64,000 bases of DNA, taken from Polytrichum commune (Eukaryota; Streptophyta; Polytrichopsida; Polytrichales; Polytrichaceae). Shown piece after piece: positions 1 to 64,000 of the stretch. Position 1 is the stretch's first letter, and each line of letters starts with the position of its first letter. The stretch is from NCBI GenBank assembly GCA_950295325.1, contig OX485806.1, forward strand, positions 27,092,001 to 27,156,000, in the 5' to 3' direction. Both the position numbers and the translations under genes were made by a program. The notes beneath the pieces are model-generated. The model was not told the DNA's origin. It searched no databases and was given only the letters and a program-made list of their open reading frames with translations.

Positions 1-192
1 AACCACTTTTCCAAGTGCAAGTTCACATTGCTAGTGTGATGAACCGATATCCAAGCCTTAAAGATTTTAGAATTTTAATGGCTTTTCCCACATGACGAGG
101 GTTTTATACCAAGAACCCGCCATATCATAAAAATGTTTTTGCAAAGTTGCACACATTCTCACATGTTCGTGTCTAAAACTTCATCCCCTTGT

Positions 193-525
193 GTAGACGA
201 GCCTAGTACGGTCACTTATCTCAACTAAACACATATATTTGAGTGGGATGTGGTTAGATGAGGCTCTTAGAACGGATACCAAAAAGACGTGTGTTTGAAA
301 GAGATTGGACTACATGCTCAAAATTTGATAACCCTTTTAGGTTCCATAGGCAACATAATCTAGGCGACCTTTATGACCACTTAACGAGCACGAGAATCCT
401 CACTTTGATAATAAATAAGATATTTATATGAGACCCAAACATAATGAGGAAACCGTCTATGGTCTCAATCATGATTCGCTAACCATCTCATACAATTCAT
501 GTGCTTCATATCCCAGGAGAAATTG
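193..525 (-). repeat. Dispersed repeat R, copy 1
   Basis: This is a copy of a roughly 380-bp interspersed repeat (called R here) found at least nine times in the window. It shares the phrases 'atatttgagtgg', 'gagattggactacatgctc', 'tgataacc', 'cacgagaatcctcactttga' and 'cccaggagaa' with the copies at 23.8, 28.0, 48.1 and 62.7 kb. Complete copies have imperfect terminal inverted repeats of about 30 bp that include GGTTACTTTT and an outer AAGGTAGA, which suggests a non-autonomous DNA transposon. No coding capacity is visible. Confidence 0.7.
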
Positions 526-727
526 GCTAAGGTAGATGTGCCTAATTTGGTTACTCATCTTTATCAAACACCTATATTTGAGTGGCACATGATTGGCTTT
601 GGCTTCGAGAATGAATACCAAAAGGAGTAATTGTTTATGATAGATCGGACTACGTGCTCTAAATATGATACCCATTCTAGACTCAACAGTGAGCATCATT
701 AGGGGTCCATCTATATGGCCATTTGAA
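526..727 (-). repeat. Dispersed repeat R, partial copy 2
   Basis: A second, truncated R copy begins at 'taaggtagatgtgcc' directly after copy 1, in the same orientation. It stops where a different repeat (728-970) begins. The head-to-tail junction shows that R copies insert into or next to one another. Confidence 0.6.
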
Positions 728-970
728 AATTGATATTTTATGGGTATGTCAAAGTGAGAGAATCTTTGTATACATGAGTTATTGTTTGGGTCAATACTGT
801 TCCAAACCATATAGATACTAGGGTGATTTTACTTAGGTACGATAGTTCTTGCATGATATGTAGACCTAACTGATATCGAAAACGAAAATATCGTCAAGTA
901 CCCATACTCATACCCGTCAAAAGCCATGAAATCCTTGTTACAAATAGCCAGATGGCATTAATAAACGAAA
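728..970 (+). repeat. Dispersed repeat S, copy 1
   Basis: About 240 bp match 26,264-26,500 in the same orientation with many substitutions. Both contain 'gggtatgtcaa', a 'gtcaatac..ttc' segment, 'ttcttgcat' and 'cgtcaa.ta.ccatac'. It ends in a run of A at about 968-986, so a retroposon tail is possible but not shown. No ORF. Confidence 0.5.
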
Positions 971-1432
971 AAAAAAAAAAAAAAAACGATACCGGTCCAA
1001 CATTGGTTTTGACACCACTTGATCACTTCTTGAAAATTATAACATGTTGGAAGCGGGATTAAACTCCCTCCTAGAACATGAGTTTTTGGGAAACCTTAAG
1101 GACACCCAACGAAACTATGTAACAGGGAGAATATTCCTGTGAATAAATTAATACCAAAGTTTCATAAAATGGCGAAGTTCTTTTAACATGAGGAATTTAT
1201 TCTCAAAGTCTTGAATGCGCGGCAATAGGGCCCACAGGATTGCGACCTTATTATTACATTCGAGAACCCCCCTCTCAGATCTATGGACTCTCCTTTCGGC
1301 TGTCTCTCCGCGCCGCTTCGCTTCGCGTTGTCGCTGAATTGCGTAAATTACATTCGTCCGCTAGCAAATCGCTTTGGTGCGTAATTGGAGTAGGCGAGAA
1401 GAGTCCCTGTCTTCCATCGCCAATCCGTCACA

Positions 1433-2896
1433 ATGAGTACCATGAAGTTTTGCCGAGAGTGGTGAGATACAATTCTACCGATTCCTCTTAATCTAGCAGC
1501 TGCCTCATGTGACTTACATGCGAATTATTCTTATCTTATCTTCTCTTACGTTTTGCACGTGTGTGTGTGTGTGTTTGTGTGTGTGTTTTGGTGGCAGTAA
1601 CAATATTTTGTATCCGAAAGAAGATCGGGAGAGGAAGGTTCTGCTGTACGCCTGCCGGAATTGCGACCACCAGGTTTGTTAAGGGTTAGGGTTTAGGGTT
1701 TCTGAGGGTTTCACACGTTTGGGCATGTTGCAAGAAGCACAATCATGTGCGTAAGTTGCGGGGGTGATTGATGTGAATTGAACTTGAGATTTCATGGTAA
1801 GATGCTTTTTCTTTGGAGAAAAGAAAGAAAGACGACTCCGTTGTTGCCACCGCTGTGCATTATGGTGATGATGCTTCATCTTCGAGTTGGTGTAAGTCTA
1901 TGTGGAATCCCGAAATGGGCATCATGAGAATTAGAGGGCCCGTGAAGACTACTGCCTCCTTTCAAAGGTGAACACCGACAAGCCAGCATGCACCTAACTC
2001 CAATCGCCCCCAAGGGCAAGCCCTTAGGTTCCCACGCGGTTGGTTAAAAAAATCCAGCTCACCTGGATACCCACCCCACTATGATTGATTGGGTGGTAGG
2101 GTACAATGGAAATCAAGTCCTAGGAAGGTCACCCATCCATTGGACAAAAGTTGATTATTCAGTAGTTGATTGTGTTGGATACCAAGAAACGGGTGTGGTT
2201 TGTTGGTGCAGGAAGTTGCGGACAACAATTGTGTGTACAGGAATGAGGTCCTTCACAGCGCAGACGAGCGGACGCAGGTGTTGCAGGACATTGCATCCGA
2301 TCCTACATTGCCGCGTACCAAGACTGTGCGATGTGCAAATTGTCAACATGGAGAAGCCGTCTTTTTCCAGGTTACACTCTTTTTGTCTTGGTTCTAGCAA
2401 CTCCTCCACGAGGAGATATGACCCCTTCTATTTCCGGATTCACACATGTGGAGGAGTGCAATAGACTTGTATGTAAAATTCAAGGTTAGGGTTTAAGAGG
2501 TTTAGGCTTTGTTGAACATTTGGTTCAGCTTCTCTCCTTCATTTCTTCTGGACCTTCAATCTTATGGTTCTTACAAACACAAAGCTCACTAACTTGGCCT
2601 CATACCATGCTGATGCCCTCCTCAAAATTAGTACTTTATTAATGTGCAAATGTTTAGTCGCACTGAAATCCAATTTTGCACATGTCACCTGTCATAAGTT
2701 AACAAGTAGACTGTTTAGTGGCATCTACATTGTAATTTGGAAGGCTGTTATACTCAATGTCATGCAACTTACTTTTGGTGGACTGAAGGATGAGCCTTGT
2801 GTGTGGGGATTGCAGGCAACTGCGCGTGGAGAGGAAGGGATGACACTGTTTTTCGTGTGTTGCAATCCAAATTGTGGCCATCGGTGGCGTGATTGA
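1433..2896 (+). CDS. NRPB9: RNA polymerase II subunit RPB9 (NRPB9)
   Basis: Small zinc-ribbon subunit of RNA polymerase II, which supports start-site choice, elongation fidelity and transcript cleavage in the nucleus. Four exons: 1433-1461, 1598-1673, 2212-2370 and 2816-2896. All introns are GT-AG and the phases join to 345 nt, or 114 aa, the usual plant length. The N-terminal ribbon has C7, C10, C29 and C32. The C-terminal ribbon has C76, C79, C103 and C108. The diagnostic DPTLPR (65-70) and the terminal GHRWRD are present. The start is the first ATG of a reading frame that opens with [10 protein letters not shown]; the Met at codon 4 is an alternative start. Every residue expected for function is present and there is no break, so the gene looks active. 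The pieces cannot be seen as one ORF because exon 1 is only 29 nt. Confidence 0.96.
1559..1588 (+). repeat. GT microsatellite in RPB9 intron 1
   Basis: An imperfect (GT)n tract lies just before the 3' splice site (AG at 1596-1597) of RPB9 intron 1. It makes the region upstream of the acceptor GT-rich, not simply pyrimidine-rich. Confidence 0.85.
1680..1711 (+). promoter_or_regulatory. Telo-box-like repeats at start of RPB9 intron 2
   Basis: The first bases of intron 2 read as about three tandem plant telomere-like units (ttaggg, ttaggg, tttaggg), followed by a fourth partial unit. This includes TAGGGTTT, the complement of the telo-box AAACCCTA known from promoters and 5' regions of plant translation and growth genes. 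Another 'gttagggttt' occurs in intron 3 near 2486. The regulatory role is inference. Confidence 0.4.
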
Positions 2897-4743
2897 CGTG
2901 GAAAACAGGGCCCTGGTTTCTGTAGGCTCACTGTTGACAATGGTCTGTTTTTTAAGCTCCCTATGTCAGTATAAAAACCCATGCTGCATCAGGATGTGCT
3001 TATACCCCTCTCAGAGCCGAAACTGTTTAACCTCAATATTACCTATTTGCACCAAGACAAAGTAGCTCACTATAACATTTGTAGTAATCTACTGGCGTAA
3101 GACATGGTAGGTGTTGCAAGTTGTATCAAACCACTGCAGGGTGAGGCTAGACTACAAAACATTGCCTTGCGATGAAGAAAAATGACCATCCTTGTCTGGA
3201 AGGTTGATTTTTGTGGCTGCAGTCTGCAGACACACGAACTCTTTCCCCATTGTGATCTTTGTGTTATGCAACAGAAAGGAACACAATGTTGAGCTAATTT
3301 GTGTTAGGATGAAATTTGTAAAACCCCTGCATTCAAAAGTGTCAGGTTGTTGTGGAATCCACTATGATCAGAGGGTATGAACTCTATCCAAACATGACTT
3401 GTTGGATACCATTTTGTTCAAATATAACCCACTTTCGGTACATTTTTATGAGCACCGAAAGGATGAGATTTATCCTCAGAAAGGATGAGGATTATAGTTC
3501 ACAGAAAAGATGAGAATTATTCTCAAAGAACTTCAAGAACTATATTATTGTAAGCCCCCTGGGTTCTGTAAGATGTTCGAAGTAGACTTGACACTTTGAA
3601 TTTTGGCTCCTGTGATACAATAAATTAAAATTCAAGTGTCTTACACTTGTAAGCTGCACATATCTAGGAATTTCCCTTGAACCTTTGTATGACAAGTTTT
3701 TGAAAGAGAACTTTCCTTGTAGTGAAAATTTCACTGCAATACATTAAGGTCTATTCTACCCCAAGGGCAGTGGCAACGAGAGTTTTACTGGGTGGGAATT
3801 ATACCTGTAAAGAAGGGGAAACAGCCAGCTAGCTAGCCCTGAAACCCAGTAAGCTTCACAAGCACTCTTCCCATCTAGTAGGATGTGGGTAGATTTTTAT
3901 GAAGAAGAGGAACAATTGTCATAGTATGAGGGCTGAAGTGGCAAAATTTTGTTATTACTTAGGCCCCAAGTGTCCGAGATGGCCATCCTGGTGCTCACCA
4001 TGCACAACAATGTGCATTTGAGACACGTGCTTTCATCTTTAGCTCGTTTTTAGTATCATTGGATTTTGATCCTCCACATCGCAAATGAGCATATTTTTTT
4101 CTTTTCTCTTTTACATAAGATAATGTAGTGAATGAAGTTAAACCTACAAATATACAAACATGATATTAAGACCTGGTGAAGTTGGGGTATGTAGGCCGTA
4201 CATTGAGCTCCTTTGGTCCTTTAAGTTCAAGGGTTAATAGACTCTGAGGACAAACTACTTACCTTTGATTGTAGGATTACCAAGGGGTAGAGCCTTGAAA
4301 TTCTACAACAAGGATAGGTGCCATGTAACAACAGGGCTCTACCCCTTGTTTACCTCTTGGGTTTGCAACTAGGTAACTTGGGGTTGTACTAAGTGACTTC
4401 TTTATGTGTTCGTCATGGATCTCAAAGCTATATCTTAGATTCTCTGCAAACTAAGCCTAGATAATTGCTCTTTATGTGCAACACCTTGAAATCAGTGCTA
4501 GAAATTGTTTAGCATTGCCTTTCATAATTTGGATTTTGTATTGGGCTCTACTGTATACTTGCCTTTTTTTTTCAAAATTTCCAGATGCAAGTGCATGGTG
4601 ACTTCATAACATTACCCAAGAACATCAACTTGCTCTCTTTTCATATACAGTTTCCGACTTTAATGAACACAACACTATCTTTGACTAAGAATAGATGGCA
4701 CCATCTGATCATAAAAGAAGGGAGAACCTAGCGCAACTGTCTT
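2897..4743. other. Non-coding interval downstream of RPB9
   Basis: No gene recognised. The RPB9 3' end must lie in the first few hundred bases. A short inverted repeat ('aaggggtagagcc' against 'gggctctacccctt') lies at about 4,278-4,350 and could be a small hairpin or MITE remnant. The remainder shows only short chance ORFs. Confidence 0.5.
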
Positions 4744-5088
4744 GGGCTAAAATCACATCTTCATTCGGTTGGGTCCTGCCCCTCCCACACTTCCTTCACC
4801 ACCTGGTCTTCTTGCCTGCACCTGCGTGGGGACTCTTCTCCGTTGGGAACCAATATGACATTGCACATCATACAAATATTCAAGTTCACATCATTTTCAT
4901 TATTCTCAAGTTAATTGATGGAGTTCCTTCACATGTCAAAGGAGATTAATGACTTAAGTGACCGGGTATTGTCACATTGGTTCCCAACATGGAAGAATTC
5001 CCATGCAGGTGTGGGCAGGAAGACCGGACAGTGAAGGAGGCGTGATAGGGGTGGGGCCCAGCCAAAATGAAGATTTGATCTAGCCAGG
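4744..5088. mobile_element. Fold-back MITE F, copy 1
   Basis: The two halves are long inverted repeats. The left half opens with 'ctaaaatcacatcttcattc' and runs to 'gttgggaaccaatatgacat'. The right half reads back as 'gtcacattggttcccaac' through 'gaagatttgatctag'. Arms are over 100 bp with a central unique piece containing 'gttaattgatggagttcc'. A second copy is at 24,656-24,962. No coding capacity; no clear target duplication was found. Confidence 0.75.
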
Positions 5089-6125
5089 GGCAACACATCC
5101 AGCTAGAGTTGGAGTTGTAGATATAATGGGCCCTACAAGCCAACTTCCTCTTTTTCAAGAAATCATTGCCAGTGCAAAAACTAAAAGCATGTTCATGTTC
5201 ATTATATACTTTGGAGTTAGTAATTCACTAATCCCTAACCCCATATTGGCGGGAAGCTACGTCTCCATTCAGGTGTGACATCAATTCACACCAAGAGCCC
5301 AAACAACACTACCCATAGGCTTGGCAGATCTTGCAACTAGCACAACCCATAGTGCCGCACACATGAGCAACATCAGTTGTTCTGCCTGGCGGAGGTGATG
5401 AATCTCATCCAAGCTTCACCGGCGAGGGTGGCAAAGCAAACCGTCCGCCCCAGCCCGGAAGTCATGGAGTCGATGTCCTCTGCCAAGTAATTCTTTGCAA
5501 GTTTCTTACTACGGAACTCAAATTTCCTCTTTCTCCTTTCTCTCTCACACTCACATACACTGGAATAGGGTGAGTGAAAGGCGGGGGGAGGCGGAGGTGG
5601 GCGCAGCAAGGCGCTTTGTGCCAGCTTGACGTATCAACCTCGAGTAGAGGTTTGAACGCAACCCCCGCCGACCAACCGTGGGATGCCGCTAGGTGAAGGC
5701 TGGGGCTGACCATGCCCATGTGTGCTAGACCCATAACTCCACCTTGGGAAGCCGGTCGGCACTGCCTATAATAATGCAACTACTAGTAATTTTAGTCTCT
5801 CTTTCTCTCTCTCTACAATGCTCGCCTTGGGTGTGCAAGAAACGGGAACCAACATGAATAGGTGGGGACATAAAGCCCAACACATTTCCCAACCCACACA
5901 ACATTGCAAAAGAGCTGAATCATATCATGTAGCCTTGATTTAACCCCTTAATGCCCGAGGTTTATATTTTATGCAGGGATTATAATATGCAGTTGTGAAT
6001 ACAGAACTAATCATCGTACACCAAACGTAGACCACTTTTCAGTCCCATGTGCATTTAGGGATTAAGCTCCGTACATTGAGGATATAGTGTGGTAGTCGCC
6101 ACTGGTAGGCTACTTTGTGGATCTG
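5089..6125. other. Intergenic, partly GC-rich
   Basis: No gene recognised. The part around 5.3-5.8 kb is richer in G and C than the surroundings and contains a CT-rich microsatellite near 5,790-5,815. It shows neither codon-like structure nor tRNA boxes. Confidence 0.4.
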
Positions 6126-6127
6126 TA

Positions 6128-6564
6128 AGGTAGAAATACCATAACCCGTGAAAATAAGGTGATTCATTCGCATCGAAAATCTGGTCTGACAATCATGCGA
6201 TAATTTTCCAAGATAGACGAGAAGGATTCATGAAGAATACAAGTCGTTTCATATTTTTCTGCCCTACACAAAAAAATGCTACAATTTTTCAAAGTGGAAA
6301 GTTGTCCAAACCCCTATTCGTTCACTAGATTCTCCCTACACCGAACACGGTAATCTGCATTTCCATACATAGCATCACCTAAATCGGTTACCTCGTGAGT
6401 ACATTAACACTTTGACTCCCATTGACTACACTAAGTGTACTGTACACGCATTGAAGTTGCAGCCGAGCCATGATCGGTTTTGGAAATGGCACTTCACCAT
6501 TATGACAGCGGTCTAGTGCACGACTAGAAGGTGGTTATATTAACGAGTTATGGTATTTCTACCT
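6128..6564. mobile_element. Stowaway-like MITE (TAAGGTAGA ends), copy 1
   Basis: A 437-bp element has near-perfect terminal inverted repeats: it starts AGGTAGAAATACCATAAC and ends GTTATGGTATTTCTACCT. It is flanked by TA on both sides (6126-6127 and 6565-6566), as expected for Tc1/mariner-type Stowaway MITEs. A truncated inverted copy is at 9,584-9,863. A PIF-like element starts directly at its right end. Confidence 0.8.
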
Positions 6565-7538
6565 TAGGGCCACTTTATACACGGCCTGGGGCCGGCCGGA
6601 GCACCGGCCCGATTGAGGCCTCAATCGGGATGCACTTTATGAACTTATTTCTGGCCCAACCTTGTCGCATGTAAAGTGGTGAGGCCCGATTCTAGGGCCC
6701 GATGGTCTTGAGGGTTAAGTTTCATGGAACTTACCGTGGTCAATGCCCGGTGCTCTTGAGCATTAGTTACACGGCTTTTACTATGGGGGATGATCTCTAT
6801 AGGCTTATGGTTAGGGGGTCAACCTTGGGTCCCATTAGACTATATCGAGCCCTTTGAATCTAATTCCGGTGTCAAAATGCTCATATAAATTCACCTACCA
6901 TGTACAATGGAATAACCGATGTACCCGGTAACAAAAAAAAACCCAGAGTTGCAATGATACAATATTCATTATAGAGTAATCTATGTTTGTAGATATTAAT
7001 TGGCTTCGTTCCGTTCGGGAACATGACGACATTGAGCATATATTTTCGTGTGGGTTACTGATTGTAAGTAGGCATTGCGCCAACATTGTTGTCGTGCTTT
7101 TTATTTTTCAAGCTACATAAATTTATAAAACCATATCAACCTTTCTAAAGCCTCAATTAATTTTCTCTTTATAGATAGGAGATTTTATTTAAAAAATAAT
7201 AATTCTAACCATAGTATAAGTTTACATTATTGTTGGATCTAAGTGCGTGTAAACTTTTGAGCATGGCTCCACTTGGAAACTATCTTTGGCTTATTTTAGG
7301 AATGTGTTTGTTATGGTTAAAATTGTGGAGTCACTACACTAAACATGATATTTAGTGTGAGATACTATAAATACGATCACTAGACTAAATATCACTAACC
7401 CTATGAAAGTAAGTAACATTAAATGCAAAATCAAACACTAAATATCATCCATGGTAATATGTGAAAGTTACATGCACGAATTTAGTGTTAGGAAGGATAT
7501 GAAAAAAAATTAACAATGAGAAAAAGAGAAGGGACATG

Positions 7539-8129
7539 CCTGGGTACGCAACTCCCATATTATACGCAGGGGGCATCGTACTTAAAACGGCTTAGAGGAC
7601 AGCTTTTGTAAAAATTATATCAAATTATATCAAATTAAAATGATCAAAAAGTTGGGTGAAGACCAAATTAAATAAAATGAGATGAAAAAAAAGTTGGGTG
7701 AAGACCAAATTAAATAAAATGAGATGAAAAAAAAGTTGGGTAAAGACCAAATTAAATAAAATGAGATGAAAAAAAAATTGGGTTGCATATTTATTAAGCC
7801 TCCCATTAAAATTATAAGCCACGAATAGTTGCCTCCCATTAAAATTATAATTCATTCACAATGTTAAAATTTTATTAAAAAGTCCAAAAAGTTGGGTAGT
7901 TTGACCTATGGTACCTGTATTAAAAAAAATCATATAATTAGGTTTTAAATGCAATTATATGCTTCAAAATATATTCATTTCCTATATATAATTACATTTT
8001 TGGATTCCTTGTTAGAAGGGCTACAAGGGTTTCCTACATTAAAACAAATTGTATCACTCAATATTGGACTAAAACGCATTATAAGTGATTATAATCATGA
8101 CCATATAATACGGGAGTTGCGTACCCGGG
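7539..8129. mobile_element. hAT-like MITE T, copy 1
   Basis: A 591-bp element with about 25-bp terminal inverted repeats (left CCTGGGTACGCAACTCCC, right end complementary to CCCGGGTACGCAACTCCC). A perfect 8-bp target duplication, GGGACATG, lies at 7531-7538 and 8130-8137, the size made by hAT transposases. It contains a 42-bp minisatellite (units starting at 7651, 7693 and 7735, 'gttgggtgaagacc...') and AT-rich sequence, but no coding region. A nearly identical copy with its own 8-bp duplication is at 57,781-58,379. Confidence 0.88.
7651..7776 (+). repeat. 42-bp minisatellite inside MITE T copy 1
   Basis: Three near-identical 42-bp units, each 'gttggg' plus 'aagaccaaattaaataaaat' plus an A-rich end. 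Reverse-strand translations give repetitive Phe/Leu-rich peptides; these are artefacts of the repeat and not genes. Confidence 0.85.
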
Positions 8130-8559
8130 GGGACATGGTAGTAGGGAAGGTGGTGGCGCATTTATGTCTAACACTAATTCTATGAAAAAATAATTAAGGG
8201 GAAGGTGGAAGGTGAGAAGGGGAAGGTGGAGGGGAGAGTAGTAAGGAGGAGAGGAAATGCTTTTACCCCTCGTATTGATTGACGGACAAGATTGGAACAA
8301 TCTAACGGAGGAGCCCCATCCGGCCCTAGATGGCCATTCGGGACGAGGAAAAGCTCGTCCCGAAATCTCATCTAGGGCCCGATGGTTTGGCGCCAAAATT
8401 GTGCCACCTAAGACGCCACATGGGATAGGTGAGTGTTTGGGCCGGCCCCAAGTATAAAGCCCTTGGGCCCGATTTGATGAAATCGAGCGATCCTATTGGT
8501 TCAAATTTTGAGAGTTCCGGCCGGCCCTCAATCCGGCCCCAAGTATAAAGTGGCCCTTA

Positions 8560-9175
8560 GTCATCCTCCTCAATATCGTCGCTTGGCTGCACTGCTACTG
8601 CCCCCAAGTGTGGCTGTTCAAAGTTCTCGAAAGGCCCTCGAAACATGTTGAGGAAAAAATTGTTTTGAGCTGGAATTCACATGAAATGAACACAGTTATT
8701 ATGTCAACGGGGCTGGAGAGAATAAGAACCATCGTAAAAGTGAGCCTAAGTTAATGCAAAGCACAATCAATCAGATACTACCTACCCACAGTCTACCTAA
8801 TAGTTTCCAAGTTCCAAGGTACAACAAAACCCATCATCATCCATCTAAACACAGACTTCATGTGGAGTTCAAGTGGCATATTAAACAAGAAAAATGACAA
8901 AAGGGAGTGGGCCGGGAATGAACCACTTTGATTCCCATAAAACTCAGATATATAACCCATAAGAAGGAACGTTGACCACATCCACACCACCACATTGATG
9001 AAAATCGCGTTCGATATACGCGACTCAAAAGGCGGTAGGATATGATACTCCATACTTTGAATTACAACTCTTGGATGGGTACAGAGCTAGGCATCACGAT
9101 CAAATCGCAAAAAGATGCTAAACTTTCCCCAAAACTCTCGATAAGTAAGTAGTGCAGTAACCAATTTTCCATGTG
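8560..9175. other. Unassigned interval
   Basis: No gene or recognisable repeat identified between the PIF-like element and the next R fragment. Confidence 0.4.
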
Positions 9176-9300
9176 TAAGGTAGACGGGTCTTAAGTGGCT
9201 CGTTTTCTTAATCGGATCCTATATTTGAGTGGTATGTGGTTCAGTGAGGATCCAAGAACATACATCATAAGGATGTGTGTTTAAAAGAGATTGGACTATG
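9176..9300 (-). repeat. Dispersed repeat R, partial copy 3
   Basis: Starts 'taaggtagacgggtcttaag' and continues through 'tatatttgagtggtatgtgg' and 'gagattggacta', then loses similarity. It is a 5' fragment of the R family. Confidence 0.6.
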
Positions 9301-9583
9301 TTTTTCGATATCACTAACTATGGCACAGTCGATAGTGAACGTAATTGGGAGGATCTCTTTATCCGATTAAGAAATCGACAAACATGCATTTCCGATAATT
9401 ATGACGAAATGAAGGGCGGTGTGATTTTCAATCTAGTTTTTGCAAATGTTTCATCATAGATTTGTTGCTGCAACGCAAGTTTTGTAGTGTAAATCTGATC
9501 GGTCAAAGTTGGAGAGAACCCAAATAGCACCCACATAGCTTAACATGAAGCTCTCTGAACCGTTTGAAGCAAGCATTTACCTA

Positions 9584-9863
9584 AGGTAGAAATACCATAA
9601 CCCGTTAACCACCCTCTAGCTAGGCACTAGACCGCTGTCATAATGGTGAAGTGCCATTTCTAAAACCGATCATGGCTCGGCGGCAACTTCAATGCGTGTA
9701 CACTTAGTGTAGCCAATGGGAGTCAAGAGTTAATGTACTCATGAGGTAACTGATTTAGATGATGTTTTGTATGGAAATGCGGAATACCGTGTTCAGTGTA
9801 GGGAGAAATCTAGTGAACGAATAGGGGGTTGGACAACTTTCCACTTTGAAAAACTGTAGCATT
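9584..9863. mobile_element. Stowaway-like MITE, truncated inverted copy 2
   Basis: Starts with AGGTAGAAATACCATAAC after TA. It then follows the reverse complement of 6,290-6,564, including 'gaccgctgtcataatgg', 'gtgtacacttagtgtag' and 'ggacaactttccactttg'. The match stops at about 9,863, so the other terminus is missing. Confidence 0.8.
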
Positions 9864-12800
9864 TTAGGGAAGTCACGTTCTTCGAGATTTTAGTAGGACA
9901 TGATCGAGGAGGAGGGAGGTGGTTCCTCGAGAGTGGGTTTAGGGTTGAGGAGGGTGAGGGAGGGTGAGGGAGGTTGTTCCTCGGGAGTTGGTGTGATTTG
10001 GGTGTCATCCCATGGCCAGTGCAAGGAGTGTTGTTCATTCTCCATGTTCTCCTCTCTTTCACATGATGTCCTGCTCTCCATCTGCCCTTTGACCCATCAT
10101 GTATGTATTGTTCTACACATCTTTTCATTCATGACTATATTCGTTAATTAGAGACTTTGGAAAGTCTCAAATTAAATGCAAATGGCTTAATATCTGGTCC
10201 AATTTCTTATTATGATGACATGTATTTGTGCCAAATTGGTTAGTGTTGCCCACGCGAATCACTTTATGAAGTCACATCGAGTACATTTTTGTCTTGTTCT
10301 TGTTCTTTATTTGAGAACCATATCCTTAAATATTCTCAAAATCATGAAAAAGTCTCCAATTACCGAATATAGTGATAGATACCTTACTCAAAGAATAAGT
10401 TTGCACACCAGAATGCAAAACACCGGCAAACAGAAGCAAACCGTAATCAACCCACAACCATAGTCAAAAGAGGTCGAGAGCCAAGGCAGAGAGCCTATAG
10501 TGAAGGCGAAGTGAAGGTGGAGAGACTAGTTGGCAACGAAATTCTCAGGAATGGGCGCCACCTAAGAAAGCCACCTAAGAATTAGGTACTTGGACACGGT
10601 ATTAGGCACTCGACCACGGAATTAGGTGGACGATGCACGGTTATAGGGTTAAAACCCCACGGTAATAGGGTAAACAAAGGCATTAATGTGGAAAATCCTT
10701 TGATGTACAAGGAAGATTATGCCATCATTTTGAGAAACAAATTATGCAGATTATTTAGGTCATAGAGGGAGAAGAATATAGGACTAGTGATTAGTATATA
10801 AATGAGGAATTGTTGCCAAGTCAATCAATTTTGAAGCCACATCACCTATACCTTTAGGCTTGGTAACTGCCAATTATGTTAGTAAAGTGTATTGGTAAAT
10901 TATACATATACGGAATTTGGAATATGTAGTCATAGTAAAGATGAAAGTAAAAATTTAGGATTATGAACATTCAAGACGCTTAACCGTTTGAAAATAAAAC
11001 TCTCATCTAGGAATGTTGGAGATAAAATAGGGTCTAGAGAGAAAGAAGATGAATATCGTTTAGAACGTAGATTCTAGTAAGAAGGGGAAAAAAATATTAT
11101 ATATAGGAAGACGTTTTTAGGAGACACACATATTTCCATAGCAACGAAGCTATCCTAAGACTGAGTGTCAAACAACATTAAATTTATCTTGTTTCTTTTC
11201 TCCTTCGAGGCATTCTTCTCAATACACATACAATTTCTTTACACTCAAGAAGTGTTAGCTTTTATTTGTGAATTATTTGTGAATTGTTGGATGTTGTGAG
11301 ACATGAATTATTTGTCAATTGAATGGAAAGTAGCATCTTTTTAGTAGACATTCAAAAGAGTAGTGTAAAGATGAGACTGAAGCACTCAAGACTTTGGAGA
11401 ATTAATAAAAATTTGAGAAAACAAAGTGACATTGAATCAACCCTTAACTCTTATCATGACTTGATAGAATTACGATCAAGTATATTAACCTTTTCATAAA
11501 GAAACACTTTTAATTAAACTCCTCAAAATGGAGTGTTAAAATTGATTGTTTATAGACAAAAGAATTATAGCTCGTGCTTTATAAAAAAAATCAACCAAAG
11601 TATATTCTTAATGAGATGGTTTATGACGATATATGGTTAAGTATGACGAGAAGTGTACTTATGATTATGTCAATGTGGTTAAACTTATCATATCATATGC
11701 ATTCTTAAAACACTTAGAAGAATTATAGTAGTAACACTTGAGCTTAAAGAAGAAAGACACAAGAATATGCATTCCTATTTAAGACATTGACATTCAATTC
11801 TCACTAAAACCTTAACTTACCAAGGAAGTGATTTGATATTATACAAAATTACGTACCTTATATGTATATATATACACAAAATTTGACATAAATCTAAGTA
11901 TGAATGATTGGATGTTGAAGTATTCATATATCAAAAAATTATAAAGAGAATTATGAATTTAACCTTCTTTGAGAAACTTAATTAAAGCTATTGGAGAGTT
12001 CTTTTGTCATCACTAATTAATGATATTGATTGACATAATTTGATTATGAAAGATATGGATGGAACTTTAGGATATTAACATACCTCTAAAATCTAGCTCC
12101 ATCTTAGTTGTCTCACGATCAATGAGACTCATATTGGGAGTGGATATAATTAAAATTGAGATATTTTAAACTCGAAAGTAACCATATTCAAATCATAAAG
12201 GGAAAGAGAAGTTAACACTTGAAAAAACGGTTTTTGACCGAACACATTAATGAGGCACGATATCTCTCAAGCGATTATAAATTATCACGATGTTCCATCG
12301 AGAATCTACCTAGCTTATTACAAAGGAACGACCCATAATGTTCATCAACGACTGCGGCAATTAAGATTTGTAGAACAAGATATGTAAGACAAGATCTATA
12401 AGATAGGATTTGAGCTACTAGATATGAAGGACCGGATGTGAATGATGGTAATTGAATAACTGTAAATGTAAGTTCTTGATGCAAATAAAAGGAATTACAC
12501 AAGTATCTATGTGCAAATAACTTTGCTACTTAAGGAAAATTTTATTTCCTTATTTTGTATCATACACCCTACGGAATACTAATTCCTATTACTCCTACGC
12601 GTGATGTATATATTGATTTGTGTTCAATATGCCACTGTATCTAACAGAGCTTAGCTCTTACTCCTAATACTTAAGGTAGACGACCTGTTTCCGATTAGGC
12701 CCCCAATCACGCAGTATAGGCCGACCTATTTCCGACCATAGGCTTGCATTATTTTCGAATTCATTCGTGAACAGTGACGGAAATATGTTTCCGGGGTGAC

Positions 12801-13181
12801 AGGATGTTGGTCTCCTGTTAATGTGAAATGGTTGGCGCCGAGAATGGAAACCGGATATGGAGTGATTATGATAACCATCATGTGCATGATCTGGAATGGG
12901 TGGCGTCATGGTTGCTCATCTAACTTTGGGTGTGCAGAATTTGGCGTGAGAGTGGTTGAGGATGACACAACAAAATTAACAATATCACTTTCCAAAATTG
13001 ATGGTGATCTAGACACTTCTGAGCAAAAAAAAACGAGATCCCGATCTTGGTAGTGAGTGAATAAGAGAGCAACAATGGGGCGCCCTCCACTCAAGCCATA
13101 TCTTGCACACAACATTGAAGCTTCGACTCTGAGCCACATAGCATTGAGTGGTTTTTTATTCAGAATTTTTAGTACAACAAC
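9864..13181. other. Long AT-rich interval without recognised genes
   Basis: No protein-coding gene identified. Small observations are: a purine-rich stretch with repeated 'gagggtgaggga' at about 9,940-9,985; imperfect tandem 'acacggtattagg'-type units at about 10,585-10,665; and an isolated TAAGGTAGACG terminus at about 12,672, like those of the local MITE families. The 11-12.5 kb part is strongly AT-rich and unassigned. Confidence 0.4.
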
Positions 13182-13562
13182 ATGGCACCTCAGAGATTCA
13201 CTACCACCACCCAGTACGAGGAGAGCGATCACATGCTAGTCACTGATGAGGAGAACGATGAGGAGTTTGCTCCCAACCAAGAGATTGGTGACGGTTTAGG
13301 AGTGTCGGATGGAGACAGTGGCCAGAGTGACGAGGAGACTCCGAAAGAAGAGCGCCACTTCGACTACACACCATTGCATGCAGTCCATGACCATAGACAG
13401 TCACGGAGGGCTCGACCAAGTTTATCGCAGGGCTTGGGGGGCGGGCAGAGCGCGGGCTTCCGGAGCCGGGTGTAGCGCAGTAGGGCCACAGAGGGTCGAT
13501 GTTTCACTCCGAGGGGTGTACCTGTTTTCACGAACCCACGGTCTAGCCATCGTCATCGCAGC

Positions 13563-14060
13563 ATGAGAGCCGGCTTACAACATCAATCCGCATCGACACA
13601 GTATGTGGAAGACATCACCGACCTGGCGGATCCTGTGAACGCCAACACGCAGCAGAGCAGTGAGCAAAGACCTCGGCAGCATGCACTGGAGGCATCAAGG
13701 GCCAATGGACTAAGCAAAGAAAATGTACAGAGTTTCTATGACAATTTAAATCACTTGTATACCTTACATATGTATCCTCCAGAACGCGTGTGGAACTGTG
13801 ATGAGACGGGTGTGCAAGCGGGAAGAAATGGCGGCGGTATTGTCATTGTGCGCAGGGGATCCGTCATGTCCACTCGATTGTTCCCAATCAGAGAGAATGG
13901 CTCTCGGTTCTTGTCTACATGAACGCAACTGGATTAGCGATATCTACTTACGTAGCTTACATCTACAAGATAATCTCCAAGAGAAACTTCTCATAACTAT
14001 TACTAATTTGTATCGACCACAACTACATGAAACATCCTTTATGGAATGTTCTTTAATGAG
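13563..14060 (+). pseudogene. pogo-like (DDE_1) transposase remnant
   Basis: A fragment of a cut-and-paste transposase of the pogo/CENP-B-related DDE_1 group. Around 13,690-13,830 the frame encodes a helix-like KENVQSFYDNL segment and then RVWNCDETGVQAG, the conserved first catalytic-Asp block (NxDETG). After 'cgcaggggatcc' (about 13,862) the reading frame must change for the homology to go on (SVHSIVPNQREW, then VYMNATGLAI). Further stops follow before 14,060. An acidic ORF just upstream (13,182-13,475) may be the N-terminal part of the same gene but shows no diagnostic motif. The C-terminal catalytic residue was not found, so the gene is broken and truncated. Confidence 0.65.
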
Positions 14061-14250
14061 CTAACATAATTCATCTATCTCTAAATGAATGGATGAATGT
14101 AAACCTACTAATTCATTAGTTCTTATTGTTGCAATCATGGAGGCGGTCTGTCTTCAATGTGGATGTTTGTGGACAGGAAAATAGTGTGGACAGATAAGAT
14201 TTTTCATTGTTGGTCGGTGCTTACGTCACTATACGAACAACCATGATGCT

Positions 14251-14296
14251 TTCAGAGGGAATCCCTAGAAGTTTGTGAGGGGGGTTTGTAAATTCT
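14251..14296 (+). mobile_element. Orphan MULE terminus
   Basis: The sequence 'cagagggaatccctagaagt' followed by 'ttgtgagggggg' matches the inner part of the right terminal repeat of the 12.4-kb MULE (44,521-44,552). Just inside it, 'acgtcactata' is shared with the 19.0-kb terminus. Its orientation is that of a right end, yet a plus-strand transposase fragment starts right after it, so it is not the expected left end of that copy. It may belong to another deleted element or to a rearrangement. Confidence 0.6.
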
Positions 14297-14314
14297 AGGA
14301 ATTCGTAATTTGGG

Positions 14315-16924
14315 ATGGACGACTTGGTATGGACCAACCACGTAACAAATAGCCAAGGGATACACAAAATCTCTATGTTAGTTGTCATATTGTGGGATAG
14401 ACTTGATAATTTCATTAAGGGTGAACAATATCATCCTCATTTCCCTTGCAAATACACCAAGGACATCATACATGTTACCTTGCCACACTCCTTGCGAACA
14501 CCTCGTGCGAACACTCTGACACTTGTACTCAGGTTTGTCCTACTACACACTCTAACATCCATTGTTCTTCGTATTGTGGTTGTCATTATATGCTCACCAA
14601 ACAAGTTCCAATAATATTGATTCTATCATGTAATCAATATTGGAAGTATATCGGATCATGAGGGTGCCACAGTTTGATGTCTTTCACATGTTTATGTTGT
14701 TCTTCAAACCCATGAACTCATATCTCTTCCATGTGTTTTGTTGTTGCACCTACATTTAAGTGTATGTACTTCATATACCATTATATGAAATTAAATATAT
14801 ATAAACAAGTATCATTCATCGTTCTCGTATACCATTGGACGCAACAATAAAAATATCACTAATTTCATTCTTTCATGGGCATTCTAGATAAAGGTTCAAC
14901 TTTGGCCCTAAAGATAAGACCGATATAGTTCCACATGATATGTAGACTCTCTTCAAATCCACCCAAAAAAAAAAGTAGAATATATTGCTGAAGGAAAAAT
15001 GAGAGGAGAAGGTCGTACCAAAATACGAGTCTTTCGTAGTGACCAAATCAACTTGTCCAAAGACATCGCGCATTGGCAAGACGTTATCAAGCAATTATGT
15101 GAAGCGAGGGCGCCGACGTTGTTTTGTGGCGAAAAAACATTATCTGCACAATTTCTTATGTTTGCTGATTTACGAAAATGCAGAGCACTTGAATGCCGTT
15201 GGAGAACATTGCCATGACACCATGGTCTATGGATTTAGATATGCACTCAGTGTTGGTCTATCAGAGGAAATGAAACTGAAAATTATTCAAATACATTCCT
15301 ATGAGTTACACTATGTCCAAATTATGCAACAACACACCAAAGAGGTTCAAGAATTGGCCATGTCCAACATATTCTTGTTGCCGTCGGATGTCATGAACAT
15401 TTGCCGTAAGAGGACGGAAGAGCTGTGGGAGAAACATCCTTCTTATCATGTTAGTGTCCGTATGTGGACAACTGAGACTCCAAACAACGTTTTCTACTAC
15501 CAAGAGCACTCCTTAAAGGACCTTAATTCCCAGACACAAGATAACTCACCTTTCACTCTAGGTATTCAAACTGGATGACAACTAGAGATGATGGCAAATT
15601 CCGGCCATAACTACGCTCTATCAATTGATGCCACATTTGGACCAGCCAAACAAGGATGAGTTATAAATCTATGTCCTTCATGCTCATATTTGTGTTATTC
15701 ACTCCCATTCACACTTGCTACTATCTTAAAATGTGTCATTATGTTATTTATTGTGTTTTCAATGTTATTCACCCCTATTCTAATCATGAAGCTTGTGTTT
15801 CCAATAGTACCCACTCTACACGGTTACGGTTTTCGACGATTGGAGAAATGCTATACATGTAGATTTCTTTACCATTTCGCAAACACGTGAACAAGACCTT
15901 TGCTCTCTTCCTTTGGCTTTACTCTAGAGGGTTCAAAGCATTAATTCTGACTGAAATTCATCTGTCAATATTGTTGACAATGTTCATGCAAAAATTAAGA
16001 TTAAGATAAGCTCAATTGTGTTTATTCTTCGTGGAGACATTTATGTCCTTCAGTATGAGACAACAATCCTTCAACGTGATACAACCAATCTTTTGTGTAA
16101 GATAACGAATTTTCAAGCAGTTCTTCAATTCTTGTCCTCCATTTAATTTCTTCTTATGTTGTGTGGTACATGCGCAGCATGGTGTTGCCTGATGCCAGAA
16201 AAAATTGTGCTTATGGCATGTCAAGAAGGCATGGACAGAGAATAGAGTGGAAAAAATAACTAGCGTTAGAGAACATACCATTGATCTTTAGATGCTTAGT
16301 GATATCATGCACAAAAAATGATGTGATGTTGACGATGATCTTGTCAATTGGACTCTTGCGCAACTCGACATGATATCAAGCACTCATCCGAAAGCAACTA
16401 CGTTCATGAGATACATGAATGACGTTTGGCAAGCCAAGATACCAACGTGGTGTGTTGAAGCCCGACAGATAGCACATGCAAGACCAAATACAAATGCAAC
16501 CATTAAATCCTACCATTCCAACTTGAAGAACGTTTTAAACTCATCCAAAGAGAGGTTTGTGAGTAGGGGTGTGACTGGCTTATTTATCATCTAATGGGTG
16601 ACGTTTTGACTTACTAGTGGTATAGTGTCCAATACAAAGCATTTGGATTCATACACAACAAGAAACATGAGGGTATTTTTTGTGTCAACAATTATAAGAG
16701 CCAACGCCAAACCTGACACGAAAGGTTTGATTTGTATGGACGAAAATGTTGCATATGTTGGATCTATAAACAATCGCCCGAAAGTGTGGACCATCCAATC
16801 TTCGGACTATGAATGGGCACAATGTGACTACCCCAATGCCAAAGAGGGCATGATTTGCAAACATACCATTCAAGTCTTCAAGTGGACATATGCGGGCAAT
16901 CAAATTCAAGTGATAGAGGATTAG
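14315..16924 (+). pseudogene. MULE transposase pseudogene (copy 2)
   Basis: Homologous to the intact transposase of the 12.4-kb element from its residue 47 onward. Recognisable exons are 14,315-14,533 (opens MDDLVWTNHV), about 14,888-15,655 (ends at the first catalytic block ALSIDATFGP), about 15,808-16,012 (second Asp block, IVDNVHAKI) and about 16,188-16,924. The coding frame is broken by several stops and frameshifts. Two key sites are also lost: the third acidic residue is Lys (NATIKSYH against NVAIESYH in the intact copy), and the SWIM finger reads CDYPNAKEGMICKH, so its second Cys is Tyr. It cannot encode an active enzyme. Confidence 0.85.
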
Positions 16925-17189
16925 TCTTTGTGTTCTCCAGAAGAATAGAAGACATCTCTACCCACTCGGTGTGGTCCCAAGGGCCAATATTAAAATTTTG
17001 AAGATATCATTTTCTTTTAAATATAGTACAATGGGGACCAGTTCCACTTGGAAGCCTGTTCTTTTTCTTTCTCCGCGAGGTCATATATCCTAAGCTCGGC
17101 ATCGATATGATTTTTGCATAAATCCTCGAAGCTGCTTTGGACAGAGGAACTCACAATCTGGAATGGAAATGGAGATGTTGATGGAGTCC

Positions 17190-18218
17190 GGCATCAATTC
17201 TTGGTGGTTGATTGCGACTTGCTATGCGAACTATGCATATTCACATGTTCGTCACTAGAGTTGATCTTGGGTTGAAGAGGCGGCTTCTTCGCCTTAATTT
17301 TATTCTTAATAGCCGAAGGTGACATGGAGAATTTGGGTGTTGCCTTCACTACAAGGTTTTCCACCTTGGGAGTGGGTGAACGGTGATACAGAGGCTGTGT
17401 TTTCTTTCATGAAGGGAATGTGGGGAAGCCTTCAATGTTAGCTTACGTTTCTTAGATGGAGGATCATGTTCTGCTAGGACAATGGCTAAGGATCATGTAT
17501 TGACAGGAGGTGCATCAAGGTCTAGAGGTGGTGGGAAGATGGGAGGGGATGGAGCTTTTGAAGCTATGGGCAACGGAACCTTCCCAAATTTAGCAACAAA
17601 CTCGATATGTCTCCAGGATTATTAGGCTACCAACGTGAGTGGCTCCTATCCCTTATAAGGTAGAGGGGCCCTTTCCCGCTCGGGTCCTTAAACCGCTCAC
17701 TAGACCTATCCAAACAAGAGGTACATTATAGCTTCCAACCTCAAATTTCTATGTAATCATGGTGTACATTTTTGGGGTGAGTGGTTTTGGGTACCCCTAT
17801 GAGTTCTCCTTCCAAAATTCATAACTAATTCAATATTAATCCAAAATTAATTATTCCAATTGGTCCAATTTCCAATGTACTTTGCACATCTTCCAAGATT
17901 GATTCCCCCTTAATAACTCCCCAATGAACATGCCAATCTGAAATTCGAGCGGGAAAGGGCCCCTCTACCTTAGACCTTACAAACGTTAAACATCTTGTGG
18001 TAAGAAAATGTATTCTTATCCTTATGTGATTCCTTACAATGAACACAAGTAAATCAGTACCTGTTATTTGTCATCTTAGTTTTGGCCCTCTCTTGCCAAT
18101 ATGCTTCTAGCATGAGTTCTTCATACTCGTCCTTGCAATAGGTAACTGCACAATGCTTCCGATTTTGTTTCATAGTACAGCAAAATATCCTAGATTTCTC
18201 ATCATCATCAACAAACAC
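17190..18218 (-). pseudogene. Remnant of MULE ULP1-linked gene (copy 2)
   Basis: Minus-strand remains of the second MULE gene. The exon start at 18,218 follows a good 3' splice site and encodes VFVDDDEKSRIF, then TMKQNRKHCAV and YEELMLEAYWQ, aligned with the intact element's exon 2. Further left, after a MITE insertion, come FVAKFGKVPLP, PPPLDLDAPP, SKKRKLTLKA and LVVKATPKFSMSP, again colinear with exon 2 of the intact copy. The zinc-finger part and everything downstream, including the protease, are missing or unrecognisable. It is useful because it confirms the reading frame across the premature TGA in the intact copy (SRKRKLP there against SKKRKLT here). Confidence 0.7.
17658..17971. mobile_element. 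MITE with TAAGGTAGAGGGG ends
   Basis: 314 bp. The left end AGGTAGAGGGGCCCTTTCCC and the right end GGGAAAGGGCCCCTCTACCT are perfect inverted repeats for about 25 bp. TA flanks both sides (17,656-17,657 and 17,972-17,973). It lies inside the remnant of the MULE copy 2 minus-strand gene, so it inserted after that MULE. It belongs to the local group of MITEs with TAAGGTAGA ends. Confidence 0.85.
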
Positions 18219-19044
18219 CTGCAAAAAGAGCATGGAGTGTTCATTTAATATGTAACACAAAACACACTTATAGATGGACAGTGCCAAACATTGCACGACA
18301 TGAGAATATACTTGGAATAACACTGAATGACACGATGACATGACTAGAAGAACATTGAACAATGAGGAAGGACAAAATCATATGCATTGAAGAACATAAA
18401 ACAAGGGGGAAAGACACATAAAGCAATTGTGAATTGAACAAAAGGCCGCACGACGTAAACATCTTTGAAGAACATCACCATCTGAGCAGTGGATCTACAA
18501 CGTACTTGGCAACAACTAAGACAAACTTATGGAGAGTGGGAAAATTTTCTTCATACAAGTTGCCAAAAGTAGTAGTTCACAGGCCATTCACGCGTGTGAT
18601 GAATAAGAAACAAACAAAAACAACCCTAAACAGACAAAGAGCTATGAAAGTAAGACCATGTTAGAACTTAGAAGGGAATGTAGTGTGCATCAGCTTTACT
18701 CACACACACATTAATCTACTGTCAAGGCGTCTACAAGTGACTGTAGCCAAAAACTGACAAGGAACTTTGTATGGACAACACTAATTGCGGACACTAAACT
18801 GTCCCGAATAACCCCAAAACAAAACGAAAACAAATTAAGCATGCATGCGTAATTTCTTCAACTTAAACAGATCAAATCAACACAGAAGTGTTGAAGCATC
18901 CTGTTTAAGCAACCCTCCATGTCACCTACTGTCCACTGACATCCGTTCGTGACCAGTTGGGTACGTCACTATAGTCACGAGGGCAGCTTTAGAAATTTCA
19001 TCAGGAGCTTTCTAGATGTTCGTGGGGCGAATTTAACGTCCGCC

Positions 19045-20172
19045 GTACCTAACCTAGAGTTGCCTTTATTTTGACGGTCCAAATCATAGCCACACGCGTC
19101 ATTTTTAGTGAGCAGTTTTTTAATAGACATGTAACAATTCGTTCAATATAAGAGAAATCACATGCACATACTTTAGTGACCATATTTCATGCATCGCTTT
19201 GATTCTAAACAAACCCATATAAGTTTAGGCGGTGGAGAAGACACACAAGCGTACGATCATTAAAAACATCACGTTTGTCAAATAGCTTTATCCGTGCGGG
19301 ACATTGCACGCTGAATTGACGATAACAATCATTTACAAATATACCAAACCGGTAGAAATCTCCGCGAGCTGATTATCGACAACACAGAAACCGATATTAT
19401 AGATTCCATTCACGTACACCAGTAATGACCAGAATACGACTAATTCCATTCTGCGTGCATCCTATCCACAGGAATCTAATTTTGATTTGTGGGCCAAAAG
19501 TGTTGTGGACATATTTGATCCGAAGCGCATCTATTACTTGATTCAATCTTGTCAAAAGATATTATCTAGAGACAAGCAGGGAAACTGAATAGCGTGGATT
19601 AAAGAAACACAACCAGTCGGGGATTGCTCGATGAAATAACAGCAAGTTAGATATATGGTCTCAGGATAACGACCATGAGATGTTCCGAACAATTTCGTCA
19701 TAAAAACAGATTTCAAAAACCAAAATATTTGAACGCAGGACAACAGCTCTTTCTGGACACAGTCTGAACGCTTACACAAATCCAAACGGACCGTCCAGAA
19801 CTTAACAATAGACCCAACCTACATGACTTGTTTGTTCATCGGCAATTTCAATTTGATTACCGTCGACATCCCAACAAGTCTATTCCCCGACCAGCAAGCA
19901 GAAATGCATTTACGCTTGCCCCCTGCTTTTCCTAGTTTACTACCCACCAAGGTATCCAGAGCCCTTGTTGGCAGATGAAAGATCTCTCTAAAAGAGCTAA
20001 CCAGAATAGACACCTCATGATAGCCTACCGGGTCCAGCCATCCTCAGATTAGCTCTGCTATCACATCAAACTTCATTTGGCATAATACTCATCTTCAGAA
20101 AGGGTGCACAGTCATCAGTCACTCCTTTAATTTGTCCTGTGTAATGACCACAGCAATTCTGGATGTATGTAT
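19045..20172. other. Interval between MULE relic and eIF5A
   Basis: No gene recognised. The part nearest 20,172 should contain the eIF5A 3' untranslated region and polyadenylation site. No clear repeat was identified. Confidence 0.4.
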
Positions 20173-22070
20173 TTAGTTCTTGGGGCCGATATCCTTCAGA
20201 GCACAGATCTGCTCCTCCCCCATCGCAGCCATGACGGTCACCACGAGATCCTTACCCTCACCGAAACCATCCTTGAGCTGCAGCAGGTACATTAGACAGA
20301 ATACAAGTACCATTCAGTAATACCGTAGAACAGTTGAAAACCACTCTGCAGAAATTCATAACTCAGTGCACTTTGTAGACGGATATACACAGTCAATCAC
20401 TTTACATGCCTTTAAAATACCTGAGTCAGGAGCTGGTCGTCGGTTGGCAGACGCAAGTCATCCTTGGTATCACCACTGTCAGTAAGGAGGGACACCTACG
20501 CAACAATGCATGGAACACGAGTAAGAGAACAAGCATCTTGAGAAACACCCGCGAGATTCTTGTACAAGCATCACGAACGCATGAAGGATGTACAAATAAA
20601 GAAAACTTGCGATTGAATGGCGTGAACACGACAAACAAGGTACCCAGCAGTAAATAAGGAGCAAAAAGTAATGGAGGCTCACAAATCCATCCTCGGAGAT
20701 ATCGATGAGCTGGTAGTCGGTACGCACGACCTCGGGAACCTGCACAGGACCATGTAACACAACGTAAGAAACACGGGCATCTGTTAAAACTCTTCAAACA
20801 TAATAAACTTACAGCATGAAAAGACTACAGAATCCACGTCATAGTAGGAGACTCACATCACAATTGTGAGAAGAAGGCACGATATCCTCGAGCTTCTTCC
20901 CGGTGAAGATATCGATACCGACGAAGTGACATTTAGCGTGACCGTGCTTGCCGGTCTTGGAAGTAGAAACCTCAACAACCTGTGCCCATGTGACAGGATA
21001 CAAGGGTTAGGTCAGCCATAACTTCGGAACATCCTTGCCCCTTAACATACACATCCTAGGAAACTGATTTTACAAAATAAAAACGATACAAGGTCACCAA
21101 ACAGACACGACGGCAGCGAATCTATATATCCCATACCCAAGCGATGACCAAACTAACGACATCTTAAGCGGTGGCAATGGTTGCGCTAGGTTTCCCAACA
21201 ATCCATCCCAAGGGGAGTCACGTGCTACAAGATTAGAAACTCTTCTTCCCGGATCAGAACAACAACACTCACATTGGATAAAACGAGATAAAGCAACAGG
21301 TCCCTATGCCTGTGAAGTTTCGACGGTACACACTACGCTGGAGGGGAAAAGCCCTGACAGAATCTAGAATCGTCAAAACTGATCCATCCCCATCTCATTG
21401 GGATTCAGTCTATATCACCGCCACAGGCAAAAGAATCACGGACACAACCGCCGAAGTCATGATGTCTACCGCACAAAACATAGTCACAGCACGCCTAAGC
21501 GTCACCCAAATTGGAATACTAGCACTCCTCGCTCAAGAATAACCCGAGACCACAAACATCAACAAAAGATAACAGAGTTAACAAGAGAAAAAACAGGACC
21601 GTATGCCTGTGGGGTGGGCAGCACCATGCTAGGGTAACAAACCCTGACACAATCTAAAATCGCTACAACTACTCCATCCTCTGATCATTACGATTCAACC
21701 TAGGGTCATCTCCTCACTCAAAAAAACAAGAAAACAACCGCCGCATCTAAGTCATGATGTATGTCTACTAAAGCAGAACATCGCCAGCCCACGGCGAAGC
21801 CTCGGCGCAAATAAAATAAAAACACTAGGACTCCTTACGCAAGCACAAACAGCAGGAAAAAAAAATGGAATGAACAAAGCGCCAGCACGAATTATGTTGA
21901 GCATAGACCCAAACTGGAGGAGAAAAAATCCCCTGACTGTCTGTTACCTTGCAGGGCCTCTGCTTGATCACGATGTACGCATTCTTACGGATGGTACCAG
22001 CCTGCTGGGGGAAGGTCTTGGACGCTCCGGCGTCAGCCTTGGACTCGAAGTGGTGCTCATCATCCGACAT
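20173..22070 (-). CDS. eIF5A: Translation factor eIF5A
   Basis: Cytosolic factor that binds the ribosomal E site, relieves stalling during elongation and aids termination. It needs hypusine modification of one lysine. Five exons (minus strand): 22,070-21,948; 20,979-20,857; 20,739-20,683; 20,495-20,421; 20,277-20,173. All introns are GT-AG and all exons are in phase 0, giving 160 aa, the normal plant length. The start [11 protein letters not shown] is the plant-type N-terminus. The hypusine loop [12 protein letters not shown] is intact with the modified residue at Lys52. The C-terminal OB-fold part contains [22 protein letters not shown] and a terminal ALKDIGPKN. There is no damage, so the gene is probably functional. 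Intron 1 is long (about 970 bp) and holds a local duplication. Confidence 0.97.
21295..21840. repeat. Direct duplication inside eIF5A intron 1
   Basis: Two diverged units of about 300 bp in tandem, roughly 21,295-21,570 and 21,590-21,840. They share 'caggtccctatgcctgtg' / 'caggaccgtatgcctgtg', 'ccctgacagaatctagaatc' / 'ccctgacacaatctaaaatc' and a 'gtcatgatgtctac' / 'gtcatgatgtatgtctac' segment. A third faint echo precedes exon 1 ('cccctgactgtctg'). Confidence 0.65.
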
Positions 22071-22329
22071 AGTGGAAGGCTGTAAAAACACAAGAAAAAA
22101 AACAACGAAAGCGGCAGCGTCCACAGGCGATCGGAGCTCAAAAGACGCGCGGCGAGCAGGCCGTTGTTGATGTTGTCGCGGCGCAAGGGTGCTTGAACCT
22201 CCGAGACGGTGCAGAGAGGGCGCAAGTCACCCCGTCTTCTCCCTCCGAATAGCAGAAGAAGGGAAAACCCTGTGAGGCGAGGCAAAAAGCTATGGCGGAA
22301 GGCGAACCTCCACAAAGGCCCCCCACACC

Positions 22330-23180
22330 TTCACACCCGGGCGGCGTAGTGGAGACCGTTGGATCACCCCTTGGAGGGTCCAGATCTTCCCTCGATTAGG
22401 GCTCCTCCCTCCCAAGTGGTTGGCGTATCTCGGCCACTGCTAGGTTCCGGTCGCTCCGGTGCTGCCGCCGGCGACTCCCGGTCGCCAGATCTCCCAGATC
22501 TACAAAACAAACTCAATATACCTAGATTCCATCCCCAGGTCTTGGAAATCCGAAGATACTTCCACCATACGCAGATTCCAATTTACTAAATAAACCGTGC
22601 ACTCGGTAATCGATCCACATTAAACCCTATTTTAAGCATCTTCTTCAAAACATGAGTATTATCTCAAGCCTTATGTAGATATTTCTCAGGCTCAGACACT
22701 GGGTCCCGGTTTCCCCGGTTCCACCGCCGGCGATTCCCGGTAACTCTGTCTCTCAGATCTACACAACACGCAATATATTCAGAATCCGGTCCCAAATCTT
22801 CGAAATTGGGAGACTCTCCCACCCTGGTGTGAGATTCTATTTTACGGAATCTAAAAGTGATTCTGTAAATCTACCAACAGCCTAGATATAACCCCCTCTT
22901 CAAAACATGAAGAATTTGTTCATGGCAGGCTTGTGGTGGCCACTTGTTCCCATTGTTTGCCTCTTGCTCCCTCCTTTTCCCATGCTTCCCATATATGAGT
23001 CCGGCTCAAGGTCGGGGGATGTTGTTGTGGTTGTAATTTTTATCTTCGGTCAATCAAAACAAAACATGAAGATTATCTCAAGTCGTGTTGATATCTTCGA
23101 CGGACTTACAAATACTCAACAAAGTGCTCACACAAATCTTCTAAAGAAGAAAGAATTACCCCACAATCTAGGTTTGAGAT
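22330..23180. repeat. Tandem duplications upstream of eIF5A
   Basis: About 250-300-bp blocks recur upstream of the gene. 'ggtcgctccggtgctgccgc' and 'cggcgactcccgg' (about 22,450-22,490) are echoed by 'ggtttccccggttccaccgc' and 'cggcgattcccgg' (about 22,710-22,740). Both are followed by 'cagatctaca'. 'caaaacatgaNNATTatctcaag' occurs near 22,647 and 23,063, with a shorter echo at 22,903. This region should include the promoter and 5' untranslated exon(s). No ORF is convincing. Confidence 0.6.
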
Positions 23181-23831
23181 AGAATCTGAAATCGTCGAGT
23201 CTAAAATCCACTTCTACTCAAGAAGGGCCCACTGTAAGTTATTAGAAGGAAGGACACTAGATAAACCTAGGCCCACTTCATACAAGCACCCGAAGCAAAC
23301 ATGAACAAGGACACCCGGCCAATCTTTCGTCCCCAACAAGTGTTTTCTTCATCATCAGGCCATTGTGTGTGTCGTCTAGTTCATCAAATGCGGCTTCAAA
23401 GATGAGGCAACCTTGATTAAACATACAAGAGTTTTGATGTTGTAGAAGAGTGTTGCGCCAAAGCATGATCTCTCGTCCACCATACAATTTTGGAGTCACC
23501 GCCTAGGCAATACCCAACGCTTCTCCAACTTGTCTGTTGAGCTGGCTACGTTGGTTGGTGATATGGCAAGTCGACAACGTGGACAAACCCTATGTATGAA
23601 CAACACTTTGGGTAACACTCTTATTTTAGCCATTGACCTTTGACAAAAATTAGTCCATATGCTCATCTAAAGCATGCCTCAGTCAACTCCCTCTTTAGAT
23701 TGTCAAGATTCTCTGGACTAAACTCTTTGGAATGTTCACAAGGACCTATAAATCTTCTTAAAATCCATCATTCTCTCTCCCCTCTTCAAAGGAAGCATCT
23801 CCCACAATCCCCATTTCAAAAACCCTCTATA
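23181..23831. other. Unassigned interval
   Basis: No gene or repeat recognised between the eIF5A upstream duplications and the next R copy. Confidence 0.35.
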
Positions 23832-24206
23832 GTAGATGGGTCCTAAAAGGTTGTTTTTTATGACAACCCCACCTCTCCTAGGACATGAAACACAACAATT
23901 AACAACTCCAATTCGAGGTTGTAGCCACTTCTTCTCATAAATTTTGAAGCTCGTGTTAACATGTTCGTTATCGTCAATGTAAAGATTCTCATGCTCATCT
24001 AATGATCACATAAGTCCCCCCCCCCTCCCAAGTTATGATGATTGTTGTGTTTGAAATGATTATCGTATTTTCAACACGTAGTCCAATCTCTTTTCAAAAC
24101 ACGTCTCTTTTACATCCATTTTTGGAGTCACACCAAACCAAGTACCTCTCAACACATACGTGTCTAATCACGAGAAGTAACCGAACTAGACACGTCTATC
24201 TTACAA
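23832..24206 (+). repeat. Dispersed repeat R, copy 4
   Basis: A nearly full copy from 'gtagatgggtcctaaaagg' to 'gaactagacacgtctatctt'. It includes 'cctaggacatgaaac', a run of C at about 24,018-24,027, 'gtagtccaatctcttttc' and 'cacaccaaaccaagtacc'. Ends are imperfect inverted repeats. Confidence 0.7.
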
Positions 24207-24655
24207 ATCCACAAATGTAAAATGTCCTTAAAAAGTCTTAAATTAAGTGAACAAACTTTACTTACACATGTCAACCGTAAATATGTGAAATGTTGCCTTT
24301 AACCTTAACCTCCTCCTCAAGCTCATCTTTCCGCTTTTTGTCGTACACGCTCCCAACAAACTGCAGATTTGCCTGCCAAAAATTGGAGTGCATTTAAAAA
24401 TAAAATACTCATTGGAAAACGCGACTTCTCCCGGTATCCTCAAACTAAGCCAATCATGAGCCGCATATATCTCTTTATCCAATTTCAATCATGTTGACAC
24501 GGCAATAGATAAAAGGTCGGTGATCTCCCTCTCTATCTCTTTGTATGATGAAGAGGATGGAATAAGAAATTGATATATAGAGGAAGATGTTGAAAAATCT
24601 TCATATTTATGTCGTTGTGATTAACATGATGTTTTCCTCCGTATTTTGGTTTCAA

Positions 24656-24962
24656 GCTAGATCACATCTTCATTCGGCTGGGTTCCATCCCTTCCATGTC
24701 TCCTTTCATTGAATCATCTTCCCGCCTGCACCTGCGTGGGAACTCTTCCCTGTTGGGAACCAATGTGACAATATCCGGTCGCTGAAGCCATTAAGCTCCT
24801 TTGGCATGTGAAGGAACTTCGTCAATTAACTTGGGAATAATGAAGGTGATGTCAACTTGAATATTTGTAATTTTGACCATGTATTGTCACATTCGTTCCC
24901 AACGAGGACGAGTTCCCATGCAGGTGCGGGGCCCAACCAAATGAAGATGTGATCTAGCCCGG
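24656..24962. mobile_element. Fold-back MITE F, copy 2
   Basis: Opens 'ctagatcacatcttcattcg' and ends 'atgaagatgtgatctag'. Internal 'gcctgcacctgcgtggga', 'gttgggaaccaatgtgacaa' and their inverted counterparts match copy 1 (4,744-5,088). The ends are perfect inverted repeats for about 20 bp. Confidence 0.8.
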
Positions 24963-26263
24963 GGCCATATTTGCATCTCCTCTTTAGCTTTCTAATGAGA
25001 CCCAATTATCACAGTTTTTAATACTAAGAGCCTATTTTTACCATTTACTTCCATAAGGGCAAGGTTTGCATCTTGTATTGTATATTAATATGTCATTTAG
25101 AATTGTCAAATAATAATTTCTTCAACTCGCTTATCCTATGGACATAAGGTGAGTACACCCAAAACCAACACTAGATAGATAGATACCATGTGAATATTTA
25201 AAGAAAGTAAAATAAAATAAAGGAATGTCATGGTGTTTTTACCCTGACATGTGATGTCCATTCACCACCTTCCTCTCATGTTTGCTTCAGCATGAGAGTG
25301 GGGGCGGCTTAGTGCCTATTTTCATAGGTGGACCGTGTGGTTAGTGTCAAGGTTATGTAAGTTTTAGATTTTAGTGTTAGTAGATGTGTTTAGTTGAGTG
25401 GGACCGGGGCTTGTTTCTTTTATAATCTCCTTTTGTTTAGGATTGTGATGTTAGGTACCTTATAGCAATTTGGCAGAAGGATTCCATTAGTTTATGGATT
25501 CTGGAGTTGAGGATTTGTAGGTCATAAAGGAGTTTAACATTGTTGTATGTATAGTGCCCCTTGTTCCATCCATGATTATAATGGGTACTAGTACAATTCC
25601 GCGCTATTTGGGCCATGTGAACATTTATAATAAGTGTTGATTTTAGGGGTTGCCCATCATTGGAACTTTGAACTCTTATAACGTTTCACACAATGTCCAA
25701 CCGTGCATTTTTAGTTAGTGCCTTGTAAGCATCTCGATCTTGCAAAAGAGGTGTCTATAAATTTAAGAAATCAAACAATAGAAACCATCTCAATGCTTAA
25801 TATGTGGTTTTAAGACATACTCACCTTGTTGATGTACGGAGTTGTAGATGCCATAACATTACTCAGCTAATGAGTTGTGTTCATGAGGCCCACAACGTTT
25901 TTGAGAATAAAGCCTCCGGATGCCGGAATCCTAGTGCTTTAGACCGAATACGAAGTCATGGCAATTGAACACAACTAATAAACCAAGTGATACTATGGCC
26001 CACATTAGGCAAACTTGAGTCTGTGCATGGAAATGTGTACCTAATGCACACATATCTCAAAATCAATAAGTTGCTAGTGGAATTAAATTTCCAATTCAAT
26101 TTTCAAGAGGTTTTAACCAATCACATGATTTAATCCCAACATGATTGCACATAGTGTTGGTTTGGTATATAGATAAATGCATTGTATTGATAAAAGAACA
26201 TCAAACAATAGTATTGCATAACCTACTAGTGAATAATAAAATTATAATAACATTCAAATAATG
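24963..26263. other. Unassigned AT-rich interval
   Basis: No gene identified; only short unrelated ORFs and no obvious terminal repeats. Confidence 0.35.
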
Positions 26264-26500
26264 ATATTTAGTGGGTATGTCAAGGTGACAGGTTGTTTGT
26301 ATACCCATATTATTTGAGTCAATACCATTCTAAATTGTATTGATACATGGGCGATTTTGCCTAGGTATGAAGCTTCTTGCATGGTATAATAGACCTTAAT
26401 GGCATTAAAAACGCAAATACCGTCAAATATCCATACCCTATTGGTATCCTCAAATGGGAGATCCTCGTTATAGATACATGAATGGTATCATAAAAACAAT
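26264..26500 (+). repeat. Dispersed repeat S, copy 2
   Basis: Diverged match to 728-970: 'gggtatgtcaaggtgacagg', 'gtcaataccattctaaa', 'gaagcttcttgcatggtata' and 'cgtcaaatatccatacc'. No poly-A tract here. Confidence 0.5.
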
Positions 26501-27085
26501 GACACTTGATCAACATTGGTAAGTACCTAAAATGCAAATGTTTTATTTGTTTACATATGTATATACATGTAGAATCACTACACTGGTTGTCCCATTTAGT
26601 GTGTGTGGTACTAATTTCCACAACACGCAATATTTTGCCAAATCTCAAAATTAATGAGGGCCTAAATCTTTACTAAGTGATACTAAAATCATGAATACAT
26701 GCTCATTTACCATACATTTCAAGGAAACTAGTGTGTGTTATAAGGTGTTGGTAGAGAGCATAGTTTGTTTTGGTGACCTCAAAGATGCTCCTTCTTCTTT
26801 TGGTCGGCATCACTCACTCATGAGGCATCTCCTAACATAGATTGCTTGTATTGAGAGTTTCAAGCACTTTGACACTTTGGACTTCCGAAACCCTAGATTT
26901 CTAGTGGCACCAATTTCATAGCATGAAGAAATATAGTATCAGCTCCACTAATTTTCCACACACACTATTAGCCCATCCCACTAAATGGAATACTTGATAG
27001 CTAAGATTTATCACTTTTTGAATTTCCAAAAGTAATGCTTTGCCTTACTTGAGATCAACGGGCACAATTTGGATACTAATCTAAA

Positions 27086-27225
27086 TATGACACCTATATT
27101 TGAGTGATAAGTGGTCAAGTGTAGATCTAACAATGGACACCAAAAAGACATGTCAATAGAAGGAATTGGACCACATGGATAAAACATACAAACTAGTTTA
27201 GATTCAATAGTCAACATGATCATTT
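27086..27225 (-). repeat. Dispersed repeat R, partial copy 5
   Basis: Internal R segment: 'cctatatttgagtgataagtgg', 'caccaaaaagacatgtc' and 'ttcaatagtcaacatgat'. Both ends are lost. Confidence 0.5.
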
Positions 27226-27313
27226 ACAATGAAATCTAACCTTCGATTTGATAATACAAGCTCCACAAATAATGAGGAGAATGACTCTGGACTCAATTTG
27301 GTTTGCATGTCTA

Positions 27314-27808
27314 GGGCCACTTCACACACGAGACTGAGAGCCCATGATCATTATACTACACTTGAAGCATTCTCATTGGTGGAAAAGGCGGAGCCGGTCC
27401 AAGTTCGCTTTACACTATGCTTGAGGAACCAATGGAGTATGTGAATGCAAGATGAGTGTAAAGTCTACATGGATTCCTACATGGCATCCAATGGATCGTG
27501 TTTCATGGTCACTTGAACTATTTTCAAAAACCACCTCTTGGAGGTAGGCCTAACACAAAATTGGGAGACCATGGCACTGCAAAGCTCACGATCCGCATAT
27601 TTTGTCATATGTGAGGACCCGCATGAATAAACATTTAATGAGATAGCATTTGATCGAGGGCCTGGTCACATATGACTTCACACTACACTTGAGGATCTAT
27701 GACCACACTAAATGAGTTTGGACATGTCTTGGGCCAACCTTTGGGCACTTTCTTTTGGGCTCTCACAATTTCATGGTCACGGCTCTTGGTTCGTGTGTGA
27801 AGTGGCCC
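27314..27808. mobile_element. PIF/Harbinger-like element H, copy 2 (short)
   Basis: 495 bp with ends GGGCCACTTCACACACGA and the complementary TCGTGTGTGAAGTGGCCC. It shares the GGGCCACTT terminus with the 2-kb element at 6,567-8,556. Flanking triplets are CTA and TTA, consistent with a 3-bp target duplication bearing one mutation. Interior pieces repeat 'cccatgatc' / 'acacttgagga'. No coding region. Confidence 0.7.
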
Positions 27809-27984
27809 TTAATATCCTAGTGGGCTAAGTGGAAAAAAAAACAACCCTTGAAGACTCGTCTACCTTGTACATCTCCAAAGCAACCGACTATGAAATGTTG
27901 TTCTCCACTTTTCCACGTACTTAAACATATTGTTCCCTTTTGCTTTTGGGTGTTTTTAGTAGTTATAGCCTATGGTACCCAAGG

Positions 27985-28360
27985 ATGATGGGTCATCAAT
28001 GGTTATTGTTTTCCCACTAGCCCACTCCTCCCCTTACATATAAAACATGCGATGAGTACAAGATGGTTAGCAAATCCAAATTGAGGCCATAGCCGCTTTC
28101 CCGAAAAGAAATTGAAGCTCATATGAATACATTATTCGTCGTCAAAGTGTAGATTCAGTGCTCGTAAAATGGTTATACATGGTTCCCTCATTATGTTGAC
28201 TATTGAGTCCATAGTGAATATTGTAATCTAGGCATGTGGTCCAACCTATTTTATTTAAACACATGTTCTTGGGTATTTGTTCTTGGAGACACATCAAACC
28301 AAGTAACACCCGAAGAAAGTGTGCTAATAAGAAAACTAACCAAATAAGGGTTGTCTACTT
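27985..28360 (+). repeat. Dispersed repeat R, copy 6
   Basis: A nearly full copy: 'gatgggtcatcaatggtta', 'gtacaagatggttagcaaat', 'ttgaggccatagccgctttc', 'gtggtccaacc', 'acacatcaaaccaagtaac' and 'accaaataagggttgtctac'. Confidence 0.7.
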
Positions 28361-29700
28361 TCAAATTTTGATGTCCTATGAAACCACAATGTGGTCTCAG
28401 ATTTTGGGGTTGTACTCTTTTAGCATTGTTTCGTTGGAGGCTCGGTTCAAGGTGAGAATATTTTGTGGCTAGAGTGTGCAAGGTTTTGCTTCATAATGAA
28501 GTTTTGAAAGTGCTTTTGGGTTTTCCACAGTAGATCATGGTCAAACTTTCAACTGATGAACAATTTTCCCAATGGAATCACTATATTCATGCAAACTATT
28601 GACTTGCAATCCTTGAATGGTGTTTGTTTCCATGAAGATTGTTGAAAACATTTTTCTATATTCACACCAAAATAATAATGTATATCCTACAAATATTCAA
28701 TTGTACTATTATTGATTTTAAAGAAGATACATTAAAATATTTCATATGAAATTCTACATGTATTAGTTAAATTTCAAATTTGGTATGTGTATGCCCAAGA
28801 TGATTATGTATGCATGATTAATAAAGATAAAACAAAACATCAACTTTGATGGGCTGAATGACAACTTTTCAATTTCATTAACAAATGTTGTTCATACTCT
28901 ACGCATAAGATCATAGTCTTTCTTGCATTTTAGAACAAGTTGTAAGTCTTCGTAAGATGACTACATCTACAAAATGTATAGGCACATTGATGTCATCTTC
29001 GTGCTTACACAAAGCTCATGACTCTATATAGAAGGTCCAATTGTACAAAAGTGTTCTTTGACTTTGTGTCAACAATTTTGCTTCATGAATGTTTCATAAA
29101 GCAAGCTTGCAAATCTCACTTTATAACTAATCTCAACAGTATATAAAACCTTGGAGATGATTACTCTATTTCAATTCATTTAATTAAAGTTTTTCGGCAC
29201 AATTTAAATATTCGATTAAAATAAGTCAACCACAAACATACAAAGGAGTTAAGTCTCTATGTTGGATAGATGAGGGATCCGCTCGGATGCAACAATTCCC
29301 TCTCACCTTGCTTCTCAAGTGCATTTTCCCAATCATAGCCTACATACATGTGAAAAGATTTAAAATCTCTTTTACACTTCAAAGAATGATCAAGTTCAAG
29401 GTACATACATTGTTGTAGAAAATGACAATATCAACGGCGGTTTAAAGGTGAAAAGTATTGATGACACTATACTGCGGTTTACAATTGAGCAAGACATTTA
29501 GAATTGGTAATACTAAATAGCTCATTTAGTGTGGTGTTGAGCAAGACAAATAGAGTTGGTGACACTAAATACAATTTTAGTGTATATAGGCACTAAGTGA
29601 CAAGGCCCCTTAGTGCTTCGCATGGATAAAGCATGGCTATCTTTTGAAGACAAGTTAAAAGCGCTGGGTGGGAGGTTGTGCCTTAGGAGTCATGTTATAC
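28361..29700. other. Unassigned AT-rich interval
   Basis: No gene recognised. At about 29,480-29,610 a short phrase ('gagcaagacaNNTAgaNttgg' followed by 'actaaat') is repeated twice, with several 'cactaaat' words; this is possibly a degraded MITE end. Confidence 0.35.
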
Positions 29701-29825
29701 TAAGGTAGATGGGCCTTAAATGGTTACTTTTTTTTCCAACTAGCCTACTGCTCCGAGGATGTGAAAGATGTGACTACCTAGTATGAAATGGTTAGCAAAT
29801 CCAAATCGAAGCCGTAACATGAAGG
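29701..29825 (+). repeat. Dispersed repeat R, partial copy 7
   Basis: Begins 'taaggtagatgggccttaaa' followed by 'tggttacttttttttcc', the best preserved R terminus in the window. It runs to 'ggttagcaaatccaaat' and is truncated about 110 bp in. Confidence 0.65.
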
Positions 29826-32016
29826 GTGCACTCTTCCTTGAGAGTCGGAGTCACGTGTGTGCATGACACCTTATATAAATCTCATACATACATGATTTCC
29901 ATGGAAAAAAAGAGACTATACATGCAAATCATAGATTACATGATAGTTCCATGTATGTGTACATGAATTTTGAGCGACTGCAATAGATTGTCTCAATACC
30001 CTTATTCATATAAATATAAACAATTGGGATGAAAATCCAATGAAGTTTGACACTCCTTGGATATATGCTAACACGTCACTTTGTATTGATAAAGCCATCG
30101 AAGCATGATGTGTGGGCAAGCGGGGGGGGGGGGGGGTGGGGTACAATACATCTTCCCCCCTATATGAGTGTTTCATTGGTCCTAGTGCATTTCACATGCA
30201 AGAGTCTATTGGGAGTTTACGTACATGTGATTTAGGCACTTGGGCCAATGCTTACTTTATTTGCAATGCACACCAACCCTAGTACATTCCACATATAAAG
30301 AGTGTCTTAGACACTCACAACAAGAATTTACTTACATGTGAAAGGGCACTCATGCTAGTGCAATACCCCACATGTACACGTGCTCTGTACAACTCTCAAT
30401 CTCTTTGATGGGTTTTTTCACTCATAATTGTGCTTGTGAAATTGTGACCTCAAAAGTGTGAAGGAATACAATTTTGCATGTTTGGATCTCTCTCTCTTTC
30501 TCTCTCTCTCTAGTTCTAGTTCTTCATTAATGCCATGTTACATAAAAATTCAAGTTTAAACTCTTACATTAATAGACCTAGCAAAGGTCACCTATGTAAA
30601 ACAAATGATATAAACTTTGATAATACTATATCTACACACATGGAAAGAAATCATACTTACCATGGAATGGATGTAATAGAGATATAGATGATTGAAGTAA
30701 AAATAAGATTACGAGAACTTACCATACGTAAGTACTACAATATAAGCCCTTAACCCTAAAAAATACATTTTTTTTACCATTCACGCAAGTGAGAGGTGTG
30801 GCGAGCTCTGTGTATACACATTAGGGTAATAGATAAGTGCTTGAAGTAAGAGTAACTAGGGTTCATCACAAGTTTTCTACTTGGAGTAACCCAGAAGAAC
30901 AGGTTTGAACACCCATATATTGTTTTACAATGAGTGTTGGAGGTTGAAATATTTTGGTGCATTTGAAATGAACTAAGTGAGTGCGACATGGATAACAACT
31001 GGGTCATGCTGTTATTTACCTCGTGTACGTAACTAATCCTCAATTGTTTGTTGGTTGGTTGCATGCGCACAGGTGAGGCAGGCCCTTCACACATTCAATG
31101 GAGTGATGTATTGTGATTATGACATTTTATGCACAAATATTGGTTGAGGTTACTAGGTACATCTCCTTAGTAAGTACAACATACATGTGGTGTTATAGTT
31201 AGATGTACTTGATAAAGAGGCAAGAAGGTTGGCAATTAGCTTCCAAAGCACGGGATAGTTAAAATCATACATGGGGAGATGAATACCATATGATAGCAAA
31301 AAATCCAAATAAGGTATGTATTCTTGCAAGGCAAACTAGGTATGCAAGGTGTATATGTGTAATACAACACATACTATGAGACATTAGGCAAATGACTCTA
31401 TTATGCAATGTGGTACTGTACTATCAAATAGGAGAAGGCAAGAAACATATAGAGAGAGTCTTGTGGATGTTCCCACCCACCCACCCTTGTATTGCAAAGA
31501 GGAAGAAATTGAAGGATTTGGCCTCTGAAAAGAGGAAGTTCAAACTTTGTAAAAGTTTTGAAAAGTCAGCTATGTGTGTATATATATATATATATATACA
31601 TGATCTAGTCACTAGAAGCATACAAGCCTGGGATAATGATTTGCATTAGTGAGAAATTATCCTACATCACTAGAAAATATGCAAATCTACCATAGTGGTA
31701 ATTTTGCGTATTTATCCCATTGACGCGTGATGATTGTCTAGGACTCATAAATTGGTAGTGAGCATGGCATTGAAATTAATGTGCCATGTTGATTAGAGAG
31801 TGGTCTCCATGACTTGTCATGTGGCAAAAATCATCCTATACCACCTTGTTTGGTTGTCATCCAATGATTACAAAAATCATTTACGTGGGTCAATTATAAA
31901 TAATGTGGGCCACACTAAATCATATGTATAGTGTTGTAGTTTTGGGATCAATGAGACCATGACAATGATAATGTTAGAATTCCTAATCAAAAGTTGGTGC
32001 CAAACATGTTTGTGTG
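29826..32016. other. Unassigned interval with homopolymers and microsatellites
   Basis: No gene recognised. It contains a 15-G run (30,122-30,136), a CT-rich microsatellite near 30,489-30,511 and a (TA)n tract near 31,582-31,598. Confidence 0.4.
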
Positions 32017-32141
32017 AGATAGATGGGTCCTAAAGCCCCCCCCCCCCATTAACCACTTTGCCTAGGATAAGAAACACATGACTGGTACAAGATGGTTAGC
32101 AAATCCAAATTGAGGCCATAGTTGGTTTCCTCATAATATTT
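32017..32141 (+). repeat. Dispersed repeat R, copy 8, left half
   Basis: The left part of an R copy ('agatgggtcctaaagcc', a run of C, 'gtacaagatggttagcaaat', 'ttgaggccatag'). It is split by the 12.4-kb MULE and continues at 44,577-44,829. Its last 9 bases (32,133-32,141) are the MULE target duplication. Confidence 0.8.
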
Positions 32142-32177
32142 GGAGGACGCTAAACACCCCCCCACGAACTTCTAGGG
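32142..32177 (+). repeat. MULE left terminal inverted repeat
   Basis: About 36 bp from GGAGGACGC to CTTCTAGGG. A further subterminal 'tgctgcccg' (32,209-32,218) is shared with the other MULE ends, beyond the well-conserved part. Confidence 0.95.
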
Positions 32178-32329
32178 GGCACCTGGAAGGAAATTCCAGT
32201 GCTGCCCGTCGCGGGGGGTACCGGTCGAACCGGTCGTCACGGACGGACGTTGCGAACCCCGGTATACCGTACTAGTTTTGTATGTGGTACTCGTACGTAC
32301 TCCCATAAGTATCGGTAGGACGTACGAAT

Positions 32330-32880
32330 ACTAGCAGAACATGTAAGGGATATGTTTAGCAGAACATGAGGATATACTTTAGCAGAACTGTAGGGGGTAT
32401 ATTTGCAGAACTCCAAGGTGTATTTGAGCAGAACTGCAGGGGGTATTTTTGCAGAACTCCAAGGGGTAACTTAGCATAACTGCAGGGGGTATATTTGCAG
32501 AACTCCAAGGTGTATTTGAGCAGAACTGCAGGGGGTATTTTTGCAGAACTCCAAGGGGTAACTTAGCATAACTGCAGGGGGTATATTTGCAGAACTCCAA
32601 GGTGTATTTGAGCAGAACTGCAGGGGGTATTTTTGCAGAACTCCAAGGGGTAAGTTAGCAGAACTGCAGGGGGTATGTTTGCAGAACTCCAAGGGGTATT
32701 TTTGCAGAACTACAAGGGATATTTTTGCAGAACTACAAGGGGTAATTTAGCAAAACTGCAGGGGTCATGGTAGCAGAACTGCAAGGGGTATGGTAGCGTC
32801 CTCCCATTGAAATCCTTGAATATTTGCAGGACTCCAGGGGGTATTTTGGCAGAACTTTAATGAGTAATATTAAGTATAAC
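32330..32880 (+). repeat. MULE array A: GCAGAACT units (about 23 bp, 92-bp higher order)
   Basis: Repeated units of the type 'gcagaactccaaggggtatt' and 'gcagaactgcagggggtatt'. Four units form a 92-bp higher-order repeat ('atatttgcagaactcc' at 32,399, 32,491 and 32,583). Single degenerate units continue to about 32,880. Reverse-strand ORFs here are artefacts of the repeat. Confidence 0.92.
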
Positions 32881-33159
32881 ACCAAGGGGTGTTTGCCTTG
32901 AACATGAAGTGGTCTTTTGGCACAACATCAATGGGTCATTTAAGCGGAACACACATATACGTAGAACACACATGTGTTTTACGTATATCGTGGACAACCT
33001 ATATGGTTTCACATACACATTTATGCCTCCTATCGCGACCATTGACATGCAGCTCACGAATGCTTCACTACTTCTAGGCCTTTCTACACCGCATGTTCTG
33101 CATATCCATTTCTCCACCTCCAGTTCTGCACAACAATATCTAGACAGGCAGTTCTTCTG

Positions 33160-33536
33160 AGCCAGTTCTAACTAGTCAGATCTTCTTAGCTAGTTCAACA
33201 TAGATCCTTCTAATTAGTCAGTTCTGGTAATCTAGTTCTGCACAGACCCTTCTAACTAGTCAGTTCTGCTAAGCTAGTTCTGCACAGACCCTTCTAACTA
33301 GTCAGTTCTGCGTAGCCAGTTCTGTACATACCCTTATAACTAGTCAGTTCTGCTCAGCTAGTTCTGCACAGACCCTTCTAACTAGTCAGTTTTGCGTAGC
33401 CAGTTCTGCACATACTCTTATAACTAGTCAGTTCTGCTAATCTAGTTCTGCACAGACCCTTCTAACTAGTCAGTTCTGCGTAGCCAGTTCTGCACATACC
33501 CTTATAACTAGTCAGTTCTGCTAAGCTAGTTCTACG
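33160..33536 (+). repeat. MULE array B: 42-bp units with AGTTCTGC
   Basis: About nine 42-bp units ('cagacccttctaactagtca' plus 'gttctgctaagctagttctg'), for example starting at 33,241, 33,283 and 33,325. Each unit carries two AGTTCTGC words, the reverse complement of the GCAGAACT core of array A. Apart from that core the two arrays are unrelated. Confidence 0.92.
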
Positions 33537-34579
33537 CATGGTGGATCCAACTATCATTACGATTTGATTGCATTCGAGTGAAACGACCTTTAGGGTTCAT
33601 GTCTACGTCGTGGAGATGTCGTCAGGAGCTTCAATCGCTTGCAGCAGGTTCATTTACGCATTTTTTCATTCCCAGGTGTGTGAGGCGAGGATTCGATTAG
33701 GTTTGAGCGATTGTTGAGTGCATGGTGTGCGAATGCGCGCGGTTTCGAAGCGCTTTGAGTGTGTTTCGTAGAGGTGTAAGTGTGAATCGAAGAGTTTTGA
33801 ATGGCATTTGAGTGGCATTTGAGTTTTGAGTGGCACTTGAGTGTGGACGCAGTAAATGCTTGAAGCAGTTACAATTGTTTCCGCGCGGTTTGTTTATGGC
33901 CGTCTTCAGAGATTCTTGAAGCACTTTTAGGGTCTCGCTGCAGCAGGTTTTCGTTCTTGCACTGTGTTTTTGTTGGGTTGAGGGCGTTTTTTGTAGTTGC
34001 ATTGTGGTGGCGAAGATACACTGCGTAGAAACTGTTAGGGTTTGCAGTATAGTGTTGAGTGCGGATGATTGTTGTATAGCATCGTAGTGGTTCCATTGCA
34101 TTGTACAATTTAACACACCATAAATGCGCTCGCATTGAATTCACACACTCATTGAGTAGGGTTTATTGAGTGCATTCTCAGTTTTGAGTGTAGTTTTGAA
34201 TGTTTTTTGGGTACAATTCCTACGTAATACCTCCACAAATAAATGGCGTCGACCGAAGGGAAAGCGGCACCAAAATCTGCTAGGAATAAATCAGGTGCGA
34301 AACTCCTGCCAGAGGCGCTTGCAGTGGATTTGCACGTGCTGGAGGACGAAGACATGATTAGGTCTTTGGGGAGGGAAAAATTCGTCGACTTGTGTATACA
34401 TGGTGACCAAGGATTTTAAGAAGGGGTAAGCGCCTTCACATACATTCCCTTATTGTTTATGTTTATTATCCTATTTTCTGTGTTTTGAAATTCGCATAGA
34501 GAACTGTCTATCTACTCCTGCTCCTTCGCAAATGAGCTACTCTCAACGCCTGAATATGTCATTGTGCACAGCCACTACG

Positions 34580-34622
<43 letters not shown>
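34580..34622 (+). repeat. (TTG)n microsatellite in intron 1 of the MULE ULP1-linked gene
   Basis: About 14 TTG units inside the first intron. The poly-Leu ORF over it is not a gene. Confidence 0.9.
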
Positions 34623-35754
34623 GCTCAATTTTTTGGTGCACACATCCACATTGTCAGTCACCCACAGGCCCACCCACATACACTCCCATGTTCTGTATTA
34701 TGCACACTTGAAGACAATTCTGCATTTTATTATTTATTTTTCTTTCATTGTTGTTTTCTCTAACATCGGTCTTAGTGTATTGCTGCTTCAACACAACCAT
34801 CGTTATGCTATTGGTATAAGTGTGGTCAGAATGTGAATTTATGCCATGTTGTTTGTGCTAGTATATGTTTGCATATTGCTTCCAGCGTGCGTAACTCATA
34901 TTGGTATATTCTGCATTGATAATGTTTTGTAGGTGTTCGGTGGCCCTAAAGGAACTTCCAAGATTTTTCGCTATACGATGAAACAAAACAGGAAGAACTG
35001 TGCAGCAATCTACACCAAGGAAGAGTATGAAGAACTGGTGCTAGAGGCATATTGGCAGGCCAAGAACACGCACAAACAGGCTAACAACAGGTACAAGTTT
35101 ATTTGCATTTACTGTAGGGAGTCCGGGAAAGATAAGAACACGATTTCCCACCACAGGATGTTCAACATGTGCAAGAGCTACAAGGGGGCGAAACCATTGA
35201 AGATGTATCCTACTTGGGAGCCAAGCAATCACGGAGAGAAGCACAGGATTGCTGTCAAGTACGGGAAGGCGTCGTCCCCAAATGCTGCACACTCCCAGTC
35301 ACCATCAGCATTCCCTCCGCCTTTGGATTTAGGGGGGGCTAGTGGTTATGCGTTGGTCCCTGTCCCTGAGTTGGCCGCTGTCCCTGCAGAACAGGGTACA
35401 TGATCAAGAAAACGCAAGCTACCAACGAGGACGGCGGCTCCTCCTGTGGCTGGTAGAACACGGACCCCGTTGGTTGAAGTTCTCCCATCATCACCACCTC
35501 GGAAGGCGTACAACCTGGCAGTGAAGGCAGCGCCGAAAGTCCCAAAGTCACCCACATGCTCAAGGCAACGAACGAAGACAGATAAGCCAGCCCGAAGAAC
35601 TATCATCGTATCCAGCGAAGAGGAACTAACTTCGGGCAATTCGCGTAGCGAGTCCGATTCAAGTTCTGCAGATGGAACGCCAAATTCGCAGCAGAGTGGA
35701 GACAAGGACTTCCGTGTTGTCAAGCACGACCGTCTGCAGGCAACACCTGCGAAT

Positions 35755-35898
35755 GCAGAACAGGGCCAGCCACCGGTTGCAGAACAGGGCCAGACACCGG
35801 TTGCAGAACTGCGACAGCCACCTGTTCCAGAACTGCGCCAGACTCCGGTTGCGGAACGAGGCCAGCCACCGGTTGCAGAACTGCGCCAACCAGAGGCT
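35755..35898 (+). repeat. In-frame 24-bp coding repeat built on GCAGAAC
   Basis: Six 24-bp units encode 8-residue repeats (AEQGQPPV type). Five of the six begin with GC(A/G)GAAC (the fourth begins CCAGAAC), the same word that dominates the non-coding arrays of the element. The unit is in frame with exon 2 of the ULP1-linked gene. Confidence 0.85.
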
Positions 35899-38457
35899 AA
35901 AGCATACAACTACATTGGTGCTCTCACTGCGCATGAAGGTATTGTCCTTCGCAGTCCTCATAGTGCCAATATGCAGCATCCAAATTACGTCCACGAAATT
36001 GTGCTGGAGTCCGAATCTCCGCCGGAGGAACAACCTAAGGTTCATCCTGAACCCCTCCAACATAAACCCCTCACGCGAGAGGAGTGTGAGAAACAAGCGT
36101 ACGAGGAGGCAACAGAAATTTATAGTGTGCAGAATCAGGTTGGGCCCCCTCCGGAGCCAAGACTAGTGAACGGCCTGTACATCCTCATCATGCAGACCGA
36201 GGAGCCGTGGGTGCCCAAACACCTATTAGAGGACCCGGACGGCTGCATGCAATTCCTCAAGAAACAATTGGACGATGGCACAATTGGAGCCCGTATGTGG
36301 AGCGCATTCGGGCAGTGGTACTTGTATGGCAACGCTAAGGTAATTTGTTCTACTATCACTTTATACAGTTCTGCAGTTATGTAGTCCTACAATGTTATCG
36401 TGTTCTGCATGATCTGGTTGTTGGTTTGTTGTTGTGTTCTTATAGTGTTTAGGGATTTATTGGTATTGTGTGAAGCCACTTATAAACCATGTTTTATTTT
36501 GCAGTGGATGCAGGCAGACAAAACTGGTGAAGACAGCGAATGGGTCGAGAAGGTGAAGGCACAGGTCAGGGTGTTTAAGCAGAACACGGAGATGTGCGTG
36601 TATGAGGAGCTCAAGGAGTTGAGGAGCTACATACTTCACAAGCTAGCAGTGAAGGAGTGGGAGGAGAAGGTCGTAGCCGCAAGGGTGAACTTCGAGGGAT
36701 TGCGGAGGAAGTACGTCGACAGGGCGTTAGAAGATTATGACCGCTCGAACAAGGAGAAGGAGGAGGAAACCAAGAGGAAGTGGTCTCCCCTGTACCAACT
36801 TCTAAGGAAGTGGCCTCACCCTAACTTTAGGGCTGCTCCATGGGACCATACGCAGTCGGAGTGGCGGGACATGTCTGCTATTCTGCTGCATAACACAAGA
36901 ATTGAGCCCCCGTCTCTTGAAGGCGAATGCCCACATATCTTGAGGGCGTTGTTGTATTTGGTGAGGAGTCTGGAGGGCTTCAATCGTCCACTCTCTCACC
37001 CAACGAGAGGTCTGCATGGCGAATATATCATGGAGCTTGCTCGACATCCGCAGCACTCAGCCGCATTGAGGAGAATTGCGACCAACTTGTCTACGGCTGG
37101 GTGGAGCACCTTCCCTGGCATCCACAATGCAGCAGAACACATGGACAAATTGTTCGAGGACGTTGCAGCACTGCTAGGATGCGACCCTTCAGTGCAAAAT
37201 ACAGTGGTTGGGAAGGTGGAGTCCTTCATCGGCAGGATCGCGCAGCGAGCCCTTGCAGACATGGTTCGTATGCATCATGCAGCAGAACTTGGGGACATGT
37301 GGTTCAACGCAGACATCGCGCCGCAGTGTCAACGGGATTGCGAAGAGGTAGGGACCTGACCCAATTCACAAACGTCCTTGGTTTGGTAGAACTTGGCTTG
37401 TAGAACTGGAATTGTAGAACATCGATTGTAGAACTGGGAACACCAAACTAAGTGAACGCTCTGCGACGCAGGTATTGTGTTCGGCAATGGTCTTCCGCGA
37501 AGACATTGACGTAGGCTCATGGACATTGGGCGACCTGCACACTAAGAGCCGCTGCGTGCAGTTGCGGGTGGAGGAGGTGGTACAGAGCCTGCATCATTTT
37601 AGGGCCACACAATTGCGATTGTTCAATTGTGGAATTGGAGTGGAGGAGGCAACAAACGACATTGCCCCAGACGTACACTGCACCAGGACGTTGCTGGGAA
37701 AGGAGGTGGTGATGCCAGTCGAGAAACCAAAGACAGCTATGGGGTTCGTGGCCGAGGTGAACGAAGCCATGACTCCGGACACCTTGGACGCAATACCCAT
37801 GCATTGCGACTTTGAGGGCGTCGAAGGCATCAGCACTCAGGATCTCTCACTAACGCAACTTTCAAAAGATTTGCAGAACACGACAGACAGGTTCGCGTCT
37901 TGTCCCACTTACTGACCGTCCTTTGTGTTCTGCAATTTGCATGTTCCTCCTGCACGTTAAGGTTTATCTCAAGGATCGTGGTTTTACAGGACACCGTCGC
38001 TCACGCTTGCAATAGGGCCTCCGGGTGACAGGACTATGGTGTCGCCTGCTCAGAAATTCAATTTTGACGACTGCAACCCCCTCCAGTTCTGCAGTCGACC
38101 AACCAATGGCCTCCGCCGACAGCTCGCCTGGCACTGCAGAACAATCGACCGAAACCGACACCCTCTTCAATGACGCATACCACGCGGTGAGTCACTTGGG
38201 TGAAGGTTCCTCCCCCCACAAGTACGTGTCCCCTTCGACTCCCCCCGCATGCGACCAAGTACCAGAGGAGGAGGACCACGTATCACCAATGAATGAAGAG
38301 TCTCCCATCCGAATTATGGACGACACACTGCGAAAGACCACACATAGAACTGATGGAAGGTAAATTATTTATTGCTTCTTTACTTCAGGTATAATTTCTT
38401 GGCGTGTTCTACATGGTTGTTGACAACGCCCCTGACACGATGACATGTGTTCTGCAG

Positions 38458-39112
38458 ACTTGAAGAACTCGTGGTCACCATCGTCGCTGAAGCAGGTGGG
38501 AAGAAAGTCAAAAGTTTTGAGTTTCAGTATCGTGGTGATACTTTGAGTCTGCAATGGAAAGAGGATTTGAAGCCAATGGTGCAACATCATGGAGAGATGA
38601 CTAACTACATGATGGAGTGGATTGCGGTGTGGCTGAATCCCCAGATAGAGAAATACGGATGTCATATCTGCAGTCCTTATCTTGGTCCACTACTAATGTC
38701 GCATGTGGATGAACTAAAGACTGAAACATTAGGGGTTTATGTAACGTTCATACACGACAAGTATGGTTCGCTTCCCTAACATGATACTAAAACCCTAATA
38801 GTTCCTTACACCTGCGGAAAACACTGGACAGTGTACGTAGTAGGAGAACATGGGTTCTTCCATATGGACTCGTTGGTAGACTCTAAACTCCATTCCGACA
38901 CCAAACTTTAGAAGAGACTCGCGAAGTTGTGGGCTGCATGGAGTGGCCACGACAGCGACGAAGGTCTTTGGAAGGCTATTAGCTCCTCGCATGAGTGGAT
39001 ACAAGCAAGAGTGCCCCAACAAAACTCGGGTTGGGCTTGCGGTTTCTACATGCTGAAGAACATAATGGAGTACACAAAGACCGTGAGAGATAGTTCCCAA
39101 TCATTGTGTGAG
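38458..39112 (+). other. ULP1/C48 protease domain exon
   Basis: This exon carries the complete papain-like catalytic set of ULP1 proteases: His in KHWTVYV, Asp in FHMDSL, the oxyanion Gln in VPQQNS and the nucleophile Cys in WACGFY, with Gln-to-Cys spacing of 6-7 as in the family. Two in-frame stops (TAA 38,777-38,779 and TAG 38,909-38,911) flank the His-Asp part, so no full domain can be made without readthrough or correction. Known members cleave SUMO precursors or conjugates. Confidence 0.85.
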
Positions 39113-40485
39113 GTAATTCGGACTTAAAACTCTCCAAAGACCAACATAAAGATAGAGCCTACTTATATAATTAGAAAGTCCTGCGTAGATGAAGTATAAT
39201 ACCTCCATAAGGGGGGGTCAACATGTTCTACAACCTATGTTCTGATGTTCGCCATGTTCTTGCAGGCGTTTGAGTTGAAGTATAGTGGGAGCGATGCTTT
39301 GCGTACAAGGAAGGTTGTCAGGAACGCATTGATTGACGTCATCGAGAAGGGACGAAAGAACAAGACCGAGTGGAACGTCAGAGTTGTGTTGAAGAGTCCA
39401 GAATGCCGAAAACCTAGCGGCAAACGTCATCGCAGAACAAGGTTTAAAGTGAGTCGGAAGCTAGTCGACAGCGGGTAGAGTGTAGTCGTAACATATGTAT
39501 CATGTTGTATCATGTTGTATAATGGAAGTGTAATAAAAATTACACTGTACAACTCCAGATAGTGTATAGTTGTGTAGAACAGAACACAGAACACATGATG
39601 AAGATCATGGTACACATGCTAGCACAAACAGGTCAAGATACAGAGGTTAGCATACAAAGGAGCCTGAAACACATAGCATTGAATGGTCAAAGACCACTTG
39701 TACTGCACTGAAAATGTGATACTTTTATATAAAGAATTTTAATTTTGGAGACATTCTGGCAGTTGTGAGGGGTGCATAGCTGTTACAATTTGGGGAGGAT
39801 GCTTGTCTGTTGGAGAGCTGATTAACATTGTTTCTTCGTGACTGCAGCTGGAAACAGGAGAGTTGGAGGACATCATGCACCACGATATTAGGTATGTCCC
39901 AACCATGCTATGACTCTCAAGTATTCTTCACTGTATGTATATAGAACATTATTAGGATCAACATTGTGTTTTGGGTACCATCATGATTGTGTTCTGTAGA
40001 ACATTGTCTGCCAATCTTGTTTATTAAGAACAACCTTATGATGGATCAGTTGGCGATGTTCTGTAGAAGTCCGGTATGTGTTCTACGTTAGTGTGGTATA
40101 CAGAACATATTTTGTAGAACACAGTGAACGTAGAACACCTACTGGTCTTCTACAGAATATCGCCAACTGATATATTATTACACACGTTCTATGAACATAA
40201 ACTTACACAAAGATCTTTGTCAATGATGTGGTTAGACGAGAGTTGGCGAGGAACTTTGACGGAGGAGAAGATGACTCTTTGGACGCGATGAGTGACTGGG
40301 AAAAACTTATGATATAAACTAAAATAACATGTAGAATTATATTGCACACATATTATGACATATAGTTTGATATAGCAGAACATAAGTACAATACATGCTA
40401 TAATTATTGTAAGTCGATAAACTCCCTATAAGAACTCCAGTGGGCATAACAATAACGATCCAAACAATGGCAGAGGGAAGGTGTA

Positions 40486-43400
40486 TTATTTGGAGCAGGA
40501 TAGTCTTCTCTTCGGCAACGGGTACTCCAGAAAACCTCGACGGCATTTTAAAGAGTTGTCCCCAGACCGCTCCAGGAACGAGGTCGTCATAGGAGACAGT
40601 GGTGTATGTGCAACACCTTGTGCTATGAGCTGGTTCTGCTTGCCCCTAATGTGCCTAAGGCCAGCAATCAAGTGATTTTGCAGAACAGGGTGTTGATCGG
40701 CCTTCAGAGCAAGGGAATTGTATAAGCCTTGCGCAATTGCGGCAGGAGCTGCATGTGAAGAACTCTCCTGGGAAAATGTAACCGCGTTGGGGTCAACATG
40801 TGTAAAATGAGCTGAGAACTGGGAGGGGTTCTCAGAATCAACAAACAGAGGCTCCACATGAGTTAGAGGGGTGTGTTCTGCATCTACATCCAACTGCAGA
40901 ACATTATCCTGCACCACAATTTCAACTTCGAAGGGGTTGCCCACGCTGTTTGGAACATGGATTTGAGTTGTTTGTTGCGAGAGCCTCGCGTACACATGCT
41001 TCATAGGAGTATCGCGTTGGGTTCCGTGTCTTGTACCTGCTTCACGAACTTTAGCACCATCCTCAATCCCAGGGTGGAGCATCTTGAAGACTTTAATGGT
41101 GTGCTTGCAAATCATGCCCTCATTGGCGACTGGGCAGTCGCATTGTGCCCATTCGGAGTTCGGACACTTGACGGTCCACACCTTCGGGCGGTTGTTCACA
41201 GACCCAATGTATGCAACATCTTCGTCCTCACAAATGAGGACGTTTGTGTCAGGTATGTCGTTTGCTCTTATAATTGCAGATGCAACAATACCTTCTTGCT
41301 TCCTGTTGCGTATGAATCCGAATGCCTTGCACTGTACACTGTACCAATAATGAGTCAAAACGTCCCCCGTCAGATGATATATAAGCCAATCTATGCGCCT
41401 ACCCACAAACCTCTCTTTGGCAAAGTTTAGAACACTCTTCAAGTTGCAGTGGTAAGACTCAATAGCAACGTTAGTGTTCTGTCCTGCATATGGCGTCCGT
41501 CGAGCTCCAACACACCACATTGGTGTCTTGGCTCGCCAAACCTCGTTCATGTATTTCATGAATGAAGTTGCCAATGGACGACTGTTTGATATCCTGTCCA
41601 ATTGGTAAAGGGCCCAGTCGACAGGATCATCGTCAACATTGCAACCCTTCCCGTACATTATATCACCAAGCATTTGTAGAACAGTGGTGCGTTCTGCAGC
41701 GTTGGAAATTTTCTTTACTGCATTCTTTGCCCATGCCTTTTTGACATGCCACAAGCACAGGAAGATTTTGGATTGGGGCCACACCATGCTGCAAAAATCA
41801 TAGAGCATATGAAGGTGTCAGATGGATGAGGTGGTCAAAGACGTACGTCACGACTTGACAATACAATTTAATGAATGCAGAACAAAAGGAAAAAAAACAA
41901 TCTTACCCCAGCGTATTAATTTCTGCTTGAGCATTGTCAACGATAATAGATGATGGATTCCAGTCTGAGTTGACTGTTTGGACCCTGTGATGCAGCGCTT
42001 GAAGAACTGGGCGGAGGTCTTGTTCACGTGTCCGCGAAATGACAAAGAAGGCCACAGGTATGCCATTCCTCCAATCGTCGAACACCATCACAGTGTAGAG
42101 TGGGTACTGTAGAAAACGTGGAACATAATTGTTACAACAGTGGTGAAACAATGTTTCATACAGATAGGATAACAAATTTACAATGGCAACAAGTAGTAGC
42201 AAGCGTCCCTATTATATCCATTGAAGGCCATGGAGAACATCTCACCCTAGTCTGGCTTGTGCCAAATGTCGCGTCAATGGAAAGAGCGCTGTTGTGACCG
42301 AACTTGGCCATCATTTCAAGTTGCCATTCAGTTTGTATGCCAATGGTGAAAGGTGAGTCGTCTTGTGTTTGAGAATTAAGGTCCATTAGCGAGTGTTCCT
42401 GGTAGTAGAACACGCTGTCTGGATTCTCAGCTGCCCACATACGGACGCTGATGGGGTCAGACGGGTGTTTCTCCCAAAGGTCTTCCGCCCTCTTACGGCA
42501 TATGTTCTTGATGTCCGATGGCAACAAGAAGGTGTCATGTGTGACCAAACCGTTGGAGAGTGCCAACTCCCTCACTTCTTTGGTGTGTTGTTGCATGATT
42601 TGGGCAGGGGATAACCCATAGGCATGCATTTCATCAATTTTAAATTTCATTTCCTCCAATACACCGGCACCGAGAGCATATCTGAAGCCACAGGTGATGG
42701 TGCCATGACAGTGTTCTCCAGCAGCATTCAGGTGTTCTGCATTTTCGTAAATGAGCAAACACAATGAGTGGTCCAGGTAGGGCTTCTTCGCAACAAAACA
42801 ACGTTGGCACCCTCTCTTCACCGAATAGCTTGCTACTGTCTTGCCAATGCGCATGGCCTTGGGACGGATTGATGTGGTTACTGGGAAGGAATCATATTCA
42901 GGTACTACCTTCTTGCCACGCTTTTTCTTGTGCACCATTGCCTGTTTGTTTTTTTTTTGCGTGAATTTCAGTAGAGCTTGCATGTCATCTGGTACGATAT
43001 CACTCTTGTCTTCAGGGCCAAAGTTGCACCTGTACCTGCAATGTAACATGGATAACCAAATTTTGAGTGTACAATGAAATGCATATTTTAGCCATTTTCC
43101 TACCGAGCACATTATGCTAAACCCTAAACTGTAGAACATGAAATTTGTGTGGTTCCTATTTCAATGTAGGCAGTATGTCAAACCTCAGTACAATTGCCGG
43201 ACTGTGTGCACGAGGTGCTCGCAATGAGTGTGGCAAGTTAACACGGACTATGTTTTTGTTGAAAGTGCAGGGGAATTGAGGATGTTGTTGCTCCCCCTTT
43301 ATGAAATCCTCAAGTCTATCCCACAAAATGACGGCCAGCTTAGACGTTTTCTGTATCCCTTGGCCTTGAGAAACGTGGTTGGTCCACACCAAGTCATCCA

Positions 43401-43539
43401 TAGCAAATGCACCTGGAGGAGGATTCTGGACTCTCTCTCTCAGCGAAATTATACGATCAGCCTGCGTTGCACGAAATGTGGCAGGAGCAAGTACATGGAG
43501 GTCATCGTTGGACTCTACAATGTATGGAGGATGAGACAT
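40486..43539 (-). CDS. MULE transposase, apparently intact (882 aa)
   Basis: Cut-and-paste transposase of the Mutator superfamily that would bind and cleave the element ends in the nucleus. Four exons (minus strand): 43,539-43,184; 43,035-42,246; 42,106-41,907; 41,788-40,486. Junctions are GT-AG and the phases fit, with no internal stop. Candidate catalytic acids are D373 (LSIDATFGT), D439 (IIVDNAQAEI) and E559 (NVAIESYHCN), with the family CLWH block (460-463) between the second and third. A SWIM zinc finger C665-x-C667-x8-C676-x-H678 follows, then a long tail of about 200 residues ending in a basic PKRRLSCSK. The ATG at 43,539 is the first of the open frame; an upstream non-coding exon is possible. 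It ends 168 bp from the convergent ULP1-linked gene. The copy at 14.3 kb is a broken relative. The candidate catalytic residues and open frame make this the likely autonomous source. Confidence 0.92.
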
Positions 43540-43819
43540 ATTGCATGGAAAGTGCGTGCAATGAATGCAATTTCAGAACAAGCCCTAAACCGGCAGTTTG
43601 GAGTACATAAGAACTTCACATGCCCCTAAAGGTTTTCATTCCTCAAAATTCGATCCAACAATCTGTATATCGGATTGCAAAGAACTCAAAATCAGTAAAG
43701 CGAGGCCCAATGAATAAGTGACTCTCTACCCTCAACCACCACACGCAGAGCAAAGAACTGTGTGTCGTCGCTCCAACACCCTTAAACCCTAGATCCGCAA
43801 ATCACGCCAAATGCAGATC

Positions 43820-44370
43820 TGTAGAACTGTAGAACTGTTCTGCTATGTATATGCAGAATTGGGTAATTAGAACATATATTGTAAAAGATATGCTGAAGTG
43901 CTTGCATAGAACTGTTTATTCAGAAAATATTTTGTAGAAAGTGTGCAGATATGGTAATGTAGAACTGGAATTGTAGAAAATATATTGTGTGATATGTGCA
44001 GAACTGGTTTAGTATAAATTGATTTGTTCTACAAGTTTTGTCTAATATATGCAGAACTGCTTTTGTATGACTGGTTATGTATAACTATATCTTTAGGACT
44101 AGCTATGTATATATTGATTTGTAGAACTGGCTATGTGGAACTATATCTTTAGGACTAGCTATGTAGATCTTGATTTGTAGAACTGGGTATGTGGAACTAG
44201 ACATGCAGAACTGGGTATGTAGAACTGTATGTATAGAACTAGCTATGCAGAACTGTGTATGTAGAACTAGATATGCAGAACTGTGTATGTAGAACTAGCT
44301 ATGCAGAACTGGGTATGGAACTAGCTATGCATAACTGGGTATGTAGAACTAGCTATGCAGATATGTATAC
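43820..44370 (+). repeat. MULE array C: TG(C/T)AGAACT-rich right subterminal region
   Basis: Degenerate tandem units such as 'gtagaactagctatgcagaactgggtat' (about 28 bp, with longer variants). Almost every unit contains GCAGAACT or GTAGAACT. It lies between the transposase 5' end and the right terminal repeat, so it may overlap the transposase promoter. Confidence 0.88.
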
Positions 44371-44530
44371 GTGGTACGATATACGTGGTCCCGTATATAT
44401 TGAGATCTGGATCTGTTGCCTGGAATACGCTTTCACCGCGGACGTGTATGGACGTGAAAGTGGAGTTGACGGAGAAGGTTTTCGTTGCTGTCGTCACCTT
44501 GCGGGCAGCCCTGGCGCTGTCAGAGGGAAT

Positions 44531-44567
44531 CCCTAGAAGTTCGTGGGGGGGGTGTTTAGCGTCCTCC
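44531..44567 (-). repeat. MULE right terminal inverted repeat
   Basis: 37 bp, reverse complement of the left end apart from one extra C in the poly-C run. The inner flank 'gggcagccctggcgctgtca' holds the shared GCTGCCC block in inverted form. Confidence 0.95.
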
Positions 44568-44576
44568 ATAATATTT

Positions 44577-44829
44577 GGAGTTTGCATGATTATCTCATTC
44601 AATAGTATAGTGAATAGACTTGCGCTCATCAAATGGTCATATAGGTCCCTCCCCCCCCAATCACGATGATTGTGTAACCTATAATGATATCCATATTTGG
44701 AGCATGCAATCCAATCCTTCTTAAACACGTGTCTTTTTTATATCCGTTCTCAAAGCCACATCAAACCACATACCATTCAAATATAGGTGTCCTAATAAGA
44801 AAAATAACCAAATAAGGATTGTCTACACC
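44577..44829 (+). repeat. Dispersed repeat R, copy 8, right half
   Basis: Continuation of the R copy split by the MULE: 'ttaaacacgtgtcttttt', 'cacatcaaaccacatacc' and 'accaaataaggattgtctac'. Removing the MULE and one 9-bp duplication restores one continuous R copy. Confidence 0.8.
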
Positions 44830-47719
44830 ATAGCCTTGCTGCAAATTCCAGTCACAAAACCGGACACAAAAGCCATTGCGATTTTGTGACCAACTCCTTG
44901 GATCCATGGAGAAGGTGCATAGCGGTTTGGATGGGCTTGATTGCCTCCATTTGTGTTTGTTTAAACTTATTTTAAAGTCCGGTTAATGATTGTTTAGGGG
45001 CTCCCAATTTAGTATAGTTTTGGCACAAACTCACGGGGAGGTCACTCCATTGTAAAGTTGAACAACCATGTGCAAACACTTTACATGTAAGAAATCCTAC
45101 TTTTTACATAAAGCATCACCAAAATGGGTCAAACTTTTATCAAATTTTTTTCATGAGTAGATACACACGGCACCTATTACATAGCAGAAAATGGTAATTT
45201 TTTTGATGATTGTTTTTTTTAAAAATAAAACATATTGTTTCTAACTGGAATGACACAAAATTGAACTTAAAAAATTTACAACAAAAATGAAGATGACTAA
45301 ACATTTCAAAAAATATATACAAAAGATACTATCAATGATTATGTATATGTAGAAAAATATCACAAATTTTAGAATTGTCTATGGCATGTAACATAAGGGT
45401 AGCAAACTTTGTTCGCACGTGGTGTTCAACTTGATAATGAAGTGACCTTCTCATGCACAAACTTCATCACATTGTGGTTGACTTGTTGAAATCTCATTTG
45501 CGACGTCTCTACAAATTGATGCACAATTTTGTTGTTGTATGGAAATGTTGTTACCGAGTTTGAGATTTCAACCACTTTTGCTTCAAAGCCAACTAATTTT
45601 GTTACTTACTGGGATTACAGCTAAAAGTTGTGGCGTATATGTTACTTTTCTTCTTATTATTGTTTGTTGATTTGTTGTTGTATGTTGTTGGCAACTGTGC
45701 CATGTCACTAAGGCGCTGTGAATGGGGGGTGTGTGGTCGTGGGCAAACCACATCCAAGCCATTCATTCACAGAGCCCCATCCTATAGTCTACGAAATTGC
45801 TTGCGCATCTTGAAAAAAAACTTCCCGGCGGATGAAAAATCAATGTATGCAAGATGAAGGGGTTGATTGCTCATCAGACTGTATGAGAGCATTGGTATGG
45901 GGGATTTGAAGGTTCCCATAGGGCTCCCTAAGTTTCCAATGGAGTTCCCCTCTATGAATGTTTAGGATTCGTGAGTGGATGGAGGTGGAGATTTTATGCA
46001 ACGTGAATTTTCAAGCTCTACCCGAGGGGAAGAGAAGCCAAGATTTGGGGCAACATAGGAGTCTTTAAATTTGTCTGATTGCAATCGACGACCGAGGTCT
46101 TCCTAATCCCTAACCACACATGAGGCGTTCACAACACCTCGGTGATGTGGGCGACTGTGCTCAAAGTAAAGTTTGTCAAGTGATTCTAGAGTTAGATTTG
46201 TGTTGAACATGTGACAAAGAATCCCACTTGACATGGTGGGTTGTTTTATGAACATAGGGTCGCAAGCTCCAATCCTCAACATAGGCATTTGCGTTTCAAA
46301 CAAGAAAACGGTAGAACCGTGAGGCTTTGTCCTTTACTATGAAAGACTATAATTTTAGTTGTCCATTTTGCTCATGCCAATCCATGGCTATTCACTATAC
46401 CAAACCTTTCTTGGATTTTGTGCACCTTCTTCTCAAATGCGGATCAAGGATTAAAGCTACTCATTTATCACCCGAAATTTTTAAAATGAATAATCAAGAA
46501 CTGCTGAAATAACTATAGTTAACTAGGTTTCTTTCAATGCATTTTAGGGAGCAATTATATATATATCGAGAGAGAGAGATAAAAACGAAAAAGTTGATGC
46601 ATAGTCTATGTCCTACAAACAAAGCCATTAAATCCTTGGTGACCATGTCGACCATTTTTAATCGATGCCTTGGCCGATCATCCGCCAACAATTGTTTAAC
46701 TAATTAAGCTGCAAATCTACTTCAGTGAATGCTCAAAATAGACTCTTGGTTTCGGTTTGTGATGACCGACAATGCCCTCCACACATATGAGGGAGTCTAG
46801 TTGAAGGAGATTAATGTTAAGCCTTTTCAGTCCCCTGACCCCCCAAGTGCGGCAAAGCCCTTACGAGGGGAAATAAACTTCACCAATGTTCAATATTGAA
46901 GTCTTCAACACCTGTCAAATGCCATTTTGGCCTGTCTTTTTTTTCTTTTTTTCTTTTTTTGTGTGTGTGTGGGGGGGGGATACTTCACAAAAATGTGTTA
47001 TGCAAAGTTTCCAATAGCGAAGGCCTCTCCAAAAACCGCATGTCACAAAATACAATGGCTGCAATTTGCAAATAGAAACATAGCTGAACTCCAATCTTGG
47101 CACTCTAGCAGACATTTCCAAATTCCAATAACTCCTACAAATTCGACTTTGCAACTTCGACTCAACACTGACTGTAACTTTGACTTGGCAAGCATAGTTA
47201 TATGTGAAAGTAGATTTTTCCAAACAAACTTGGGCGAAGAGTGATTGCATAATTCGATTGAAACTTGAAACATTGGATGCATTGATGCGAGTGTCATTGT
47301 GCGATCTTCCAATAAACAACATGGATTGGGCTAGAATTTTTGACTCTTGAAAATCGACCAAAATTTGGAGAGCTTTGCCTTTGGAGTTGGATGATGATTA
47401 AGTGCATTATGTAGGGGCATCTAGTTGAGTTTAGTGCATCATTTTCTTGCATGTACTTCTTCAATAATGTGAGACATCATATTCTTTTCATATTCAATAC
47501 AAAACGGCCAATATCAAGAAAAATTGTGAAGTGTTGCAAAAAAATTTGAAAGTTTGAGTGAAGTGTGATTATTTTGAAGCCCTTCACATCGAAATGCATG
47601 TGCACATTTCAAAACTTGAACACTGAACTTCACTATCCAGTTGCTTATGAAGCACGCAAACCAGATTTTGAAGGTCGATTTGGGAAGGCAACAGGACTTG
47701 ATTCTCTCCGAATTTAATT
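44830..47719. other. Unassigned AT-rich interval
   Basis: No gene recognised. A T-rich then G-rich run lies at about 46,930-46,980, and a short (TA)(GA) tract at about 46,558-46,580. ORFs here are short and mutually overlapping without recognisable motifs. Confidence 0.35.
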
Positions 47720-47905
47720 ATGACTCTTATACTCAATGAATATGGTAATTATGACTCTTATACTCCATGAATATGGTAAATATGACTCTTATACTCCATG
47801 AATATGGTAAAGATGACTCTTATACTTGATGAATATGGTAAAGATGACTCTTATACTTGATGAATATGGTAAATATGACTCTTATACTCAATGAATATGG
47901 TAAAT
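47720..47905 (+). repeat. 31-bp tandem repeat, 6 units
   Basis: Units 'atgactcttatactccatga' plus 'atatggtaaat' start at 47,720, 47,751, 47,782 and so on. They differ mainly at 'ccat', 'caat' or 'tgat' in the middle. No coding role seen. Confidence 0.9.
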
Positions 47906-48082
47906 ATGATTGTTTTGAAAACGAAGTTGTGTGTGTGACACCAAGCACATTGTAGCTCGCTCGGCATCCGATGCAATATGTGCGGTTTTGAAGCCCAAAA
48001 ACTTCCTTCAATTCGTCCCATGGACTTGGTACCTTATATCTTGGAGGCCGGAGTTGGGTGGATGTGTTTCTTTTTGAGCCTA

Positions 48083-48465
48083 TTGTAGACAACCCTTATT
48101 TGGTTACTTTTCTCATGAGGACATCTATATGTGAGTGGTATGTGGTTTGGTGCATGTCCAAGAACATATACTGAAAACACATGTCTTTAAAAGAGATTAG
48201 ATTACTTGCTCAAAATATGATAACCATTCTAGGCTCGATAGTTAGTATGATTGGGAGGGGGGGTTGCATGACTAATTAACGAGCATGACAATCCTCGCTT
48301 TGATGATGAATAAGATATTCATACGAGCTCCAAAAGTTATGAGGACGGTGGTTGTGCCGTCAATTGGAATTTACTAGCCATCTTGTACTGATCACGTGTT
48401 GCGTATCCTTGGGAAGTGGGCTAGTGGGAAAAAGTAACCACTTGAGATCCATCCATCTTGAGGTG
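48083..48465 (-). repeat. Dispersed repeat R, copy 9 (full length)
   Basis: From 'gtagacaacccttatttggttac' to 'aagtaaccacttgagatcc'. The two ends are imperfect inverted repeats sharing GGTTACTTTT. This copy best shows the complete unit. Confidence 0.75.
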
Positions 48466-50540
48466 AAAAATGAAGTGAACTATATTACATCACAAAAGTT
48501 GAAGTAATTTCTATGCTTGATTTCAACCAGAGGGTTACCATCTGATGGTATTTTCAAGTAAAGTAAAATGGACTTGTATTGATATAGTCGGAAACTCTTA
48601 TAAAAATAACATTTAAACAATACAAACATTAGAGTGAAACTTATCGTATATCTATGTACAATGAATAACATGGGTGAATCAACATCGTTGATGGCCATCA
48701 CTCCCATCGTTGTTTGAATTCATAAAATCAACATGTTGAACGAGGGTTCACATACCATAGGTTTTCTAGTTTGTCAACATGCCATGCCATCAAGTCTCGA
48801 ATTGTTTTCTCATGTAGCATGGGTACCAAGTCTCCGTCTTCATCGTTCAATGTGAATCCCTCATGACCAATAGGTGCACGCCTCATTTTCTTTTTCTTTT
48901 TTCTTTTTTCTTTTGTTGTCCTCGTCATTTCCTTGAAAGTAGTCATGACTATCTCTACGGATGCAAGTAGTATTGCAAGTAAAAGTTTGAATACCGGTGC
49001 GTTTTTTGATATGATTCTCTCCATGTGAAGGGGTATGGTTTTGGGAGTCGAAGCACCAAGTACATCACCTCTTGTGGCCGATAGAGTAGGCATAATGGTG
49101 CCCTCCATACATCACGTGGGAATGATGGTGCCGGACCTTCTTGCAATCCTTGGGTATGGGACAAAGAGTTCGGTGATGATCCCACATAGTGACAAGGGAC
49201 TCCCACACACGGTGGAAGGCGAGTTAGTCATATAATAGAAAGAGCTATCAGTCCATAGTGCATTGAGAACTATTACCTTGTGTGTGCTCAACAAATTTTG
49301 ACCAAAAAATAAAATGCACGTGTAATTGATGTGTTTACTGAAGTACCCATAGATGTCATAGCATCTCCCACTTTCTGGAAGGCGTCAAGATTGTTGTGTT
49401 CGCATATGCCTCTTGCCAACTCTTCTAGTCCATACATGTCATCCGAATATCCTATCACATGATCAATTGTAAGTACGGTACATTGTGTCCTTTTCATTGA
49501 GTTTAGCGAAGTGCAATGTAGACACTTACGAAAGGAAGAAAGAGAATCAAACCTCAAATTTTTGAAGCATGAGATGGCTACTTGGTTTGTATCGAGGTTT
49601 GTGTAGATCACCGAACCGCAACATGAAGGACCTCAAGTTATTGCATTCGGCTCCTTGGTCATATTTGAGGTGCATGTCGATGCGTTGGAAGAATAATCAT
49701 TGTTGTTTGTTGAACACTTTGACGCCCAAGCAACAATAGTCTATCATGGTTTAGAAATACATTTCTACCTAGTTTGGAGGCGCGAACCATGTTCTCCTAC
49801 TCCTCCAAACTAGGTTGCTAGTATGTAAGCCTTTAATTTTTTCCCGGTTATGGTTTGTAAATCCATTGGGGGCCTATGACCGTGGAAATACATGTAAGGG
49901 TCTATAGTCCAAATGAACAACAAATGAAAATGTTACTATGCCAATTTTGTACCAAAAAATGAACTAGTACACGTTTAAATGTTGAGATAATAATAATGTA
50001 ACATGATATAATGTGTAAGCAAACTCATATTGAAAATAGGTGTAACATGTTAGGATGTCTTATTACAATGCACATCAATGTAGAATTTGAATACATCATA
50101 ACATCATCATAAGGGTGACATTTATAAAGTCCAAAATACAAAGAACAACCAAAGTGGGTTGTAGACAAAAAGGCTAGATATAAATTGGGTTAGAGGCAAA
50201 GTCTGCAAGCATTGCAAACACTAAAATATAAATAATGCCTTAGAATGATTGAGCGATGGGCTTCAATACCTTTGAATGATCAAGCAAATGAAAATTATGA
50301 AATTGAATGATAAAAAATTATCCACCTATATTAATATTCAAAAACTATGTTTGAAAGTCTATAAATGAAATATGGTATGTTATTTTCCCATAGACCCAAA
50401 TAAAACGTCAAATTTACATATATAAATAATCAAGCGGTCAAACAATCTAATTTGTTATGAGGTGCTTACTTTCAATATGAATTGCATGGTGCTATAGTTA
50501 CATTTCAACACATTTATAATTTGATAAAGTTTATAGAAAT
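48466..50540. other. Unassigned interval with possible broken coding pieces
   Basis: Minus-strand ORFs at 48,728-49,108 and 49,288-49,611 have coding-like composition (one contains a lysine-rich KEKRKKKKKM stretch) but no motif I recognise. They may be fragments of the same decayed gene as the piece at 50.9-51.45 kb. Otherwise AT-rich sequence. Confidence 0.3.
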
Positions 50541-50888
50541 CAAATATCAAATCATGAATACAAACTTAAATATCGTCATACAGAACACAAAATAAGCATA
50601 TACTCTAATATTGTAATATATATGAGATGAAGGAGAAGTTGAAGATGAATTAGATGAAACATTATCATAAGCTTCAGCTAAAGCATCAACATAAATAGGG
50701 AGGCTATGAGAACTAAGAGAGGGGCTTCTAAATAATCCATGGTGTTGATAAAATGACAAGGTTTGCATCGGCTTTTAATTCATCTAACTGCAAATAACAA
50801 ACCATGTATTAGAGTATAAATGAACAAATCAAAATACAAAATCTAGAATTTACAATTAAAGTTGTTGAGAGAAAAACATGGAAAAACC

Positions 50889-51445
50889 TTATTCACATAA
50901 GTTAAGCAATGTGATGTCTTCTATTGGAGAATCATCACCAAAGTCCATATCATTGCATGTGGTAGCACGATCAAGACTCTTGGAGGTAGTTGTAGGTGTT
51001 TGAGGAGGCTTTAGTACCTTATTAAAGAGTTCGGCATCACTTTCTAATGTTGGAATATAACGATTGTAAGAATGAGCCGCTCTAATAAAAGAACTTGGAT
51101 GAAACACAATATTATAATTTAAAAATATATATTAAAAATACGAACTAATAATTTAATATTATAAAATAGAATACTTGTAAAAGTAGTCAAATCTGCCACA
51201 ATACTACCTACAGGGCTCAAACCATGAATAAATAACTTCATTAGAACTTTACACTTCTCATTTGTATCCCTCCATGGCTTGCAATTTCTTTCTCTACATA
51301 ATTGATTTGTCATAGTAATAAAGTTGAAGAGAACGTCATTTGTGGCTAAATTGATCTTTTGATATATGGTGATCATAAGCTCTTGAGGTTGCCTCGCAAT
51401 GAGAAATGAAAATGATTGAATCAATAACAAAGCCTTGAACTTCAA
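50889..51445 (-). pseudogene. Decayed coding fragment, possible SAM-methyltransferase-like motif
   Basis: Two minus-strand pieces look like parts of one protein. 51,445-51,119 encodes WRDTNEKCKVLMKLF and SPVGSIVADLTTFT. 51,107-50,889 continues with SSFIRAAHSYNRY, TLESDAELFNKVL and an acidic end. Joined, the pattern V-x-D-(x)n-A-A-(x)4-R-(x)n-E-x-D resembles the SAM-binding motif I region of DNA amino-methyltransferases (VLDxFxGxG...RxxxGxExD). The glycine-rich turn is not present and the junction is not a clean splice, so this is tentative. No catalytic DPPY-type motif was found. Confidence 0.3.
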
Positions 51446-52139
51446 AGTCTGGAAATCTAAATAAAATTAAAATTAAAAAATACACATCATATACAAATAA
51501 ATTCAAATATGAAGCAATCCAAATGAAAGGCCAAAATTACTACTTACATTTATGAACGTATTCATAGCATTTGCCAAATGTAACCAATTAATGATAGTTC
51601 ACTCATCCTTAATCTTGAACTTATAGTTCTTGATGAACCCTGCCAAATCTCTATTTATCGCCAAACTGTCATAATAACAAAAAGAATGCTCCGTCATCAT
51701 AAAGATAGGTAAAAGTAAACACCATCGGTATGTGGAAAAAACTTGGAATGATGGCATTTGTCCGCATCCAATTGTCACTTCATGATTCAATTATAATATT
51801 TGTAACATCTATTGTTTTGCCCTCATTATCTTCCAAAGCCACGAAAAGAATCCCATTACCCATCTATATAATCACAAGCAACAAAATATGCGGTCATGTT
51901 CATAACATCATTTTTCAAGAAAGATCTAATAACTGGCAATAAAACCATTCGACATAGTGGAATATTGATTTTTGATTTTTCCCTTGGTTGATATGTCAAC
52001 CGTTTTAAGACGAGAATATGTGTTGACAATTTCTTTCTTCAAGAATGCATGCAATTGCAATTCCAATTAATCTTCAGAAAGAGGTAGACTTTACAAATTT
52101 GAAGCACCAAAAATGCCACCCATATGAAAAGAAAAGAAA
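51446..52139. other. Unassigned interval
   Basis: AT-rich. A minus-strand ORF (51,790-51,599) shows no recognised motif and could be a further exon of the decayed gene at 50.9-51.4 kb. Confidence 0.3.
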
Positions 52140-53230
52140 AACAATTAATAATAGTATTTACATATGAAAGAAATCACATATGCAAAGTAAAATGAAATGC
52201 AAAATAGGGTGGCCATTAAGGGCCATCCTTATGAAAGAAAAAAGAAGAACTAAATGTGTACATGTGTAAGAAATTACATATATAAAGCATAATAAATTAT
52301 TAAAATAATGGTTGTTAACAACCACCCTTATAGAAGCAAAAAAAAATGATGAACATGAGTGTTTATATGTAAAGAATAATACAAATCCAAAGCAAACAAA
52401 AATGCAAACAAGGGTGGTTGTTAACAACCAACCTTATGTAAAGACAACAAGAATGAAATATATCAATGTTTACATGTAGAATAAACTATATATGCAAAAG
52501 AAACATAAATGGAAAAAAAATTACCTTTAACGGCCACTTTTATCGATGAAGATCTTTTTTATGAAAGTGACTGTTTATATGTGGAAGAAACCACATATGC
52601 AAAACAGACTAAAATGAAAAAAACAGTGGCCGTTAGCGGCCACTCTTATGGAAGACAATTTTTTTGTGAAAGTGAGTGTTTATATATAGACAAACCACAT
52701 ATGCAAAAGAAACTAAAATAAAAAAATACAGTGGCCTTTAATGACCACCCTAATGGAAGACAATTCTTTTGTGTGAAATTAAGTGTTTATATATGGACAA
52801 AAACACATATACAAAACTATTTGAAATAAAAAATAATAATGGTTGTTAACAACCATCCTTATAAAAGACAACATTTTGTGTGAAAGTGAGTGTTTATGTG
52901 TGGGCAAAACCACATATACAAAACAAACTAAAATGAAAAAATGATGGCCTTTAATGGCCACGCTTATGGAAGACAACTATTTTTGTAAAAGTGAATGTTT
53001 ACATATGGAAGAAAGCACATATGCAAAACAAATTGAAATGAAAAAACAGTGGCCGTTAACGGCCACTCTCTTGGAAGAAAAGAAAATGATTCATATATAT
53101 GATTTTATTTCAAATAAATCATGTTGTTAAATGAAGATTGAAATCCAAGAAGGGGTGGCCATCAACGGCCGCCATAAACCAAAACACACTAATTGGAATC
53201 AAACAAGGGGGTGGCCATGAACGGCTACCC
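52140..53230 (+). repeat. About 105-bp tandem array with palindromic core
   Basis: About ten diverged units with cores near 52,208, 52,311, 52,413, 52,524, 52,626, 52,731, 52,840, 52,945, 53,049 and 53,155, plus a close extra one at 53,211. Each core is a palindrome of the type GTGGCCGTTAACGGCCAC or GGTTGTTAACAACC. Most units also have a second inverted pair, 'atatgtgg' then 'ccacatat', around 'aagaaa'. Spacing is 102-108 bp. No protein is encoded; ORFs crossing it repeat with the array. Confidence 0.88.
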
Positions 53231-53239
53231 AATTGGAGG

Positions 53240-53924
53240 AAAAAAATGAAGTGCACCTTGATCTGCGTTGTTTTTCGGAGTTGCAGCTGCCTAATCACCC
53301 TTGCTCACGGTATCTCTATGCCACGTCACCGCCTGAATTCTGTTATAGCATCTACTTCCTCTATGCTACTCGCTCTTGCTTTGTGCGTATGTTGTTGCCA
53401 CAACACCTGGAAAAATGATGTCTGAAGATGACACAAGGGTTAGGGCCTCAGGGAATTAGAGTAAGTCGGACTCAAAAAATAAGATGATAAATTTCACTCA
53501 ATGGAATCTTTGCTATAGCTTTTGCATGGCGCTATAGAGTTTACAGTATCTCCTCATAGCTCTTCGCAACTTTGACTGAAATACTAACTCCCGTTTTTCG
53601 TATGTCTAGTGTTAAATACCCATTGTTATGTCCAATATGAAGGGAGTCTCCATCAAGTGTATGTTCCAATAATACTATCCTCATCAATCTCCAAAGTATT
53701 AAACGTGAGTCCCTAGAACCTCTAATAGAGTTATCATCCAGTGATTCTGACTGCGATATACCGATTAAAGTTAGTCAACAATCCTCTTCAAATTTTGCTT
53801 TACTGTCCACGGTCGCTACCACCTTCCGTACTACCTTTCCTAGTCCTGCATTATCAAGTTTTTCTTGTCTTGTTCTACCCCCAAATCCTCACGATTCTTT
53901 AATTATATTGTAATGCCTTCGCAA
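53240..53924. other. Unassigned interval before transposase remnant
   Basis: No recognised feature. The last part may include the 5' coding sequence of the following transposase gene in degraded form. Confidence 0.3.
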
Positions 53925-55423
53925 ATTATATTTAGTGCCCGGATCACAAATTGAGCTTGCTTGTATTAATTTCGATGTCATTGAATATCATAAGGTCATG
54001 TTCCTCCTTGCTACATTCAATGGTGATGTTCTCTTTGAGTTGTCCCCATGTCGTGGGTCCACTTTTGGGGCTAAAGGCATGAAGGGCATGGATAAACAAT
54101 ATGACGGTCACACATGGTGTCGCACCATTTCGTCCAACATCCACAATGATGTGGGTTTGAAGTTTAGAAAGTCTTATTGTGTTGGACATTTGATTTGTGA
54201 GAATACAAGATGTGATTACTGTACACGATCTTCGAAGAGTAACAAAACTGAGTGGATTCGAATCATTAAACATTCTTTAAGCCTAGGTCACATTCCTTCA
54301 CCAAATTCTAATGTGCTTTGTAGAATTTGTGGACAATCCTCTACTTGCCTCAATTTTGTAATTTGCGAATTTATTATGTACTCAGATATGAAGATTTGTC
54401 ACATGCATGCATCCACTTGGGAGTCCATTCCCATCCAGTTGTTGATGGCCAATGCAGGGAGTCTTTTGAAGCAATCACCAAATTGATTGCTCACGAAGGG
54501 GCCAGAACTCCCTCCGCCATTGCGTTGGTTGCAAGCAAAGAATTCCTCGACACATTTCTTATTCAATATGAACCTCGACCAAAACAGATCCTCCGCAGTG
54601 ATGCGTTGGAGAAGGTTATGGATAAGTTTCATCTCCTTAGCTCACCCAACATTCACAACATGATATCGTCTTTCCGGAGCAACAACAAAGGCAGTGGCGA
54701 GATTGATCATATTCTTAACAGGAAGGGACGTGCCAAAATAAAATACATCCACAATAGTGTATTCCTGGGCAAAGGCCATGAGAAGGTTTATTTGTTCAAA
54801 ATGCTTGTGGGTGGACCTAAAGTGGTGTTGTATGGCGGATGCAATCACGGGGCGACCTCCAAAATTGGTTTGTCATGTTCAATCATGTCAAAAGGGTGAA
54901 ATCGTGGACAACTATCACATGTCATGTCTATGACTCCAATTATTACAAAGTCATGACCATTGTTGTCTGCAATATGCAAACTAAGGGCATTGAAGGCCAA
55001 CTTATTTTTTGGCGTTGTTTGAAACATATCATGGCACAAAATGGGATGTCTGATCCAACCTTTAAAGGATTCATGTGTGACAATGCTCAAACCAATTTTA
55101 ATGCAATTCGCATTGTGTATGGGATGGGGGATCCATCCGTTCCAATGGTGGACCATGAAAGGACTTGTTTATTCCACTAGGCAATAAACATGCACAAGCA
55201 TACAAAAAAACTCATTGCCAAAGAATTCCAGAACCAACATATTCAACTTTGCAGGCAATATAAGGATGCAACCACAATGTCCAAGGCGGACAAAGTGTAC
55301 CTAAAATCAAAGTTGGTGGTACTCATTTGGAGCTACATTAGAATCACCAGTTCGTGAACCTGAGGATTGGCTCGCATTTTGGCGTTTTCGGTACCGTCAA
55401 TGGGGTGGATTCATGGAAACGGT

Positions 55424-57266
55424 ATGACCTTTGCCATTTTTGTGCCTTCTTTTGTTTCTTACTATAAGACTTAATCTCTAAATCATTTCCATAATGTCTA
55501 TGTAGTAAGTTTTTGCTATGTCTTTAAAACAACCAAACCCAGGGAACAAGGTCTCTGGGAAGACTGAGATAGTGTCTATAAGGGTTATTGTCACATTGGA
55601 TTAAGGATTTGATTAACAACTTAAGACTTTTCCTTCTTCATTCCTTCATTATTCCACTTATTCCACACTCTTATGATTCTTTTGTGCACTTTCAGTAGTG
55701 AGTGGTTCCGTCCTATCATAAGGTAATTTTCTATCACTCTAAGGTTGTGACCTATATCAGTCGTGAAGCTCAAAAGCTTGGCAAGTTGGCAGGGCAATTT
55801 GTCAGGACGTCGTCCGGGTAATGTCTTTTAGTAACCACATCGTCTTGAGTATGCCAGAAATAAAACTTGTAAAGTTCCTTAATTAATCCAAGTTTACCAC
55901 TTACAAGCCTTATTCATGCCTCTGCGTGCTCAAGTCACCACCTCAGTCTTCGACCATCTGGTGACTCATCTCAAACAACCATTCCACTGTTAATACTGAC
56001 TCAACACATCAACAGCTAGGCGATATTCTTCCTTAAGGCTTTAGTCTTCTATAAACTAATCAACAACATTCAAAGGGTAAAGTCTTACTCCAATAAGATA
56101 TTCTCTTCTTCACGGGAAGGCACTGCCTTGACAGCCTATAGCCTGTCTCTAGCCCTTCCATCTTTTCTGCTGACACTTTGCCTAGCTCTCTTATTTTCTC
56201 TCTCTGACACACCAACTAATGGTTATCAATTTGGGGCGCTAGCCCAGGCGATAGCCTCACTCTAGCCTCTCTGCCTGTCTCTCTTTTCCTAAGACTATTG
56301 CCCTTCTCGGCTGGCTACTAAGCAGCCCCTTGGGACCTCTCAATCCTCTCTATAGACTATGGCCATTATCTTTCTTGACTCGGCCCATTGCATGTTCCCA
56401 CTGGTCTCGGCTACTAGCCTTTAGCCAAGTCTATTGCCTTTCTTGCTTCCTATCAAGCCTTTTCTTACTTGCCTTCTTCACGACAGGCTGTATGTATCCG
56501 TCAAACTCTCTCTCTGACCAGTTGCCTTGCCACTCTCTGACCTTTTATCAGACTATTGCCTGTCTTAGCCTTGCTCTAAGCCATTTCTTGATCTTTCAGA
56601 CCATTGTCTCACCTCAGTCACACTCTACATCTCTCAATCTCTTTCCATCTTATCTCTGATCACTCACTCTGAACAAATCTTGACTCTTCCGAATGCAAAT
56701 TTCCTCTCAGCCTATTTGCTTGATTTTGTCATTACAAGGCTATGTCAGACTACTTGCCCAACCTTACTTCCAGATATCACTCACAACATTTCACATAACA
56801 CACTTCACAATCCTCTCCAATCATAAGACAAACAACAACACATTGCAATTTGCTCGTAACTTCCTCATTAACACAAAATGTAATTCCACTTCAGGGTCCA
56901 GTTATTGCGGCCCTTTAACTTCCTATCACTGAGATCTCAAGCTTCTTGCTTGGTTCCGACTATGGCCTGGCTCAATCACTAAGCAACAGACTCCTACGCC
57001 TATTGCTAATCTGAGACTATGTAAGATCTTGATGCTTGCAAATAGCCTACCTTCCTGCTTGCCTGGCTCCTCCTTAATGTCGAGAGAGAAGACAAGGTGG
57101 TTAGCCGTCGTAACCACTTCTTAACGGCTATTGCCTGCTTTCATCCTTCTGGATGGCTACTGACTGCCTATAGCCGAATGAAAGACGTTAAATTTCAAGA
57201 ATTGTCCTTTTCAGACAGGCGATAGCCAAAAAATCAGTTCTACAGTCTACATTCCTCATCTTTGCA
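55424..57266 (+). other. Large intron with pyrimidine-rich degenerate repeats
   Basis: Intron of the broken transposase gene, from 'gaaacg|gtatgac' to 'tttgcag|aaactc'. Its central part (about 56,040-57,240) is strongly C/T-rich on the plus strand. It is full of degenerate 'tagcc', 'attgcct' and 'gcctgtct' words, with an inverted 'gacaggcgatagcc' at 57,217. It may be an inserted repeat; no ends were resolved. Confidence 0.5.
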
Positions 57267-57780
57267 GAAACTCACAATAGAGGAATTGCCGGACATCCCA
57301 ACTTGCAACCTAACAGAAACAATGCACAACAAATGGATGCAGGCTTCAGGGAAACACGGGTCCGACTTCTTTGTTGCCACATGTGATGATTGGGTTTGAG
57401 CCTTCATGCAAATGGCCAACTATAGAGCTTATCTATGTGGGGGCCCTTCCGGATAAGGCTTTTCTAAACATGATTTGAAATTGAAAAAAACTATGGCATT
57501 TGGAGACGGAAAGAAAATTGCCGGCGCACTTAGTGAGATGCCTGGCGCAAAAGACATTTGCACTCAAATTCCGCACTTGGAAGGGGAAGAGGTATTCGGT
57601 TCCCCTAAACCCTGAAATTGGATCTTCCGATTGGTTCTAAAGGTGATTCTCATCGCCATGACAAGGTTAATATTTCTCATCCCCGCGTTCAAACTAGATC
57701 TTCCACTACTAGAGTGCAACTAGAAACTATTGCTGAGGAGTTCAACCATGTCATGCCCCATATCCAAACTGTGGTGGAAA

Positions 57781-58379
57781 CCCGGGTACGCAACTCCCAT
57801 ATTATACGCAGGGGGCATCGTACTTAAAACGGCTTAGAGGACGGCTTTTGTAAAAATTATATCAAATTATATCAAATTAAAATGATCAAAAAGTTGGGTG
57901 AAGACCAAATTAAATAAAATGAGATGAAAAAAAAGTTGGGTAAAGACCAAATTAAATAAAATGAGATGAAAAAAAAGTTGGGTAAAGACCAAATTAAATA
58001 AAATGAGATGAAAAAAAAGTTGGGTAAAGACCAAATTAAATAAATGAGATGAAAAAAAAGTTGGGTTGCATATTTATTAAGCCTCCCATTAAAATTATAA
58101 TTCATTCACAATGTTAAAATTCTATTAAAAAGTCCAAAAAGTTGGGTAGTTTGACCTATGGTACCTGTATTAAAAAAAATCATATAATTAGGTTTTTAAT
58201 GCAATTATATGCTTCAAAATATATTCATTTCCTATATATAATTACATTTTTGGATTCCTTGTTAGAAGGGCTACAAGGGTTTCCTACATTAAAACAAATT
58301 GTATCACTCAATATTGGACTAAAACACATTATAAGTTATTATAATCAGGACCATATAATACGGGAGTTGCATACCCGGG
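57781..58379. mobile_element. hAT-like MITE T, copy 2
   Basis: 599 bp. Ends CCCGGGTACGCAACTCCC and the complementary GGGAGTTGCATACCCGGG, with a perfect 8-bp target duplication GGTGGAAA at 57,773-57,780 and 58,380-58,387. It is nearly identical to copy 1 (7,539-8,129) but has four 42-bp units and lacks one internal segment. It interrupts a transposase reading frame. Removing it and one duplication joins VVET directly to YCDTSEWH in frame. Confidence 0.92.
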
Positions 58380-59252
58380 GGTGGAAACATATTGTGATAC
58401 ATCAGAATGGCACATAGCAAGAATCTCACACAAATCAAAGAAACGATGTCACGCCATTCAGAAACATACACAAACCAAATGCAAGTTGTTGGTTGTTAGG
58501 CATGGGAAACCCATTGTTGCCCCTACTTACAAAGGGTAGAAGCGTAAGTATAAGGGCTCAACAATTGAAATCGAGTTTTGGTTTTGTCCAGACCAAATTG
58601 CACGTAGCGTCATAGGACGTAAGCGTTTCCATGTTCTTACATGACCCAAAATCCCTGAAGTTTGGCATGTTCTTACTGAAACCAACCTTACCGGTATTGA
58701 AGTAATCGAGCTGAAGGAAGGTTCTGCCTATAACCATACGTGCCCATTGCCCCTCGACAACTTCTCTCCTCATCTAGGGTATTTTAGCATGTTTTGTGGA
58801 CTCATCCTCGACCAACACATGTCAAAAGAATCCCTTCTCTTCGGAATGGCAAGCAAGTTCGTCGAAGTTGTAAGGCACCCACCGAAAATCACCACAATGA
58901 GTGGGAGAGTGCAAGGAATGTAACTGGAATTATTAACGGGGTGAACCTCCTTCCTTCCCCTGGACTTGGTGATATTATCACGCTTTCGTCCAAGACTGCT
59001 CTTAACGAGAAAGTTTATAACATCACACTTTGTAATTTTCCATCTTGTACTTGTCCCCATTATGGAAGCATGAACATCACATCCATTTGAAAGCGTGGTA
59101 TGTACATAAATTGCAAACAACTTTATTACATCTTCTGTTACTTGTGCAAATTGGATTACAAGAAAGATACGTTCACCCACGCTCATACCCTTCGTTGGGA
59201 TGAAGTTAAGCAAGTGCTTGTTGCTGCCGGAATCATCAAGACATGTGAGTGA

Positions 59253-60974
59253 GCAACTTAGTTAATAGATATTAGACTACTATTAAGTACATATATCATA
59301 CCGATATATTAAATTAAAATATCTAAATTCCAATAGCCAAATATTATATTTATAGTCCAATATGTATCCCTTGCTATAATATAATAATATTTTATTATGT
59401 ATACGATGTTTCACATCCTCTGGTGTTTTCAAAATATTTGCTCCCTCTCATCCTCAAAATTGCCTTTAAATTATTTGTACTTTGACTTGATGAACCCACT
59501 TTGGGATGGCCACCCTAAACATGATATAAATTTTAAAACATGTAATAGCATCACCTTGCGAGGTTTATTTAACCTAAAATCCACGGTCATGGGTCATGTA
59601 GTAATAGGTATTTTAACTGAATAAAGTATTTTAAAATTGAAAACCGTCGATATTTGATTTTTTAACCAACAAAAATTAGAAATTACGTCATTTTGAGAAT
59701 TATGATGTTGTAGGCTCATACAAACCTTGCTCGCCGCTCTTAGGCTCACGCTCGCATGCTCACATCCTAGCATCGTTGCTGCTCCAAGTGCAATAAATAC
59801 CCATAGCAAGGAATTTGTATCCAAACTAATAGTCTTCAAGCCTTGAATGCAAAAAGTTTGTGAATACATCATTTAACATTTAGGTGAGGTACATGATGTT
59901 GACAAATTATGAAAATGTTAGTTTGAATTACTCACCCAAAATTGCATGCATGTAGCCAGTCATCCATAATACCTTAGATTTGTGCACAAACCCCCAAAAA
60001 CGGTCACATGAAAATCAAGTGGGAATCAATTGATGTTGTTTCATTTTAAAACTCAATCTTTGCCATTTTGATCTGCCGATTTTGAACAAGACATGAAACC
60101 AATATTGTGAACACCCTAAACCGTCCAATTCCTTGATTTAATGTGCAAATTCCAAACATTGAGGCAAGTTTGGTGGCATCATTAGCTTGAAATACAAAGT
60201 AATCATGGGATGTGATTGGTGGCTTGTTATGAATTGAAATTGGTAGAATGTGAAGTGATAGGCACAACATATTTAGTGAATCTAAAGATAATTTGACAGA
60301 CACAACTAGAACAATGTTTGTTGGATCGTAGCAATATTCGGCCATGTGCCCACAAAATCCTAGCAAATGTTGATCTCACTTCAACCTGCACACATAAACC
60401 TTTGGCCAACTTGAAGGTCTTTGGCAACTTGGACGCCTACTAGTGCATTGTAAATTTCTCAACATGTAGAAGCTTTGGTAAGCACACAATGGCGGTCAAC
60501 TAACCATTAGGTGTGGCCTCGCCCAAAGCATGTGGAATATTTTTGATGACTATTTTGTTTATTGCTTGTATTTTATTTTGTGAAGGCAAAGTGTGAATGA
60601 ACGAACGAACCTTAAACCTTTTTTTTTTGGGGGGGGGCATAAAAATACTAAGCAATAACATGATGGCGAGAGGCCGCAATTATAAAACTATGATAATATG
60701 CAACTGCTTGTTGAAAAGTTCACAATGCACAACTTGAGTCTCCACATAAACAAGAAATCCCGCAATTACAAGAGAATCATACTCATGTGACACTTGATCC
60801 CATGGAACACAATCAAGAAGTTGTGTAATGTTTGGAGGATGGGGATGCTCAGAGGGGAGGGTGAGTTTGAATTTTATTAAAAATTCTAATGAGAATTTTT
60901 TTTAAAGTAAAAAAAAAAATAACCCTCCTTTTACTTTGTAAGATTGGTGAAGCCAACTCAATGAGCAAGACATA
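59253..60974. other. Unassigned AT-rich interval
   Basis: No gene recognised. A T-run/G-run lies at 60,620-60,640 and an A-run at about 60,908-60,920. Confidence 0.35.
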
Positions 60975-61702
60975 AGGTAGAGGGTGCTAAAACCAACATC
61001 CCACCCAAAACCAACACCTATAAACGCCTCCCAACACTTTATTGCCAACACTTTATTACCTTGAACCATTTCCCTTATATAGGAGTGTCTGGGCCCACGG
61101 AGTGACGGTTTCAGGTGCCATTAGTGGTGCCACCTCATAGCAGCCTTCACTACCTTCATGTAGGGTAGGTAACGGGCTCCACTCTATCTCGGGTTGGTTC
61201 AAGGTGGGATTAGGGTGGTTTGTCAATGCCTTTTCTAGCCATTCTATTCACAAAGCCAAGGAGGTAACTCCACAAAGCACAAAGGGGTCATTTCCCAAGA
61301 TGCAAGGGGGTTGGTTCCTGAGATGCAAGGTGATGGTTCTGCAAGCGAACTAGGTGGGATCATGGAGGTGGCCATGTGGCTTTGCATACCATTACTACTT
61401 GGGCTTTGATGTAGTTTGGGTCTAGTACCCAACTATGTTATGTTGGTTCTAGGCAATGAGAGCGGGGGTCCTCATCATATCCAAGGTCATCATACATGGG
61501 GCCTATATATTGGTTCAAGGAAGCTAGTGGTTTTGACTTTGAATATTCACGAAATATCTAATTGAGGCTAAAAAAATATTTTCTTTCTTTATACCTATGT
61601 TTAGAAGAAAAAAACTAATAGAAATATATATATTTTTATATCAACCATGTAGCCACATGTATGTGCAATAGCTTAAAGTGTTGGTTTAAGCACCCTCTAC
61701 CT
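60975..61702. mobile_element. MITE with TAAGGTAGAGGGTGC ends
   Basis: 728 bp. The left end AGGTAGAGGGTGCTAAAACC and the right end complementary (AGGTAGAGGGTGCTTAAACC) are followed inward by 'aacac'. TA flanks both sides (60,973-60,974 and 61,703-61,704). The interior has no transposase. Another member of the local TAAGGTAGA-ended group. Confidence 0.85.
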
Positions 61703-62046
61703 TATACTAGCCTAGCCCTCGTGGCCTCATCACTTAGCTTGAGATTTTGGATCATGTTCACTGTGGACAACAAGCATCATCCAAGCAAAGGCATGCCACC
61801 ACGAGGGCTTGCTCTTCACCACTTGCGGAACCCCAAGTGTATCCCCCCCTCCCAATCGACGTTCCTTACTTCATTTCCTCATTAAAAAATTGGCGGCCTT
61901 GACCGTGTCAATGTGGCATTCATGCCCGAAAGGCTAGAGCATTTTGTAAGGTGGCTCCGCTTGAGAGGCTTTGGAGACGTGGAATTGTTCGATCGGTATG
62001 TGGACCTTATGTGGTCACAAGCCCGTCAATTGGATGCTCCAAGCTA

Positions 62047-62213
62047 TAGTAGAGGTGCCTATTCCCGATTAGGACCCCATTGGGAACCTATAGGGTGTCA
62101 TAACTGGGATCAAGTTGGGATTGAATTTCGATCACACCGGAACCAATAGTGTCGTGACACATGTCTCTGGTTGGAGTGCTAGAGTGAGGAGGAATGAGCG
62201 GTTAAAATGACGG
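62047..62213. mobile_element. Short MITE-like repeat V, copy 1
   Basis: About 165 bp, opening 'gtagaggtgcctattcc' and closing 'gggcacctctact', so short inverted ends. The interior 'tcaagttgggattgaatttcg' and 'gacacatgtct' recur in the next copy. Confidence 0.6.
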
Positions 62214-62321
62214 GTTATGGGCACCTCTACTCTAGATGGGTCTTGATTTTTAAAAATATTTATTTCTATATTTATTTATTTCTATCTTGCTTCTCCTAGG
62301 ACATAAGACACATGATCATAA

Positions 62322-62498
62322 TAGATGCACCTATTCCTGAACAAGACCTTATCAACAATTTATAGGGTACTAAAATTTTAGTCAAGTTGGGATTGAATTT
62401 CGATCAAGCCATAATTAATAATGCCACGACACATGTCTTAGGTTTGAGTACTAAAATGAGGAGGAATGCACAATTTGAATGAGCGGTTATGGCATACT
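62322..62498. mobile_element. Short MITE-like repeat V, copy 2
   Basis: A diverged copy of 62,047-62,213 in the same orientation ('gatgcacctattcc', 'tcaagttgggattgaatttcg', 'cacgacacatgtctt', 'atgagcggttatgg'). The inverted ends are weaker. Confidence 0.6.
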
Positions 62499-62689
62499 CA
62501 AGATTGGTAATTTGTTTAGGCCAACTTTTGGCTTCAAAAATTCATAGGAATTTCAATTTAAGGAATAAAACTACCTACAAATTTGCAATCACGCAATTTC
62601 TATCTTCCTACACGGGAAATTTTTGCACCACCTTATACTTCTCTATATATGGTGCAAAATCTCTTAAGTGATTGGTTATGCCTGACTTT

Positions 62690-63008
62690 TCTCTAGTACA
62701 AGATGGTTAGCAAATTGAAATTGGGGCCATAGCCGCTTTCCTTATCATTTTTGGAGCTCATACGAATATATCAATCATTATCAAAGTGAATTTTCTCGTG
62801 CTCTTTAAATGGTCATATAGGTCCCCCCCCACCCAAGTACATTGACTATTAACCTAGAATAGTTATCATATTTTGAGCACATAGCCCAATCTCAATCAAG
62901 CACGTGTCTTTTTGGTACCCATTCTTGGAGCTACACCTAACCACATACCGCTCATGTATATGTGTTTGATTAAGACATGTAATTGAATTAGGCATGTCTA
63001 CCTTATAT
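62690..63008 (+). repeat. Dispersed repeat R, copy 10
   Basis: 'tagtacaagatggttagcaa', 'ggggccatagccgctttcc', a C-run at about 62,823, 'agcacatagcccaatctc' and 'aggcatgtctaccttata'. The left terminus is missing. Confidence 0.65.
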
Positions 63009-63150
63009 ATGAGTGGTATATGGCAAACATGGTCCTTAAGAACTCTGACACCAACATGACATGTGTTAAGATGAGATTGGGCTACGTGCTTAAATATAGG
63101 CACCGTTCTAGGTTCAAATTATCAACATGAATGTGAGGGCCTATGTAATT
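63000..63150 (-). repeat. Dispersed repeat R, partial copy 11
   Basis: Opposite-orientation R fragment directly after copy 10: 'taccttatatatgagtggtatatgg', 'gagattgggctacgtgctt', 'ccgttctaggttcaa' and 'atcaacatgaatgtgagg'. The two copies are joined through a shared CTACCTTA end. Confidence 0.6.
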
Positions 63151-63301
63151 TTGCTTGAAGACAAAAATATGATATCCACTTCAACCTCTTAACACGATAT
63201 TCAATATTTTGAGAGAGTGGAATCCTCTCAAAATAATATTGGCCATTTGGACACCTAAAAGTCATGTTAGGTTGATAAATACTAGATTATACTTCAAACA
63301 T

Positions 63302-63457
63302 GTAGTTTCTATTAAAATGAGAGTATGTTAATATGGGAAATCGACTCATTTAGGTTGAGTCGACCTAAATGAGGACAATATGTTAGTCAATTTAGGTTGA
63401 GTCGACCTAAATGAGTCGATTTCCCAACTTAACATACTCTCATTTTAATGGAAACTA
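63302..63457. repeat. Fold-back repeat of about 155 bp
   Basis: Arms of about 55-60 bp. The left runs 'gtagtttctattaaaatgag' to 'gggaaatcgactcatttagg', and the right is its near-perfect reverse complement ('cctaaatgagtcgatttccc' to 'ctcattttaatggaaactac'). The spacer repeats 'atttaggttgagtcgacct', itself partly palindromic. The arm end 'actctcattttaatg' recurs once more at about 63,579. Confidence 0.85.
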
Positions 63458-64000
63458 CGGCGGAATTTACGGCGGAAAATCAAATGTTATTTTTTTACTT
63501 GTACTCTACAACTTTCCAGTGGTTTTCATTTCATTCTTGGATCAATAGTTTGCTTTATGTACTCTCAATTCACTGGAAAACTCTCATTTTAATGAATATT
63601 GTGTTTCTTATAGATTTAGCATTTCAATTCCGTATTTAAAACTTGAACTTGCAATCTTTGTGATCTGAAATTGTTGACTAGATGAAGTAAATACTTATCC
63701 AATCCATCAAACAAAATTATATGTGGAGTTGGAAGTGCCGACAATAAGGCCATGTACCTTAGAATGTTATACCTACAAGGATGGATCCACTCGTGTATGC
63801 GCTCGAATTACAAAGATGACATCCAACCAATTTTTGCTTGGAAATTGTGGGAGAATCTTATATCTATTAGTGTGTGCCATTTATACTTTAAGCGTGATTG
63901 CTATTACATGCGATCGAGTAACGAAAGTAACCAAAGATGTTCGAAACATGAGAATGAACATGAACATGCAACCAATGATGTTGAGTCCAAGACGATTTCA
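63458..64000. other. Unassigned end of window
   Basis: No gene recognised; AT-rich sequence with short ORFs only. Confidence 0.35.

Follow-up and report, generated by a model that had tools for sequence, protein, structure and literature searches.

The findings in this study suggested that a short word repeated along a transposable element of a moss is a self-recognition site, and that its likeliest reader is a protein encoded on the plus strand of the same element, acting in a manner analogous to VANC; we give this reading a probability of roughly 0.55. Established directly were the word, its density, the forms preferred by different clades, their persistence under divergence, the gene content of the elements, and terminal inverted repeats (TIRs) that do not follow the word. 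The element is a MULE, as identified by its transposase domain, TIRs and 9-bp target-site duplication (TSD), and lies in a window of 64 kb, the whole stretch of DNA that was analysed. The TIRs and 9-bp TSD were present in the window element and in several other family copies, and the MULE transposase domain PF10551 was detected by Pfam in copy A3 (E=3.3e-6, 27.9 bits against a cut-off of 27.6). The plus-strand gene was delimited by collinear conserved blocks in related elements, with approximate exon limits.

32142..44567, no strand: whole MULE element, 12,426 bp (12.4 kb), bounded by TIRs and a perfect 9-bp TSD
32133..32141, no strand: left TSD, ATAATATTT
44568..44576, no strand: right TSD, ATAATATTT
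32142..32177, plus strand: left TIR, 36 bp
44531..44567, minus strand: right TIR, 37 bp, with one extra base in a C/G run
34243..39475, plus strand: plus-strand gene, with coding blocks 34243-34416, 34933-36381, 36508-37356, 37418-37912, 38444-38776, 38777-39124 and 39200-39475
40489..43572, minus strand: MULE transposase gene (assigned by Pfam on copy A3), with blocks 43159-43572, 42159-43160, 41906-42208 and 40489-41817

Exact copies of the word GCAGAACT/AGTTCTGC numbered 25 + 16 = 41 within the element, all between 32382 and 44303, and none was found in the rest of the 64-kb window, in line with a preliminary description that had called the word rare there. Its expectation that the word would be denser in the element than in the genome also held, at 3.3/kb compared to 0.015/kb genome-wide, a difference of ca. 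220-fold. Genome-wide, 6078 copies of GCAGAACT occurred in 407.8 Mb, compared to 5744 for the reversed control, while clustered pairs (GCAGAACTN{0,30}GCAGAACT) numbered 145 against 7 for the control. Among the 100 places listed for such pairs, about four-fifths lay in A copies, the clade of the window element, with the remainder at single sites and in a separate repeat close to the beginning of C3. A chance word or a word common to the whole genome was ruled out by these window and genome counts. The core of the word is better given as the 7-mer GCAGAAC within the frame TGCAGAACA/T. Much of the word lies in tandem arrays:

32332..32791, plus strand: array A, 23-bp units with 46/92-bp higher order, word forward; a further exact word lies just past it at 32849
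33166..33533, minus strand: array B, 42/84-bp units, word inverted
35754..35892, plus strand: fourth word array, 24-bp units, inside a coding block
44048..44361, plus strand: array C, 14/28/56-bp units, upstream of the transposase gene
33122..33129, 35662..35669, 36367..36374 and 38085..38092, minus strand: exact words outside the arrays
37282..37289 and 43998..44005, plus strand: exact words outside the arrays

The earlier claim that arrays A, B and C are built from different units with a common word was upheld by comparing the units by eye, with refined coordinates; its count of three fell short, since the fourth array was found in coding DNA. Word sites outside the arrays were likewise as described, but introns and the DNA between the genes were not favored in the window element, because 15 of the 25 GCAGAAC sites outside arrays fell in coding blocks. 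The word columns were better conserved than the rest of the unit in array A (0.958 vs. 0.794, 152 units) and array C (0.866 vs. 0.712, 136 half-units), with no clear extra conservation in array B (0.895/0.883), the coding array (0.867/0.883) or the array of element I1 (0.798/0.828). Passive growth, in which tandem slippage and gene conversion spread a functionless chance word, would fit these last three arrays and the array copy numbers, which vary among A copies. However, four arrays in one element, whose units by eye share only the word, argue against such growth, which we regard as improbable.

Across 22 family members sampled from one genome, plus-strand gene parts were found in every copy and in the same order, and all seven A copies, including that of the window, carried 29-41 exact copies of the word each, so that its presence in full-length relatives was confirmed. 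The clades preferred different versions of the frame TGNANNACA, outside arrays as well and on both strands: TGCAGAACA in A, TGAAGAACA in C and E, TGAAGGACA and TGAATGACA in D/H and F/I/J/K/M, and TGCACTACA in G. Neighboring clades differed by single bases in the word and had minor words in common; one genome holds five word states within this single family, in which E and C are intermediates mixing neighboring words. Densities are given per 10 kb of noncoding DNA with arrays masked, unless stated otherwise. GCAGAAC reached 20.0 in A and 0.7 in F/I/J/K/M; GAAGAAC, 13.9 in C, 20.7 in E and 0.7 in F/I/J/K/M; GAAGGAC, 21.7 in F/I/J/K/M, 15.3 in D/H and 0 in A; and GCACTAC, 19.0 in G and 0-0.5 in all remaining clades. 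Window DNA outside the element carried the six words examined at 0.2-2.3 per 10 kb. The preference was graded rather than exclusive, as GCAGAAC also occurred at 8-9 in noncoding DNA of B, C and E and at 5.4 in G, and in D/H coding DNA GAAGAAC (9.7 per 10 kb) exceeded GAAGGAC (7.3). Word density was ca. 2-3 fold higher in noncoding than in coding DNA in D/H, F/I/J/K/M and E, and 1.7 fold higher in G; in A, B and C, coding DNA matched or exceeded noncoding DNA in word density. The B clade was irregular, its arrays carrying the off-frame words GTGGAACATG and GCACAACA, and B1 showed little dispersed word signal and lacked any match to the initial four blocks of the plus-strand gene. In all eight sets examined, which did not include B1, D2 and N1, the word tended to be flanked by T (57-78%) and A (54-90%).

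After array masking, 20 of 22 elements (all but B1 and H1) had as their top dispersed 7-mer the clade word, either exactly or shifted by one base, although one of three control stretches also came out slightly above its shuffles; this dispersed signal further argues against passive growth. Elements F1, K1 and M1 have a common word despite a dS of ca. 0.6-0.8 in T4 and P4, and at a dS of ca. 0.7 we estimate that <1% of unselected 7-mers would remain intact, which likewise speaks against a functionless word. The homologous-site test was only suggestive (six sites own/own, one swapped, and 11 with the same word in two groups). Pairs of GAAGGAC numbered 669 compared to 151 for the control, with numerous sites beyond the known copies as well. 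A word pair at C1:35.67/35.68 Mb, considered as a distant copy, looked instead like a gene-like stretch duplicated in inverted orientation, and no TIR was seen there.

The preference of related clades for different words of the same shape strengthened the earlier proposal that the element has a code of its own. It also weighs against the word being a captured host transcription-factor site that drives the element's promoters, as these clades live in the same host. The position of arrays A and B upstream of the plus-strand gene, and of array C upstream of the transposase gene, would suit such a site, but word sites lie dispersed through the two genes and on either strand, and of the readings considered here we hold this the least probable.

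The preliminary description had also allowed for the transposase as the reader, a part of its proposal that the TIRs and the short elements without the word speak against. Words that bind transposase as subterminal repeats, helping assembly of the transposition complex, would be expected near both element ends, where arrays do occur; the transposase has a plausible N-terminal zinc cluster (by eye), and subterminal repeats of this kind are found in Ac and En/Spm. However, A resembles F, I, K and M in its TIRs though not in its word, and the TIRs of D and F differ more though their words are common to both (no TIR was established for C, G and J). Furthermore, the two 1.28-kb elements fetched, with A-type TIRs and perfect 9-bp TSDs, both lacked GCAGAAC. 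Of 227 TIR matches, the 100 listed included at least 18 pairs in opposed orientation at a distance of 1.0-1.45 kb. Words also occur throughout the body and in coding blocks. Because the TIRs do not follow the word and both short elements lack it, the word is probably not the essential site of the transposase, and we consider this role unlikely, if less so than passive growth or a host-factor site. The TIR and the word were also considered as one site; the TIR starts GGMGGAC, or GGCAGAC/GGTAGAC in D and H, a loosely similar shape that does not follow the clade word.

The plus-strand protein, our predicted reader, comprises a C2HC finger, a variable middle with peptide repeats, a conserved block of no assigned fold, and an Ulp1-type protease:

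35104..35172, plus strand: C2HC-type finger (C-x2-C ... H-x5-C), from aligned relatives
38777..39124, plus strand: Ulp1/C48-type protease core (KHW, DSL, PQQ...CGF by eye; Pfam on copy A3)
35401..35403, plus strand: in-frame stop of the window copy, also in A6; the remaining five A copies have no stop at this codon

The four C2HC residues did not vary among the 11 rows aligned, from which a G1 row containing a stop had been removed. The His, Asp, Gln and Cys positions of the Ulp1 core were recognized by eye, and PF02902 (C48/Ulp1) was detected in copy A3 (E=1.3e-5, 25.6 bits against a cut-off of 20.7). The window copy has two further in-frame stops in its protease core, at 38777 and 38909, giving three in total. 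Between F1, K1 and M1, dN/dS of the plus-strand pieces was 0.06-0.34; the finger block was the most conserved part (ca. 0.06) and not fast, as a specificity region might be. Among A copies, which differ by few changes, dN/dS was mostly 0.2-1, exceeding 1 in some transposase pieces. Sequence profiles of DUF1985 and DUF287 gave no match in the coding pieces of the window or of A3, or in any of 31 pieces that were aligned; a whole-genome search for DUF1985 found none, but its control was equally silent. PDB profile searches with the finger block and the conserved block returned nothing useful, and two window pieces whose structures were predicted without an alignment gave mean pLDDT values of 40.5 and 40.6, too low for these models to be used. 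The plus-strand protein tree had mostly longer branches than the transposase tree, as was reported for VANC relative to VANA (PMC5735166). Assigning the reader by tree conflict was attempted, with no clear conflict (E1 had no clear position in the plus-strand tree, which did not include B1); because the main clades are the same in both protein trees, word changes are not assignable to one protein.

We propose that this finger/protease protein would bind the dense word copies along its element and maintain open chromatin across it, much like the anti-silencing VANC of Arabidopsis. The arrays upstream of both genes, together with the scattered body copies, would provide the density that sets the element apart from host DNA. 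Reader and word may drift together, and such co-drift would then account for the variation among clades at three inner positions of TGNANNACA.

The wider question here is how a transposon distinguishes its own kilobases from host DNA, and how a code of this kind can change and still work. As five word states with intermediates E and C occur in one genome, stepwise code change becomes directly testable by binding assays. Among the matches listed in the open-licence literature, judged by title and the start of the abstract, no moss or bryophyte case of such a system was found; the published cases found were from Arabidopsis and, by title, other eudicots. If our reading is confirmed, word-based self-recognition systems would reach beyond eudicots. 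More tentatively, with the odds slightly against it, a MULE lineage outside flowering plants may have a diversifying self-recognition code, with the nine-base frame TGNANNACA, its three inner positions as clade password, and a finger-protease reader without detectable DUF1985/DUF287. This would represent either convergent invention or word-based anti-silencing with Ulp1 proteins long predating eudicots.

VANC targets show helical periodicity. In contrast, the commonest word spacings in A (23, 28, 46 and 24) are not helical-turn multiples, although a spacing of 42 is. VANC proteins are the anti-silencing proteins of Arabidopsis VANDAL21 and VANDAL6 (PMC5735166; PMC10398659). Like VANDALs as reported there, the moss family is a MULE with a family-specific word (8-9 bases in VANDALs), dense and in tandem arrays of variable copy number, which changes between related families, here in a graded way and irregularly in B. 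Its accessory gene is, like the VANC gene, less conserved than the transposase and bears repeats in variable regions. The VANDAL motif is mainly noncoding; in the moss family, the words of A, B and C run densely through coding DNA as well. The moss family has clear TIRs (36-37 bp) where VANDALs have none or degenerate ones, although some VANDAL-clade members are reported to have TIRs (PMC6446971). The host is a moss rather than Arabidopsis, and the plus-strand protein, unlike VANC, has a C2HC finger and Ulp1 core with no DUF1985/DUF287 detected, so we treat its resemblance to VANC as analogy.

In Ac/Ds and En/Spm, a short word is repeated near both ends as subterminal repeats. The moss word is similarly repeated near both ends, but it runs through the whole body rather than being confined to the termini, and it is missing from two short elements whose TIRs are of A type. 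MULEs carrying Ulp1 were reported as KIU/Kaonashi in Arabidopsis and also in melon, rice and grapevine, and KIU VANDALs also recognize motifs (PMC13317346). The same review describes the Arabidopsis Ulp1 group as non-TIR and dates the capture of Ulp1, in non-TIR MULEs, to about the divergence of monocots and eudicots. The moss family shares with KIU/Kaonashi an Ulp1-type (C48) protease gene carried by a MULE; unlike them, it has TIRs and lies in a moss.

An exact count of GCAGAACT, the short word dense along the 12.4-kb MULE, yielded 41 copies inside the element (25 forward and 16 reverse) and none in the rest of the window. The preliminary description had reported three tandem word arrays with different units, and all three were found, their units being unrelated by eye; a fourth was located within a coding block.

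32142-44567: MULE with TIRs of 36-37 bp and a perfect 9-bp TSD, ATAATATTT
32332-32791: array A
33166-33533: array B
35754-35892: fourth word array, 24-bp unit, inside a coding block
44048-44361: array C

The claim that the word is enriched over unrelated DNA and carried by related copies was upheld. The 407.8-Mb genome contained 6078 copies of GCAGAACT against 5744 of its reversed control, and the element was therefore approximately 220 times denser in the word than the genome; genomic pairs no more than 30 bases apart numbered 145, versus 7 for the control. All seven clade A copies, the window copy counted, carried 29-41 exact 8-mers. Other repeats were also observed. A near-identical 42-bp tandem unit occurred 50 kb apart at 7646-7783 and 57888-58066, preceded at both places by AAATTATATC repeats, and a 105-bp tandem repeat at 52467-53078 contained the palindrome GGCCGTTAACGGCC. 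A separate repeat with GCAGAACTTAGCAAGAGCAGAACT units in both orientations lay close to the start of contig C3 (genome G000), near 75, 113, and 313 kb.

Both genes of the element were described as coding blocks. The minus-strand gene encoded a MULE transposase (PF10551, narrowly above cut-off in copy A3). The plus-strand gene comprised, in order, a C2HC finger, a variable middle with the 24-bp array, a conserved block with no Pfam match above its cut-off, and finally the core of a Ulp1-type protease (PF02902, E=1.3e-5 in copy A3), whose catalytic positions were placed by eye. In the window copy, this gene had in-frame stops at 35401 (common to A6), 38777, and 38909; among the blocks examined in A3, only the last (39200-39475 in window terms) contained a stop. 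A 191-aa open stretch at 15003-15578 (+) resembled the transposase zinc-cluster block by eye and may be what is left of another element related to this one.

With the main transposase exon as query, 96 matches were found in the genome, from which 21 further elements were cut out (A2-A7, B1, B2, C1, D1, D2, E1, F1, G1, G2, H1, I1, J1, K1, M1, and N1). The choice, by identity band and few stops, was non-random, and some stretches ended within the element. The A2-A6 transposases were 91-94% identical; A7 had lost the main transposase exon, and nothing in it matched the protease blocks. Of the plus-strand blocks, B1 matched the later ones alone, and in G1, G2, and N1 just four had a match. The order of the blocks of both genes was the same in all 22 elements.

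With tandem arrays masked, the leading dispersed word differed between clades: A had GCAGAAC, C and E had GAAGAAC, D/H and F/I/J/K/M had GAAGGAC together with GAATGAC, and G1, G2, and N1 had GCACTAC. In 20 of the 22 elements (all but B1 and H1), the top dispersed 7-mer was the clade word, either exact or shifted by one base. Among the 13 elements shuffled 20 times each, it exceeded the shuffle maximum in every case, barely so in B1 (14 versus 13), as did one of three control stretches (16 versus 14). A flanking T before and A after the word were present in all eight sets examined, giving the frame TGNANNACA. This frame was defined after the words had been seen: its first form, GNNNRAC, did not fit GCACTAC of the later-added G1, for which GNANNAC is post hoc. 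GCACTAC was confirmed in G2 and N1, close kin of G1 (ca. 89-97% identical over long aligned stretches), and B-clade arrays departed from the frame. Densities were taken for coding and noncoding sequence; preference among clades was graded, with neighbouring words also present at lower density.

The words could be ordered on the tree, one base changing at each step, as GAAKGAC (D/H, F/I/J/K/M), GAAGAAC (E, C), and GCAGAAC (B, A). Neighbouring words were mixed in E (GAAGAAC 22, GAAGGAC 11, GCAGAAC 10) and in C (20, 8, and 12, respectively). The tree was drawn with a midpoint root and G carries its own word, so these steps may run either way.

The word was common to F1, K1, and M1 at a dS of approximately 0.6-0.8 (blocks T4, of the transposase, and P4), a distance at which, by our estimate, fewer than 1% of unselected 7-mers would stay unchanged. 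Word columns were better kept than the rest of the unit in array A, array C, and the 23-bp arrays of M1 and B2; no clear difference was seen for array B, the array in the coding block, the I1 array, or the B2 24-bp array. At homologous coding sites compared among A, C/E, and D-M, six distinct sites carried each group's own word, one showed the reverse, and 11 had the same word in two groups (six versus one, one-sided p ~0.06, own count). The clearest was T4 column 942, where A had GCAGAAC, C had GAAGAAC, and both D and H had GAAGGAC.

TIRs were present in A, B, D, E, F, H, I, K, and M, at both ends in ten copies; none was established in the C and J copies or in G1, the one copy of its clade covered here. 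TIRs of A and F/I/K/M were alike but their words differed, whereas TIRs of D/H and F differed more and their words agreed. The TIR pattern had 227 genome matches versus 0 in the control, and 18 opposed pairs 1.0-1.45 kb apart were among the 100 matches listed. Two of these pairs, both with A-type TIRs, were retrieved as the short elements L045 and L046, which had perfect TSDs and ends matching the A TIR over 41-42 bases; GCAGAAC was absent from both, and each held two copies of GAATGAC. Neither GCAGAAC nor GCAGGAC was found in L048 and L049, which had related TIRs. These four elements, ca. 1.3-1.9 kb with family-like TIRs, shared little with the long copies beyond their ends by blastn, L048 yielding nothing. 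The wordless short elements suggested that A-type TIRs seem sufficient for mobilisation and that the word would serve another use.

L047 (contig C1, 35317100-35319900), a 2.6-kb foldback element with TIR-like ends, arms of several hundred bases, and a TSD matching at 8/9 bases by eye, contained 18 copies of GAAGGAC; blastn aligned no part of it to the long copies. L047 may ride along on an F/M-type system as a hitch-hiker. Similar word runs were seen at several other sites on contig C1 among the matches listed.

In the trees, whose block sets differ, plus-strand protein branches were mostly longer than those of the transposase, as PMC5735166 reports of VANC, the anti-silencing proteins of Arabidopsis VANDAL MULEs, relative to VANA. 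On these grounds the plus-strand protein is favoured, by inference, as the candidate reader of the word.

According to the same paper, VANC21 binds YAGTATTAY, the motifs AGTTGTCC and AGTTGTAC occur in regions affected by VANC6, and the arrays change fast. PMC13317346 describes Ulp1-carrying VANC genes and places a capture event among non-TIR MULEs at about the time of the monocot/eudicot split. PMC12859917 refers to unpublished data according to which VANC structure may have coevolved with its target DNA. The host of the present family is probably a moss: its PsaD exon had its best scores against moss photosystem I chains (6l35, 7ksq), one long chain (9vfj) aside. The present MULE family differs from VANC systems in that DUF1985/DUF287 were not detected, as far as tested, and in having TIRs; the logic is common to both.
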